Assembly: GCA_019244745.1 (NCBI GenBank)
Contig: JAFASF010000334.1
Coordinates: 1 to 51,265, forward strand
Origin: Solirubrobacterales bacterium
Lineage (GTDB): Bacteria; Actinomycetota; Thermoleophilia; Solirubrobacterales; Solirubrobacteraceae
Direction: 5' to 3'
DNA: 51,265 nt
The position numbers and the translations under genes were made by a program. Positions 1 to 51,265 of the stretch are shown in pieces. The notes beneath the pieces are model-generated. The model was not told the DNA's origin, did not search any database, and saw nothing but the letters and a program-made list of their open reading frames with translations. The number at the start of each line of letters is the position of its first letter. Position 1 is the stretch's first letter.

Positions 1-146
1 GCGCCGCCGGCCGCGACCAAAACCCGCCTGACGGTCGTCGTCCCAAACCCCATCGCCCGCGCCACCCCCAACTGCCTCTCGCCCCCAGCGACCCGCTCGA
101 GAATCTCAAGCCGCTCCCCACGACCCAGCTTGACCCCTCTGCTCAC
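1..146 (-). CDS. N-terminal fragment of a helix-turn-helix protein, possibly a transposase
   Basis: The first 48 codons of a minus-strand reading frame run off the left edge, starting with GTG at 146. The visible peptide has a basic start (SRGVKLGRGERLEIL) followed by a helix-turn-helix pattern (GVARAMGFGTTTVRRVL). Such N-termini are common in IS30-like transposases and in small DNA-binding proteins, but the catalytic part lies outside the window, so the family cannot be fixed. It lies upstream of recA on the opposite strand. Confidence 0.4.
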   Translation of the reverse strand, partial: MSRGVKLGRGERLEILERVAGGERQLGVARAMGFGTTTVRRVLVAAGG

Positions 147-149
147 AAA

Positions 150-575
150 TGACCTCCAATCCAATCGACCAACACCATCGTGCTGCGTCGACCGGCGGAA
201 ACCACCTGCATATATCCAACCCAAGACCGTCCACGTCCCCCCGCCGGGAGCGGATGTCCCGGCCCGTCGCTTGTTGCCGCCCCACAAAGCGAATGCGCCG
301 ATCGTGGTTCGTGCGACAGGCTCATGAGCAGCTGAAATCTCGGACGCCGTGCTTGCGCCCCGGAGATGCCGGGTCTGCGAATTCGTTCGAGCCCGAGGGA
401 CTTCCCTCGACCCTGTCCGTCCGAAGGCCCGTGCACGATTGGCACACGCCCGTTGCCGTCCTGTCACGAACGCGTCTTGTCTCGTTGCAGGCTGCGGATC
501 TAGCTTGCCGGTTCCGTCCGCAACCCGCCCTACCGTGGGGGATTCACCGCGCATGAGACAAGGAGCCCAACTGAG
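150..575. other. Intergenic region upstream of recA
   Basis: This 426-base stretch separates the partial HTH gene from recA. Open frames cross it on both strands, but their composition (runs of Arg and Pro, no recognisable motif) looks like high-GC noise. The recA promoter should lie near the right end. I see no clear -35/-10 pair and no perfect GAAC-N4-GTTC box; the nearest match is an imperfect half site at 467-480. Confidence 0.4.
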
Positions 576-1709
576 ATGAGCGAGCAGCAGAAGGTCGGCG
601 TGAAGCCAGACGCCACGGCTGATGCGAAGTCCGACGCCAAGCGGCAGGCCGCGCTCCAGGGCGCTTTAACTCAGATCGAGCGGCAGTTCGGCAAGGGGAC
701 CGTGATGCGCATGGGCGATCCGGGCGCGCGCGTCGCCGTCGATGCCATTCCGACCGGCGCCCTGTCGCTCGACATCGCGCTGGGGATCGGCGGCGTCCCC
801 CGCGGGCGGATCGTCGAGATCTTCGGCCCCGAGTCATCGGGCAAGACCACGCTCGTCTACCACGTGATCGCCGAGGCCCAGAAGCTCGGTGGCGTGTGCG
901 CGTTCGTCGACGCCGAGCACGCGATGGACCCGCTTTACGCGCAGCAGATCGGCGTCGACATCGACGAGCTGCTCGTCTCCCAGCCCGACTACGGCGAGCA
1001 GGCGCTCGAGATCGTCGACATGCTGATCCGCTCCGGGGCGGTCGACGTGATCGCGGTGGACTCGGTGGCCGCCCTCACGCCCCGCGCCGAGCTCGAGGGG
1101 CAGATGGGCGACCAGACCGTCGGGGTCCAGGCGCGGATGATGTCGCAGGCGATGCGCAAGCTCGCCGGCAACCTCAACCGCACCCAGACCCTGTGCGTGT
1201 TCACGAACCAGATCCGGGAGAAGGTCGGCGTAATGTTCGGCTCCCCGGAGACGCAGCCCGGCGGCCGAGCGCTGAAGTTCTATGCCTCCCAGCGCCTGGA
1301 CATCCGCCGGATCGAGACGCTCAAGGACGGCACCGAGGCGGTCGGCAACCGCGTGCGGGTGAAGGTGGTCAAGAACAAGGTCGCCGCGCCGTTCAAGCAG
1401 GCGGAATTCGACATCGAGTTCGGCAAGGGAATCTCAACCTCCGGGTGCTTGATCGATTACGGCATCGAGCACAACATCGTCACCAAGTCCGGCTCGTTCT
1501 TCTCCTATGGCGAGGAGCGGCTCGGCCAGGGACGCGGCAACGCCAAGACGTTCCTCGACGAGCACCCGGAGATCGCTCGTGAGATCGAGGCCAAGATCTA
1601 TGACGCCCTGGGCATCGGCCGCGATCTCGTCAAGTCGATCGAGGCTCGCGAGGAGCCGCCGCTGCAGGCCGTTGAGCCGGCTGCGGCCGCAGCGGGGCAA
1701 GCGGCGTAG
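576..1709 (+). CDS. recA: Recombinase RecA
   Basis: RecA is the ATP-dependent strand-exchange protein of homologous recombination and the co-protease that triggers LexA cleavage in the SOS response. The 377-residue protein is close to the usual length. The Walker A motif GPESSGKT is at residues 84-91, and the core continues through the DNA-binding loops ([13 protein letters not shown], then [14 protein letters not shown]). A charged N-terminal extension of about 20 residues and an Ala-rich tail are variable parts. The ATG at 576 follows AGGAG at 561-565. recX follows 71 bases downstream on the same strand, the common actinobacterial pairing. Identification is essentially certain. Confidence 0.98.
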
Positions 1710-1780
1710 CCCATAACCCACGTCATCAAGCTATCCAGACGACCTCCTCTACCACTCCGAGCTCCTCTCCACCGGCCGTC

Positions 1781-2296
1781 GTGCGCGAGTTGCCCGGCCC
1801 CGCAGCCAACCTCGATGCCGATGACCGCGTTCGGCAGGCGCTCGAGCTGGCCTACCGCTACCTGAATCGGTGCGATCGCACCGTCGAGGAGGTGCGCCGC
1901 CACCTCGCTGGCAAAGGGGCAGAGCCCGACGCGGTGGAGCGCTCGGTCGAGGTGCTGCGGGAGCAGGGGTATCTCGACGACGCCCGCTACGCGCGATTGT
2001 TCTCCCACGACAAGCGCGAGTTCGACCACTGGGGTACCGATCGGATCGCCTCGACGCTGGTTCGCCACGGGGTCGAGCGGGCGCTGATCGAGGCGGCGCT
2101 GTCGGAGCGGCCCCCGGCGGAGGAATTCGATCGCGCGCTGTCGCTGCTGCGCCGGCGGTTCCCATCGCCGCCCACCGATCGACGCGAGCGCAACAGAGCG
2201 CTGGGAGTCCTGGTGCGCAAGGGCTACGACCCCGAGCTCGCGCTCGAGGCGCTGAGCGCACATGCGCGTCTGGCGCGAGACCCCGACGTGCGCTAG
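1781..2296 (+). CDS. recX: Regulatory protein RecX
   Basis: RecX binds the RecA filament and limits its activity. The 171-residue product has the all-helical tandem-repeat build of the family, including the typical segment GYLDDARYARLF and later LVRKGYDPELALEAL. The start is GTG at 1781; no strong Shine-Dalgarno sequence is visible, which fits translation from the recA message. Its position directly after recA supports the call more strongly than the divergent sequence does. Confidence 0.93.
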   Translation: MRELPGPAANLDADDRVRQALELAYRYLNRCDRTVEEVRRHLAGKGAEPDAVERSVEVLREQGYLDDARYARLFSHDKREFDHWGTDRIASTLVRHGVERALIEAALSERPPAEEFDRALSLLRRRFPSPPTDRRERNRALGVLVRKGYDPELALEALSAHARLARDPDVR

Positions 2297-2331
2297 CTTG
2301 GGCGTTCTTCACCAGAGGTAGGAGGCTTCAG

Positions 2332-2820
2332 ATGAACCTTGTGGGCACGGGCGTAAACGGCGCAAGCAATCCGGGGGCTCGTTCCGGCGCGAATCCACCT
2401 CCCCGGCCGTTCGGCCTGTCAGGAGCTCTCATGACAGCTCTGATCGTAGCCCTCGTGTTGCTGGGCGCCGCCTCCGCCTACGCCGCCACGACCGCGAAGC
2501 ACTACAAGGGCAAAACCTCCCAGCACGAGCCGATCTCGTTCACGATCTCGGCCGGTCAGATCAAGAACCTCAGCTTCTTCATCGACGTGAGGTGCCCCAG
2601 CGGCCACCGGTATCGGGTATACGACTCCCATTTCCCCTCGTTCAAGATCACGCGGGCGAGGTTCGACCAGTCCTTCTTCGCAAGCAACCCCAAGGCCACC
2701 GCGCGGGTCGAGGGACGCGTCCGCGCGAAGAGCGTGACCGGCACGCTGACCGACCGGACGATGATCAAGCGCGAGCACCACTACTGCGGCGGTAAGTCGA
2801 CGTTCAAGCTGCTCAAGTAG
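2332..2820 (+). CDS. Secreted protein of unknown function
   Basis: A 162-residue protein with a hydrophobic export segment (TALIVALVLLGAASAYA, about residues 35-51) followed by a basic, probably beta-rich domain. Two cysteines (RCPSGH and HYCGG) could form a disulfide. The ATG at 2332 follows a good GGTAGGAGG site. A second ATG at 2431 has AGGAG just before it and would give a shorter signal peptide lacking a basic n-region, so the first start is preferred. It follows recX by 35 bases and is probably co-transcribed. I do not recognise the family. Confidence 0.75.
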   Translation: MNLVGTGVNGASNPGARSGANPPPRPFGLSGALMTALIVALVLLGAASAYAATTAKHYKGKTSQHEPISFTISAGQIKNLSFFIDVRCPSGHRYRVYDSHFPSFKITRARFDQSFFASNPKATARVEGRVRAKSVTGTLTDRTMIKREHHYCGGKSTFKLLK

Positions 2821-2844
2821 CGCCCAGGCCGGAGCGCCGGGGCG
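2821..2844 (+). terminator. Possible hairpin terminator after the secreted-protein gene
   Basis: Directly after the stop codon at 2820 the sequence can fold with CGCCC (2821-2825) pairing GGGCG (2840-2844), and an inner GGC/GCC pair around a six-base loop. There is no T-run, so termination is an inference from position and GC-rich stem. Confidence 0.35.
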
Positions 2845-3309
2845 TGTCGGGGAACGGCTGCTCGGATTGTCGGCGCGCGGGACTGCCCAGAGCATCCGAC
2901 ACCGCTGAGGCTACGCGGCGAGGTTTGCGGAGGTTGCCTTCCGGTACTACGATTCCGGTAGCGAACGAATGGCCCGCGGGCCACAAAACACCAGCAAATC
3001 TTGTAGATACTGGATTCCGGACACAGAGTTGACGGCAATCTCGAACGGGCTTCAAGGCCCTCCCAGATCAAAACCTTGTCCTTCCCGCCGTGAGGTCGGT
3101 CGTGGATTGGCCAGCGAAGGTTTGCAGTCGCCAAGAACAACCGAACTTGCAGCAATGAGGACTTAGAGCCGCCGCCTGAACAGGCGCCGACGGCGTCACG
3201 CCCGGCATCCGTTCGTGCCACTCGCACGGGCCGCTCGGTCGCTCCCAAAAACTGAAAGGAAGTGTGCGGGACACGGCCTCCAGGCCAACCCGTCAGGAGA
3301 GGAACGACC
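2845..3309. other. Gap before rny without a recognisable gene
   Basis: About 465 bases with no convincing reading frame on either strand. It contains a perfect 14-base palindrome (2970-2983) and a duplicated TTCCGGTA-type word near 2940-2960. The rny promoter is presumably here, but I cannot point to hexamers. The AGGAGAGG at the right end (3295-3302) is the rny ribosome-binding site. Confidence 0.4.
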
Positions 3310-4716
3310 ATGGAAATCATCGGTGCCGCAGCGCTCATCGCCGTGGGAATCGTGGTGGCCGCGGTGGTTTACGGTCGCACGCACGGCCCGCGTCTTGCGG
3401 TGGCCAATCAACCAGCAGCCAGCCCGCGGCCCGCAGCGGTCGAGGTGCCGGAGCGCAGCGCGGCGCTCGCGCAGAGGGAGGCCGAACTGGCCCGCCGAGA
3501 GGCCGAGCTGGCTCGACGAGAGGCCGAGCTCGAACTGGACCGCGACGGCATCCTCGAAACCCAGCAGGAACTCGAACGGGCTCTGGAGCGAACCTCGGGA
3601 CTGTCCGCGGCGCGCGCCAAGCAGATGCTCCTGAAGGAGGTCGAGGAGCAGGCCCGACACGATGCGGCCCGCCGCATCCGCGAGATCGAGGAGGAGACTA
3701 AGCGCGAGGCCGAGCGCCGCGTCCGGAACATTCTCTCGGTCTGCATGCAGCGACTTGCGGCCGGCCACGCCGCCGAGACGACGGTCTCGGTCGTGCAGCT
3801 CGCGACCGATGACATGAAGGGCCGAATCATCGGCCGCGAGGGTCGCAACATCCGCGCTTTGGAGAACCTCACCGGAGTGGACTTCATCATCGACGACACG
3901 CCCGGTGCCGTGGTGCTCTCCGGCTTTGACGGTGTGCGGCGGGAGATTGCCAGGCTGACGCTCGAGAAGCTCCTCCAGGATGGTCGGATCCATCCGGCGC
4001 GGATCGAAGAGATGTACTACCAGGCCAAGTCGGAGCTCGAGAACCACATCGTTGAATTGGGGGAGCAGGGCGTATTCGACGCCGGCGTGCAGGGTCTCCA
4101 CCCGGAGCTGGTCAAGCTGTTGGGGCGGCTCAAGTTCCGCACCAGCTACGGACAGAACGTGCTGGCACACTCGATCGAGGTGGCGCGACTCGCGGCGATG
4201 ATGGCCGACGAGCTCGGAGCCAGCGCGAAGACCGCCCGGCGGGCGGCGCTCCTGCACGACGTCGGCAAATCGGTGACGCACGAGATCGAGGGTCCCCACG
4301 CCCTCGTGGGCGGCGAGCTCGCCCGCAAGTACGGCGAGACCGAAGCGGTCGCGCATGCCATGGAGGCCCACCACAACGAAGTCGACCCTCAGACGATCGA
4401 GGCGGTGATCGTGCAGGCCGCGGACGCGCTCTCGGGCGCCCGGCCTGGCGCCCGCGGAGAGTCGCTGGAGCAATACGTCAAGCGGCTGCGCGACCTCGAG
4501 GAGATCGCCACCCGCCACAAGGGCGTCGACAAGGTCTACGCGATGCAGGCCGGCCGGGAGATCCGGGTGATGGTCGCTCCCGGAGCCATCGACGACGACG
4601 CCGCGAGCCTTTTGTCCTACGAGATCGCCAGGCAGATCGAGAAAGAGCTCGAGTACCCCGGACAGATCAAGGTGACCGTGATCAGAGAATCCCGGGCCGT
4701 CGAGTACGCGCGCTGA
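3310..4716 (+). CDS. rny: Ribonuclease Y
   Basis: RNase Y is a membrane-anchored endoribonuclease that initiates mRNA decay. The 468-residue protein has the full order of parts: an N-terminal membrane helix ([20 protein letters not shown]), a charged coiled coil with repeated AELARRE heptads, a KH domain ([19 protein letters not shown]) and an HD phosphohydrolase domain ([21 protein letters not shown], then AHHNEVDP). The ATG at 3310 follows AGGAGAGG and begins the membrane anchor, so an upstream in-frame GTG at 3262 is rejected. Location after recA-recX is typical for Thermoleophilia and Firmicutes. Confidence 0.96.
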
Positions 4717-4746
4717 TCGGCGGATGGCTGGGGTCGGCCTCGCCGC

Positions 4747-5400
4747 TCAGCTGTGGCCGTGGTGGTGGGCAAGCGCGCCGTGCGCCGTCCATGCGCCGAA
4801 CTGAGGAATCAGAACGATCGCGACCACCAGCCCCCCGACGATCGCGCCGGCGAGCGCGATCCAGCGGCCCGCGCCGCCGGGCGGGACGCCAGGATGATCA
4901 CCCCTCGCTTCGGCGGCCCTGAGCGCATGGCCGAGATTCGGGAGGTGACCGAGCACGTGGAGGGCCGTGAACGCGAGCCAGACGATGAAGCTCACCTTGT
5001 GGATGGTGAGGAGCTCGGCTCGGTTTCGCGGGCCGTGAAAGAGCAGGATAATGCCGCTCACGAACACGACCAAGGTGCTGAAAACGACGATCGGTGCGAT
5101 GAGCCGCAGAGCGATTTCCGGCGGCCCCTTGTCGCGATACGCACGGTTACCGGTGTAGTAGCGCATGAACCGGTAGCCGGTGCTGGCCATCTTCAGCCCC
5201 AACGGCCCGAGCAACAGCAGGCCCAGAAACAGGTGCAGCCATGTGAGCTGACCGATGCGCACGATTGTCAACCCGATGACGGCGAGCAGCACGAACAAGA
5301 TCACGCTGGTCATGGCTGTGAGCTGCTCGTTGCCGTCGGTCCCGCCGCCGATGATCGCGGGATGAGAAGAATGCTCTTTGGCGGCAAACTGCCCTTCCAT
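4747..5400 (-). CDS. Four-helix membrane protein, cytochrome b561/ferric-reductase-like
   Basis: A 217-residue protein with four hydrophobic segments: TSVILFVLLAVIGLTIV, LHLFLGLLLLGPLGLKM, IALRLIAPIVVFSTLVVFVSG and ALAGAIVGGLVVAIVLIP. Several histidines sit next to or within helices (LHLFLG, IHKVSF, ALHVLGHLPNLGHAL), a pattern of b-type haem ligation, and the tail HHHGHS could bind metal. The open frame extends upstream, but that part overlaps the divergent response regulator and looks non-coding, so ATG 5400 is chosen. It is divergent from the two-component genes by 54 bases and may be their target. Haem binding is inferred. Confidence 0.75.
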   Translation of the reverse strand: MEGQFAAKEHSSHPAIIGGGTDGNEQLTAMTSVILFVLLAVIGLTIVRIGQLTWLHLFLGLLLLGPLGLKMASTGYRFMRYYTGNRAYRDKGPPEIALRLIAPIVVFSTLVVFVSGIILLFHGPRNRAELLTIHKVSFIVWLAFTALHVLGHLPNLGHALRAAEARGDHPGVPPGGAGRWIALAGAIVGGLVVAIVLIPQFGAWTAHGALAHHHGHS

Positions 5401-5454
5401 GGCACTACTTATGATCTCGGAAATGCGTGACGCCGCCGGACGCGGCCGTGTGGC

Positions 5455-6135
5455 ATGCCGGGGCTGATCCTCGTAGTCGAGGATGAGCCGGGCATCGTCG
5501 ACTTCCTGGACCGAGGGCTGAAGGTTCACGGCTTCGACGTGGCGATCGCCACCGATGGGCAAAGCGGCACCGAAAGGGCGCTGGATGAGAACGTCGACTT
5601 GGTTGTGCTCGACATCCTCCTGCCCGATCGGAGCGGGCTCGACGTGCTCTCGACGGTGCACGAAGCCAGGCCGGAGCTGCCCGTCATCGTGCTGACCGCG
5701 CTGGGGGAAATCGAACACCGGGTCACGGGGCTGGACGCCGGCGCGGTGGACTATCTGACCAAACCCTTCTCGCTCAGTGAGCTCGCCGCGCGCATCCGGG
5801 CCCAGCTTCGGGTCGCTGCGCAGACGCAGCGCACAGCGCTCAGCGCGGGGGACCTGGAGATCAACCTGTTGACGCGCGAGGTACGCCGCGATGGCGAGCT
5901 CGTCCGGCTTTCCACGACCGAGTTCGAACTGCTCGCCTACCTGATGCGAAACGCGGGACAGGTGCTCTCTCGCGAGCAGATCCTGCGGGCGGTGTGGGGA
6001 TACGACTACGACCCGGGGACCAACGTGGTGGACGTCTACATCGGCTACCTGCGCCGCAAGCTGCGCTTCGCCGACCGTGCCGCTCCGATCGTCACGGTCC
6101 GCTCCGTCGGCTATCGCTTCGATGCAGGCGATTAA
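5455..6135 (+). CDS. OmpR-family response regulator
   Basis: A 226-residue DNA-binding response regulator. The receiver domain has the acidic pair (VVEDEP, residues 8-11), the phospho-acceptor D53 in VVLDILLP and the conserved lysine K103 in LTKPF. A winged-helix C-terminal domain follows, with the typical elements LSREQILRAVWGYDYDP, VVDVYIGYLRRKL and VRSVGYRF. The ATG at 5455 is divergent from a membrane-protein gene. Its stop overlaps the start of the histidine kinase, so the two are translationally coupled. The signal sensed is unknown. Confidence 0.93.
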   Translation: MPGLILVVEDEPGIVDFLDRGLKVHGFDVAIATDGQSGTERALDENVDLVVLDILLPDRSGLDVLSTVHEARPELPVIVLTALGEIEHRVTGLDAGAVDYLTKPFSLSELAARIRAQLRVAAQTQRTALSAGDLEINLLTREVRRDGELVRLSTTEFELLAYLMRNAGQVLSREQILRAVWGYDYDPGTNVVDVYIGYLRRKLRFADRAAPIVTVRSVGYRFDAGD

Positions 6136-7606
6136 GTCGGCGCTGCCGTCGAGCCTGCGCTGGCGGCTGACACTCTGGGTTGCGGGCGTGATGCTCGTGT
6201 CCGCGGCGGCGGTGTTCGTTGTCGTCTACAAGGACACCGGAACGCAGCTCCGCAGCCAGATCGACCGGGATCTCACCGGCGACACGGACCAGCTCGCTCG
6301 GTCGCTCACCGCGTCGCCAGCGAGGACCCCGGCCGAGATCACGATGGCCGCGACCACCTACATGCGCGTACAGCCGTACACGCCTACCTCCACGCTCATG
6401 TTCGTGATGATCCCCGGCGCGCCTACAGCAAGCAACCACCCGGAGGTCTTCAACGGGGGCGGGGAGTTGGGAGAGCACGAGACGCGCGCGCAACAGGCAC
6501 GCGAGCTCAGCCAGGAGCGGCAGCTCCGGGTGCCGCGGATCGGCTATTCCACGCAACGGGTCCCGGACGTCGGCAAGGTCCGGATCTTCGAGCGCGCGGT
6601 CACGGTGGGCGCGATGCAGGCCATCGCGGGCGCCGGCGAGCCCCTCACCAACGTGGACCGGGCCCAAGAGGGAGTCGCGAAAGCGTTCGTGCTCGCTGGG
6701 GCGATAGTGCTGGTGCTCGCCATGCTCGCCTCATACCTCGCCGGCGCCCGCGTCTCGGCGCCGTTGCGACGGATGGCGGGGGTCGCGACCCGTGTCGATG
6801 CCGGAGACCTCGCGCCGCGGATGGAGACCGCCTCGGGGCGCGCCGACGAGGTTCGCGTGCTCGCGGACGCGTTCAACCACATGCTCGACCGGCTCGCCGA
6901 AGCGTTCGCCAGTCAGCGGGGATTCGTCGCCGACGCATCGCATGAGCTGCGCACGCCGCTGACGGTGATCCGCGGGCAGCTCGAGGTCCTCGCGGCCCAG
7001 GAGAATCCGTCGGGGGAGGACGTTCGCCGGGTCGAGCGCCTCGTGCAGGCGGAGATAACGCGGGTGAGCCGCCTGGTCGACGACCTGCTCGTGCTTGCCC
7101 GGGCCGAGCAAACCGACTTCTTGCGCCCCGAGTGGATCGATGTGCGCCCATTCGTCGATGAGCTGTGGGATGGACTCAGCCTGACCGCGGATCGGCGGTT
7201 CGAGCTGGGCGATGTCCCCGAGGGCTACCTCCACGCGGATCCGGATCGCCTGGCGCAGGCGCTGCGAGATCTTGCGAGCAACTCGATCGAGCACACCGCG
7301 GAGAAGACCGGCCTGGTCCGGCTGGAGGTCGAGCCGCTCGCACCCGACAAGATTCGCTTCGCGGTGCTCGACGATGGCCCCGGAATCCCGGTCGCCGAGC
7401 GTGAGCGCGTCTTCGAGCGGTTCCATCGAACCGACCCCGGGCGCAGTCGAGCAGTCGGAGGAGCAGGCCTCGGGCTCGCGATCGTTCGTGCGATCGCCGA
7501 GGCGCATGCCGGCGATGTCCACGCCGTCGACCCGCTTGACGGGATTGGCGCCCGGGTGGAGTTGGTGCTCCCCGGTTTTGAGGTCACTAATCTTGGCGGG
7601 CGATGA
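6122..7606 (+). CDS. Sensor histidine kinase (HAMP, HisKA, HATPase)
   Basis: Partner of the preceding response regulator. The 494-residue protein has membrane helices at about 15-36 and 187-208 enclosing a sensor region of about 150 residues, then a HAMP domain, the phospho-acceptor H274 in ASHELRTPL, and an ATPase domain with SNSIEHT, DDGPGIP and GGAGLGLAIV. I start it at ATG 6122, inside the end of the regulator gene; an in-frame ATG at 6077 lies deeper in that gene and adds a non-family N-terminus. Its stop overlaps the miaB start (ATGA). Confidence 0.92.
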   Translation: MQAIKSALPSSLRWRLTLWVAGVMLVSAAAVFVVVYKDTGTQLRSQIDRDLTGDTDQLARSLTASPARTPAEITMAATTYMRVQPYTPTSTLMFVMIPGAPTASNHPEVFNGGGELGEHETRAQQARELSQERQLRVPRIGYSTQRVPDVGKVRIFERAVTVGAMQAIAGAGEPLTNVDRAQEGVAKAFVLAGAIVLVLAMLASYLAGARVSAPLRRMAGVATRVDAGDLAPRMETASGRADEVRVLADAFNHMLDRLAEAFASQRGFVADASHELRTPLTVIRGQLEVLAAQENPSGEDVRRVERLVQAEITRVSRLVDDLLVLARAEQTDFLRPEWIDVRPFVDELWDGLSLTADRRFELGDVPEGYLHADPDRLAQALRDLASNSIEHTAEKTGLVRLEVEPLAPDKIRFAVLDDGPGIPVAERERVFERFHRTDPGRSRAVGGAGLGLAIVRAIAEAHAGDVHAVDPLDGIGARVELVLPGFEVTNLGGR

Positions 7607-8925
7607 AGCGCTACCACGTGACGACCTTCGGGTGTCAGATGAACGAGCACGACTCCGAGCGGATGAAGGGAATGCTCGAGTCGCTCGGCTACTCTGAGGC
7701 GCCGAGACGCGATCAGGCCGACCTGATCCTGTTCAACACGTGCTCGATTCGCGAGAAGGCCGATGAGCGGTTCATCGCCCACCTGGGCGAGGCCAAGCGC
7801 CTGAAGAACGAGGACCCGACGCGGGTGGTGGGGGTCGGTGGCTGCTGGGCCCAGTCGGTCAAGGAGGAGGTGTTCGCCCGCTTTCCGTTCGTCGACGTCG
7901 CGTTCGGTCCTGGCCAGGTGCATCGGCTGGCCGAGTTCCTGGCCAGTGATTCGCTCACCGCCCAGGGGTTCTTCGAGTTCGAAGGGTTCACCGGTCACCT
8001 CCCGGCCAAACGCGAGCGCGAGTTCCAGGGGTGGGTGCAGATCAGCGTCGGCTGCAACTGCGTGTGCAGTTACTGCATCGTTCCGTCGACCCGAGGGCGG
8101 GAGGTGAGCCGCTTGGCCGGCGAGCTCGTAACAGAGGTCGAGGCGCTCGCCGCCGACGGCGTGCGCGAGGTCACGCTGCTTGGCCAGAACGTGAACTCCT
8201 ACGGCCGCGACCTACCGCGCGATAAGCGGGTTACGTTCGCGGAACTGCTCGAGCTGCTCGACGCCGTGGACGGGGTCGAGCGGATCCGGTATACGAGCCC
8301 GCACCCGAAGGACATGCGCGAGGACGTGATTCGCGCCCACGCGGAGCTCCCATCCCTATGCGAGCACATCCATCTGCCGCTGCAGTCGGGGTCGAGCACG
8401 GTGTTGAAGCGAATGCGTCGTACGTACTCCAGGGAGCGTTATCTCGACCGCGTGGCGCTGATCCGCGAGCACGTTCCCGATTGCGCGCTGACCACCGACA
8501 TCATCGTCGGCTTTCCCGGCGAGACTGAGCGCGATTTCGAGCAGACGCTCGAGGTTGCGGAGGAAGTCGGCTACGACGGCGCGTTCACCTTCCTCTACTC
8601 GCCCCGCCGGGGAACCGAGGCCGCCGCGCTTCCCGACCAGGTGCCGCACGAGGTCAAGGTCGAGCGCATGGAGCGGCTGGTGGAGCTCGTCCAGCGCCGG
8701 GCGCGCGAACGCGCTCAGCGGTTCGTGGGTCGCACGCTCGACGTGCTGATCGAGGGACCCTCTCGCACCGACCCGAGCCGCTTGCGCGGGCGGTCGCGGC
8801 ACAACAAGGTCGTGAACTTCACCGGCCTGGGCTCCCCGGGTGAGATCGTCGACGTGCTCATCACCGGCGCCACGAGCCAGACACTCGCCGGCGAGTGCTC
8901 GTTGGTCGCGACAGCAGCCTGCTGA
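7603..8925 (+). CDS. miaB: tRNA-2-methylthio-N6-dimethylallyladenosine synthase MiaB
   Basis: MiaB is a radical-SAM methylthiotransferase that adds the methylthio group to i6A37 of tRNAs reading U-starting codons; MiaA, also in this window, makes the substrate. The 440-residue protein has the N-terminal UPF0004 domain with C11, C47 and C81 for the auxiliary cluster, the radical-SAM motif C151-x3-C155-x2-C158, and a C-terminal TRAM domain (FVGRTLDVLIEGPSRTDPSRLRGR region). An extra cysteine, C153, lies inside the SAM motif. The ATG overlaps the kinase stop by four bases. Confidence 0.95.
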   Translation: MKRYHVTTFGCQMNEHDSERMKGMLESLGYSEAPRRDQADLILFNTCSIREKADERFIAHLGEAKRLKNEDPTRVVGVGGCWAQSVKEEVFARFPFVDVAFGPGQVHRLAEFLASDSLTAQGFFEFEGFTGHLPAKREREFQGWVQISVGCNCVCSYCIVPSTRGREVSRLAGELVTEVEALAADGVREVTLLGQNVNSYGRDLPRDKRVTFAELLELLDAVDGVERIRYTSPHPKDMREDVIRAHAELPSLCEHIHLPLQSGSSTVLKRMRRTYSRERYLDRVALIREHVPDCALTTDIIVGFPGETERDFEQTLEVAEEVGYDGAFTFLYSPRRGTEAAALPDQVPHEVKVERMERLVELVQRRARERAQRFVGRTLDVLIEGPSRTDPSRLRGRSRHNKVVNFTGLGSPGEIVDVLITGATSQTLAGECSLVATAAC

Positions 8926-8943
8926 TCCACATCCGCTCCGCCT

Positions 8944-8955
8944 GAACCCGGGTTC
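8944..8955. promoter_or_regulatory. Palindromic GAAC-N4-GTTC box, upstream copy
   Basis: A perfect 12-base palindrome, GAACCCGGGTTC, lies 28 bases before the radical SAM gene and matches the core GAAC-N4-GTTC of Gram-positive and actinobacterial LexA (SOS) boxes. It is 27 bases, centre to centre, from a second box. LexA binding is an inference. Confidence 0.45.
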
Positions 8956-8970
8956 GTCCTCGCCGTATGG

Positions 8971-8984
8971 GAACATCTGTTCGT
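8971..8984. promoter_or_regulatory. SOS-like (LexA) box abutting the radical SAM start codon
   Basis: GAACATCTGTTCG fits the actinobacterial SOS consensus CGAAC-N4-GTTCG at all but the first base. The right arm ends at the GTG start codon (8983), so a bound repressor would cover the transcription or translation start. From memory, the mycobacterial homologue Rv2578c has been listed among LexA-controlled genes; I could not verify this here. Confidence 0.55.
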
Positions 8985-9999
8985 GCGGTGGAGCAATCTG
9001 AGCCAGGACGTTGAGGAGCGGGCGCGGCTGCCGGGCTACGGCGAAGAAGCCATCGTGCGCCATTTCGACGCACCCGAGGCGATCGAGACGCGGTTCTACG
9101 AGGTCCGGGCCAAATCCATCCTAAACCCGGTGCCCAAGGCCTCGCGGATGCCGTTCCGGTGGACCATCAACCCGTTCCGCGGCTGCACGCACTCCTGTGT
9201 TTTCTGCTTCGCCCGGCCCACACACAAGTATCTGGACTTCAACGCCGACCGGGACTTCGAGCGCGAGATCGTCGTGAAGGTCAACGCGCCGGAGCTGCTC
9301 CGGGCGGAGCTGGCGCGGCCCTCGTGGAAGGGCGAGCACGTTGCGCTCGGCACGAACACCGATCCATACCAATGGGTCGAGGGACGCTACAAGCTGATGC
9401 CGGGCATCTGGGAGGCGATGCGCGACGCTGCCAACCCGTGCTCGATCCTGACGAAATCGCCCCTGCTGCTGCGGGATCTGAAGGTGATGAAGGAGATCGC
9501 CGAACGCACCGAGTTCAGCGCCGCGCTGTCGGTGCCGACGGTCGACGAGCGGGCGTGGCGAGCGACGGAGCCGCATACGCCGAACCCGCGGGCGCGACTG
9601 GAGGCGGTTTCGGAGCTGACGCAGGCGGGCATCAGGACGGGCGTGCTCGTAGCGCCGCTGATGCCAGGCATCAACGATGCGCCCGAGCAGGTGGCACCGA
9701 TCCTCGAGCTTGCCGGCGAGGCTGGGGCGTCGTATGTGACGGGGATCGCGCTGCACCTGCGGGGGGACGTTCGCGACCTGTGGTTTGAGTGGCTGGCCGC
9801 GAACCGTCCCGATCTTCGCGAGCGATACCGACAGCTCTACCGCCGTGGCGCATACGCATCGCGAGAGGAGCAGCAGCGGCTGACAGCGCTGGTACGCGGG
9901 CCGGATCCGGAGGCCGGGCAACGAATGCGGGGACGAATCGAGCCGGCGCCCGAGCGAGAACCTCAGAATCCCGGGCCGGCGCAAAAGCGCCTGTTCTGA
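8983..9999 (+). CDS. Radical SAM protein, SplB-like (Rv2578c family)
   Basis: A 338-residue radical-SAM protein of the Rv2578c type, related to spore photoproduct lyase-like enzymes. The iron-sulfur motif is C68-x3-C72-x2-C75, within NPFRGCTHSCVFCFARPTH. The N-terminus MRW and the segment FYEVRAKSILNPVP match the family start, which supports GTG 8983 even though no Shine-Dalgarno sequence precedes it. A basic, Pro-rich tail follows the barrel. Two GAAC-N4-GTTC boxes lie immediately upstream, suggesting control by DNA damage. The substrate is not established for the family. Confidence 0.9.
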   Translation: MRWSNLSQDVEERARLPGYGEEAIVRHFDAPEAIETRFYEVRAKSILNPVPKASRMPFRWTINPFRGCTHSCVFCFARPTHKYLDFNADRDFEREIVVKVNAPELLRAELARPSWKGEHVALGTNTDPYQWVEGRYKLMPGIWEAMRDAANPCSILTKSPLLLRDLKVMKEIAERTEFSAALSVPTVDERAWRATEPHTPNPRARLEAVSELTQAGIRTGVLVAPLMPGINDAPEQVAPILELAGEAGASYVTGIALHLRGDVRDLWFEWLAANRPDLRERYRQLYRRGAYASREEQQRLTALVRGPDPEAGQRMRGRIEPAPEREPQNPGPAQKRLF

Positions 10000-10071
10000 T
10001 GAAGTCCCGGCCTGAAACAACCGGCCCCGTGCCGTAGTAGTAATCAGGGGAACCGGAGCGGCCCGCCCGCG

Positions 10072-11016
10072 ATGATGCCACGAAGAGACCCAAAGAATCG
10101 ACGAGACCTCCACCTCGAGCGCGTCTTCGAGACGCGCACCGAGGCCTGGGAGAAGGTCGGGCTGTCGGCGAACGTCAGCCGGCGCGCCGTCCGCCGCGCC
10201 CGGCGAGAGGCGATCATCGCGCTCCTGCTGCTTGCCGGGGTGTTCGTCGTCTTCGCGTTCCGAAAGGACCTGTTTGGCTCCCAGAACGACACCATCGTCC
10301 GGCTCGCCACCGTAGTCGTGCTCGTGATCCTCGGATGGACGATCGCGCGCGACATCGGCCGAGCCGCCGGCCCGACGTTCTTCCGCCGGATGGATCCGTC
10401 GACCGCGGGCACGGTCGGGTTCGTGATCCGCCTCGTGACGCTGGCGATCACGCTCCTCGTCGCGCTGCGGGTCGCCAACCTCAGCGCGAGCACGATCGTC
10501 GCCACGAGCGCCTTCACCGCGGTCATCCTCGGCCTCGCGGCCCAGCAGACGCTGGGAAACCTGTTCGCGGGCATGGTGCTGCTGAGCGCGCGTCCGTTCC
10601 GGGTCGGCGAACGCGTGCGACTCCAGGCCGGAGGGGTGGGAGGGACCGTGGAGGGAGTGGTCAGCTCACTCGGTCTGCTGTACACCACCCTGGCCCGTGG
10701 AGCCGATCGCATCCAGATCCCCAACAACGTCGTGCTCGCGGCCGTCGTGGTTCCGATCCGAGAACCGGACGCCGTCGACGTGCGCGTGCGCCTGAGCGCC
10801 GGCATCCGCCCCAGTCAGGTGCAGGACATCCTCGACGAGGAGATCACCACGCCCACTCGCTCGCCCGCGAAGGTGCTCCTCGAGGAGCTCGACGGCGACG
10901 ATCTCATCGTCAGGGTGCAAGCCACGCCTGAGCGAGCCGACGACGGGGCCAAGCTGGCCGACGAGATCATTGCCGGTCTCGCAAGCTTCACCGGCGAGCA
11001 CTCTCTTACCGAGTAA
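10072..11016 (+). CDS. Small-conductance mechanosensitive channel (MscS family)
   Basis: A 314-residue membrane protein. A basic N-terminus is followed by hydrophobic segments (AIIALLLLAGVFVVFAF, LATVVVLVILGWTIA, VGFVIRLVTLAITLLVAL) and the pore-lining TM3 with small residues (AFTAVILGLAAQQTLGNLFAGMVLL). The MscS beta domain comes next (RPFRVGERVRLQ...GTVEGVVSSLGLLYTTL...IQIPNNVVL), then the cytoplasmic C-terminal part. Such channels release solutes on hypo-osmotic shock. ATG 10072 is followed by a second ATG at 10075. The gene converges on a dehydrogenase gene six bases away. Confidence 0.93.
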   Translation: MMPRRDPKNRRDLHLERVFETRTEAWEKVGLSANVSRRAVRRARREAIIALLLLAGVFVVFAFRKDLFGSQNDTIVRLATVVVLVILGWTIARDIGRAAGPTFFRRMDPSTAGTVGFVIRLVTLAITLLVALRVANLSASTIVATSAFTAVILGLAAQQTLGNLFAGMVLLSARPFRVGERVRLQAGGVGGTVEGVVSSLGLLYTTLARGADRIQIPNNVVLAAVVVPIREPDAVDVRVRLSAGIRPSQVQDILDEEITTPTRSPAKVLLEELDGDDLIVRVQATPERADDGAKLADEIIAGLASFTGEHSLTE

Positions 11017-11022
11017 CGACCG

Positions 11023-11814
11023 CTAACGCTTATCCCGCTGGCCGGCGGCGAGATCGGCTGCAATCCGCTCGCCGCCCATGCGTCTGCTGACCGCGGCGGC
11101 CAGCTCGGGTGCAACGCCCGCGACCGTCGCCCCCAGCTTTAGGCCGAGCGGCGCGACGTCCACTTCGCCCCGATTTCGCTCGACCGCGCGAATCACCGCC
11201 GCGGCGACCTCGGCCGGCGTCCGCGTGCCCACACCCCGAGGGAGCTCGATCCCGGCGTCGGCGAACATCCCCGCGCCGCGGATGAAGCCAGGCAGGACAG
11301 TGGATACCCCCACGCCGGACGGGCGCAGGTCCTCCCGCAGGGCGAGCGCGAACCCGCGCAAGCCGAACTTGGTGGCCGCGTAGATCGATGACGCGGGCGA
11401 CGCCGCCTTCGCCGATAGCGACGCCATGAACACCATGTGACCCCGCCGGCGAGCGATCATCGCCGGTGCGAGCGCCCGGGCCAGCGCCACGGGCGCGCGC
11501 AGGTTCACCTCGAGCATGCGATCGATCTGCTCCTCCGTTAGATCGGTCAGCAGCCCGGAGGCCGGCAAGCCTGCGTTTGCCACGAGCACATCGACGTTCC
11601 CAACTTCACGAAGCAGCCGATCGACCTCATCACGCTGCGCGAGGTCGCAGGAGATCGCCCGCCCCGATACCTCCTCGGCGAGTGCAGCGAGGACCTCGGC
11701 GCGCCGGCCGGTGAGGATGAGGCTCGCGCCCCGAGCGGCAAACGCCCTTGCGATCGCTTGGCCGATCCCACCGCTGGCGCCGGTCACCAGCACGTCACCG
11801 CTGACGAGCGTCAC
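11023..11814 (-). CDS. Short-chain dehydrogenase/reductase
   Basis: A 263-residue classical SDR. The nucleotide-binding motif TGASGGIG is at residues 11-18, NAG at 80-82, and the catalytic set is Ser (about 132-134) with Y145 and K149 in YAATKFG. The C-terminal part (TPAEVAAAVIRAVERNRGEVDVAPLG) resembles SDRs acting on lipophilic or cell-wall precursors, but the substrate cannot be read from sequence. It is encoded alone on the minus strand between MscS and the FIST gene. Confidence 0.9.
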   Translation of the reverse strand: MTLVSGDVLVTGASGGIGQAIARAFAARGASLILTGRRAEVLAALAEEVSGRAISCDLAQRDEVDRLLREVGNVDVLVANAGLPASGLLTDLTEEQIDRMLEVNLRAPVALARALAPAMIARRRGHMVFMASLSAKAASPASSIYAATKFGLRGFALALREDLRPSGVGVSTVLPGFIRGAGMFADAGIELPRGVGTRTPAEVAAAVIRAVERNRGEVDVAPLGLKLGATVAGVAPELAAAVSRRMGGERIAADLAAGQRDKR

Positions 11815-11877
11815 TGGGGCGAGTCTATCCGCGGCGCCCGGCCTGGCGGGGCCGGGCGCCGCGCAGCACGACGCTCG

Positions 11878-13038
11878 TCACCTCGGGAACACCGCCAGCG
11901 TCGCGGTGAACCCATGCAGGAAGCTCCGGCCGCCCACCGGCCCGATCTCACCCGCGGCGAAGAACCCAGCGGCCGGCGCACCCTCCAGCTCGCGCTGGAC
12001 CGCCGAAGCGTCGTGATCCCGGACGCCGAACATCGCGCTGCCGCGGCCGTTACAGGAGAAGACGAGTGCGCCCGCGGGCGCTCGACCGCCCATCGCCTCG
12101 ATTCGCAGCCGCAACGCTCGGGTCAGGTCCTCGTCGGCGGAGGCGGCGTCACGAGCGTGCAGCCTCACGATCTGACCGGTCCTCACGGGCGCGGCCACGG
12201 CGACGCTTCCGGCCTCCGGATCGGCCCCCAACAAGCCGCGCACGAGGAAATCGCCCTGCTCGAACTCGGGTTTGCCACCGTCGACGACGATCCCGATCAG
12301 CAGGCCGCCCGCGACGAGCGCCCGTTCGCGGGGCGAGAGGTCTGCGATGACCTCCTCGACCACCGCGAGGGCCGGGCGCCCCGCGAGCTCGTGGATCAGG
12401 TTGTCCTCGGCCCCGGTGATCGCGAGCTCCCGCCCCACGGGCACCGCGCCCTGCGAGACGCACGGGAGCATCTCGATCCCATCGAGGCGGACGGCGACCG
12501 CGCCCTCATCGCAAACCTCCTCGCCCAAGAACAGCGCTCCGCCCCCCTCGGCCATCCGGGCGCTCGCGATTCCGCCCAGCACCGGCACCGCCGGCGCTTC
12601 CTCTCCGAGCACCGAGAGCACCGAATCCGTCGGGAACGTGTACGGGTCGGAGAGCATGATCACGCCACTCGCGCCCGAGAGCGCCGGCAACCCGGTAATT
12701 CCCTCCTCGAGGACCGCCGCACTGGCGGTGGCCTGGAATGGCTCCGCGTCTCCCGCTCCCTCGAACGCGGCCGCCCACACGGCAAGCGCGGTGCCCGACT
12801 CGATCTCGCGCCCGACGCCGAGCACGCCGCCGGCACCGCACCCGATCAGGGCGTCGGGTTCGATCGCCGTGTGAACGCCCTCGAGTATGGCCTCCGGGGC
12901 AACGAGGTGAGCGCCGCTTGCGAACACCAACGCCAGGTCGACGGGGCTTCCGTTCAGCGGAGCGGCCGCCGCGAGCGCCGCGGCAACGCCCGCCTGGAGC
13001 GGGTCGTGTTCCTGCGACATTCCGGCGCCCACCCTCAC
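11878..13038 (-). CDS. FIST-domain sensory protein
   Basis: A protein of about 386 residues with FIST N and FIST C domains, a predicted small-ligand sensory module. Supporting elements are LVFASGAH, ALIGCGAGGVLGVG, the central LSDPYTFPTDSVLSVL and the conserved C-terminal FSCNGRG. I choose GTG 13038, which gives VRVGAGMSQ as the first beta-strand and has AGGAAGGA upstream. The frame is open further to an ATG at 13092, but that would overlap the miaA start. No kinase or cyclase domain is attached, so the output partner is unknown. It is divergent from miaA with 47 bases between. Confidence 0.82.
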   Translation of the reverse strand: MRVGAGMSQEHDPLQAGVAAALAAAAPLNGSPVDLALVFASGAHLVAPEAILEGVHTAIEPDALIGCGAGGVLGVGREIESGTALAVWAAAFEGAGDAEPFQATASAAVLEEGITGLPALSGASGVIMLSDPYTFPTDSVLSVLGEEAPAVPVLGGIASARMAEGGGALFLGEEVCDEGAVAVRLDGIEMLPCVSQGAVPVGRELAITGAEDNLIHELAGRPALAVVEEVIADLSPRERALVAGGLLIGIVVDGGKPEFEQGDFLVRGLLGADPEAGSVAVAAPVRTGQIVRLHARDAASADEDLTRALRLRIEAMGGRAPAGALVFSCNGRGSAMFGVRDHDASAVQRELEGAPAAGFFAAGEIGPVGGRSFLHGFTATLAVFPR

Positions 13039-13085
13039 GGGCGCCGCAATCCTTCCTGCACCATCGCTCCACGATACTCCGCGCC

Positions 13086-14003
13086 ATGCCACGGGCGGAT
13101 GTCATCGCCCTGTTCGGGCCGACCGGGATCGGTAAGACGGAGATCGCGATCGAGCTTGGACGGGCGCTGCGCCGGCTAGGAGAGCGTCCGGTCGCCGTAT
13201 CGGCCGACGCGCTCCAGGTGTACAGCGGGCTGGAGACGCTTACGGGGGCCGCGGACGCGCACGAGCGCTCGCAGCTCGATCATCGGCTGATCTCGTTCCT
13301 GCCGATCGACGCAGCGTTCAGCGCTGGGCAGTACGCCGAGCTCGCGCACGCCGAGATCGATGCCCTGCTCGAGGCCGGAGACCGTCCGATCGTGGTCGGC
13401 GGCACCGGTCTGTACCTGCGTGCCGCTCTCACCGACCTCAGCCTGAGGCCGCCGCCGGCGGAGGGGGCGCGCGAACGGTGGATCGCCGAGCTCGAGCGGC
13501 GTGGCCCGCAGGCGCTCCACGCCGTGCTCCGAGAGCGGGCGCCGTGGGCCGCGGATGAGGTCGAGGCCAACGACCGGCAACGCGTCGTGCGCGCGCTCGA
13601 GCTGCTCGACGCGGGCGAGCTTGAACCGCCGGCCGAGGAATCGCAGCTTTGGACGGCGGACGTGCGCCACCCGACGCTTCTGGTCGGGCTCGCGATGGAG
13701 CGTGAGCAGCTATATGAACGCATCGACGCCCGCGTCGATCGGATGGTCGCGGCCGGCGCCGCCGAGGAGGTTCGTCGCGCGAACGCAGCTGGAGCCTCGG
13801 CGACGGCACGTAAGGCACTCGGCTTTGCGGAGCTGCTCGCCGGCGACGTCGACGCGATGAGGAGGCGTACGCGCAATTACGCGCGCCGCCAGCTCACTTG
13901 GATGCGAAAGCTCGCCGACGTCAACGTGATCGACACCACAGACCGGAGCGCGTCGGAGGTGGCGGAGGAGATCCTGGTCTCGTGGGTCAGGGGAGGGGAA
14001 TGA
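13086..14003 (+). CDS. miaA: tRNA dimethylallyltransferase MiaA
   Basis: MiaA transfers a dimethylallyl group to A37 of tRNAs, the step before MiaB. The 305-residue protein has the P-loop GPTGIGKT (residues 11-18), the DALQVYSGLETLTG segment, VVGGTGLYLRAAL, and the C-terminal RNYARRQLTWMRK motif that contacts tRNA. The open frame extends far upstream, but family alignment puts the start at ATG 13086. The last 17 bases overlap the glycosyltransferase gene on the other strand. Confidence 0.95.
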   Translation: MPRADVIALFGPTGIGKTEIAIELGRALRRLGERPVAVSADALQVYSGLETLTGAADAHERSQLDHRLISFLPIDAAFSAGQYAELAHAEIDALLEAGDRPIVVGGTGLYLRAALTDLSLRPPPAEGARERWIAELERRGPQALHAVLRERAPWAADEVEANDRQRVVRALELLDAGELEPPAEESQLWTADVRHPTLLVGLAMEREQLYERIDARVDRMVAAGAAEEVRRANAAGASATARKALGFAELLAGDVDAMRRRTRNYARRQLTWMRKLADVNVIDTTDRSASEVAEEILVSWVRGGE

Positions 14004-15306
14004 ACGGGTAAAGGACGACCGCCGCGCCGGCGACCGCGGCGCCGGCGACCCACACCGGGATGGACCCGAATCGCGCTCGGAGCCGCCCCAGCAGCCCGAC
14101 CGCCCCCAGGTAGAGCCCCGGCATCACGATCACCATGTAGTACAGGTAGCTGGTTCGCTGCCAGATCAGGCTGAGCAGGACGAACGGCAGGAACGTGCCG
14201 AGAAACCAGGCGAGGCCCACGAGCTCCACCTCGTCCGCCCGACGTCGAGCCCACACGGCGGCGATCGCGGCCACGATCAGGCCGGGGATCGCCAACGCGA
14301 GAATCGGGGGACTGATCAGGCCGAGGAAGTGAGCCTCGGGGTGCACGCCGAATAGGCCATCGGCGGGGTGCGCGGGATTGATGTTCAGGTAGGTGATCGG
14401 CTTGTAGTCAACGAGCCACTGCCAGGGGTAGGAGGCGATCCCCTGCGGCCCGTGCGGGCTGGTCTGGTGGGCGGCGTAGCTCAGCATGTGACGCATCTGC
14501 CCGAGAGCTCCACCGCCGACTCGCCGCCCGGCGACTGGATCGTAGGGTGGCGCGAGCTGTTCGAGCAGGGAGAGCAGCGCGAACAACGCCACCGCGGTCG
14601 CGGCCACCGACGTGCCGAACCGAACCGCCCCGACTTTGAGCTGCGTGGCTCTCGTCTCCCTGAGGAGCCTCAGGCATTCGAGCACCGCAAACACGACCAG
14701 GGCGTAGACCGCGACCTCCTTGGCGGACATGCCGATTGCCACCAGCAAGCCGGCGAGGAGCGGCCGTCCTCGGAGATACAGCGCGACCCCGAAGATCATG
14801 GGCGCCAGCGCATAGACGTCGAGCGTCCCAATCCGGCTGTGGACGAGGAGCAGGTTGTCGCAGGCCATAAGTGCCGCGGCCCCGAGCGCCGGCCACGGGC
14901 CACCGCCGGCCGAGCGCACCAGAACGAACATGCCGACGATCGCCAACGTCCCGAACACGAGGCTCCCCAACCGCCAGGCGAGTGGACCGTCGCCGAACAG
15001 CTCTATCGAGCCGGCGATGATCAGCTTGGCGAGCTGCGGATGCTCCGCGTTGGGATCGACGCCGGACGGGCTCCCCGCGTAGTGCTCACCCGGCGGCGGC
15101 TGCAGGCCGGCGATCACCCGGGCGGCGTTGACGTAGTACGCCTCGTCGAAGATCAACACGTGATCCGACGCCGAGCGGCACGGGGCGCGGCACGGCTCGC
15201 CGAGCAGCGCCACGCGGGCAGCCAGCGAAAGCGCGCACACGCACGCGAGAAGCACCAGCGGAAGCGAGCGGTGCCGGCCTATAAACGACTTCAGGTGGTG
15301 GGCCAT
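13987..15306 (-). CDS. PMT-type glycosyltransferase, integral membrane
   Basis: A 439-residue polytopic membrane protein of the dolichyl-phosphate-mannose/ArnT (GT-C) superfamily. The first luminal loop carries the acidic pair D54-E55 in IFDEAYYVNAARVIAG and the EHPQLAKLI segment seen in PMT-like enzymes. About nine to eleven hydrophobic stretches follow (for example LAWRLGSLVFGTLAIVGMFVLV, GLLVAIGMSAKEVAVYALVVF). These enzymes move a sugar from a polyprenyl phosphate to protein or lipid outside the membrane; the acceptor here is unknown. The gene lies between miaA and dapF on the opposite strand. Confidence 0.85.
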   Translation of the reverse strand: MAHHLKSFIGRHRSLPLVLLACVCALSLAARVALLGEPCRAPCRSASDHVLIFDEAYYVNAARVIAGLQPPPGEHYAGSPSGVDPNAEHPQLAKLIIAGSIELFGDGPLAWRLGSLVFGTLAIVGMFVLVRSAGGGPWPALGAAALMACDNLLLVHSRIGTLDVYALAPMIFGVALYLRGRPLLAGLLVAIGMSAKEVAVYALVVFAVLECLRLLRETRATQLKVGAVRFGTSVAATAVALFALLSLLEQLAPPYDPVAGRRVGGGALGQMRHMLSYAAHQTSPHGPQGIASYPWQWLVDYKPITYLNINPAHPADGLFGVHPEAHFLGLISPPILALAIPGLIVAAIAAVWARRRADEVELVGLAWFLGTFLPFVLLSLIWQRTSYLYYMVIVMPGLYLGAVGLLGRLRARFGSIPVWVAGAAVAGAAVVLYPFIPLP

Positions 15307-15341
15307 GACCGCCCTCGACGCTACACATAGACTGCCGCCGG

Positions 15342-16193
15342 GTGAACTTCGAGAAGTGGCAAGCGCTCGGCAACGACTACCTGATTGTCGAGGAGATGGG
15401 CCTCCCGTTCGAGTTGACGCCGCCCCGCGTCCGCGCGTTGTGCACGCCGCACACGGGAGTGTCCGCCGACGGGATCGTGCTGCTCTCGCCCCCGGGGGAT
15501 CCGGGGCACGTGGCCCGGCTGCGGATCTTCAATCCCGACGGTTCGGAGGCCGAGCTATCCGGCAACGGGCTGCGAGAAGCGGCCCTGTATATGCGCCGCC
15601 GGGGCTGGACGACCTCGGATACGTTCTCGATCCTGACCGCGGCCGGAGAGATCAAGCCGAAGATCGTCTCCCCGACCGAGTCCGCCGTCGACATGGGACG
15701 GGCACGCCTGCAAAGCGACGACTTCCCAGCCGGTCCCCCGGACGGGAGGGGAGAGCTCACCGCTGCGGGGCGCACGTGGCGCTTCCAACACGTGCAGGTC
15801 GGAAACCCCCAGTGCGCGATCCGCATCGCCGGCGAGCCCGACCTCGACGAGCTGGATCTGCCGGCGATCGGCCCCGGGATCGAGCGCCACGAGCTGTTCC
15901 CGAACCGCACGAACGTCTCCTGGTTCGCGGTGCAGGACCCGGGTCGTATCCGAGCGCGGATCTTCGAGCGGGGGGTGGGGGAGACGTCGGCCAGCGGAAC
16001 CGGCGCGGCCGGCGCCGCGGTCGCTCACGTCCTCCAGGGCGGATCGTCTCCCGTCGCCGTGGCCCTCGACGGCGGCGAGCTGACCGTCGCAGTCGCGGAT
16101 GATCTGCAAATCAACCTGAGCGGGTGGGCGGTCCCTGTGTTCCGCGGCACGCTCGCCGATGAGTTCGTCAAGGAGTTGCATGAGATCCAGTAG
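15342..16193 (+). CDS. dapF: Diaminopimelate epimerase homologue with both catalytic cysteines replaced by serine
   Basis: DapF converts LL- to meso-diaminopimelate for lysine and peptidoglycan. The 283-residue protein has the full family pattern: LGNDY near the N-terminus, RIFNPDGSEAELSGNG, VGNPQCAI, then ERGVGETSASGTGAAG. In the family the two bases of catalysis are cysteines in CGNG and ACGSG/ACGTG. Here codon 73 (TCC, 15558-15560) and codon 218 (AGC, 15993-15995) both encode Ser. Everything else around them is conserved. The start is GTG 15342. dapL overlaps the 3' end, so the pair is an operon. Activity as an epimerase is uncertain. Confidence 0.88.
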   Translation: MNFEKWQALGNDYLIVEEMGLPFELTPPRVRALCTPHTGVSADGIVLLSPPGDPGHVARLRIFNPDGSEAELSGNGLREAALYMRRRGWTTSDTFSILTAAGEIKPKIVSPTESAVDMGRARLQSDDFPAGPPDGRGELTAAGRTWRFQHVQVGNPQCAIRIAGEPDLDELDLPAIGPGIERHELFPNRTNVSWFAVQDPGRIRARIFERGVGETSASGTGAAGAAVAHVLQGGSSPVAVALDGGELTVAVADDLQINLSGWAVPVFRGTLADEFVKELHEIQ

Positions 16194-17340
16194 GCGCCTC
16201 GAGCGGATCCCGCCGTACCTGTTCGCCGAGCTCGAGCGAAAGCTCGCCGCCAAGCGGGCGGCCGGCGTCGACGTGATCAGCCTCGGCATCGGAGACCCGG
16301 ACATGCCCACCTATGCGCCAATCGTGGACGCGGCCCAGAGGGCGGTGGCCGATCCGAGTACCCATCGCTACCCGTCCAATCGCGGGCGCCCGGAGTTTCG
16401 CGAGGCGGTGGCCGCCTTCTACGCCCGTCGGTTCGGCGTCGAGCTCGACCCCGAGACCGAGGTGATGCCGGCGATCGGGGCCAAGGAGTGCATCTTCAAC
16501 CTCAACCTGGCGTTCCTGGACCCCGGTGATGTCGCGCTGGCCTCGGATCCGGGCTACCCGGTCTACACTGGCGGCCCGCTGCTCGCCGGGGGTGACCCCG
16601 TGCTGATGCCGCTGCTGGCGGACCGCGGTTTCTCCCCGGACCTCGGGCGGATCCCGCAAGACGTGCTCCACCGCGCGCGACTGATGTTCATCAACTACCC
16701 GAACAACCCCACGGGCGCGGTCGTGCCGGACGGCCTGTTCGAGCAAGTGGCCGAGCTGGGCGCCCGTCACGACATCCTGGTGGTGCACGACAACTCATAC
16801 AGCGAGATCACGTTCGACGGCTACGTGGCGCCTTCGTTCCTCCAGACGCCGGGCGCCAAGGAGACGGGCGTCGAGGTGTTCTCCCTGTCGAAGGGCTACA
16901 ACATGACCGGATGGCGGTGCGCCGCGATCGTCGGCAACGCCGAGGCCATCGCGCGCTACTGGCAGCTCAAGTCGAACATCGACTCCGGCTTGTTCGATGC
17001 GGTGCAGCTCGCGGGCGCGGCGGCGCTGGCGCCCGAGGTCGATTCCGAGGTGGAGGCGATGAACGCGCTCTACACCCGGCGGCGCGATCTCGTCTGCGAT
17101 GCGCTCGCCGAGGCGGGTGTGAACGTCACCCCACCCAGGGGGACGATCTACGTCTGGGCGCCGATCCCGCCGGGCTTCGAATCCGCCGCGGCCTACTGCG
17201 AATACGTGCTCGAGGAGGCGGCCGTCGCGATCACGCCGGGCGGTGCGTACGGCCCCAGCGGAGAAGGGTTCTTCCGGATCTCGCTGACCACCCCCGACGA
17301 TCGGCTGCTCGAGGCGGTGAAGCGGCTCCGAAGGCTCTAG
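16180..17340 (+). CDS. dapL: LL-diaminopimelate aminotransferase
   Basis: DapL makes LL-diaminopimelate in one step from tetrahydrodipicolinate and glutamate, bypassing the acylated route. The 386-residue class I/II aminotransferase matches the shorter DapL type: PPYLFAELERK at the start, ISLGIGDPDMPT, NYPNNPTGA, and the PLP lysine K238 in SLSKGYNMTGWR. I choose ATG 16180, preceded by AAGGAG and overlapping the dapF end by 14 bases; the open frame extends seven codons further upstream. The tight link to dapF supports a role in lysine and wall synthesis rather than a general aminotransferase. Confidence 0.88.
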   Translation: MRSSRRLERIPPYLFAELERKLAAKRAAGVDVISLGIGDPDMPTYAPIVDAAQRAVADPSTHRYPSNRGRPEFREAVAAFYARRFGVELDPETEVMPAIGAKECIFNLNLAFLDPGDVALASDPGYPVYTGGPLLAGGDPVLMPLLADRGFSPDLGRIPQDVLHRARLMFINYPNNPTGAVVPDGLFEQVAELGARHDILVVHDNSYSEITFDGYVAPSFLQTPGAKETGVEVFSLSKGYNMTGWRCAAIVGNAEAIARYWQLKSNIDSGLFDAVQLAGAAALAPEVDSEVEAMNALYTRRRDLVCDALAEAGVNVTPPRGTIYVWAPIPPGFESAAAYCEYVLEEAAVAITPGGAYGPSGEGFFRISLTTPDDRLLEAVKRLRRL

Positions 17341-17369
17341 CGCTCCAACGCCCGACGAGCCGCCGTCAT

Positions 17370-17383
17370 CCGGCCGAAGCCGG
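17370..17383 (+). other. Small hairpin just before hflX
   Basis: CCGGC (17370-17374) and GCCGG (17379-17383) pair around a CGAA loop, ending six bases before the hflX ATG. It occupies the place of a Shine-Dalgarno site, none of which is evident. It might dampen translation or be a weak terminator after dapL. Confidence 0.3.
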
Positions 17384-17389
17384 GCTACC

Positions 17390-18730
17390 ATGAGTTCAGT
17401 GCAGCGAAGCCGTCACGGACGCACGCAGGCGTCCCCATACGCTGCCAATGGGCAGCGGCCCGGTGGGCGTGCGCGCCAGCGCGCCTACCTGATCGCCGCG
17501 CTGCCCGACGGCGAGCCGGAGGAGCTGACAGAACTCCGGGAGCTGTTGCGCACGGCGGGAGTCGCGGCGGTCGGCGAGCTCGTCCAGCGGCGCGAGCACC
17601 CACACCCCAACGCGTACCTCGGGCCGGGCAAGGTCGAAGAGCTCAAGGCGGAGCTCGCGCGATCGGACGCGAACCTGGTGGCGTGCGACGATGAGCTGTC
17701 TCCGCGCCAGGAGCGCAATCTCGAGCGGGCGCTCGGGCTCCCGGTGATCGACCGCACCGCGATCATCCTCGACATCTTCGCCTCACACGCTCACACCGCC
17801 GAGGGCAAGCTCCAGGTCGAGCTCGCCCAGCTCGAGTACAACCTGGCGCGAATGCGGGGCCTGTGGTCCCACCTGGAGCGGCTCGGGGCCGGGAGGATCG
17901 ACGGGGGCATCGGGACGCGGGGCCCGGGAGAGACCCAGATCGAGACCGACCGGCGGCTGGCGCGCGACCGGATCGCCGCGCTCAAGCGTAGGCTCGGGCG
18001 GGTGCGCTCGAGCCGCTCGGTCATGCGGGCAGAGCGCGAGCGCGCGCACCTGCCCCGAGTCGCGCTGGCGGGCTACACCAACGCCGGTAAGTCGACGCTG
18101 CTGAACGCGCTGACCGGCTCCGAGGTCGGCGTCCGCGACCGGCTGTTCCACACCCTCGATCCCACCACCCGGGTGCTCCACGCCGGCGGGCGCGATTACC
18201 TATTGACCGACACCGTGGGCTTCATCCGCAAGCTGCCGCACCAGCTCGTGGAGGCGTTCGGCGCGACGCTCGAGGAGACACGGTTGGCCGATCTCATCCT
18301 GCACGTGGTCGACGCATCGGTCCCCGAGGCGGAGTTGTCCGCGATGACCCGCGCGGTCGAGGACGTCCTGCTCGAGATCGGAGCCGACGCGGCGCCGCAG
18401 CTGCTGGTGCTCGCCAAGGCCGACCAGCTCGATCCCGAGCAGCGAGAGGAGCTCGAGCACGCCCGTCCGGACGCGATCCTCGTGTCCGCGTTCACCGGCG
18501 AGGGCCTCGAGGGTCTCGCCCAGGCGATCGAGGAACGGTTCGCCGAGACGCTGCACGAGGTCGAGCTCCTGATCCCCTACGACGAGGGCGGGCGGCTCGC
18601 CGAGCTGCACGAGATCGCGGGCGACCTGGAGCGCGAGGAGACCTCGGACGGAGTTCGCGTGCTCGCGCGCTTGCCCGCGCCGATCGCCTCGCGCTATCAG
18701 CAGTTTGCGCTGAGCAGCCGGTACGGATGA
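17390..18730 (+). CDS. hflX: GTPase HflX
   Basis: HflX is a ribosome-associated GTPase that splits stalled or stressed ribosomes. The 446-residue protein has the N-terminal HflX domain ([28 protein letters not shown]), the glycine-rich linker [18 protein letters not shown], and the G domain with G1 GYTNAGKS at residues 228-235, G3 DTVGF and a shifted G4 AKAD. The ATG at 17390 lacks an obvious ribosome-binding site. The dut gene starts within its last codons (ATGA overlap). Confidence 0.95.
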
Positions 18731-19158
18731 GCCTGCGCGTGCGGCGGCTCGACGAGCGCGCGGTACTGCCCACCCGGGCGTATCCGGGCGACGCGGGCCT
18801 CGACTTGTACGCCCTCGAGGAAGACGCGCTCGACCCGGGCGAGCGCGCCTCGGTCAGGACCGGGGTCGCGGTGGAGATCCCCGAGGGACAGGCCGGGCTG
18901 GTGCTGCCTCGCTCGGGACTCGCCGCGCGAAATGGGATCTCGGTGCTTAATTCTCCGGGGCTGATCGACGCCGGCTACCGGGGCGAGATCCGAGTGCTGC
19001 TGCTGAACACGGACCGGTCCGATCGGTTCGAGATCGCGGCCGGCGACCGGATCGCGCAGCTCGTCCTGGTCGCGGTACAGACCCCCGAGGTCGTCGAGGT
19101 CGGCGAGCTCGCGGCCTCGCAGCGCGGCGCCGGGGGGTTTGGCTCGAGCGGTTCCTAG
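18727..19158 (+). CDS. dut: Deoxyuridine 5'-triphosphate nucleotidohydrolase
   Basis: dUTPase removes dUTP and supplies dUMP for thymidylate. The 143-residue protein has the trimeric dUTPase motifs in order: [12 protein letters not shown] (motif 1), [11 protein letters not shown] (motif 2), [14 protein letters not shown] (motif 3), GDRIAQLVL (motif 4) and the P-loop-like tail [10 protein letters not shown] (motif 5). Its stop codon lies inside a hairpin shared with the convergent lipoprotein gene. Confidence 0.95.
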
Positions 19159-19180
19159 CACACAGGCTAGGAACCGCTCG
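19145..19180. terminator. Bidirectional hairpin terminator containing both stop codons
   Basis: A perfect 14-base inverted repeat (19145-19158 and 19167-19180) with an eight-base loop lies between dut and the convergent ProX-type gene. Each arm encodes the last codons and stop of one gene, so both proteins end in Ser-Gly-Ser before TAG. There is no T-tract. The position between convergent genes makes transcription termination in both directions the natural reading. Confidence 0.75.
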
Positions 19181-20198
19181 GTCGGGAGCTGCCCTGGCCG
19201 TAAGGGATCAGCCCGTGCGCCATGAGGAACTGCTTGGCGACCACCGCGGGGTCCTCACCGGAGATGTCGACGGCGGCGTTGAGCTGGCGCATCACCGGCA
19301 GCGTGAGCAGCGCGCTCACCTTGTCGATCGTGGAGGCGAAGGCCGGCCCCTCCTGCTCGAGGACCTTGAGGGAAACGACCGGGATCACATTGCCCCAGCC
19401 AAACGCATGGCTCGGATCCTGGAGCAGCCTGTAATCACCGGTGAGCAGCTGCGCGTCGGTGGTGTTGACGTCGGCGGCCTGCACCGTGCCCTGGTCGAGC
19501 GCTTGATATTGCTGGCCGACCACGAGCGGCTTGAACGCTGCCGGCACGAAGCCGTAGACCTGCTCGATCTCGGGCAGGCCGCTGGGACTCTGCTGGAACT
19601 GCGGGGCGGCTCCGAGGGTGAGCGGAGAGGCGATCTTGCTCAGATCCGAGAGGGAGGCCAGATGGTGCTCGGACGCGTAGTTGAACGAGACCGCAATCGC
19701 GTCGACGTCGCTGAACGGCGTCGGGTTCATCAGCGCCAGGCCGTGCGCCAGCGCGTAGCGCTGGGCGGCTTGATAGGCCCGAAACGACGTGGGGAAGGAT
19801 TGGCGATATCCGGCGACGGCGGTGTTCCACGTGTCGAGGTATTCGGGATACATGCCGAGCCGGCCGCTCTCGAGCGCCTGGACAGTGACGTCCGTGGGGC
19901 CGATGTTGCGGTTCAGGATCACCGAGAATCCCTCGGCGGTCAGCGCCTGGCTGTAGAGCTCACCGAGCACGAACTGCTCGGTGAAGTTCTTGTCGCCGAT
20001 CGCCACCAGCGGCTTGCCGGTCCCCGGCAGGACGGTCTTGTGCGCCGTCGGGGCGGGGGTTCCGGCGGCGGACGCCGCGTGCATGCCGCTTCCGCACGCA
20101 GTCAGCGCGACGGCGACTGGCGCCGCGAGGCTGAGCGCGAGCACCAGCCTCCATACGGTCAAGCGGCCCGGTAAGTGGGGGAGGGAAGCGATGCTCAC
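19167..20198 (-). CDS. ProX/OpuAC-type substrate-binding lipoprotein
   Basis: A 343-residue periplasmic-type binding protein for quaternary ammonium compounds such as glycine betaine or choline. It has a signal segment ending in the lipobox LTAC (C35), then the family pattern IGDKNFTEQFVLGELYSQAL, an ESGRLGMYPEYLDTW loop, and DVNTTDAQLL. The start is GTG 20198. No permease or ATPase gene is adjacent, which is unusual. It lies 15 bases after gatD on the same strand and may be read through from that operon. The ligand is inferred from the family. Confidence 0.85.
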   Translation of the reverse strand: MSIASLPHLPGRLTVWRLVLALSLAAPVAVALTACGSGMHAASAAGTPAPTAHKTVLPGTGKPLVAIGDKNFTEQFVLGELYSQALTAEGFSVILNRNIGPTDVTVQALESGRLGMYPEYLDTWNTAVAGYRQSFPTSFRAYQAAQRYALAHGLALMNPTPFSDVDAIAVSFNYASEHHLASLSDLSKIASPLTLGAAPQFQQSPSGLPEIEQVYGFVPAAFKPLVVGQQYQALDQGTVQAADVNTTDAQLLTGDYRLLQDPSHAFGWGNVIPVVSLKVLEQEGPAFASTIDKVSALLTLPVMRQLNAAVDISGEDPAVVAKQFLMAHGLIPYGQGSSRPSGS

Positions 20199-20213
20199 GT
20201 CCGGCGAGCCATG

Positions 20214-20954
20214 CTAAACACCCGACGCGCGCCTCGCCTCGGCATGGGCGGCCCGCTCGAGGTCGTCGTTGAGCGCGGGGAGAGGATCGGGAAGACCGAG
20301 CGCCGTGGCGATCAGCCAATCGGCGAACCACGTGTTCTTGGGCAGCAGCGGGCCGTGCAGGTAGGTGCCGACCACGCTCCCCTCGCGGACGCCCTCGAGG
20401 CCGTCGGTCCCGTTGTTTCCGTGTCCGGCGAGTACCCGGCCGAGCGCCTTTGTCCCCGGGCCGAGGTGGGTTCGCCCGCCGTGGTTCTCAAAGCCCGCGA
20501 GCACCCGGAGCTCGCCCGGCTCCAGCTCGAGCTCGATCGCGGCGTTGCCGATCAGGCGCTCGCCGTTCCCGCGCACGGTCACCAGGTCGACCAACTCGAT
20601 ACCCGGCAGCGTCTCGTCGCCCAGCCGGTAGGAGTGCCCGAGGAGCTGATACCCCCCGCAGACCGCGAGGATCGTGCCCCCGCGGCCCGCGACGGCGTGC
20701 AGCGCGTCGCGTTTGACCTCCGCGAGATCCAGCGCGCAGAGCCGCTGATCGCGGTCCTGGCCGCCGCCGATGTAATACAGATCCGCGCCCTCGGGGTCGA
20801 GCTCGTCGCCGAGGCTGCTGGCGTGCAGCTCGAAGCCGATCCCGCGCCACTCGCATCGCGACTCGAGCACGAGCAGATTGCCGCGGTCGGCATAGATGTT
20901 CATCAGGTCCGGATAGAGCGCGCAGACTCGGAGCGTGGGCATGCCCTCAGCCAT
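20214..20954 (-). CDS. gatD: Lipid II isoglutaminyl synthase, glutaminase subunit GatD
   Basis: GatD supplies ammonia from glutamine to MurT, which amidates the D-glutamate of lipid II. The 246-residue CobB/CobQ-like amidotransferase has the nucleophile C99 in AVCGGYQLLGH and the catalytic H200 in YLHGPLLPKN, as in known GatD. The start is ATG 20954 (a second ATG is four codons in). It overlaps the preceding methyltransferase gene by eight bases. MurT is two genes upstream in the same operon. Confidence 0.92.
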   Translation of the reverse strand: MAEGMPTLRVCALYPDLMNIYADRGNLLVLESRCEWRGIGFELHASSLGDELDPEGADLYYIGGGQDRDQRLCALDLAEVKRDALHAVAGRGGTILAVCGGYQLLGHSYRLGDETLPGIELVDLVTVRGNGERLIGNAAIELELEPGELRVLAGFENHGGRTHLGPGTKALGRVLAGHGNNGTDGLEGVREGSVVGTYLHGPLLPKNTWFADWLIATALGLPDPLPALNDDLERAAHAEARRASGV

Positions 20955-21660
20955 GAAGCATCACCACGGCGCTCCCGACGTAGTCATGCGTCTCGGGCAC
21001 CGCGCGTCGGCCGGCCGGCCTCAGGCCGACGTCGCCGGCCTCGCGCTCGAGCTCGTCCGGAGTGAGACGATCCAGATGGATCGCATCCTGCTCGATCGTG
21101 CGCTCGCCGGAGACGCTGATCGTCTCCCGCCGGCGCTCGAGGACGAACCCTCCGGCGTCCGTGCGCACGGCCGTGGGCTGGCTCGAGTACACCACGCCGT
21201 CGAACTCTCGGATGTCCGGCAGCGGCCCGGGTAATCCAGCGACGGGCTCGTAGAGTTCGAGTTGATCGGCGATGGCAACCGCGACGATCGCCCCGTCCCT
21301 CATGTGGCGCCGGGCACACCGCAGGAACCGCCGACGGCCCTCGGGGCCGCCAAGCAGCTGGATCGTCTGCATGGGCACGAGAATCAGCGCGAAGCGCCGC
21401 GAGAGCTCGAATTCGCGCGCGTCGGCCACGACGGTTTGTAGAGGGAGCCCCGCAGCCCGGCGCGCCAGCTCGGCCGCCAGCGCGGGGTCGTTATCGAGCG
21501 CGGTCACGTCGTGGCCGGCGCGGGCGAGCTCGCATGCCACGCGGCCCGTACCCGCCCCGATCTCCAGCACCGGATCGCCGTACTCGCCCGCCAGCGCGCG
21601 CCACAGCGCCATGTCCTCTACATATGCGCCGCACTCGAGGTCGTGCCAGATCGTTCTCAC
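20947..21660 (-). CDS. Class I SAM-dependent methyltransferase within the murT-gatD operon
   Basis: A 237-residue methyltransferase with SAM-binding motif I VLEIGAGTGRVACELA, an acidic residue ending strand 2 (TALDND), and a motif II region (FALILVPMQTIQLLGG). The C-terminal half is a beta-rich substrate-side domain. I choose GTG 21660, which overlaps the murT stop (GTGA); the open frame upstream lies inside murT. Being wedged between murT and gatD with overlaps on both sides, it is probably made in step with them, but its substrate is unknown. Confidence 0.85.
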   Translation of the reverse strand: MRTIWHDLECGAYVEDMALWRALAGEYGDPVLEIGAGTGRVACELARAGHDVTALDNDPALAAELARRAAGLPLQTVVADAREFELSRRFALILVPMQTIQLLGGPEGRRRFLRCARRHMRDGAIVAVAIADQLELYEPVAGLPGPLPDIREFDGVVYSSQPTAVRTDAGGFVLERRRETISVSGERTIEQDAIHLDRLTPDELEREAGDVGLRPAGRRAVPETHDYVGSAVVMLHG

Positions 21661-23039
21661 CGCTGCCGCTCCCAAAACCGCGGGACGTGCCCCCGGGAGG
21701 CGAGCTCGTCCCGCAGCTCGAGCAGGGCGGTGTACGTCGGGAGGACGAAGAGCTCGCCCCTCGGAACCGCGGCCAGCGCGTCCTCGAGCGCCGCGGATAC
21801 CGACCCGGCGACGTGCAGGCGGTCGACCGGAACCCGGGCGTACTTGAGCCTCAGCGCGAGCTCCGCCGCCCGCGCACCGGCACACGTGACGCGGCGGACG
21901 CTCCCGGCGATCATCTCGAAGTCGGCGTCCCAGATCCACGAGATGTCCTTCCCATCGGCCGTGTGGTCGTTGAGGATCGCGAGCAGATTCAGCGGAGCGG
22001 CCTCGAGCACGAGCGTGCGCAAGATCTCGTTGGCCCCGGCCGGGTTCTTGATCAACAGGATCGTCACGTCGACGCCGCCCAGCGCAAGGCGCTCGGCGCG
22101 TCCGAACGGGGGCCTCGAGGCCGCGAGCCCGGCTGCGATGGTTTGAAGGGGCGCATCGAGCGCCAGGCACAGCGCCGCGGCGCCGAGGGCGTTGTAGACG
22201 TTGTACAGACCGGGGAGGGGGAGCTGTATGGGTGTGGCGCCCACCGGCGCGCGCAGCGCAAAACTGGCATCCCGGGTCCCATGCAGGGTGATCTCCTCGG
22301 CCGCGACCGAAGGCTTGGGCCGCTCGTGCCCACACGCCGGACAGCGGTAACGGCCGAGATGGCCGAGGTAGATGGCCTCGTATGCGTACTCCGTGCCGCA
22401 CCGGCGGCAGTGCTTGGAGTCGGAGGCGTGCTGCATCTCGGGGACCGCGATCGACCGGTCCTCGACCCCGAAGTACGTGACGTTCGGCGCGTCCCGGCCG
22501 AGATCCGCGAGCAGCGGATCGTCCGCGTTCACTATCAGCCGCGTGGTCTCGGGTAGGGCCTGAACCACCGCCGCCCAGCGCTCGGCGATCGTCTCGAGCT
22601 CGCCGGCGCGATCGAGCTGGTCGCGGAACAGGTTGAGCAGCAGCAGGGCCCGCGGGGCGAGTGCGGGAGCGACACGGTCCAGCCAGAGCTCGTCGAGTTC
22701 GAACAGGCCGAGCTCACCGTCAATCCGGGCCCCGCGGGATGCCGAAAGCAGCGTCGAGGCGACGCCACCCGCCATGTTTGCCCCGGCCCGGTTGCGGAGC
22801 GGCGTTATGCCGGCGCGCGCCAGCACCGCCGCGCTCATCGCGGCGGTGGTCGTCTTTCCGTTGGTCGCCGAGATGACCACCGAGCCTCGCGGCAGCCGCG
22901 CGGCGAGCTCCTCGATCGCGTCCGGCTCGAGGGCGATCAGCAGCCTGCCCGGGAGGTTCGTGCCGCCCCGACGGCCCGTGCGCCGGGCGATCCCTCCGAC
23001 CGCCCGGGCGGCGAAGACCTTTGCCGCCAGCAGCGTCAT
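21657..23039 (-). CDS. murT: Lipid II isoglutaminyl synthase, ligase subunit MurT
   Basis: MurT is the Mur-ligase-like ATPase that activates the D-Glu carboxylate of lipid II for amidation. The 460-residue protein has the P-loop ATNGKTTT (58-65), the MurT zinc ribbon with C211, C214, C233 and C236, and the C-terminal Mur-ligase domain (PFGRAERL, ILLIKNPAGANEIL, ILNDHTADGKDISWIWD). The start is ATG 23039, overlapping the lipid kinase stop by four bases. Amidation normally aids cross-linking and lysozyme resistance. Confidence 0.95.
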   Translation of the reverse strand: MTLLAAKVFAARAVGGIARRTGRRGGTNLPGRLLIALEPDAIEELAARLPRGSVVISATNGKTTTAAMSAAVLARAGITPLRNRAGANMAGGVASTLLSASRGARIDGELGLFELDELWLDRVAPALAPRALLLLNLFRDQLDRAGELETIAERWAAVVQALPETTRLIVNADDPLLADLGRDAPNVTYFGVEDRSIAVPEMQHASDSKHCRRCGTEYAYEAIYLGHLGRYRCPACGHERPKPSVAAEEITLHGTRDASFALRAPVGATPIQLPLPGLYNVYNALGAAALCLALDAPLQTIAAGLAASRPPFGRAERLALGGVDVTILLIKNPAGANEILRTLVLEAAPLNLLAILNDHTADGKDISWIWDADFEMIAGSVRRVTCAGARAAELALRLKYARVPVDRLHVAGSVSAALEDALAAVPRGELFVLPTYTALLELRDELASRGHVPRFWERQR

Positions 23040-23917
23040 CGGTCCACCGGGGTGATCGCCCGGATCGCGCCCGGCAGGACTCGAATCGTGACCGGCAGCT
23101 CGGCGACAGGATCCCCGTCGGCGTACAGCGTGAACGGACGGTCCGCGCCGAGCTCGATCTCAGCTCCCCGCAACACGTGGACCTCCGGTCGGCGGATGTG
23201 CTCTCCCGTGAACACGCTCGGCAGCAGGCGCAGGAGGCGCAACTTCGGCATGTGCTCGACCATAACGACGTCGAGCAGTCCGTCCTGCAGCGACGCCTCG
23301 GGAGCCATCCGCATCCCCCCGCCGTAGGTGCCGGCATTGGCGGCGGCGACCGTATAGCCGGTGAGCGTGCGGGGCTCGCCGCCGTCGACCCGGAGCGTGA
23401 ACGTGGCCGGCTTCCAGCTGATCAGAGCCCGAAGGGCGCCGTAGCTGTAGACCAGGCTGCCGCGAACCAGCCTGGTCTCGTTGGCGATCCGGTTCGCGTC
23501 GGAGTCAAACCCGCAGCTGGCGATGCTGATGAACGTCTTGCCGTTGGCCTCACCGAGGTCGAGCGCTCGCTCGACCCCCTCGGCGAGGACCCGACACGCC
23601 GCCCTCGGGTCGAGCGGGATCCCGAGCACGCGCGCGAAGTCGTTGCCACGGCCACCGGGCAGCATTCCGAACGCTCCGCTCGGCCCCTTGAGCGCCCCGG
23701 CGACGGCGCCGATCAGCCCGTCGCCGCCGAGCGCCACCGCGACCTCGCCCCCTGCTGCGGCCTCGCGCGCGAGCTCGCGCGCGTGCGCGAGGCCGCCGGT
23801 GGGCGCGATCCGGTACTCGAGGCCGTGGTCGCCGAGCGCTTCCTCTACGCCCGCCAGCGCTCGGCCGGCACGACCCCCGCCGGCGGCGGGGTTGACGATC
23901 ACCGCGATTCGCCTCAA
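23036..23917 (-). CDS. Diacylglycerol kinase family lipid kinase
   Basis: A 293-residue DAGK-catalytic-domain protein of the YegS/DgkB type. It begins with RRIAVIVNPAAGGG, carries the nucleotide-binding GGDG at 64-67 and PGGRGNDFARVLG, and ends in the beta-sandwich with LYADGDPV. I start it at TTG 23917, overlapping the HAD stop (TTGA); GTG 23902 is an alternative that would trim the first strand. It may phosphorylate diacylglycerol or a prenol. Linkage to murT suggests supply or recycling of the lipid carrier, which is an inference. Confidence 0.88.
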   Translation of the reverse strand: MRRIAVIVNPAAGGGRAGRALAGVEEALGDHGLEYRIAPTGGLAHARELAREAAAGGEVAVALGGDGLIGAVAGALKGPSGAFGMLPGGRGNDFARVLGIPLDPRAACRVLAEGVERALDLGEANGKTFISIASCGFDSDANRIANETRLVRGSLVYSYGALRALISWKPATFTLRVDGGEPRTLTGYTVAAANAGTYGGGMRMAPEASLQDGLLDVVMVEHMPKLRLLRLLPSVFTGEHIRRPEVHVLRGAEIELGADRPFTLYADGDPVAELPVTIRVLPGAIRAITPVDR

Positions 23918-24714
23918 GTTCCGAGGAGAAGCTCTTGGAGATCTTGGGAGATCGCGACCGGCGCCGGGTCGGCGGCCGCTTCCGCGTCCTCGCGGGAGGT
24001 CACGCCGGTCAGCACGATCGCCGCATCGAGCCCGGCGGCCGCAGCGCCGGCGAGATCGGCGTCCAGGCGATCCCCGACCACCAGCGTGCGGCCGCCGCCG
24101 AGACGGTCGAGCGCGGTGTAGAAGATCTGCGGGTCGGGCTTGCCGACGCTTACCGCGGTGCTGCCGGTCGCGTACTCGAGCGCGGCGACGATCGCGCCGG
24201 TCCCCGGCCACACGCCTTCGTCGGTCGGAAACGTGGGATCGCGTCCGGTCGCGAACATCACGGCGCCGCCGAGCACGGCCTGAGTGGCATCCCGGAGCTC
24301 GGCGAAATTCAGATCGTCGTGGCCGGCGACCACCACCACGTCGGCCTCCACGGCGCGGTGGGTGCCGTTGACGATCCAATGGCCCGCGTCGGCGACGTGA
24401 CGGAAGATCGCCGGCGAGCCGATCACGTATGTGCCCTTGCCACGGCCCCGCTCCGCGAGCACGTGCTGGATCGCGCCGCCGACCGTGACCACCTCCTCGA
24501 GCGATGCCTGCAGCCCCAGGGACCACAGCTTGCGCACGTACTCCTCCGGGGACCGCCGCGCGTCGTTGGTCACGAACGCCAGCGCCTTGCCCGCCGATCG
24601 GCATGCGGTGATCGCCTGCGCGGCGCCCCGGGTCACCGAATCGCCGACCCAGACGCAGCCGTCCAGATCCAACACCACGTTGTCGTACTCGGAGAGGAGG
24701 GAAGACAGGGGCAT
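23914..24714 (-). CDS. HAD-superfamily IIA phosphatase (NagD-like)
   Basis: A 266-residue HAD hydrolase. Motif I is DLDGCVW with nucleophile D16 and acid D18, the FVTNDARRS segment is motif II, and VSVGKPDPQIF and VVGDRLDADLAGA form motifs III and IV. The C2-type cap lies between. Relatives act on sugar phosphates, glycerol phosphate or nucleotides, and the exact substrate cannot be set. It is the first gene of the overlapping run that continues into the lipid kinase and murT. Confidence 0.9.
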   Translation of the reverse strand: MPLSSLLSEYDNVVLDLDGCVWVGDSVTRGAAQAITACRSAGKALAFVTNDARRSPEEYVRKLWSLGLQASLEEVVTVGGAIQHVLAERGRGKGTYVIGSPAIFRHVADAGHWIVNGTHRAVEADVVVVAGHDDLNFAELRDATQAVLGGAVMFATGRDPTFPTDEGVWPGTGAIVAALEYATGSTAVSVGKPDPQIFYTALDRLGGGRTLVVGDRLDADLAGAAAAGLDAAIVLTGVTSREDAEAAADPAPVAISQDLQELLLGT

Positions 24715-24770
24715 CGCGGGGCGGGTCGATTATCCCCCGGGCGGACCGACATGGGCCGCGCCGGGATTGG

Positions 24771-25466
24771 CTAGAACAAGGCCGCCTGTGCCGCGTGCAC
24801 AGGCGGCTTGAGGCACTCGGGCCCGTCGTAGCGCGCATCGTTGACCGCGGGGCTCACGGGGTGAAGCGCGTAGGACGAGGGGGAGAGGCCGGCCATCAGC
24901 TCTCTGAGCCGCGCGGGTGAGGTGGCCGCGTCGAGCCACACAGGTTCGGCGCCGGCCGGCAGGATCACCGGCATGCGATCGTGAAGCGGCGCGATGGCGG
25001 CGTTCGCGGTCGTGGTGAGGATCGAGCACGTGCGCAGCTTGCGATCGTCCTCGCCGTACCAGATCGACCACAGACCGGCGAAGGCGAACGGCTGGTGGTC
25101 TGACCGGGTGATGTGGAAGGGCTGCTTGCGCCCACCGGGGTCGGCCTGCCACTCGTAGAAGCCGTCGGCGACGATCAGGCACCGGAACCGTTCGAGGGCC
25201 CGCCGAAACGCGGGCTTCTCCGCGACGGTTTCGACCCGAGCGTTGATCATCTTCAACCCCGTGTTGGGATGCTTGGCCCAGCTGGGGACGAGTCCCCAAC
25301 GGAGCAGCTCACCTCGGGGATTGCCCTCGCGGTCGGTGGTGACGGCGAGGACATCGTCGCCCGGCGCGACGTTGAAGCGGCGGCGTATCTCCACCGACTC
25401 CCCGACGGGAAAGCGGGCCCGGACGTTGGCAGGGTCAGGCGTCGCGAGCGTGTAACGGCCGCACAC
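24771..25466 (-). CDS. SRAP-domain protein (YedK/HMCES family)
   Basis: SRAP proteins form a covalent thiazolidine link with abasic sites in single-stranded DNA and protect them. The 231-residue protein starts, after the initiator, with C2 in CGRYTL, the reactive residue. N75 in INARVET, E105 in FYEW and H162 in LHDRMPVIL complete the conserved active site. GTG 25466 is chosen because C2 must be exposed at the N-terminus; the longer frame is rejected. It follows the membrane-protein gene by eight bases on the same strand. Confidence 0.93.
   Translation of the reverse strand: MCGRYTLATPDPANVRARFPVGESVEIRRRFNVAPGDDVLAVTTDREGNPRGELLRWGLVPSWAKHPNTGLKMINARVETVAEKPAFRRALERFRCLIVADGFYEWQADPGGRKQPFHITRSDHQPFAFAGLWSIWYGEDDRKLRTCSILTTTANAAIAPLHDRMPVILPAGAEPVWLDAATSPARLRELMAGLSPSSYALHPVSPAVNDARYDGPECLKPPVHAAQAALF
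24781..24807 (-). terminator. Hairpin at the 3' end of the SRAP gene
   Basis: An 11-base perfect stem (24781-24791 with 24797-24807) and five-base loop lie inside the last codons of the SRAP gene. On the minus strand the stem is followed by CTTGTTCTAG. It could separate this transcript from the HAD-murT-gatD operon that starts 57 bases downstream. Confidence 0.5.
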
Positions 25467-25474
25467 GGGGTTCG

Positions 25475-26098
25475 TCAGCGAGACCGGGCGGCGATCTGCT
25501 CGGAGCGCTGGGCCTGGACCCGCTTCTGGCGCCGGCGTCCGAAGAAGGCGAGGACGCCGACCGCCACGGCGACCAATGCCAGGCCGTAGAAGATCCGAAG
25601 GTCGAGCGAGAGCCCGCCCGTGGCCAGCGCGACCAGGCTGACGATCCCGAATCCGATCGCGAGTACGGCGACGATCAGCACGATGATGAGCAGGATCCCC
25701 CGGATTCGAGCCAAGACCCCGGCGCTCGCGGGCGGCATGAGCAGGCCCATCAGCCACAGGCCGCGGAGCTGACGGCTCGTCGGAGCCTCGACCCCCAGCC
25801 GTTCGGTCGCCTTCTTCAGGTCGTCCGGCCGGCGCTCGGCGAGCGCCAGCGACGCGTCCGCCATGCGCCGCAACTGAAGGCGCTCCTGAGGACGCGCCGC
25901 CGCCAGGGCCCTCTGAAAGTGTGCCCGTGCGGCCTTGGCGTCATAGCGCTCGGCCGCCCGAGCGCCCAGGATCGCTTGGGCGGCCGCCTTGTAGCGGGTC
26001 TCAGCCTCGAGCTCCTCGTCCGACCGGCTCTCCAGCTGCTGCATCGCGGCGAGCGGGCTCCGCTGCTCGATGCGCATCATTCGCTCCTGCTTGGGCAT
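25475..26098 (-). CDS. Membrane protein of unknown function with two transmembrane helices
   Basis: A 207-residue protein. The N-terminal 110 residues are charged and Ala-rich, probably helical with a TPR-like feel (AARAHFQRALAAARPQERLQLRRMADASLALAE). Two membrane helices follow (GILLIIVLIVAVLAIGFGIV, IFYGLALVAVAVGVLAFF), then a basic tail. It lies between the 3D-domain gene (12 bases upstream) and the SRAP gene (8 bases downstream), all one strand. No family is recognised. Confidence 0.75.
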   Translation of the reverse strand: MPKQERMMRIEQRSPLAAMQQLESRSDEELEAETRYKAAAQAILGARAAERYDAKAARAHFQRALAAARPQERLQLRRMADASLALAERRPDDLKKATERLGVEAPTSRQLRGLWLMGLLMPPASAGVLARIRGILLIIVLIVAVLAIGFGIVSLVALATGGLSLDLRIFYGLALVAVAVGVLAFFGRRRQKRVQAQRSEQIAARSR

Positions 26099-26110
26099 GC
26101 CGGAGAGAGT

Positions 26111-26992
26111 CTAGTGTGCCCTGGTCGCCCGGCGGTCAACTAGTGACGGGACCACGAATACGCGCTGAGCGGTCAGGTATTGGCCGCCGGCGTCCGGCCG
26201 GGCGGGGGGCGAGCGAAAGACGTCGACGTGACGGCCGTTGATTGCCCCGCCGGTGTCCTGGGCGAGGAACCACCCACCGTGGCCGTCGCGTCGATACGCC
26301 GGAATGTAGACGCGGCTTCCGAGCGGGATCAGGCTCGGATCGACGGCGATCGATTGGTAGTAGCGCAACGGAAGGGGCGGTCCCGGCGCGAACGTGACGC
26401 CCGCAAGCGGCACGTACCGGAGGCCGGTCCCGGCGGACCAGCCACCGGTCGCGAGCGGGAACGTCACGCCGCCGGTCCGGTTCGCCCAGTAACCGCCTGC
26501 ACGCCAGAACGGAGGTCCCGCCGACCAGCCGTCGGAAGGGTCCGTCGGTTGTCCGTCCTCGGTCACCCAGCCCCCGTTGCCGAGATGGTCGATGTGGTAG
26601 AAGCGGCCGTCGAGTCCGATCCCTTCGCCTTCCATCGAGAGGCCCGTCGCGGAGTAGAGCCAGTCGATCCGGTGCCTCGTCCACAGGCCCGGCGCGCTGA
26701 CCGATCGTCCCACGAACCACGACTCGGGTGCCGGCCAGTACTCCGTGATCGTCACACCGTTCAGCCACGTCCCGGCGGTGTTCCTGCCGGGTGCAGGCGG
26801 GATGCGGCTCGGCTTATGCGTTGGCGCGAGACCGCCCGAGGGGATCCCTGCACCGCGATCGGGCGGCGCGAGGCCGGCGCCACCCGACGGCGGCGACGCT
26901 CCGGACGTGGGGGCCAGCACGAGCGCCCCGACCGCCGCCGCCAGGATTGCGCGGGTGCGGGCTCCCGCGAGCAGGCGCACGGCAGGGGGCAT
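26111..26992 (-). CDS. Secreted 3D-domain protein, probable cell-wall enzyme
   Basis: A 293-residue exported protein: a signal peptide (TRAILAAAVGALVLAPTSGA), a Pro/Gly-rich linker, and a C-terminal double-psi beta-barrel of the 3D type. The conserved acidic positions are visible in IAVDPSLIPLGSRVYIP, FLAQDTGGAINGRHVDVF. The 3D fold is shared by MltA lytic transglycosylases and resuscitation-type proteins, so a peptidoglycan-cleaving role is likely. The middle part with repeated Trp/Gly (YWPAPESWFVG, GGYWANRTGG) may bind the wall. It is the first gene of a three-gene unit. Confidence 0.82.
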   Translation of the reverse strand: MPPAVRLLAGARTRAILAAAVGALVLAPTSGASPPSGGAGLAPPDRGAGIPSGGLAPTHKPSRIPPAPGRNTAGTWLNGVTITEYWPAPESWFVGRSVSAPGLWTRHRIDWLYSATGLSMEGEGIGLDGRFYHIDHLGNGGWVTEDGQPTDPSDGWSAGPPFWRAGGYWANRTGGVTFPLATGGWSAGTGLRYVPLAGVTFAPGPPLPLRYYQSIAVDPSLIPLGSRVYIPAYRRDGHGGWFLAQDTGGAINGRHVDVFRSPPARPDAGGQYLTAQRVFVVPSLVDRRATRAH

Positions 26993-27051
26993 CGCAGCAT
27001 CTTCTGCGCCGCCGCGAGCGGTCCTTCAGGTGAGAGGGCGCTGACGGTGGT

Positions 27052-27582
27052 CTACTCCGGCCGGCTGAAGCGGAGCATCAGCTTCTGCTCGTAGTAGTAA
27101 TCGATCCAGTCGAGCAGCCGGGTTGCGCTGTCGTGCCCGTGGCCAACCGCCGGGACGAAGCGCATTGAGAGTCGGCTGGCTGCCGCGTCGAAACCGGCGG
27201 CCTGAACACTGCGATCACTTCGTCGATTCCGTATAGCTTGGGCAGACGAAGCTCCTCGGCGTTGGCCCGGTGCCACTCCGCCATCAGCGGGCTCCCGGCG
27301 TGGACACCCATGACCCCGTAGTACACGCCGCAGGCCGCAGCGCGGCGAAGATCGCCTGCGCGTGCGCGGCGAGATCGTCGAGGAGGTAGAGCACCTCGTG
27401 GCTGAACACGACATCGAAGCCATACCACCCCGATGGGACGGTGTCAGATGCAGCCGGCATCGAGCACGCGCGTTCCCGGCAGGTCGAAGTCGATCGTGTC
27501 GAGCATCGACCTCCAAATGAATCCATGCTCGTCCTGCATCCGTCTCGTCTTCGGCGGCACTGAGCCAGTAGGTCGTGTCCAT
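27052..27582 (-). pseudogene. Decayed SAM-dependent methyltransferase gene
   Basis: Protein-like pieces of one methyltransferase appear in order in different minus-strand frames. They are: MDTTYWLSAAEDET; then MQDEHGFIWRSMLDTIDFDL and RVLDAGC, followed by a stop; then WYGFDVVFSHEVLYLLDDLA; then GVYYGVMGVHAGSPLMAEWH; and finally AAGFDAAASRLSMRF to the end. The stretch between the SAM motif (LDAGC) and FDVV is too short for an intact enzyme, so an internal deletion accompanies at least three frameshifts. This is real decay, not one sequencing error, unless the assembly is poor here. Confidence 0.78.
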
Positions 27583-27737
27583 GGCAGCGATGATGGCAAG
27601 TGCTCGGCGTGAACCAAGTCAGGGCATGAGATTCGGTGATGACAATTGAGTTGGCCGGTTTGGGCCCGAAGCTCCGCTCCGGCGCTCGATCGAAAGCGCG
27701 CCGATGTGCCGCGGGCCGTAGCCCTCGGCTCGACGGG

Positions 27738-28340
27738 TCAACCGGCCCGCGCCTGGGCGCTGTATTCCGGGTTCGGCAACATGTTCGTAGCCATGGCCAG
27801 ACGGTTGGTGAAGTTGTACATGGCGCTCAGCTCGGCCACGTCCCATGCCTCCTCGAGGCTCAGGCCGGCATCGAGCAGGGTCTGGAGATCGTCCCGCGTG
27901 ACCTCGCGCGGGGTCAGGGTCAGCTTCTCCGCATAGGCGCAGATCGCGTGGCAGCGGGAATCGAGCCCAGCTCGGCGCCAGTCATAGGAGATTCGTTCAC
28001 CCAGCACCGGATCGCCGAGCTCGTGGCGCAGCCCCGCGCCGTGAGCGACGAGGCAGTACAGGCAGCCGTTGGCAGAGCTGACCACCACGGCGATCATCTC
28101 ACGGTCAGCCGCACTTAGATGCTCCGTCGGTTCATGCAGCTGACGGAAGTGGTTGAACCAGGCGCTCAGGCGAGCCGGCCGAAACGCGTAGACACGAAAC
28201 ACGTTTGGCACGAAGCCAAGCACCTCCCGCGCCTTCCCGAAAAGCCCTTTCAGATCCGACGGCACGTCGGCCTCCTCGGGCACCGGAAACCACGAGCCGG
28301 TGGCGGCAGCGCTGTCTGAATTCTGCGCAGCCTCGATCAT
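27738..28340 (-). CDS. AhpD-like peroxidase-related protein (carboxymuconolactone decarboxylase family)
   Basis: A 200-residue protein of the AhpD/CMD superfamily, peroxidase-related subgroup. It has the redox motif C-x2-C followed by His in [14 protein letters not shown], preceded by [16 protein letters not shown] and followed by [17 protein letters not shown], the usual order. A thiol-based peroxidase or disulfide-reductase role is likely. The start is ATG 28340. It lies 241 bases downstream of the glutamine synthetase gene on the same strand. Confidence 0.88.
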
Positions 28341-28580
28341 GCGCTTGTCGGATTCTTGCGTTTCGTCACCTCACTCGCGGCCACAACCGTATCGCCTGCC
28401 GCCGAGACGACGCATGTCGCCGGCGCGGGTCCGCTCGTGGCACTGTGGCCACCTCGAGGTGGGGACGATCTTCACACCGGAGAGCAGGGCGATGGTAGAC
28501 GCCTCCTACGCGGCGCGCGCGCGAGCTGCCGACGATCCCAATAGCGTGCTGCGGCCGTTCGTGGAGAGCAGAAGTCGCTT

Positions 28581-29963
28581 TTAGAAGAAGGTGAGATATC
28601 GCTGCCATTCCCAGTCGGAGATGGCGTTGTGGTAGTCCTCCCACTCGGCCTGTTTGAAGTCAACGTAGGCGGCGTGGAGCTCATCGCCGAACGTTTCGCG
28701 AGCCAGGGGGTCGGCCTCAAAGGCCTCGATCGCCTCCTGTAGGTTGCGCGGCAGCTGTTTGATACCAAGCCGGGCGATCGTCTCATCGGACTGTACATAC
28801 ATGTCTAGGTCGATAGGTGGGCCAGGATCTAGCTCTGCGTCGATCGCCTCTAGCCCAGCTGCCAGGACGATCGCCGCCCCCAAGTAAGCATTGACTGACG
28901 CGTCGACCGCCCGTGATTCCACCCGAGGAGACTTGGTCGGTACGCGCAGCATGTGGGTGCGGTTGTTGCGTCCGTAGGACATGAACACCGGCGCCCAAGT
29001 GGAGCCGCTCATCGAGCCCTGCTTGATTAGACGCTTGTAGGAGTTCACAGTGGGGCAAGTAACCGCGACGATTGCCGGGGCGTGACGCAGCACGCCGGCT
29101 AGGAACCGATAGCCGAGGTCCGAGATCCCACATCCGTAGCGATCATCGCCATTAGGGCTGAACAGGTTGGCGCCGGTCTCGACCGACGCGAGGGACATGT
29201 TGAAATGGGCACCACCGCCGGTCTTGTCGGCCCAGGGCTTGGGCATGAACGTCGCCTCGTAACCGCGGCTGCGTGCAACCTCTTTGGTCATCATCCGGAA
29301 CAGCATGAAGCGGTCGGCCATGCCCACCGCGTCGGTGTAGGAGAAGTCGAATTCGTACTGACCGTTGCCGTCCTCGTGATCGAAGGAGTGGACATCCCAG
29401 CCCATGGCGTTCAGGTAGCCGACCATCTCGTGCAGGAAGTCCAGCGACTCAAGCATCCCCACGGCGTCGTAACACGGCTTGTCGAGCGTGTCGCGCGGGT
29501 TCCACGGGTGCGGGCGCCCCTGGCTGTCGGGGCACACGAAGAAGAACTCGGTCTCCATCCCGAGGTTGAACACGTAGCCCCGCTCCCGGGCGCGCTCCAT
29601 CTGCCGGGAGAGCACGGTTCGCGAGCACATCGGGTACGGCTCACCACGCAGATACAGGTTCCCGGGAGCGAATGCGACATTAGGCCGCCAGGGGAGCTGC
29701 ACGATGGCGCCCGGATCGGGAAACACGGCCAGCTCGTCGTCCGCCGGCGACTGGCCGAGCAGATCGAGGGCGGCCCCGGTGAACAGCTCGGAGCCGTTCA
29801 TCATCTGTCCGAAGTGCGCTATTGGTACGGTCTTGCACTTGGCGATCCCGTGACCGTCGGCGTAGGTCGCCATCACATACTCGACGCCCGCCTCGCGCAG
29901 GGAGTCGCGCAGATCAGCGAGCTCTTGCTCGGTGTAGGTGTGCGCTGACCCGGTGACCGCCAT
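28581..29963 (-). CDS. glnT: Type III glutamine synthetase (GlnT-like)
   Basis: A 460-residue glutamine-synthetase-fold ligase of the GlnT type. Diagnostic segments are ETEFFFV, SFDHEDGNGQYEFDFSY, FMPKPWADKTGGGAHFNMS, TCPTVNSYKRL, and NRTHMLRVP. Members of this clade make glutamine or a gamma-glutamyl amide such as gamma-glutamylmethylamide; sequence alone does not settle which. The ATG at 29963 follows AGGAGAGGAG. It is divergent from a creatininase gene 72 bases away, which favours a role in amide or methylamine nitrogen use. Confidence 0.88.
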   Translation of the reverse strand: MAVTGSAHTYTEQELADLRDSLREAGVEYVMATYADGHGIAKCKTVPIAHFGQMMNGSELFTGAALDLLGQSPADDELAVFPDPGAIVQLPWRPNVAFAPGNLYLRGEPYPMCSRTVLSRQMERARERGYVFNLGMETEFFFVCPDSQGRPHPWNPRDTLDKPCYDAVGMLESLDFLHEMVGYLNAMGWDVHSFDHEDGNGQYEFDFSYTDAVGMADRFMLFRMMTKEVARSRGYEATFMPKPWADKTGGGAHFNMSLASVETGANLFSPNGDDRYGCGISDLGYRFLAGVLRHAPAIVAVTCPTVNSYKRLIKQGSMSGSTWAPVFMSYGRNNRTHMLRVPTKSPRVESRAVDASVNAYLGAAIVLAAGLEAIDAELDPGPPIDLDMYVQSDETIARLGIKQLPRNLQEAIEAFEADPLARETFGDELHAAYVDFKQAEWEDYHNAISDWEWQRYLTFF

Positions 29964-30004
29964 CCCTCACTCCTCTCCTCGTTTGATCGTGCCGGCCCGC
30001 CGCG

Positions 30005-30010
30005 ACTATA
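30005..30010 (-). promoter_or_regulatory. Candidate -10 of the glnT-like gene
   Basis: On the minus strand TATAGT sits 42 bases before the glnT-like ATG, in the 72-base divergent region with the creatininase gene. I see no good -35 at normal spacing, so the promoter call is tentative. Confidence 0.3.
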
Positions 30011-30035
30011 TTCGGCGTCCAAACTTGGAGCACAG

Positions 30036-30785
30036 TTGGAGAGCGATGACCGAGATCCGCGCTGGGCGGCCTTGACGACCGAGGCGATCGCCGAGGCCGC
30101 GGGCAGCGGCGCGATAGCCGTTCTGCCCGTGGGCGCAACAGAGCAGCACGGCCCGCACCTGGCGACCGGAACCGACACGCTTCTGGCCGAGCGCGTGAGC
30201 GTAGCGGCGGCCAAGCGAACCGGCGACATCGTGCTGCCGGCGCTGGCGTACGGCTGCTCGTTGGGGCACACCGCGCACTGGCCGGGGACCCTGTCGCTCG
30301 GACCGACCACGATGACAACCGCAGTGATAGAGATCGGGCGCTGGGTGCACGCGAGCGGGTTTCGAAAGGTCGTGATCGTCAATGGCCATGCCACGAACGG
30401 GCCGCCGTGCCAGAGCGCGCTACTGGCGCTACGCCACGAGCTACCCGAGCTGCGGCCAAGATTCCTGTCGTTGTTCGACCTGTCGCCGGCGGTCGCTGCC
30501 CGCTACACGCAGGACGCCCCCGACTACCACGCCAACGAGGCCGAGACCAGCCTGCTCATGCACCTAGAACCGAGCCATGTGCGCCCCGAAGCCGCCGTCG
30601 ATGAGCCAGACCGCACTGTCGGGAGGGTGCTGCTGTACCCGATGCCAGCGGTCACCGTGAGCGGAACGGTGGGCAGGCCAACCGAGGCCAGCTCAGAACG
30701 AGGAGCGCAGCTGTTCGAGCAGCTCACCGCGACCCTGGCCGAGCTGCTGGCCGCCGCCAGAGCGGAGCGCGACCCCGACCTCTGA
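30036..30785 (+). CDS. Creatininase/creatinine amidohydrolase family protein
   Basis: A 249-residue metal-dependent amidohydrolase of the creatininase fold. The metal-site pattern is present: LPVGATEQHGPHLATGTDT (Glu, His and Asp ligands), a second His in VIVNGHATN, and Glu in YHANEAETSLLMH. The family includes creatininase, mycofactocin MftE and amide hydrolases of the riboflavin route. Here divergence from a GlnT-like gene suggests a nitrogen-scavenging amide hydrolase. The TTG at 30036 with GGAG five bases before is the only workable start. Substrate unknown. Confidence 0.87.
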   Translation: MESDDRDPRWAALTTEAIAEAAGSGAIAVLPVGATEQHGPHLATGTDTLLAERVSVAAAKRTGDIVLPALAYGCSLGHTAHWPGTLSLGPTTMTTAVIEIGRWVHASGFRKVVIVNGHATNGPPCQSALLALRHELPELRPRFLSLFDLSPAVAARYTQDAPDYHANEAETSLLMHLEPSHVRPEAAVDEPDRTVGRVLLYPMPAVTVSGTVGRPTEASSERGAQLFEQLTATLAELLAAARAERDPDL

Positions 30786-31151
30786 GCGCAGATCGCGCTC
30801 CCCCGAGGCGCCGTACCGCGTCCGTCCGGCCGGGCGTCGAGCGGATGCTTGACGCGATGACAGCGCTGCCGGCGTTCGTCCGCAACGGCCGCATGCTGTT
30901 CGATCTCGCGCGCGTCGGCGAGGTACTTCACCTGGGTGCCTCGGGACGGCGGTCGGGTCGAGGGCCCAGTTTCTCCTTGGAGCATTCCGCTCAACGTACA
31001 GAGGGGCCGGATCATCGGCTACTAGTAGATTCGCGTAACTCGCAGTCGCGACCGCACGCCAGCTCCTCTCCACCGATGAGACCTTTCGATGAAGCGATGA
31101 GCGCGATCGGCTAGTGGCGCGCGGTAGCCGGCGGAATGCGAGCCGGCGCGA
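30786..31151. other. Gap without a recognisable gene
   Basis: This 366-base stretch lies between the creatininase gene and the convergent EF-hand gene. A plus-strand frame of 89 codons (30845-31114) starts like a protein (TALPAFVRNGRMLFDLARVG) but has no motif and degenerates, so I do not call it a gene. It might be a fragment. Confidence 0.35.
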
Positions 31152-31523
31152 TCATCCTAGCTGTTGGGCGTAGAAGGTCCGGATCTCACGCCAGGAGTAG
31201 CGGCCATCGTGATTGGCGTCCATACCACGCACGTGAGCGAACATTGCCCGCTGGAATTCAGCCAGATGGATGCTGCCGCCACGGCCCTTGTGAAACGGGA
31301 AGTAGTAAGCAAGATCCTGCTTGACTCGCGGTGGACGGCCTATCCGCCGAAGGTCAATCCGGATGTCCTTGACGCTCAGGACGCCGTCGTGGTTGACATC
31401 CATGTGCCTGAAATCGGCGGCGATGACCTCGCGCGCCTCTCGCTGGCTGATAAACCCATCATGGTTACGATCCGCGGCCCGAAACCACCGGCGTAGCAAC
31501 GCGTACAGACCATGCGGGAGCAC
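31152..31523 (-). CDS. EF-hand calcium-binding protein
   Basis: A 123-residue protein with three canonical EF-hand loops, DRNHDGFISQRE (18-29), DVNHDGVLSVKD (42-53) and DANHDGRYSWRE (102-113), each with Asp/Asn ligands, the central Gly and the final acidic residue. A degenerate fourth site may lie near 78-90 (HKGRGGSIHLAEF). There is no signal peptide, so a cytoplasmic calcium buffer or sensor is most likely. The start is GTG 31523. Full four-hand build is uncommon in bacteria. Confidence 0.88.
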   Translation of the reverse strand: MLPHGLYALLRRWFRAADRNHDGFISQREAREVIAADFRHMDVNHDGVLSVKDIRIDLRRIGRPPRVKQDLAYYFPFHKGRGGSIHLAEFQRAMFAHVRGMDANHDGRYSWREIRTFYAQQLG

Positions 31524-31573
31524 ACAATGCGGGCAAGTGTGCGATGCACTGTTTCTCCGGGAAACCGCAGTGG

Positions 31574-32077
31574 TCAGACCCGAACGGTATCAAGTCGATT
31601 TCCCACCCCTTTGGCGATGACCGAATTGTCGGCGTTGTAGTCGTCCCACACTATGTCGGTTGCTGACGCTCCGGTCGACCGCAGCACGGAGTAACCATGA
31701 TCAGGCACCCCGACTTGCCCGTCGCCGGTCTCGCACCCTACCCCGGCAAGGTCCGCGATCCTGTAAGTCCCAGCCTCACCTGGCCACCCCCAACTCTGAT
31801 TGGACGGAACCCGAAACTCCTGTGAGCAGAAGAAGCCGCAGTCGAAGATCATTCCGTACTCTCGGGAGGTGTTGTTGTAGACCGCGCTGGCCTGGGCCGG
31901 CGCAGGAGACACCGCAGCTGAAAGGGCCAAGAGGACCAGCGAAAGGATGACTGGACACGGCCATCGACGATCGCGCAGGACCAGGCTTCCAAGAGCAACG
32001 GCGTCCGTTGCCAGACTGGAAACGGCCGCAGCCACAGAACCAAAGCGAGAAACACCGGAGGACTTCACACGCGCCAT
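31574..32077 (-). CDS. Secreted protein of unknown function
   Basis: A 167-residue protein with an N-terminal extension of about 40 residues, a membrane-export segment (CPVILSLVLLALSAAVSPAPAQA, about 41-63) and a short Tyr/Asn/Gly-rich domain containing three cysteines (DCGFFC, GCETG). ATG 32077 is preceded by AGGGGAAGG. The domain resembles small extracellular proteins of soil actinobacteria, but I recognise no named family. It lies 50 bases upstream of the EF-hand gene on the same strand. Confidence 0.68.
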   Translation of the reverse strand: MARVKSSGVSRFGSVAAAVSSLATDAVALGSLVLRDRRWPCPVILSLVLLALSAAVSPAPAQASAVYNNTSREYGMIFDCGFFCSQEFRVPSNQSWGWPGEAGTYRIADLAGVGCETGDGQVGVPDHGYSVLRSTGASATDIVWDDYNADNSVIAKGVGNRLDTVRV

Positions 32078-32244
32078 CGCCTTCCCCTAAACGACTTGCA
32101 GCTCGATCAAGATGAGATGCTCTCGACCACGCTTGCCCGTTACACGCAATTATTGTCCCGTCGGCGAGCACTGCCAAGGCCGGCTACGGTCGACACGCTG
32201 TCAGTCGGACCGCCGTGGCGGGGGGCGCCGCCACCGGCTGTGAC

Positions 32245-32628
32245 CTAGTGGAGTGCACCGACGCTTATCGCAGTCACGCGAATCCCTAGTACCGCACTGC
32301 CGGTACGACGTTGACACGCGTAGGTAGCGGTGCTCGGCCGGGCGAAGGTGCCGGTCAGCTGGTTGGCCATTGCGGAAGCGGAGAAAGAGGAGGGGGGAAC
32401 GTTCTGTAGCGTCGCCAGCGGTGGGTCCTTCTCGGGCGCGAGGTTGCCGGTCAGATCGCACTCGACGTTGAACGTTCCGCCGGTAGCCGACTCGGTATAC
32501 AGTTGGTAAAGATCACGTGAATCCAGCCGGTCCCACGTGTAAAAAGCACCTTGGCGCTTCCGTGACGCCCGGTCCGCGCAAAGGAGGTCCGCGTTCGGTA
32601 CCAGCCGGGTGTGTGCGGCGGAGCTAAT
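32245..32628 (-). pseudogene. C-terminal remnant of a secreted protein
   Basis: One minus-strand frame of 128 codons reads like protein, with SAAHTRLVPNADLLCADRAS, FYTWDRLDSRDLYQLYTESA, FNVECDLTGNLAPEKDP and a terminal IRVTAISVGALH before TAG. The terminal motif resembles the ends of repetitive extracellular proteins of this lineage (TAI.VG.L). No ATG, GTG or TTG precedes it in frame and the upstream codons turn to arginine-rich noise, so the 5' part is lost or shifted. The frame choice rests on composition only. Confidence 0.5.
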
Positions 32629-32691
32629 GCGGGTGCGCTGGCGTCGCCGCGCAGCGGCTGTCCCCGATGGGGAATGGCGAGCGGCCGGGTG

Positions 32692-33318
32692 CTATCCGAG
32701 GTGCTCCGTAGCGTGCACCTCGACGGGCTGCTCTGGTTTTCTTCCGTCGTCCTGATCGGCCTGCGATCTGGGAGGGAGGGCGTGGTCCGGGTCGGCCAAG
32801 CTGGCCTGGAGATCACGGATGATGCTGCCGAGAAGGCCCGACGCGAGAAGCCCCGGCCCAAGGGGACCGGAGGAATTGTTGCCGACGGGCGGCAGCTGTC
32901 GCAGGGCGGCTCTGGCCGCTGCCGACATACAGCCCAGCTGCCAGCGGATCTCCTCGCTGACAGCCTCCGGCTGGTCGGGGGCGGCGAGTCCAGCCGCCTT
33001 CGCGGCATACGCGGCGGCGCCCAGAGCGTGAGCGCCCATATGAGGGATGCTTGCGGCCTGCCCGGCCGCCCGGGCGGCGGCCACCGCCGCGGGAGCGCTC
33101 ACCTCACGGGCGGCGGCGTGAGCGACGAAACGGCGGCGGGCCTCTCCGACAGCGAGTTCGCCGCGAGCAAAGGCCCGCAGCTGAGCGATGGCATCACGGG
33201 GGCGGCTATCCCCCGGAGCTTCCGCCTCGAACAATCCCAGCACCCGCTCGGCGCAATCCGCCGCCCACACCGCGACGTTCCGCCGGTGAGCCTCGCTCAG
33301 CGTCTGCGGAGACCCCAC
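32692..33318 (-). CDS. Imm-5-like putative immunity protein
   Basis: A helical protein of about 208 residues matching the actinobacterial putative immunity family: TLSEAHRRNVAVWAADCAERVLGLFEAEAP, PRDAIAQLRAFARGELAVGEARR, then Ala-rich helices with AAAREVSAPAAVAAARAAGQAASIPHMGAHALGAAAYAA read as paired repeats. I choose GTG 33318, with GGGAG upstream, because the frame further 5' overlaps the plus-strand methyltransferase gene and is not protein-like. Members are thought to neutralise polymorphic toxins; no toxin gene is visible nearby. Confidence 0.68.
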   Translation of the reverse strand: MGSPQTLSEAHRRNVAVWAADCAERVLGLFEAEAPGDSRPRDAIAQLRAFARGELAVGEARRRFVAHAAAREVSAPAAVAAARAAGQAASIPHMGAHALGAAAYAAKAAGLAAPDQPEAVSEEIRWQLGCMSAAARAALRQLPPVGNNSSGPLGPGLLASGLLGSIIRDLQASLADPDHALPPRSQADQDDGRKPEQPVEVHATEHLG

Positions 33319-33567
33319 ACCCAGATGCTCCCACGCGTTCGGCGCTCGGACCCGGGGCAGGTTGCTGGCGTGGAATTCGATCGCCGGCGGCGAAGGCCGG
33401 CGTGTGCGACGCGTCCCGGTCCGATCGCTGGCAGCTCGACCGTGTACACGAAGCATCCTCGCTGGGTCTCGTTCGGTCCCCGTACTCGCTGCTGCCGGTG
33501 AGGCAACCGGACACGGGGCTCGGTAGGCCGACGAAACCACCGAGACGGCAACGTTACGATCGCCGTC

Positions 33568-34386
33568 GTGGAGCCGATCCCCGTAGACCTGTCCGGAGTG
33601 CCGGAGACCCTGCTGGGGAATCTCGGCCGACGCGCCGCAGCGGCACGCATCGGAGCTATGAACGACCCCGTGGCCATCGAGGTCGTTGACCGACTCGATT
33701 ACAACTTCGCGGACTTCGCCCGCGGGGCGCGGTGGCATGCACTCCGGGTGGCAACATTCGATCGGGCGGTCCGCCAGTTCCTGGACGCGCATCCGACCGG
33801 AATGGTGGTCGCGCTCGGAGAGGGGCTGGAGACGCAGTTCTGGCGGCTGGACAACGGACAGATGCGATGGCTGACCGTGGACGTGCCCGAGACCATGGAC
33901 CTTCGCCACCGGCTGTTGCCGGATGGCCCAAGACGGTCGAGCCATCGGGGATCGGCACTCGACATGGCTTGGCTTGATGGACTGGACCCGGCGGACGCGA
34001 TCCTCATCACCGCGCAGGGTCTGCTCCCATACTTCCAGCGCGAGCAGGTCCACGGGCTGATCGCGGGAGTCGCCGAACGCCTGCCCGGCTCCCTACTGGT
34101 CTTCGATGTCGTGCCCAAGGTGATGCTTCACCTGGTCCGACGAACCTCGGGTCGGGAGCGTGACCTTGCGGTTGAGTTGTGGACGTGGCTGTTCAACACT
34201 GCCGAACGTACCGCGATAAGCGCGATCCCCGGCGTCGCGGAGCTTCGCGACCTCCACCCGCCGCTGACCCGCAGCCTGGCATCGTGGGCGATCGCCGCCA
34301 TCGGCTTCCTCCCGCGGCCTTTGCGCTACTCGCTGCCTCTGTTCCCGGTGTTGCAGGCCAGATTCCGCGGCCTCGGCGCGCGCTGA
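33568..34386 (+). CDS. LCM-type class I SAM methyltransferase
   Basis: A 272-residue protein of the leucine carboxymethyltransferase (PPM1) fold, the group used by bacteria for O-methylation of small natural products. Typical elements are GARWHALRVATFDRAVRQFL, VVALGEGLETQFWRLD (SAM site), VDVPETMDLRHRLLP and the aromatic loop AQGLLPYFQREQVHGLI. The start is GTG 33568 with no Shine-Dalgarno site; TACGAT nine bases upstream of it may be the -10 of a leaderless message. Substrate unknown. Confidence 0.85.
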   Translation: MEPIPVDLSGVPETLLGNLGRRAAAARIGAMNDPVAIEVVDRLDYNFADFARGARWHALRVATFDRAVRQFLDAHPTGMVVALGEGLETQFWRLDNGQMRWLTVDVPETMDLRHRLLPDGPRRSSHRGSALDMAWLDGLDPADAILITAQGLLPYFQREQVHGLIAGVAERLPGSLLVFDVVPKVMLHLVRRTSGRERDLAVELWTWLFNTAERTAISAIPGVAELRDLHPPLTRSLASWAIAAIGFLPRPLRYSLPLFPVLQARFRGLGAR

Positions 34387-34582
34387 AGTGCTTAGTACAG
34401 CCGACGGCTCAGCCAACCGCGATCATCTCGAGCGGCTGGTTTCCCCAGTCGTCCACGGGGAACGTTGACGACTTGTCGCTAGTCCGCGAAACGTCGTGAG
34501 CAGGCTCCGCACCCAGAGGGCGTGCCGTTAAGGGGGATCGCAAACGCGGCACGCTCGACTCGGTGTCGCTAGCGTCGAGCGT

Positions 34583-35023
34583 ATGACGGTTCAGCGGATG
34601 GACAACGTCCTCATCGTTGTCGAGGACCTCGAGGCTGCCAAAGCGTTCTTCGCCGAACTCGGTATGGAGCTGGAAGGCGAGACGACGGTCCAGGGGCCTT
34701 GGGTGGACAGCACCGTCGGGCTCAACGACGTCCGTGCCGACATCACCATGATGCGGACCCCGGACGGCAACGGCCGGGTTGAGCTAACGAAGTTCCACAC
34801 GCCGCCGGCGGTCAGAGCCCAGCCGGAAAACGCGCCAGCGAACACGCTGGGCATACGCCGCATCATGTTCGCTGTCGACGACCTCGACGACGTCGTTGCC
34901 CGTCTGCGCACCCACGGTGCCGAACTCGTCGGCGAGATCGCGCAGTACGAGGACATCTACCGGCTCTGTTTCCTGCGTGGCCCTGAGGGCATCATCATCG
35001 GACTGGCCGAGCAGCTCAGCTGA
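34583..35023 (+). CDS. VOC (glyoxalase/bleomycin-resistance) family protein
   Basis: A 146-residue vicinal-oxygen-chelate protein with two beta-alpha-beta-beta-beta halves: MDNVLIVVEDLEAAKAFFAELGME with LTKFHTPPA, and GIRRIMFAVDDLDDVVARLRTHGAEL with FLRGPEGIIIGLAEQ. Metal ligand positions (Glu/His) are partly kept. Function could be a dioxygenase, epimerase or resistance protein. ATG 34583 lacks a clear ribosome-binding site. A broken paralogue lies at 47295-47569. Confidence 0.87.
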   Translation: MTVQRMDNVLIVVEDLEAAKAFFAELGMELEGETTVQGPWVDSTVGLNDVRADITMMRTPDGNGRVELTKFHTPPAVRAQPENAPANTLGIRRIMFAVDDLDDVVARLRTHGAELVGEIAQYEDIYRLCFLRGPEGIIIGLAEQLS

Positions 35024-35158
35024 GGGCCGCACCGCCCGAGCGCAACGGGAGAAACGAACGCGCTTCCCGGTAATGCAGGTGTGTCACCGGGGCTGCGGTG
35101 GTGCTGCGGAGCGCGAGAGCGGGGTCCGTGCGTTTGGGCGGGTGCCGCGACGCGCGCG

Positions 35159-35824
35159 CTAAGTCGGGGTGCCGGGGGTCCTGCGAAAGCGAAACGGGCA
35201 GCACGACCCGCCGGTCCCGATTGTCGTCGGCCGTTCAAACTCAAACCCGTCGCGGTCGGGGTCGATCGCGTCGATCCAGTTGGCATCGAAAGCGCAGAAC
35301 ACCGGCGTCAGCTTTTCCGCGTCGTTCGCACGCAGGACGTCGTGATAGAAGCAGCGCTCTACCTGCGAGGTGAACTGCTCGGGATCGTCCTCGGGATGGG
35401 TGAACGCAAATCCGGCGCCGAACGACTGCTGCTCACGATCCCGGGTCAGCGCGACCATCGTCGCGAACGGGTCTGTCGCCTGGTCGAGCATCGTTCTCGT
35501 GGCCGTGCGAACGAACGGCTCGAGCGGCTGCACGAATGCTGAGTGCAGGGCCGGGAGAAGCTCGCCCTCCTCATGTTGGGCAATGAGCTCCTGGTAGGCG
35601 GCCAGAACGGCGAGCGTCATCGCCAGGTTGTGGCGCGAGGGCTCATCGACCACCCGGTCCTGCTGCTGGGTCACCAGGCGCTCGTGGCGGTCTCGCAGGC
35701 GTTCCTCCAGCCCGAACTCCTCCGGGAAGCGCTCGCTCGACGCGCGGAAGAACGCGTCGATCAACATCGCCGTCTCAGCGGCCGGGTCGGGCACGTAGCC
35801 CGAGGACCTCAGACGATCGCTCAC
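35159..35824 (-). CDS. ATC-hydrolase-like protein (L-2-amino-thiazoline-4-carboxylic acid hydrolase family)
   Basis: A 221-residue protein whose C-terminal half matches the ATC hydrolase family: VERCFYHDVLRANDAEKLTPVFCAFDANWIDAIDPDRDGFEFERPTTIG read across residues 150-200, followed by GGSCCPFRF. The family includes the enzyme that opens 2-aminothiazoline-4-carboxylate on the way to cysteine. GTG 35824 is chosen because the longer frame runs into the divergent regulator gene. It is divergent from an XRE gene 58 bases away, suggesting that regulator as its controller. Confidence 0.78.
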   Translation of the reverse strand: MSDRLRSSGYVPDPAAETAMLIDAFFRASSERFPEEFGLEERLRDRHERLVTQQQDRVVDEPSRHNLAMTLAVLAAYQELIAQHEEGELLPALHSAFVQPLEPFVRTATRTMLDQATDPFATMVALTRDREQQSFGAGFAFTHPEDDPEQFTSQVERCFYHDVLRANDAEKLTPVFCAFDANWIDAIDPDRDGFEFERPTTIGTGGSCCPFRFRRTPGTPT

Positions 35825-35851
35825 GATGCGTCTTCTTCTACTACGGTAGAG

Positions 35852-35865
35852 ATGGCGTATACCAT
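35852..35865. promoter_or_regulatory. Overlapping divergent -10 elements within an imperfect palindrome
   Basis: The sequence ATGGCGTATACCAT contains TATACC (35858-35863) facing the XRE gene and TATACG (complement of 35856-35861) facing the ATC-hydrolase gene. Start sites predicted from these would give leaders of about 13 and 25 bases. The near-palindrome could be an operator for the XRE protein. Confidence 0.4.
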
Positions 35866-35882
35866 AGCGATTGGGAGAACAC

Positions 35883-36245
35883 ATGCCGACAGACTCTCTC
35901 GGGACGGCAATTCGCGCGGCACGCGCTGCACACGGCCTCTCGCTCCAGCAGGTCGCCGAACGCGCCGGCTGCTCCCCGGGATACGTACACAAGCTCGAGA
36001 TGGACCGCGTCCGCACACCCTCGCCCCGGGTCCTCGCCGGACTCGCCGAAGCGCTCGGACTTCCCTACGACCAGCTGATGGGCGCCGCTGGCTACGAGCC
36101 GCTCGCGACCGCGCCCACCCCTCCCGCGATGCCCGGCGCCATCAAGCGCTACAGCAACGCCCACATCGTCAAACTGCTCGAGGAAGTCCAGCGCGAATTG
36201 GCAGCGATCCGCGAGCTGCTCGCGACGACCATCCGCGTGCAGTAG
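35883..36245 (+). CDS. XRE-family transcriptional regulator
   Basis: A 120-residue DNA-binding protein. The HTH_3 domain spans about residues 6-60 (LGTAIRAARAAHGLSLQQVAERAGCSPGYVHKLEMDRVRTPSPRVLAGLAEALGL read in segments), with the turn at AERAGCSPGYV. A Pro-rich linker and a short C-terminal helix (HIVKLLEEVQRELAAIRELL) may dimerise. ATG 35883 follows GGGAG; an in-frame TTG at 35871 is rejected. It is divergent from the ATC-hydrolase-like gene and probably represses it. Confidence 0.88.
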   Translation: MPTDSLGTAIRAARAAHGLSLQQVAERAGCSPGYVHKLEMDRVRTPSPRVLAGLAEALGLPYDQLMGAAGYEPLATAPTPPAMPGAIKRYSNAHIVKLLEEVQRELAAIRELLATTIRVQ

Positions 36246-36276
36246 CACCAGCGTCGCCATCCGCCGTCCCCGGGGA

Positions 36277-36783
36277 TCAACGTCGGCGCGGTCCCCAGCT
36301 CCTCCCGGACAGAGGGTTCGGGTCGTGCTGCGCCTGGGTCAGACTCCGGCTCAGCCGGAGATGCCTGTCCAACCGGGCGAGGGCGTTGGGGACTCCACGC
36401 CGGTGCTCCTCGCGTAGCTCGGCGGTGAGAAGGCCTCTCTGGGTCATGGTCATGAGCGTCTTCTTGCCCCTGGCCTCGAATCTGAACTCGCTCTCGAATC
36501 TCAGCGTCGTGCCGTCCAGCCGCGTCTCGGTCGTCGAGGCCAGGATACGTCGCGGGCGGTCGATGACCTGGAACACGTGGCGATGGCGATAGAGCTCGCG
36601 GCGTGATGGCCCGAAGTCGACAGTCCACTCGCCTCCGACGCGCAGCTCGCATTGTGAGCGCACGACCCAGCCGGATTCCTGCTGGCCGTAGAGCGCCTCC
36701 TGGCCGCCGGGAGTGGTAAAGGCGTGGAATACCTCTTCAGGACTGCCGTCGATGAGTCGTGCGACCCTGACGTCGTGGCTCAT
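36277..36783 (-). CDS. AHSA1/SRPBCC-domain protein
   Basis: A 168-residue START-like protein of the Aha1 C-terminal (AHSA1) group. It begins SHDVRVARLIDGSPEEVFHAFTTP and continues with VGGEWTVDFGP, a FQVIDRPRRILASTTE strand and LRFESEFRFEARGKKTLMTMTQ. These domains bind hydrophobic ligands. The start ATG 36783 overlaps the ArsR-type gene stop by four bases; ArsR plus SRPBCC pairs are common in actinobacteria. The C-terminal 30 residues are basic and unusual. Confidence 0.87.
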   Translation of the reverse strand: MSHDVRVARLIDGSPEEVFHAFTTPGGQEALYGQQESGWVVRSQCELRVGGEWTVDFGPSRRELYRHRHVFQVIDRPRRILASTTETRLDGTTLRFESEFRFEARGKKTLMTMTQRGLLTAELREEHRRGVPNALARLDRHLRLSRSLTQAQHDPNPLSGRSWGPRRR

Positions 36784-37106
36784 CGTCGCTGCGCGTTGGT
36801 CTGTTCGACGTAGGTACCGAATCTGTCGAGCCGGGCCTGCCAGGCGTTTCGATACTCCTCGATCCATCGCGCGGCGTCCTGGAGCTGCGCCGGTCCCAGG
36901 CGGCACTCGCGCGCCCGTCCCACCTTCTCGGAGACCACGAGCTCCGCGTCCTCTAGCACTCGCACGTGCTTTTTGACGCCGTTGAGCGTCAGGCCGAACG
37001 GCTGGGCCAGCTCACCGATGGTGGCGGGATGAGCCGCGAGCAGCTCGAGGATCCCGCGGCGCGTCGGGTCTGAAAGGGCGAAGAACGTGCGATCGAGGGT
37101 TCGCAT
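36780..37106 (-). CDS. ArsR-family transcriptional repressor
   Basis: A 108-residue winged-helix regulator: DRTFFALSDPTRRGILELLAAHPATIGELAQPFGLTLNGVKKHVRVLEDAELV covers the fold, with the recognition helix in LNGVKKHVRVLE. No metal-binding CxC is present, so it probably senses something other than a metal. ATG 37106 is the family start; the longer frame crosses its own operator. It is translationally coupled to the AHSA1-domain gene. Confidence 0.92.
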   Translation of the reverse strand: MRTLDRTFFALSDPTRRGILELLAAHPATIGELAQPFGLTLNGVKKHVRVLEDAELVVSEKVGRARECRLGPAQLQDAARWIEEYRNAWQARLDRFGTYVEQTNAQRR

Positions 37107-37131
37107 ATAGTGCACCGAACAGTTCACTATA
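37106..37131. promoter_or_regulatory. Inverted-repeat operator over the ArsR start codon
   Basis: TATAGTGCAC (37106-37115) and GTTCACTATA (37122-37131) form a 10-base inverted repeat with one mismatch and a six-base centre. It begins at the ArsR ATG and lies in the divergent region with the DUF899 gene. This is the usual size and place for an autoregulatory ArsR operator; binding is inferred. Confidence 0.6.
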
Positions 37132-37310
37132 GAGCGGACGCGCGATGACAGGCCGAAGCTGGCGGCCGGGGCGGCTGTCGCTCGACGGCCTCGTCGCGCG
37201 GCCCGAGCGGCACAGGGCCAAAAGCTGGGTCCCCGCCGACGGATCCCCGGCCAGGAGCGCGAGCCGTCGCGCCGCTCAAGCGAGTACGAAATCAAAGCAG
37301 AGGAGGGCCG

Positions 37311-38009
37311 ATGAAGATCGGAACCGAGCAGGAGTGGCAAGCCGCTCGCAAGGAGCTGCTCGCGGCCGAGCGCGAGCTCGAGGAGCAGGCCCAGGGGGTC
37401 GAGAAGCAACGGCGGGAGCTGCCGTGGGTCCCCGTCGAGAAGGAGTACGGGTTCGCGACCGAGAACGGCCACAAGTCGTTTGTCGAGCTGTTCGAGGGGC
37501 GCTCACAGCTGCTCATCTACCACCTGATGTTCGGGGAGGACTGGCAGGTGGCCTGCCCCGGCTGCTCGTCGGTCGCTGACGGGCTGAGCGAGGGGATTCT
37601 CCGCCACCTGAACGACCGTGACGTCACGCTGAGCTGCATGTCGCAGGCCCCCGTCAAGAACGTCATCGCCGAGAAGGAGCGACACCGATGGACGGTGCCG
37701 TGGGTATCCGCCCACGAAGGCGAGTTCCTGTTCGACTACGAGTTCGCGTTCCGCCGGGAGGAGATGTCACACATCGTTCGCGAGGAGTACGACATGGGCC
37801 AGCTCCTCCGCGAAGCGCCGCAATGGCTGCGCGACTACCGTGAGGAGGTCGGGGCGCCGGACCTCGAGTCGGCCGTTTCCGTGAGCGCCGGGTGGAGCGT
37901 GTTCGCAATGCGGGGCAGCACTGCCTACAACACTTACCGCGTGTATCCACACTCGCGCATCATCGCGCCGCTGTTCTCGGTCCTGCTCGAGCTGCTGCCG
38001 AGAAAGTGA
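37311..38009 (+). CDS. DUF899 family thioredoxin-like protein
   Basis: A 232-residue protein of the DUF899 group. The N-terminal helix (EQEWQAARKELLAAERELEE) is followed by LPWVPVEKEYGF, the thioredoxin-like core LLIYHLMFGEDWQVACPGCSSVADG with a C-x2-C pair, and the end SAGWSVFAMRG...YNTYRVYPHSRI. The cysteine pair suggests redox function, not shown for the family. ATG 37311 follows AGGAGGG. It is divergent from the ArsR gene and probably under the same operator. Confidence 0.9.
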   Translation: MKIGTEQEWQAARKELLAAERELEEQAQGVEKQRRELPWVPVEKEYGFATENGHKSFVELFEGRSQLLIYHLMFGEDWQVACPGCSSVADGLSEGILRHLNDRDVTLSCMSQAPVKNVIAEKERHRWTVPWVSAHEGEFLFDYEFAFRREEMSHIVREEYDMGQLLREAPQWLRDYREEVGAPDLESAVSVSAGWSVFAMRGSTAYNTYRVYPHSRIIAPLFSVLLELLPRK

Positions 38010-38230
38010 GCCGACGCGAGCCCGGCAAGGCATGGGCAATCAAGCCGGGGCTGCGAGTGCCGCGCCGTGACCTACTAAAGCGGGACTGCAACTGCTCGAG
38101 GCCCAGACCGGATGTGGCAGCTCGCGCCCTCTCTCGATCTAGCTCGGGGGTTGGGGGGCGATGAGTTTGCGTCTCACACGAGGTCCTACGAACGGAACGC
38201 GCAGCTACCCGATCCGAAAATGGAGGCGCT

Positions 38231-38671
38231 TTGGAGTCGCGAACGAAGGAACCGGATTCTCAGAACTGGCAGACACTCCTAGGGAGGTGGGCGATCGACG
38301 CAAGTCATCCGATTCTCCCCGCCGACGAGATCCGAGGGGAGATGACATGCGAATGGCTCGATGGCCACCGACTTCTGATCCAACGCTCCCACTACGATCA
38401 TCCCAAGATGCCGGACGCGATCGCAGTCTTCGGCGTGATCGACCACCAGCTGTCGTCGCACTATTTCGACTCCCGGGCGGTCCACCGCGTCTTCACGGTC
38501 AGCTTCATCGGCAGGACATTGCGCTACGTACGGAACGCTGCCGGCTTCTCACAGCGCTTCACACTCACCGTGAGCAACGACGGTGACACGATGACCGGCC
38601 GGGCAGAACTCTCGCGTGACGGGACCACCTGGGAAAACGATCTCGCGATCACATACCAGCGCGTCAGATGA
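38231..38671 (+). CDS. DUF1579-like lipocalin-fold protein
   Basis: A 146-residue beta-barrel protein: LLGRWAIDASHPILPADEIRG, CEWLDGHRLLIQRSHYDHPKMPDAI, HYFDSRAVHRVFTVSF, and FSQRFTLTVSNDGDTMTGRAELSRDG in sequence, as in the DUF1579-like group of actinobacteria. Ligand unknown. It starts with TTG 38231, five bases after GGAGG; no ATG or GTG fits. The next gene starts within its stop (ATGA), so the two form an operon. Confidence 0.78.
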   Translation: MESRTKEPDSQNWQTLLGRWAIDASHPILPADEIRGEMTCEWLDGHRLLIQRSHYDHPKMPDAIAVFGVIDHQLSSHYFDSRAVHRVFTVSFIGRTLRYVRNAAGFSQRFTLTVSNDGDTMTGRAELSRDGTTWENDLAITYQRVR

Positions 38672-39198
38672 GCAGCCACACAATCCCCAGCGACCTCGAC
38701 GCGATGGCACGGCGGGTCATCGACGGCAATCACTACATGACGCTCGGCACGAGCGACCGTAATTGTCGCTGCCGGCTCTCGCCGGTCTACTACACCTGCG
38801 CCCGCTACTCGCACTTCTACTGGGTCTCCTCACCACGGGCCCAGCATTCGCGGAACATCGAGCAGCGCCCGGTAGTGAACATGGTGATCTTCGACTCCAC
38901 TGCTCCTGTCGGTGCCGCGGAAGCGGTCTACATCGCTGCCGCCGCCGTGCAGGTACCAGAGGATCAGTTGGAAGCGGTCGCCCCCGAGGCATTCCGGACG
39001 ACCGCCGGAGCGACAACGCTCACGTACGACGACCTTCGCCGCGCGTGGCTGACACCTGACGACCTCCGGCGGAGTGACCTGGCCCTTTACGTTGCGCACA
39101 TGCAGTCATGCGATGTACATGTGCCCGGCAGTCACCCCGTTCACGGGCGCGGCATCGACAGGCGCCAACCAGCCGACCCGACGTCGCCCGCCGCCTAG
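38668..39198 (+). CDS. Pyridoxamine 5'-phosphate oxidase-like (PPOX) flavoprotein
   Basis: A 176-residue split-barrel protein. The N-terminal part DAMARRVIDGNHYMTLGTSD leads to LSPVYYTCARYSHFYWVSSPRAQHSRNIEQRPVVNMVIFDS, the FMN-binding region of the PPOX family, and a C-terminal LALYVAHMQSCDVHV strand. Members oxidise or reduce small substrates using FMN or F420. ATG 38668 overlaps the preceding stop by four bases. Confidence 0.85.
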   Translation: MSSHTIPSDLDAMARRVIDGNHYMTLGTSDRNCRCRLSPVYYTCARYSHFYWVSSPRAQHSRNIEQRPVVNMVIFDSTAPVGAAEAVYIAAAAVQVPEDQLEAVAPEAFRTTAGATTLTYDDLRRAWLTPDDLRRSDLALYVAHMQSCDVHVPGSHPVHGRGIDRRQPADPTSPAA

Positions 39199-39358
39199 AT
39201 CATCGATCGCCCGCGGTCCTCGCCGTCGCCCTGAAAACGAATACATGTCCCGAATCCGGAGCCGCGGAAGTTTCGCTTCACGCGCCCCAAGCGCGCATCC
39301 CGGCGCGCGGCTCGATCCCGGTTCGGTCGGCGGCTCGAGCTGGCCTGAGGCTCCGGTG

Positions 39359-39958
39359 TTAGCCGGCTTCGCGCGAGCTGCAAGCACCCCGGCGGAGGCT
39401 CTCCTTCGACCCCGGAGCTCCCGGACCATCTGCGGCGAAGCGGCCACGACGCAGCCGTGGCCCGTCAAGCGCATCCGGCGGCGCCCGCCCCGTCGCCCGA
39501 CACCTGCTTGCCTTCGTCAGGAGGATATCGGTCGCGACGGCGACTTCCCCGCTGAGCGCGGATCTCAAGAGTGTCTCGGCCGTTGGCGGTGCCAAGACCC
39601 GGCCGGTCCGAGTTCCGAAACTCGAGTTTCCGCGCATAACGGGTTCTCGACGCGAGTGAGATATGCGCGCCGCGACAGAAGCCCGGGTCCCGGCCTTGCG
39701 GTTGCAGGTGACGGCGGCCTCGTCGCCCGGTCCTCGGCTGTCGACGAGGGGCTGAGCATCGGCAGGGTCCGGAAAGTTCTTCACGCCGTCGTCGCGCATG
39801 CATTCAGCGAACTTCACCGCCTTATCACGCCTCGAGGGCGTGTTGTTGCCGCTGCTGCTGGCGCTGCGGGTGCCGGCAGGTGCGCTCGAACCGCACGCGC
39901 TGACCAGGGCGACCACGGCGATCAGAGCGAGGGCCTCCAGCGGCCGTCGTTTACTCAC
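39359..39958 (-). CDS. Lipoprotein with an intact N-terminus and probably degenerate C-terminus
   Basis: The first 70 residues are a typical actinobacterial lipoprotein: ALIAVVALVSACGSS with the lipobox cysteine, a Ser/Thr linker, then AVKFAECMRDDGVKNFPDPAD and PLVDSRG, a motif that usually recurs in this group. After about residue 75 the frame loses family features (TCNRKAGTRASVAARISHSRREPV and Arg-rich text) though it stays open to 199 residues. A frameshift or decay is likely. Role unknown; relatives often accompany two-component systems and efflux adaptors. Confidence 0.5.
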   Translation of the reverse strand: MSKRRPLEALALIAVVALVSACGSSAPAGTRSASSSGNNTPSRRDKAVKFAECMRDDGVKNFPDPADAQPLVDSRGPGDEAAVTCNRKAGTRASVAARISHSRREPVMRGNSSFGTRTGRVLAPPTAETLLRSALSGEVAVATDILLTKASRCRATGRAPPDALDGPRLRRGRFAADGPGAPGSKESLRRGACSSREAG

Positions 39959-40095
39959 GTGTTCTCCTGCAGGTAGTGACTTCAGTGGACATCAGTGCTG
40001 GGCCGAACGGCGCGGGGGAGCGAGTAGAAGCGGGTGGCCAGGGCGCCCAGCATTTCCTGCTGGACCACCGGCCGCGGGGCGCGCAGCGATCGTGC

Positions 40096-41082
40096 TCACG
40101 GAATTGCCGGCGCGACGGAATCGACCAGCTGCTTGGCGGCCTCCCCCGCGGCGGCCAGGATCACCGACGTGTCGCTACCCTGCCCCTGCCCGAGGACCAC
40201 GCCGACCGCGGTCAGCGCGTGCCCGCCGACCGTGACATGGGTGAAGAACGCCAGGCACCCCCCGGCGGCGGAGTCAGACCCGGTCTTGCCGGCGAAGCCC
40301 TCGCCGATCAGGGGGTTGTAGTTGGTGAGCGTGCCGGCGACCGGCAGCGTCACGCTGGGCATCGAGACGATCTGGCGGAAGACCGGGAAGCGCATCGCGC
40401 GCTGGAAGACGCGCAGCTGGTCGGCGGCGGTGGACACCGTGCCCCGATCGAACCCGCTGGGGTCGGTGTAGATCGTGTGGTCCATCCCGAGCACGCGGGC
40501 CTCGGCGTTCATCTCGGCCAGGAAGCGCGTCTCGCTGCCCGCCACCTCGGCGGCGAGCATCCAGGCGATGTTGTTGCCGGAGGGGATCAGCAGCGCCTCC
40601 AGCAGCTGGCGCTCGGTCAGCTGCTCGCCGGCCTGAACCGCCACGCCCGACTGCTTCTGGGCGGCGTCCTGAGCCTCGGTCTGTGCCTGAGCTGCGGTGA
40701 TGGTGATTGTGAACCCGTCTTGTGCGTCGGTAAGCGGGTATCGCTTGAGGGTCAGGTAGGCGGTCATCACCTTTGCCAGGCTGGCGATCGGGGCCGGCTG
40801 CTCGTGCGGGCTCCCCGCCGGACGGCCGTTTCCGAGCACCAATGCCGACTGTCCCTGCTCCGGCCAGCTGACCGGCGACAGGGATGTGCGATCTTTGTCG
40901 TTGAGCGGGTGGGCCTTGCCGTTGAGCGGGTGGCGGGCTGGCGCGAACGCTGTGTAGGCCAGAAGCAGAGCGAGTGCCGCGCCGAGCAACGCGCGGCGGC
41001 GACGCCGTGCGCGGTACACGGTCCGTTGGGGACGGCGCGCTGTTGTTCGTGCAGGGTCGCTGGAGGTCACGCCGCCAGTCAA
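40096..41082 (-). CDS. D-alanyl-D-alanine carboxypeptidase (peptidase S11)
   Basis: A 328-residue penicillin-binding-type serine peptidase that trims the terminal D-Ala of peptidoglycan stems. The three motifs are SLAK (S101-K104), SGN (168-170) and KTG (266-268). An Arg-rich cytoplasmic start and one membrane helix (LLGAALALLLAYTAFA, about 32-47) anchor it facing outward. It is divergent from a response regulator 75 bases away, an arrangement like VanRS-type or CseBC-type envelope stress control. Confidence 0.92.
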   Translation of the reverse strand: MTGGVTSSDPARTTARRPQRTVYRARRRRRALLGAALALLLAYTAFAPARHPLNGKAHPLNDKDRTSLSPVSWPEQGQSALVLGNGRPAGSPHEQPAPIASLAKVMTAYLTLKRYPLTDAQDGFTITITAAQAQTEAQDAAQKQSGVAVQAGEQLTERQLLEALLIPSGNNIAWMLAAEVAGSETRFLAEMNAEARVLGMDHTIYTDPSGFDRGTVSTAADQLRVFQRAMRFPVFRQIVSMPSVTLPVAGTLTNYNPLIGEGFAGKTGSDSAAGGCLAFFTHVTVGGHALTAVGVVLGQGQGSDTSVILAAAGEAAKQLVDSVAPAIP

Positions 41083-41157
41083 GGCAGCGTGGTGTTCCCA
41101 GGATGTATGCGTTTTTCGATACGCCGAGGATATGTTCCGGCTGGCAGCATCAAGAGC

Positions 41158-41868
41158 GTGCGAGTGTTGATCGTCGAGGACGAGCCCTGCATGGCAGACG
41201 CCATCCGCGATGGCCTACGCCTGGAGGCGATCGCAGCAGACATCGCCGGTGACGGCGACACCGCGATGGGGCTGCTGAGCGTCAACGCCTACGACATCGC
41301 CGTCCTGGACCGCGACATCCCAGGCCCCTCCGGCGACGAGATCGCGAAACGCATCGTCGCCTCCGGCAGCGGCACGCCGATCCTCATGCTCACCGCGGCC
41401 GATCGGCTCGGCGACAAGGCCTCCGGGTTCGGACTCGGCGCCGATGACTACCTCACCAAGCCGTTCGAACTCCAAGAACTCGTGCTTCGTCTCAGAGCGC
41501 TCGACCGCAGGCGCGCCCACCACCGGCCACCTGTGCGCGAGATCGCAGGCCTGCGTCTCGACCCGTTCCGCCGCGAGGTCTACCGCGACGGCCGCCACGT
41601 CGCGCTCACCCGCAAGCAGTTCGCCGTGCTCGAAGTCCTCGTCGCCGCCGAAGGCGGTGTCGTCAGCGCCGAAGAGCTCCTGAAACGGGCGTGGGATGAG
41701 AACGCGGACCCGTTCACCAACGCCGTGCGCATCACGGTCTCGGCCCTGCGCAAACGCCTCGGCGAACCCGGCATCATCGCAACCGTGCCCGGCGTCGGAT
41801 ACCGCATCAGCACACAACCAGGCGCCGGGCCCGAAGGGAGGGGACCGTGGATAGAGCCTTCGGCCTGA
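41158..41868 (+). CDS. OmpR-family response regulator
   Basis: A 236-residue regulator: receiver with VEDEP, phospho-acceptor D51 in AVLDRDIPGPSGDE and K101 in LTKPFE, then a winged helix (LTRKQFAVLEVLVAAEGGVVSAEELLKRAWDE, VRITVSALRKRLGEP, VPGVGYRI). GTG 41158 starts the first beta-strand (VRVLIVEDEP); the open frame runs far upstream through the divergent gene and is ignored. The kinase gene overlaps its 3' end. The carboxypeptidase next door is the obvious candidate target. Confidence 0.93.
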   Translation: MRVLIVEDEPCMADAIRDGLRLEAIAADIAGDGDTAMGLLSVNAYDIAVLDRDIPGPSGDEIAKRIVASGSGTPILMLTAADRLGDKASGFGLGADDYLTKPFELQELVLRLRALDRRRAHHRPPVREIAGLRLDPFRREVYRDGRHVALTRKQFAVLEVLVAAEGGVVSAEELLKRAWDENADPFTNAVRITVSALRKRLGEPGIIATVPGVGYRISTQPGAGPEGRGPWIEPSA

Positions 41869-43103
41869 GGATGCCCCGCCTCTCGCTCGCCAGGCTCACC
41901 CCACTTCGGCTGCTCCACCTGCCGTCACGGACCGTCCGCCTGCGCCTGACCCTGCTCTACGGCGGCCTTTTCCTCATCTCGGGCGTGGCGCTGCTCGCGT
42001 TCATGTATCTGCTCTTCCGCCAGGCCACCGGGGTCGACTTGATCGTCCCCGGCGGGAATCCGCACGGGTCGACCAGCTGGGATGCCTTCAGTCGAGCTCT
42101 CGCGGACCCAAACATCTCCCGGCATGTGCGCCATGTCGTCGCACTGAGGTACACCGAGCAGCTCCGCCGGTCCGCGGACAATCTCCACCAAGGCCTCCTC
42201 CAGGCCGGGATCGCGGTGGCGATCATGACCGTCGTCTCGATCGCACTTGGCTGGCTCGTCGCGGGCCGGGTCCTGCGCCCACTGCGGGCGATGACAGCGA
42301 CCGCCCGGCAGATCTCCGAGCGCAACCTGAACCAGCGCCTCGCGCTCTCCGGGCCCCGCGACGAGCTGAAGGACCTCGCCGACACCATCGACGGCCTCCT
42401 CGAGCGGCTCCAGGCACACGTCGCCGAACAGCAGAGATTCGCCGCCAACGCCTCCCACGAACTGCGCACCCCGCTGGCGATCACCCAGACCCTTCTCGAC
42501 GTCGCCCGCAACGATCAAAACCACGACAACGGCGAACTTGTCGACCGCCTCCACGCCGTCAACACCCGTGCGATTGATCTCACTGAAGCATTACTTCTGC
42601 TCAGCCGCGCCGACCAGCGGTCCTTCACCCGAGAACACGCCGACCTGTCGCTTATAGCCGAAGAAGCCACCGAAACGCTTTTCCCCTTCGCAGAACAGCA
42701 TGACGTCACCATCGAAACCTCCGGCGACACGACCGTCACCGTCGGCTCATACGCGCTCCTGCTGCAGATGACCACGAACCTCGTGCACAACGCGATCGTC
42801 CACAACCTGCCCGAACAGGGCACCGTGTGGGTGACGACGAGCGCTCACCCCAAGAGCGTGGAGCTCACCGTCGAGAACACCGGCGAGAAGCTCACCCCCC
42901 AACTGGTCGCCACGCTTGCCGAGCCGTTTCAGCGCGGCTCCAACCGCATACGCACCAACCACGCAGGCGTCGGCCTCGGCCTGGCCATCGTCAAAAGCAT
43001 CACCAAAGCACACGACGGAACCCTCACCCTCACCCCCCGGGCCGCTGGAGGGCTCTGCGCCACGGTGCAACTATCCCCTGCACCACAGCACACCGGCCGA
43101 TGA
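41847..43103 (+). CDS. Sensor histidine kinase
   Basis: A 418-residue kinase with membrane helices at about 32-56 and 117-139 and a short extracytoplasmic loop of some 60 residues, HAMP, the phospho-acceptor H204 in ASHELRTPL, and an ATPase domain (NLVHNAIVHN, ENTGEKLTPQ, GVGLGLAIVKS). The N box Asn is kept; the G1 box has Asn-Thr-Gly instead of the usual Asp-x-Gly. GTG 41847 follows GGGAGGGG. The small sensor loop suggests sensing at the membrane surface. Confidence 0.92.
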   Translation: MDRAFGLRMPRLSLARLTPLRLLHLPSRTVRLRLTLLYGGLFLISGVALLAFMYLLFRQATGVDLIVPGGNPHGSTSWDAFSRALADPNISRHVRHVVALRYTEQLRRSADNLHQGLLQAGIAVAIMTVVSIALGWLVAGRVLRPLRAMTATARQISERNLNQRLALSGPRDELKDLADTIDGLLERLQAHVAEQQRFAANASHELRTPLAITQTLLDVARNDQNHDNGELVDRLHAVNTRAIDLTEALLLLSRADQRSFTREHADLSLIAEEATETLFPFAEQHDVTIETSGDTTVTVGSYALLLQMTTNLVHNAIVHNLPEQGTVWVTTSAHPKSVELTVENTGEKLTPQLVATLAEPFQRGSNRIRTNHAGVGLGLAIVKSITKAHDGTLTLTPRAAGGLCATVQLSPAPQHTGR

Positions 43104-43562
43104 CGATCGGGGAAATGTGCCGCACGGCCCCGAGAGGACCTGTTTGGGATATCCCTCTCCGGACGGCAATCCTCAGCGTAACCGTTCACGACTTGTGCGA
43201 GCACGAATGCGGGTCTCATGCTCCTCGTTTCCGCTCCCTGTGCGCCGCCACGAGCAGGTGTTCGGCGCATCGCCGCACCGCCTCGGGTTTCGCAATCGCC
43301 ATACCCCAGCGTGCAGATCGCGAGGGTGCCACGCAATGAGGGCACGCGTCCGGCCCCCGAAGCACGGCAGGCCTGGTCTTCCTCGCCGGGCGGGGTGAGG
43401 ATCCCGCGACGGCCGTTGAGGTGTCCGGGGCGGGGGAACCGCAAGACTGCCTGGGGGCGCAGATGCCGTTGGCCTGCGTTCGAGCCCCGTAGACGATCCG
43501 CCGTTTGGGAAGAGCGGCGTCTGCGGCTGTCAGGTTCTTCGGGAAACGCGTGTCTATGAGGT
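43104..43562. other. Gap without a recognisable gene
   Basis: About 460 bases between the histidine kinase and the DoxX-like gene. Frames on both strands are Arg-rich and lack motifs. A TTCGAGC word at 43479-43485 recalls a tRNA T-loop, but no stem pairs around it. It may hold decayed mobile DNA. Confidence 0.4.
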
Positions 43563-43919
43563 ATGTACGTCATCTATCTCGTCGTCACGATCCTGGCGGC
43601 GCTTGCGAACGGCTATGCCGCCTCCTTGAACTTCGTCGGCGCTGAGTCGGTCAAGGTCGTAGCGGACCGACTACATATGTCGCGAAAGTGGATGCTCCCG
43701 TTCGGCACGCTGCTGGCCTCCGGCGCCATCGGGCTATTGGTCGGCTTCGCGGTGCCGGTGCTCGGCAAGGCGGCGGCGATCGGTCTCGTCGTCTATTTCA
43801 TCTGCGCCATCAGTACGCACATCCGGGCACGCGACACCGGTGTCGGTGGGGCGATCTTCTTCCTGCTGCTGGCCGCCGGTGCCGTCATCACGACCTTCGG
43901 CTACCACAACCACTGGTGA
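43563..43919 (+). CDS. DoxX-like membrane protein
   Basis: A 118-residue protein with four hydrophobic helices (VIYLVVTILAALANGYAA, MLPFGTLLASGAIGLLVGF, AAAIGLVVYFICAISTHI, GAIFFLLLAAGAVITTFGY). The THIRARD element is typical of the DoxX-like group in actinobacteria. These small proteins are linked to quinone or thiol redox systems. It is the first gene of a run into an ECF41-type sigma factor, a usual neighbour of DoxX genes. Confidence 0.85.
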   Translation: MYVIYLVVTILAALANGYAASLNFVGAESVKVVADRLHMSRKWMLPFGTLLASGAIGLLVGFAVPVLGKAAAIGLVVYFICAISTHIRARDTGVGGAIFFLLLAAGAVITTFGYHNHW

Positions 43920-44374
43920 TGACGCTCTACGCGACAGGCCGGGCGGTTTCGGATCCGAGGGAGGCTACGGCGCCTAGAAGAGGACCGCGGGTGCCGCAGA
44001 ACGAGACGACCGTGTCGGGTCTCGACTTCCTCGGTGAGGTGTCCGATCTCGCGGGCGGCCTGGGGATGATCCTCCTTCCGCTGGCTCCGTTCGCGCTGCC
44101 GGCATTGGCGCTGACGATGCTCGTAGCAGGTGCGCTTCTGATCCCCGTCGTGGTCGGCCTGGTGCTCGCTGCGCCCGTCCTTCTGGCGCGGCGCTGGTGG
44201 CGATCACGTGGCAGACAGCCAGGCGACGCCACGACCGCCCGGTCAGGGCCTCACACAGCGGGAGTGCCACAACGCCGCGGCGCCGGAGCGCCCCGACGCG
44301 CTGGAGACCCCTATCCGGCCCGACTCGGTCAGCTGACGTCTGGAGCGTCCCGAGGCGCAGGGGAGGTGAGCTGA
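43919..44374 (+). CDS. Small membrane protein of unknown function
   Basis: A 151-residue frame whose ATG overlaps the DoxX stop (TGATG). The centre holds two hydrophobic helices (GMILLPLAPFALPALALTML, GALLIPVVVGLVLAAPVLLA) and the C-terminal third is basic and low in complexity. The tail ends two bases before the sigma-factor ATG. Coupling on both sides argues for a real gene, but I know no family, and the C-terminal part could be loose coding. Confidence 0.55.
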   Translation: MTLYATGRAVSDPREATAPRRGPRVPQNETTVSGLDFLGEVSDLAGGLGMILLPLAPFALPALALTMLVAGALLIPVVVGLVLAAPVLLARRWWRSRGRQPGDATTARSGPHTAGVPQRRGAGAPRRAGDPYPARLGQLTSGASRGAGEVS

Positions 44375-44376
44375 CG

Positions 44377-45258
44377 ATGGACGAGCGAGAGTCGTTGACT
44401 GAGCGCTTCGAGCAGCACCGGGGGCATCTGCGCGCGGTGGCCTACCGGATGCTCGGTTCGCTGACCGAAGCCGACGACGCGCTTCAGGAAGCCTGGCTTC
44501 GCATTCGCGACCAGGATGCCGGTAGCGTCGAGAACATGCAGGCCTGGCTGACGACCGTGGTAGGGCGGGTGTGCCTGAACATGCTCCGCGCGCGGCGAGC
44601 ACGACCGGAGGAGGTCTCGGCGTTCCATGTGCCTGATCCCGTCGTCTCTCTGGACGATTCCGTCGACCCCGAGCAGGAGACATTGCTCGCCGACTCCGTC
44701 GGCTTGGCCCTGCTCGTCGTGCTCGACTCCCTCTCACCAGCCGAGCGGCTCGCGTTTGTGCTGCACGACATCTTTGGCGTGCCGTTCACGGAGATCGCAA
44801 CCATCCTCGACCGCTCCGAAGCAGCCGCACAGCAACTCGCCAGCCGCGCACGGCGGCGCGTACGGGGATCCCCTGAGCCGAACAAAGACCGTGCTCGGCA
44901 GCGGGAGGTCGTCGATGCCTTTTTCGCCGCCTCGCGCGACGGCGACTTCGAGGCACTGCTCGGCGTTCTCGATCCCGAGGTCGAGCTACGCATCGACGGC
45001 GGTCGGCTCCGCGAGGAAGCCTCATTCATTCTCCGTGGCGCTGAGGCCGTAGCGGCGCATACTTCGACGTACTCGAAGCTGTATCCGTTCGTGCGGCCGG
45101 TGCTCGTCAACGGTGTCGCGGGAGCAGCGGTCGCACCCGTCGGGAGACTGTTCTCCGTGATGGCGTTCACCATAACCAATGGAAAGATCACTCAGATCGA
45201 TGCCCTCGTTGACCCAGAGCGTCTGGCAGAACTCCATCTAACGCTGCCTGGCATCTGA
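44377..45258 (+). CDS. ECF41/SigJ-type sigma factor with C-terminal SnoaL-like domain
   Basis: A 293-residue sigma-70 family factor. Region 2 spans LRAVAYRMLGSLTEADDALQEAWLR and region 4 LSPAERLAFVLHDIFGVPFTEIATILDRSEAAAQQLASRARRR, read in pieces. The extra C-terminal domain (about 175-293) is SnoaL-like with the DGG element (207-209) that marks ECF41; this domain controls the factor in place of a separate anti-sigma protein. ATG 44377 follows GGGGAGGTGAG. It is the last gene of the DoxX run. Confidence 0.92.
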   Translation: MDERESLTERFEQHRGHLRAVAYRMLGSLTEADDALQEAWLRIRDQDAGSVENMQAWLTTVVGRVCLNMLRARRARPEEVSAFHVPDPVVSLDDSVDPEQETLLADSVGLALLVVLDSLSPAERLAFVLHDIFGVPFTEIATILDRSEAAAQQLASRARRRVRGSPEPNKDRARQREVVDAFFAASRDGDFEALLGVLDPEVELRIDGGRLREEASFILRGAEAVAAHTSTYSKLYPFVRPVLVNGVAGAAVAPVGRLFSVMAFTITNGKITQIDALVDPERLAELHLTLPGI

Positions 45259-45387
45259 CGGTCGCGCTAAGCAGCGCCCAATTAAGATGCCTGGCTCAAC
45301 ACGAACGCAGGGTCGGCCCAGGGGTGACATGAGATCCCTCGTATTCGCCAGCCGCGAGACCGATCGGGTCATGGGCTGCCATTCGCC

Positions 45388-45558
45388 GTGGCGACACCGA
45401 CGGGCCTGCTTTGCGCCTTCGCGGGAGCCGCCTATGTGCTTGCTGTCGACCCGGGCTCCGGCGACTTGAAGGGTGTCAACGCCCGGGCCGCTGCCGGCGC
45501 GGCCGTGGCCGGCGAGGAAGCGCTCGACAGCTGGGAGCTCACCGACTCCCGCTGGTGA
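45388..45558 (+). CDS. Short open frame, possible gene fragment
   Basis: A 56-codon frame from GTG 45388 reads ATPTGLLCAFAGAAYVLAVD, then GDLKGVNARAAAGAAVAGEE and ALDSWELTDSRW before TGA. Its balanced composition differs from the surrounding noise frames, so it may be a small protein or the 3' end of a lost gene. No family is recognised and no ribosome-binding site is clear. Confidence 0.3.
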   Translation: MATPTGLLCAFAGAAYVLAVDPGSGDLKGVNARAAAGAAVAGEEALDSWELTDSRW

Positions 45559-45714
45559 CATTGAAGCTGCCGATCACTGACACGCGAGCTACTGATCCGC
45601 TGAGACCCAAGCGGCCGACCACACTGTTTGGCGCGGCTCGCGTCACGTCGGTTGACGGGAAATGCCAAGCGAACGTCGGGTGCTATTGGGCGTACAGAGC
45701 GACGTGATCCCGGC

Positions 45715-46353
45715 TTACCCGCGGCGCTTGCCCAACGGTGGTCGGCGGTGCGCACGCTGCTCCTTCTGGTGGCGGAAATACCAGACTGTGGTGACCAGAC
45801 CGGTGCCGAGGACGACGATCCGGGCCGCGGTCGAGTCGGAGACGAACGCTGCGGTCGGGACGGTCAGGGCGAGTGCGATTTGGCTTGCGCCGTCGATTGC
45901 GAATGTGAGCCCGATGATCGCGGTCAGCGTCGTCACCGCGCGTCGGCGGTCAGGCTCTGCCAGAGTGGGCCGATGCTCGGGGTTCAGCTTCGCAGCGTGC
46001 TGGGCGGCCAGCAGCAGGAGGGGTCGGCCGAGCGCCACGGAGGCCAGCGCGGCGATCCCCACCGTGCCGGTGACGGCGCCTCGGCGCAGCTTGAGCGCGA
46101 GTGGATCGCCGCCCGTCAGCGCGTAGGCGGCGAGCGCGATCGCGACGGTGAGCGTGGACACAACGGCGATTGGGTCGACCCGGTGGCGGGCGATCGCACT
46201 CACGAGTAGCCACGTGGCGGGGATCGCCTCGGTGATCGCAAGAGCCCCCGTCGCCGAACCGATCATGCTCCGAAGTGCCAGGTAAGCGGCGAGCGGCAAG
46301 AGCAGCCCGGCGAGCAGCCGGTGAGGCGATAGTTGCGGAGGGCGCCGGTTCAC
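45715..46353 (-). CDS. VC0807-like integral membrane protein
   Basis: A 212-residue protein with about six hydrophobic segments (LLAGLLLPLAAYLAL, AIPATWLLVSAIARH, VSTLTVAIALAAYALT, GIAALASVALGRPLLLLAA, IGLTFAIDGASQIALALTV, IVVLGTGLVTTVWYF). The order and the LKLRRGAVTG and GRPLLL elements match the VC0807 family, of unknown function. ATG 46353 overlaps the stop of the upstream HTH gene (ATGA), so they are one operon from the promoter at 47.0 kb. Confidence 0.82.
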   Translation of the reverse strand: MNRRPPQLSPHRLLAGLLLPLAAYLALRSMIGSATGALAITEAIPATWLLVSAIARHRVDPIAVVSTLTVAIALAAYALTGGDPLALKLRRGAVTGTVGIAALASVALGRPLLLLAAQHAAKLNPEHRPTLAEPDRRRAVTTLTAIIGLTFAIDGASQIALALTVPTAAFVSDSTAARIVVLGTGLVTTVWYFRHQKEQRAHRRPPLGKRRG

Positions 46354-46985
46354 GGGACGACCTCCGCGGGGCGCACCAAGAAGCCGGCCACCTGACGGTC
46401 GGCGTCCAATACCACGCGACCGATCCCGTCGGCGTGCTCGAGCGCGACCGGGATGTCCACGACGGTGTAGCCGTCGCGCACCGACACGGCCGGCGTGCCG
46501 AGCGCCTGAACCTCGCCAGCCTCCCGGCGCACCTTCTCGCGGACCTCGGCTAGCAGTTCGAGCGAGATGGCTTGGAGCATCCGCGCATCAAACGTCGAGC
46601 GCGCGTCGTGGAAGCGGCCATCCAGGAACGCCTCTAGCACCGGCACAGCACGCTCGACGGCGCCCTCCACCGGTGCGGCGATCGACCCGTCATCGGGGGT
46701 GGGACGCCGGCCGCCGAAGCGCTGAAACGCGGCCTGACGACTGACGTGAAGCACATCGCCGATCTCCGCCCACGTGTGTCCCGCGGCGCGTGCTTGCTCC
46801 ACGAGCGCCCGCAGTGTTTCCTCGACGATCGTGTCCAGGCTCCGGGTGGCGGCGATCGCGCGCATCACCTGGCCTGAGGAGCGCTCGTCAGCGCGGAGTA
46901 CGTCGGCGACCAGCTGCACGTTTGCGGAGAGCATCATCGCCATGACCTCGCGGTCGAGTTGAAGCGGTGATCGGGGTTCGTCCAC
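46350..46985 (-). CDS. HTH regulator with C-terminal DUF3887-like domain
   Basis: A 211-residue protein. An N-terminal helical part leads to a helix-turn-helix AGHTWAEIGDVLHVSRQAAFQRFG (segments), close to sigma region 4-like HTHs, then a C-terminal alpha/beta domain (HDARSTFDARMLQAISLELLAEV, VRDGYTVVDIPVALEHADGIGRVVLDADRQVAGF read in parts) resembling DUF3887. GTG 46985 is supported by a promoter placing the transcription start next to it. It probably controls its own operon through the TGTCAAG repeats. Confidence 0.82.
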   Translation of the reverse strand: MDEPRSPLQLDREVMAMMLSANVQLVADVLRADERSSGQVMRAIAATRSLDTIVEETLRALVEQARAAGHTWAEIGDVLHVSRQAAFQRFGGRRPTPDDGSIAAPVEGAVERAVPVLEAFLDGRFHDARSTFDARMLQAISLELLAEVREKVRREAGEVQALGTPAVSVRDGYTVVDIPVALEHADGIGRVVLDADRQVAGFLVRPAEVVP

Positions 46986-46988
46986 GTC

Positions 46989-47023
46989 TGTCAAGATAAC
47001 CTTGACAAGGGTCCATGTCAAGG
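46989..47023 (-). promoter_or_regulatory. Leaderless promoter with TGTCAAG operators
   Basis: On the minus strand TTGACA (complement of 47016-47021), a 17-base spacer and TATCTT (complement of 46993-46998) form a near-consensus sigma-70-type promoter. The -10 ends seven bases before the GTG at 46985, so the message should be leaderless. A perfect inverted repeat, TGTCAAG (46989-46995) and CTTGACA (47001-47007), covers the -10, and a third TGTCAAG (47016-47022) covers the -35. Confidence 0.72.
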
Positions 47024-47294
47024 TTGCCTTTACGACCTCGCGTCGCGGGCGGGGATCACTCGCCATATGCTGCGGACGCCTGCAGCTCGGGCGCAGCTCC
47101 ACCAGCGACCAGAAGCACTCGAGCGCTCGAACGCCACATCCGAGAGCCAGAAACCGAAGAACACGGCGTCGTGGCTCATCGGGTCGCCTCTCGAGCACCT
47201 CACGTGCAGGAACTGAACGCGCCGGTCCTTCGACTTCGGCGGCGCCGAGCGCGAGCATCTCCGCAGTCTGTCGAGCGCGGTTACGCTCCGGCGG
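47024..47294. other. Region between the divergent promoter and the VOC remnant
   Basis: No convincing gene. If the VOC remnant at 47295 was once complete, its 5' half would have been here, but the plus-strand frames show no VOC-like residues before position 47300. Confidence 0.3.
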
Positions 47295-47569
47295 GTGGAT
47301 CGATCGGACATCGGTCTCGAGAACGTGACGGTCGAGGTCGAGATGGCTCGCGCCCCCGACGGCAGCGACGTGTTCGACTCGTGCGCTTCCTCTCGCCTTC
47401 CGCCGGCGCTCGAGAGCTGGCACCGCCCGCGGGCCGTCCTGGGCTCCAGCACGTCGCCTTCACTGTCGACGACGTGCGTGGCGTCGTCGACCGCGTCCGG
47501 CGCGACGCCGCGCTGCGGGCCCTGCGCAGGCGCAACCTGATTGCGCTCCTCGACGCACTGCCACGATGA
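47295..47569 (+). pseudogene. Frameshifted VOC-family gene remnant
   Basis: Two plus-strand frames together read as the C-terminal two thirds of a VOC protein: DIGLENVTVEVEMARAPDGS in one, then after a shift near 47370 RVRLVRFLSPSAGAREL and GLQHVAFTVDDVRGVVDRVR in the next. This matches the intact gene at 34583-35023 in order and spacing (MMRTPDGNG, VELTKFHTPP, IMFAVDDLDDVVARLR). The N-terminal strand-helix is missing and the end is Arg-rich, so the gene is broken. Confidence 0.68.
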
Positions 47570-48092
47570 GGCGTGACCGACGCCCCCTGGCAAGCCGCAC
47601 GCGCTGCGGGCACGCGGAGCTCGGTGAGCGCCCGGCGGCCGCGGCCGCCGGGCCCACACACCGGTTTGTCGATGCGATCGCCGAACTGCGGGAGCAGCGT
47701 CGTCGGCGCCCGACGCTGATCAAAAGGCTCGACAAAGCCGGCTTCGACGGTCAAGCGGCCGATCGATGACCGAGCGTCCGTTCAACTAGCACTGGTGGCT
47801 TGCTCGCGGAACGTCGACCAGGCCCGGCGGATTCCAGCCCATCCGACACGTTCCTCGTGTTCCTGAAGGCCTCGGGTTATGTGCTGCGATCCGTCGCCAT
47901 AAATCGCCGTGAGCAGCGAGAAGCCACCAAAACCAGCGCCCCAGCCCATAACCCAATGCAGCGCATTGAACGAGAAGTCTCGGTGGCGCCAGCGGGTGGC
48001 AGGTGTGTTCGAGTGGGCGAGACAGCTCGGGGCTACAGCTCACCTCCGCCTCGGCCCAGTGGCATGCCCTCGGAGAAGGCCGGGACCTCTGA
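47570..48092. other. Gap with a protein-like minus-strand fragment
   Basis: Most of this stretch looks non-coding. One minus-strand frame, ending with TGA at 47782-47784 and open back to about 48050, reads plausibly as protein: FNALHWVMGWGAGFGGFSLL, TAIYGDGSQHITRGLQEHEE, then VGWAGIRRAWSTFREQATSA. It may be the 3' end of a lost membrane-protein gene. No family is recognised and the start is absent. Confidence 0.3.
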
Positions 48093-49610
48093 TCAGCCGC
48101 CAAGAGCGTCCGGCTCAGCACGCGGTTGCCCGGCAAGGCTCTTGCGGCGTTCCAACAGTTGGGCCTCGATCTTGGCGTAGACCGCGGGGTTGGTCGGCAG
48201 CACCCACTGCACCGCACGGGTGGGGGCGCTGACGTTGATCCGGACGTCCTCGAGCATCTCGTCGATGTTGTGCATGGAGAACGGAATCACGTTCGTTCCC
48301 CGTGCGTGGTGGCCGTCGGTTCGCTGCTCCATCCAGCGCAGCCGCGCTTGAAGCTGCCCGCGCACCTGCTCGCTGGGCGGCAGCTGGATCTCCCCCATCA
48401 GGAAGCACGCGATCCACCACGCCGCGACTTCGGCGCTCAGCGGGCTAAAGAACGAGGAGTTGTAGCCGCAGAACGAGACCCGTGGAACATCCAGCGGTTG
48501 TATCTGGCGGTGCAGCTCGAAGTTGCCGCGCTCGTCCGTCAGCCTCCGCTCGAGCTCCTCGCTGAAGAATGGCACGCGCTGCTGCCATCCCGTACCGCTA
48601 ACGACGAGATCCGCGGACAGCACCTGACCGTCCGACAGCCGCACGGAAGGTCGCCCGTTTTCGGCGCACAGCCGCTCGATCACCGTGTCGCGACGCACAG
48701 CGATGATGCCCTGCTCGACCCGTTCGGAGAAACCGTCGGTGGCAAGGCTCACGGTCGAGCGAGCGATCGTCTCGAGTGGGTCCCGCGGAACGAGTCCAAG
48801 CTGCTTTAGCCGCAGCTGGCGCGTTACCAGCGCCTGGAGTCCCGCCAGGATCCCGTCCCTCACCGGTTTGCCACGTCCATGGAGGAACCGTTCGAACCCG
48901 CGCGGACGGATGTAGCGAAACAGGCCCTCGCCCATTCGGGTGAGCAGGAGGTACTTCATGTTCAGGCCGCCCGGGCGCTTTGGCATCTTCCAGATCAGCT
49001 CACGCGCGATCACTGACGTGGTGGCGGCTGCGTCGCTCACCGCCACCGCGAAATCGCACGCGGATTTCCCGTAACCGACAACGACCACGTTCCGGCCCCG
49101 CGCGTCCTCGACCTGGTGGATTTGCGAGGTGTGAAGAATTCGCCCGCCGGCGCCCTCGTACTCTTCGCGGCCCGCGAACTCTGGGATGAACGGGTAGCAG
49201 AAGATTCCGTTCGCGACGATGAGGTACTCGACCGTATGGATGTCTCTTTCGCCGGTAACCGTGTTCTGGGTCGTCAGCTGCCAACCGCTGGCCGTGGGCT
49301 CCGCCGAGACGACGTCGGTGTCGAGCCGGATGTCCTTGCCGAGATCAAACCGCTCCACATACGCGACCAGGTACTCCTGCACTTGCGGCCCAGTCGGCCA
49401 CTCCGGATATGACTTGGGCATCGGGAAGTCCGAGAAGCAGTACGAGTCCCGGTTATTCTGGGTCTCAACTCCGGGATAGCGACGGGTCCGGCTCCAAACG
49501 CCGCCGACGTCGGGAGCGCGCTCGAAGACCGTCACCTCGTGCCCGAACTGGCGCAGCACCTTCACGGCGCTGAGGCCGGCAAATCCCGCGCCGATCACAC
49601 CAATCCTCAT
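48093..49610 (-). CDS. Flavin-containing monooxygenase (FMO/Baeyer-Villiger type)
   Basis: A 505-residue class B flavoprotein monooxygenase. The FAD site is GAGFAG (7-12) with the acidic end FERAPDVGGVW, the NADPH site is VVVGYGKSACDFA (GYGKSA at 179-184), and the linker GGRILHTSQIHQ resembles the FMO fingerprint with His160. ATG-type motifs TDVVSAEPTASGW and VSGTGWQQRVPFFSEEL are as in FMO relatives. Such enzymes oxygenate ketones, amines or sulfides. The ATG 49610 overlaps the stop of the upstream dehydrogenase gene by four bases, so the two act together. Confidence 0.88.
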   Translation of the reverse strand: MRIGVIGAGFAGLSAVKVLRQFGHEVTVFERAPDVGGVWSRTRRYPGVETQNNRDSYCFSDFPMPKSYPEWPTGPQVQEYLVAYVERFDLGKDIRLDTDVVSAEPTASGWQLTTQNTVTGERDIHTVEYLIVANGIFCYPFIPEFAGREEYEGAGGRILHTSQIHQVEDARGRNVVVVGYGKSACDFAVAVSDAAATTSVIARELIWKMPKRPGGLNMKYLLLTRMGEGLFRYIRPRGFERFLHGRGKPVRDGILAGLQALVTRQLRLKQLGLVPRDPLETIARSTVSLATDGFSERVEQGIIAVRRDTVIERLCAENGRPSVRLSDGQVLSADLVVSGTGWQQRVPFFSEELERRLTDERGNFELHRQIQPLDVPRVSFCGYNSSFFSPLSAEVAAWWIACFLMGEIQLPPSEQVRGQLQARLRWMEQRTDGHHARGTNVIPFSMHNIDEMLEDVRINVSAPTRAVQWVLPTNPAVYAKIEAQLLERRKSLAGQPRAEPDALGG

Positions 49611-50410
49611 TGCGGCCGCTCCTCCTTGGCGAGGAGCGGGATCGCCGGCTCGGCCCGCTCCGGGCCCATCGCGCTGTACCCACCGTCAACCGCCAGGTCC
49701 GCGCCGGTGATGAACGTCGCCTCCTCCGAGCAGAGGAAGAGCACGGCTCGCGCAATTTCCTCAGGATCCGCGACACGACCGAATAGGTGGAAGGCGCCGC
49801 CGACGGCGTCGGTGTGCGCCCTGTCGTTGCCGGAGAGCTCGGCCATAACCCTCGACCACGTCCACCCAGGAGAGACCGAGTTGACCCGGATCCCGTCGGG
49901 CGCCAGGTCCATCGCCTCGTTGCGCGTGAGCTGCAGGATCGCCGCCTTCGAGACGGGGTACAGCCAGCGGCCGGTCTGCGCAACCTTCCCGCTGATCGAG
50001 CCGAAATTGACGACCGCACCGCCTCCCGCCCGCTGCATGTGCGGACGGGCCGCCTTGAGCATCATTACGCCGCCAACGACGTTGACGTTGAAGCTCTCGA
50101 GCCAGTCTTGGCGCGAGGAGTCGAAGCCGTCGTCGACGTACACGGCCGCCAGGTTGACCAGAAGGTTGAGCGCGCCGTAGGCCTCGACGGCCGACGCGAT
50201 GCAGCCCTCGCACGAGGCATCGTCACGCAGGTCGGTGGCGACGAACCGAACCCGATCGTCGAACTGGTCGGCCACCCGACTCCCGCCTTCGACGTCGATG
50301 TCCGCGATCACAACGTTCGCGCCGGCCCGGGCAAACGCGTGCACCACCGCTTCGCCAATGATCGTCGCCCCTCCGCTGACAACCGCAGTCTTGCGGTCGA
50401 CTCCTCTCAC
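49607..50410 (-). CDS. Short-chain dehydrogenase with altered glycine motif
   Basis: A 267-residue SDR. The catalytic set is present (Ser138/140, Y151 and K155 in YPVSKAA), as are NLAAVY and GGYSAMG at the end. The cofactor motif, normally TGxxxGxG, reads SGGATIIG (12-19), with Ser for Thr and Ile for the middle Gly. It is coupled to the monooxygenase gene, suggesting alcohol-to-ketone oxidation followed by oxygenation. ATG 50410. Confidence 0.88.
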   Translation of the reverse strand: MRGVDRKTAVVSGGATIIGEAVVHAFARAGANVVIADIDVEGGSRVADQFDDRVRFVATDLRDDASCEGCIASAVEAYGALNLLVNLAAVYVDDGFDSSRQDWLESFNVNVVGGVMMLKAARPHMQRAGGGAVVNFGSISGKVAQTGRWLYPVSKAAILQLTRNEAMDLAPDGIRVNSVSPGWTWSRVMAELSGNDRAHTDAVGGAFHLFGRVADPEEIARAVLFLCSEEATFITGADLAVDGGYSAMGPERAEPAIPLLAKEERPQ

Positions 50411-50607
50411 TTCGCCTCACTCTTGCGGGGCCCGCGTCATGTAGCAGGCACAAAGTCGGGTGCCCGCCGGTATATCAAACGACAAGGCGGCAGGAGAAGG
50501 TCCTTCGCCCGCGCGGGTAGCGATTTGCCGGTCGCGATGAGAACGTCCGAGGGCCTCGGGCGCGGTTGATGGGGACGAAGAGATCGGGCCCTTAATGGTT
50601 TCGTGGG

Positions 50608-51255
50608 CTAGACGGTCGCGCGCTGATCGGCTGAGCGCGTGCTTCGGGCGAGGCCGAGACGGTCGATCGCCCAGAGCAGCGCGTCTGCTAGGCGCTCTGG
50701 AGCGGTGAGCAGGCTTTCGTGATCGCCGTCGATTTCGATCAACTCGGGTGCACGAAGTCGGCTCGACTGACCGGGGTGCAACGTGCCGGGCGGAAGCGTG
50801 CGGTCGTCGCGACAGTTGATGTACGCGGCTGGGATCTCGAGGGTTTCGAAGCTCGGCAGCGACAGGGTCTCGAAGATGGGCGCGTAGGGTTCGGGAACCA
50901 GGAGCGAGCGGATGCGCGCGAGGGTGTGCTCATCGGCCGTGTTGGCGAATGCTTGGTTGAGCAGTCCGTCGGGGCGCAGCTCAGCCACCCGTGAGATCAC
51001 GCTGCCGGCGAAGCTGTGGCCGACAAGCACGGCCGCCCCCGGGGTGCCGTCGAGCACTTCGATGATGGATGAAACGTAGTCTTGGTGCCCGACCGCGAGC
51101 CGGTCCTGGTCGTGTGCGCCGTGTCCGGGAAGTGTCGGCGCGATCGACCGGACGCCCGCGGCGGCGAGGTGGTACTGCACGGCCGCCCAACAGCGCCCGT
51201 CGTGCCAGGAGCCGTGCACCAGTATGAGCGTGGGCGCGGGCGCCGCATCGGGCAT
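50608..51255 (-). CDS. Alpha/beta hydrolase
   Basis: A 215-residue alpha/beta-fold hydrolase of the esterase/salicylate-esterase-like group. The oxyanion segment LVHGSWHDGRCW, nucleophile S81 in VGHSFAG, the acid at D150/D151 (INCRDDRTLP) and H179 (IDGDHESLL) give a full triad. The ATG 51255 lies ten bases from the window edge, so the gene is complete. It is on the same strand as the dehydrogenase and monooxygenase genes, 197 bases upstream of them, and could hydrolyse an ester made by a Baeyer-Villiger step. Confidence 0.87.
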   Translation of the reverse strand: MPDAAPAPTLILVHGSWHDGRCWAAVQYHLAAAGVRSIAPTLPGHGAHDQDRLAVGHQDYVSSIIEVLDGTPGAAVLVGHSFAGSVISRVAELRPDGLLNQAFANTADEHTLARIRSLLVPEPYAPIFETLSLPSFETLEIPAAYINCRDDRTLPPGTLHPGQSSRLRAPELIEIDGDHESLLTAPERLADALLWAIDRLGLARSTRSADQRATV

Positions 51256-51265
51256 GTTGAGATAT

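What the first reader, a model, noticed from the sequence alone, without database searches (positions are those of the whole stretch)
15342..16193. DapF with serine in place of both catalytic cysteines
Codon 73 is TCC and codon 218 is AGC, in LSGNG and ASGTG, where diaminopimelate epimerases have the two cysteines that act as acid and base. The surrounding motifs are intact, so this is not decay. Single Cys-to-Ser changes in characterised DapF proteins badly impair epimerisation. Either a Ser/Ser pair works here, the enzyme has another substrate, or the lineage keeps LL-diaminopimelate. The gene is coupled to dapL, which makes the LL form.
Basis: partly seen in the sequence, partly recalled or inferred. 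Interest (0 to 1): 0.72.

Follow-up and report, generated by a model that had tools for sequence, protein, structure and literature searches.

The report
Diaminopimelate epimerase with paired serines
A cell-wall and lysine enzyme that is thought to need two cysteines carries two serines instead in an order of soil bacteria, and in other lineages too, yet it appears to be their only copy and probably still does the job, which would change what is thought to be needed for this chemistry.

Summary
The window's dapF (15342-16193, +) has Ser73 and Ser218 where DapF has its catalytic cysteines, and Gln157 for the catalytic His. All 95 own-order genomes read in full (48 of 54 genera) are Ser/Ser, as are 29 of 29 rows of two other families of the class and 42 of 69 Acidobacteriota rows; Ser/Cys and Cys/Ser forms exist. 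Only Cys or Ser was seen at the first site; at the second only Cys, Ser and Thr (one gene). DAP-binding residues are kept. The genome shows one dapF, lysA and no meso-DAP dehydrogenase. Two cultured relatives (Solirubrobacter taibaiensis, Patulibacter americanus) also show a single, Ser/Ser DapF, and the literature gives meso-DAP as the wall amino acid of the order. Best reading: a working epimerase with a serine pair as acid and base (0.6, untested). Main rival: an unknown epimerase makes meso-DAP and this is a conserved DAP-binding pseudoenzyme. "Keeps LL-DAP" is disfavoured. Laboratory Cys-to-Ser mutants are nearly dead, so an assay is decisive. Five searches of an open-licence library found no report of natural Ser/Ser DapF.

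The parts
15342..16193 (+). dapF homologue, 283 aa, Ser/Ser variant
   Evidence: TIGR00652 192.1 bits, PF01678 131.2 bits; AlphaFold2 model mean pLDDT 96.0; best Foldseek match DapF 8qzy_A, TM 0.89/0.91
15558..15560 (+). codon 73, TCC, Ser in place of the first catalytic Cys (LSGNG); just before helix 74-86 of the model
15993..15995 (+). codon 218, AGC, Ser in place of the second catalytic Cys (ASGTG); just before helix 219-231 of the model
15810..15812 (+). codon 157, Gln in place of the catalytic His of GNPH (taken as His159 of H. influenzae DapF by the GNPH motif)
   Evidence: Q157 in 129 of 129 rows taken as own-order, His in 142 of 142 Cys/Cys rows; catalytic role of His159 from PMC3581254 (passages)
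15966..15971 (+). codons 209-210, Glu-Arg, retained catalytic Glu and substrate-binding Arg
   Evidence: E209 and R210 in 206 of 206 Ser/Ser rows
16171..16175 (+). AGGAG, likely ribosome-binding site of dapL inside the end of dapF
   Evidence: sequence; inference
16180..17340 (+). dapL, LL-diaminopimelate aminotransferase, overlapping dapF by 14 nt
   Evidence: ORF 16159-17340: NF006756 522.7 bits over cut-off 507; TIGR03540 503.9 bits, under its cut-off 593.25; start chosen by me from the reading frame
13086..14003 (+). miaA, the usual upstream neighbour in relatives
   Evidence: TIGR00174 168.2 bits over cut-off 148.65; gene order in relatives; start chosen by reading
17390..18730 (+). hflX, a frequent downstream neighbour in relatives
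   Evidence: TIGR03156 426.9 bits over cut-off 216.75

Best explanation
This is the only diaminopimelate epimerase found in its genome and it still turns LL-DAP (made by DapL) into meso-DAP for the wall and for lysine. Shown: it has the DapF fold, the DAP-binding residues, and two serines at the starts of the two central helices, where the thiols normally stand. Inferred: in the closed, nearly water-free site one serine, with the help of the helix dipole and a repacked surrounding, acts as base on the alpha-carbon and the other as acid from the opposite face; Glu209 stays, and Gln157 takes the place of the His. The Ser pair is a natural, repeatedly evolved alternative to the Cys pair, with Ser/Cys and Cys/Ser forms as possible steps. 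Whether it is slow, or has another way to activate serine, is not known.
For: (1) Sole DapF: one PF01678/TIGR00652 gene in G000; one TIGR00652 match each in Solirubrobacter taibaiensis (L199/L278) and Patulibacter americanus (L187/L279), both Ser/Ser. (2) meso-DAP is needed and present: lysA in 60 of 60 panel genomes (59 over cut-off); MurE over cut-off in 28 of 28, with the DNPR motif found in 25 of 28 loci (that the motif marks DAP-adding MurE is recalled); [quoted passage not shown] (3) No known bypass: meso-DAP dehydrogenase over cut-off in 1 of 60 panel genomes, and that one (G257) is Cys/Cys; over cut-off in 0 of 25 further Ser/Ser genomes, the two isolates and 23 Acidobacteriota; 6 other panel genomes and 7 of the 25 show only weak partial hits. 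(4) The substrate site is kept: N11, D43, N64, N75, R78, N155, N191, E209, R210 in 129 of 129 order rows and 29 of 29 f7/f11 rows; Ala mutants of the equivalent Asn, Glu and Arg residues in C. glutamicum DapF almost completely lost activity (PMC5296763, passage; D43 and R78 are not among them). (5) A side chain that can move a proton seems demanded: among 383 loci the first site is S 228, C 150, gap 5, and the second S 215, C 161, T 2, gap 5, never Ala or Gly (some loci repeat the same gene). Ser is kept although its codon varies between TCN and AGY. (6) Convergence: at least 10 and 11 changes at site 73, 11 and 12 at site 218, on two rough trees of 223 of 371 rows; on the second all are between Cys and Ser but one Cys-to-Thr. 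(7) Repacking: residue 207 is V/T/S in 142 of 142 Cys/Cys rows and I/F/L in 174 of 206 Ser/Ser rows. (8) Precedent in the same fold: an active 4-hydroxyproline epimerase with a Ser/Cys pair (PMC4113996, passages).
Against: No activity is measured. Engineered Cys-to-Ser mutants of DapF-fold enzymes are nearly dead: under 0.1% in the DapF-like PddB, and similarly in Mt-DapF as cited there (PMC8225329, passage); greatly reduced in HisR (PMC11602996, passage). A Pseudomonas Ser/Cys proline-racemase homologue showed neither proline racemase nor hydroxyproline epimerase activity (PMC1964878, passage). Three of the four catalytic residues named for DapF (Cys73, His159, Glu208, Cys217; PMC3581254, passages) are replaced in the own order. 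The Ser-x-x-Asn motif proposed to position a catalytic Ser in the proline racemase family is absent: residue 76 is Gly. In the 48 Ser/Ser rows outside the order and f7/f11 the binding residues are nearly but not wholly kept (N75 47, R78 46, N155 44). The published wall data are for other members of the order.
Confidence: 0.6

Rival explanations
1. Pseudoenzyme plus an unknown epimerase: the Ser/Ser protein binds DAP but no longer epimerises it (for example as a partner of DapL or a DAP sensor), and an unidentified, non-homologous enzyme makes meso-DAP.
For: Three of four catalytic residues are gone in the own order; laboratory Cys-to-Ser mutants are nearly dead; the gene overlaps dapL; E. coli DapF has a second role through RppH (title and start of abstract in a listing).
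Against: No Ala, Gly or other residue unable to pass a proton was seen at either site among 383 loci, which a mere binding protein would not need; an unknown epimerase would have to exist in each Ser/Ser lineage; no DAP dehydrogenase over cut-off in Ser/Ser genomes searched.
Confidence: 0.22
2. An epimerase or racemase for another, similar substrate (for example lanthionine or another diamino acid), with meso-DAP from elsewhere.
For: DapF-fold enzymes have changed substrate before: histidine racemase (PMC11602996) and diaminobutyrate racemase (PMC8225329).
Against: The residues that bind DAP are invariant in the order; best HMM is the DapF equivalog TIGR00652; the gene lies between miaA and dapL in 9 of 10 Cys/Cys loci of the class and in many Ser/Ser loci.
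Confidence: 0.08
3. The lineage needs no epimerase: LL-DAP is used in the wall and lysine comes from another route.
For: DapL makes LL-DAP directly (recalled); the Ser/Ser enzyme could then be dispensable.
Against: lysA in 60 of 60 panel genomes; meso-DAP reported for the order and for a Solirubrobacter species; a dispensable gene would hardly keep 46 invariant columns over 112 sequences.
Confidence: 0.06
4. Assembly or sequencing error, or pseudogene decay.
For: The window comes from a fragmented assembly (463 contigs).
Against: 95 of 95 own-order genomes read, including single-contig ones such as G133 and G087, are Ser/Ser; two isolates agree; the other active-site columns but 157 are intact.
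Confidence: 0.01

Closest known systems
Canonical Cys/Cys diaminopimelate epimerase DapF (TIGR00652; PDB 8qzy, 9mro, 4ijz, 1gqz, 5m47)
   Same: Fold, HMM match, DAP-binding Asn/Arg/Glu residues, gene neighbours
   Different: Ser73/Ser218 for the two Cys and Gln157 for the His
Engineered C73S and C217S mutants of H. influenzae DapF (PDB 2q9h, 2q9j; Foldseek ranks 9 and 13)
   Same: Same residue at the same place, one site at a time
   Different: Laboratory single mutants made because the change hinders catalysis (PMC12039745, passage), whereas this is a natural double replacement found throughout an order
4-hydroxyproline epimerase with a Ser/Cys pair, B9JQV3, and Ser/Thr dehydratase B9K4G4 (proline racemase superfamily; PMC4113996)
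   Same: DapF-like fold and a natural catalytic Ser at the first site
   Different: Another family and substrate; Ser-x-x-Asn motif absent here; the epimerase keeps one catalytic Cys, here neither is left
Bifunctional DapF of Chlamydia (NF038284; PMC5885031)
   Same: DapF fold, used beside DapL (recalled)
   Different: Keeps both Cys and the His (passage); this protein scores 48.5 bits against a cut-off of 350

Membership tests
DapF, diaminopimelate epimerase | HMM match over the curated cut-off | tested here: met
   TIGR00652 192.1 vs 114.65; PF01678 131.2 vs 34.7
DapF, diaminopimelate epimerase | DapF fold | tested here: met
   AlphaFold2 pLDDT 96.0; Foldseek ranks 1-26 are DapF (24) or O-ureidoserine racemase (2)
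DapF, diaminopimelate epimerase | Two catalytic cysteines | tested here: not met
   Ser73 and Ser218
DapF, diaminopimelate epimerase | Catalytic His of GNPH | tested here: not met
   Gln157; His in 29 of 29 Ser/Ser rows of f7/f11 and 30 of 48 other Ser/Ser rows
DapF, diaminopimelate epimerase | Catalytic Glu and substrate-binding Asn/Arg residues | tested here: met
   N11, N64, N75, N155, N191, E209, R210 present
DapF, diaminopimelate epimerase | Interconverts LL- and meso-DAP | not testable with these tools
   needs an assay
Proline racemase superfamily with catalytic Ser | Ser-x-x-Asn motif at the first site | tested here: not met
   Ser73-Gly-Asn-Gly76; motif from PMC4113996
Proline racemase superfamily with catalytic Ser | Match to a proline racemase family model | tested here: not met
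   only PF01678 in Pfam; only two DapF models in NCBIfam, at E up to 0.001
Bifunctional DapF/glutamate racemase NF038284 | Score over curated cut-off | tested here: not met
   48.5 vs 350

The most novel reading that the evidence does not exclude
Cysteine is not essential to DAP epimerases: a whole bacterial order, other families of its class and many Acidobacteriota make their meso-DAP with a two-serine acid/base pair and no cofactor, an alternative chemistry that evolved several times from the thiol pair, perhaps through Ser/Cys and Cys/Ser forms.
Probability: 0.55. Interest if true: 0.85.

Novelty: new variant of a known kind. Interest (0 to 1): 0.74.

Why it matters
DapF is a standard case of cofactor-free epimerisation by a thiol pair and an antibacterial target for which inhibitors that bond to the cysteines (aziridino-DAP) were made. 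A natural, conserved Ser/Ser class would show that the thiol is not what makes this chemistry possible, supply ready test proteins for how an enzyme removes a hydrogen from an amino acid alpha-carbon, and mark bacteria in which thiol-directed DapF inhibitors should fail. If instead the protein proves inactive, these bacteria must hold an unknown epimerase. Either outcome would be new as far as my searches show, and both are cheap to test.

Tried and rejected
Second dapF in the genome: none by PF01678 or TIGR00652. meso-DAP dehydrogenase bypass: no hit over cut-off in Ser/Ser genomes searched; weak partial hits below cut-off (6 further panel genomes, 7 of 25) were disregarded. Another active-site cysteine as substitute: C34 and C158 are the protein's only cysteines. 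Both are also common in Cys/Cys rows (C34 107 of 142, C158 61 of 142) but commoner in Ser/Ser rows (187 and 152 of 206), and C34 is invariant in the order; nine Ser/Ser rows have a gap at 34. Ser-x-x-Asn motif: absent. Coupling to dapL as the special feature: rejected, Cys/Cys relatives share the order. Literature: searches listed no paper on a natural Ser/Ser DapF that I could recognise; the library holds only open-licence papers and I saw listings and passages, so this is weak evidence of novelty. Searches gave nothing that I use; passages of PMC6834744, PMC6113628 and PMC6254735 were seen and not used.

Results that weaken the picture: two Acidobacteriota genomes with a Ser/Ser DapF (G449, G460) also hold a second, divergent DapF-like gene with Cys at its second site; Thr at the second site occurs in a Spirochaetota genome that also has a Cys/Cys copy; 12 of 232 order genomes and 14 of 199 class genomes show no DapF hit. 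The 95 own-order genomes are those with a row of 215 or more aligned residues, of 220 with a match; most of the rest were not fetched. Rows with fewer than 215 aligned residues, and the repeats L001 and L002, were dropped before the 371-row counts, and rows over 72% identical within a type before the trees (223 kept). The 129 'own-order rows' are L003-L102 and the Ser/Ser rows among L177-L208, L278 and L279, the named ones being placed there by similarity. The Acidobacteriota and Actinomycetota samples were read in part (69 and 50 rows): the best-scoring plus hand-picked ones, in the second case picked for low score and family spread, so their proportions are not prevalences.

Full report
Observation. 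The gene at 15342-16193 (+) is a full-length DapF homologue by Pfam, NCBIfam and predicted fold. Codon 73 is TCC and codon 218 AGC, so both catalytic cysteines are serines. In addition residue 157, His in the GNPH motif of 142 of 142 Cys/Cys rows, is Gln here. The literature names Cys73, His159, Glu208 and Cys217 as the catalytic residues of H. influenzae DapF (PMC3581254, passages); three of these four are replaced and the Glu is kept.

Spread in the order and class. A search of 232 genomes of the own order found a DapF in 220. I have a near full-length row from 95 of them, covering 48 of 54 genera: all 95 are Ser/Ser. Named loci from a public genome scan are mostly titled Solirubrobacterales, Solirubrobacteraceae or Thermoleophilaceae (class Thermoleophilia) and include Solirubrobacter taibaiensis, Patulibacter americanus and a Conexibacter MAG, all Ser/Ser; that the unnamed order is Solirubrobacterales is inferred from this similarity. 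In other families of the class, f7 is 27 of 27 and f11 2 of 2 Ser/Ser; f5 (6), f6 (5), f8 (11) and f10 (3) are all Cys/Cys; f9 is 12 Cys/Cys and 5 Ser/Cys, the latter all in genus g64, which also has a Cys/Cys member, G251.

Spread beyond. Among 69 Acidobacteriota rows, 42 are Ser/Ser, 22 Cys/Cys, 3 Cys/Ser, and 2 could be read at the second site only, as Cys. Among 50 rows of other Actinomycetota, 37 are Cys/Cys, 9 Ser/Cys, 2 Ser/Ser, 2 Cys/Ser. A Methanophagales archaeon has Ser/Cys. These samples are partial and not random.

Is Ser required? Over 383 loci the first site is only Ser or Cys (5 gaps) and the second only Ser, Cys or Thr (5 gaps; the Thr is two rows that appear to be one Spirochaetota gene fetched twice). 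Ser-to-Ala is a single base change from TCN and was never seen. Ser is kept while its codon varies between TCN and AGY (114 distinct rows, two of them Acidobacteriota). Gene trees of 223 of the 371 rows, with both sites masked, need at least 10 (FastTree) or 11 (IQ-TREE, LG+G4, short search) changes at site 73, and 11 or 12 at site 218. Reconstructed on the second tree with a proteobacterial root they are nine Cys-to-Ser at each site, two returns to Cys at each, and one Cys-to-Thr. The deep branch behind the class-level Ser/Ser group has low support (45), so the returns may be separate gains instead. The pattern argues for selection on a side chain that can pass a proton, not for loss of function. 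Residue 207 shifts with the pair (V/T/S in 142 of 142 Cys/Cys rows; I/F/L in 174 of 206 Ser/Ser rows), and 217 is mostly Ser with Ser/Ser (156 of 206) but Ala with Cys/Cys (128 of 142), which looks like repacking around the smaller hydroxyl, though shared ancestry explains part of it.

Is the substrate still DAP? N11, D43, N64, N75, R78, N155, N191, E209 and R210 are present in all 129 rows taken as own-order and all 29 f7/f11 rows; in the 48 other Ser/Ser rows N75 is in 47, R78 in 46, N155 in 44 and the rest in 48. Ala mutants of eight residues in C. glutamicum DapF that match N11, N64, N75, N155, N191, E209, R210 and T220 by motif almost completely lost activity (PMC5296763, passage). By tblastn with the window's proteins, a dapL-like gene follows dapF on the same strand in 24 of 40 order loci, 25 of 32 named Ser/Ser loci, 4 of 10 f7/f11 loci and 9 of 10 Cys/Cys loci of the class (many loci are short and other aminotransferases can match). 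In the window dapL overlaps dapF by 14 nt.

Is epimerisation needed, and by what else could it be done? lysA is in 60 of 60 panel genomes, 59 over cut-off. In 47 of the 60 I have the DapF pair: 32 Ser/Ser, 10 Cys/Cys, 5 Ser/Cys. meso-DAP dehydrogenase is over cut-off only in G257, which is Cys/Cys, and in 0 of 25 further Ser/Ser genomes. MurE is over cut-off in 28 of 28 genomes searched, with DNPR found in 25 of 28 loci. Published chemotaxonomy gives meso-DAP for the order (PMC3035278, one passage) and for a Solirubrobacter species (PMC10722151, passages). So meso-DAP is made, and the only candidate enzyme for it that I found in these genomes is the Ser/Ser DapF. I could not search for an unknown epimerase.

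Chemistry. DapF works by a thiolate/thiol pair in a closed, nearly water-free site (PMC12039745, passages); a review passage sets Cys apart from Ser and Thr by its desolvation and lower pKa (PMC8142540, passage, cut at its start). Engineered single Cys-to-Ser mutants are nearly dead. Against this, natural Ser at the first site occurs in an active 4-hydroxyproline epimerase (PMC4113996, passages). In the AlphaFold model both serines stand just before the two central helices (74-86 and 219-231), as the cysteines do in this fold (HisR passage). How serine would be activated is not shown. His157 is lost in the own order but kept in f7/f11 and in 30 of 48 other Ser/Ser rows, which suggests that the Ser pair came first and the His became dispensable later; this is inference.

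Verdict. The finding is real and general. I rate a working Ser/Ser epimerase at 0.6 and a conserved pseudoenzyme beside an unknown epimerase at 0.22. As the defining Cys pair was tested and is absent, I file it as a Ser/Ser variant of the DapF family, not as a canonical DAP epimerase.

Noticed in passing
L119, L122, L123, L125, L128 (family f9, genus g64); L383-L387, L389, L391, L312, L318; L248: Natural Ser/Cys DapF proteins in one genus of the class (which also has a Cys/Cys member, L113), in several other actinobacterial families and in a Methanophagales archaeon: single-site forms that could be assayed beside Ser/Ser.
   Followed up: partly
L295, L365, L377 (Acidobacteriota), L396, L397 (Actinomycetota): The mirror form Cys/Ser, rarer than Ser/Cys in these samples (5 against 16 rows of 371).
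   Followed up: partly
L216/L273 and L280 (one Spirochaetota genome, G381): A Cys/Thr DapF beside a Cys/Cys DapF in the same genome; the Cys/Thr copy may have another role.
   Followed up: no
L155-L163, L165-L173 (family f7): Ser/Ser DapF homologues shortened to about 220-240 aa with an SGTS or SGSS second motif; three of them (L155, L161, L172) show a stop in the matched frame.
   Followed up: no
L432, L433, L434 (G449, G460, G424): A divergent DapF-like gene with the motif ETLCCGTG in Acidobacteriota; beside a Ser/Ser DapF in two genomes, the only hit in the third.
   Followed up: partly
G245, G255, G285 (family f8): Genomes at 96-97% completeness with no TIGR00652 match although relatives in the family have a Cys/Cys DapF; possible loss or another route to meso-DAP.
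   Followed up: no
13987-15306 (-): A predicted membrane protein that reads like a glycosyltransferase (not tested) lies between miaA and dapF; among 40 order loci and 32 named loci one shows a relative of it there.
   Followed up: partly
20214-20954 (-) and 21657-23039 (-): GatD- and MurT-like genes (lipid II amidation) near dapF, matching below the NCBIfam cut-offs: the wall stem peptide may be amidated.
   Followed up: no
G257, L257: The one panel genome with meso-DAP dehydrogenase over cut-off (422 bits) has a Cys/Cys DapF.
   Followed up: no
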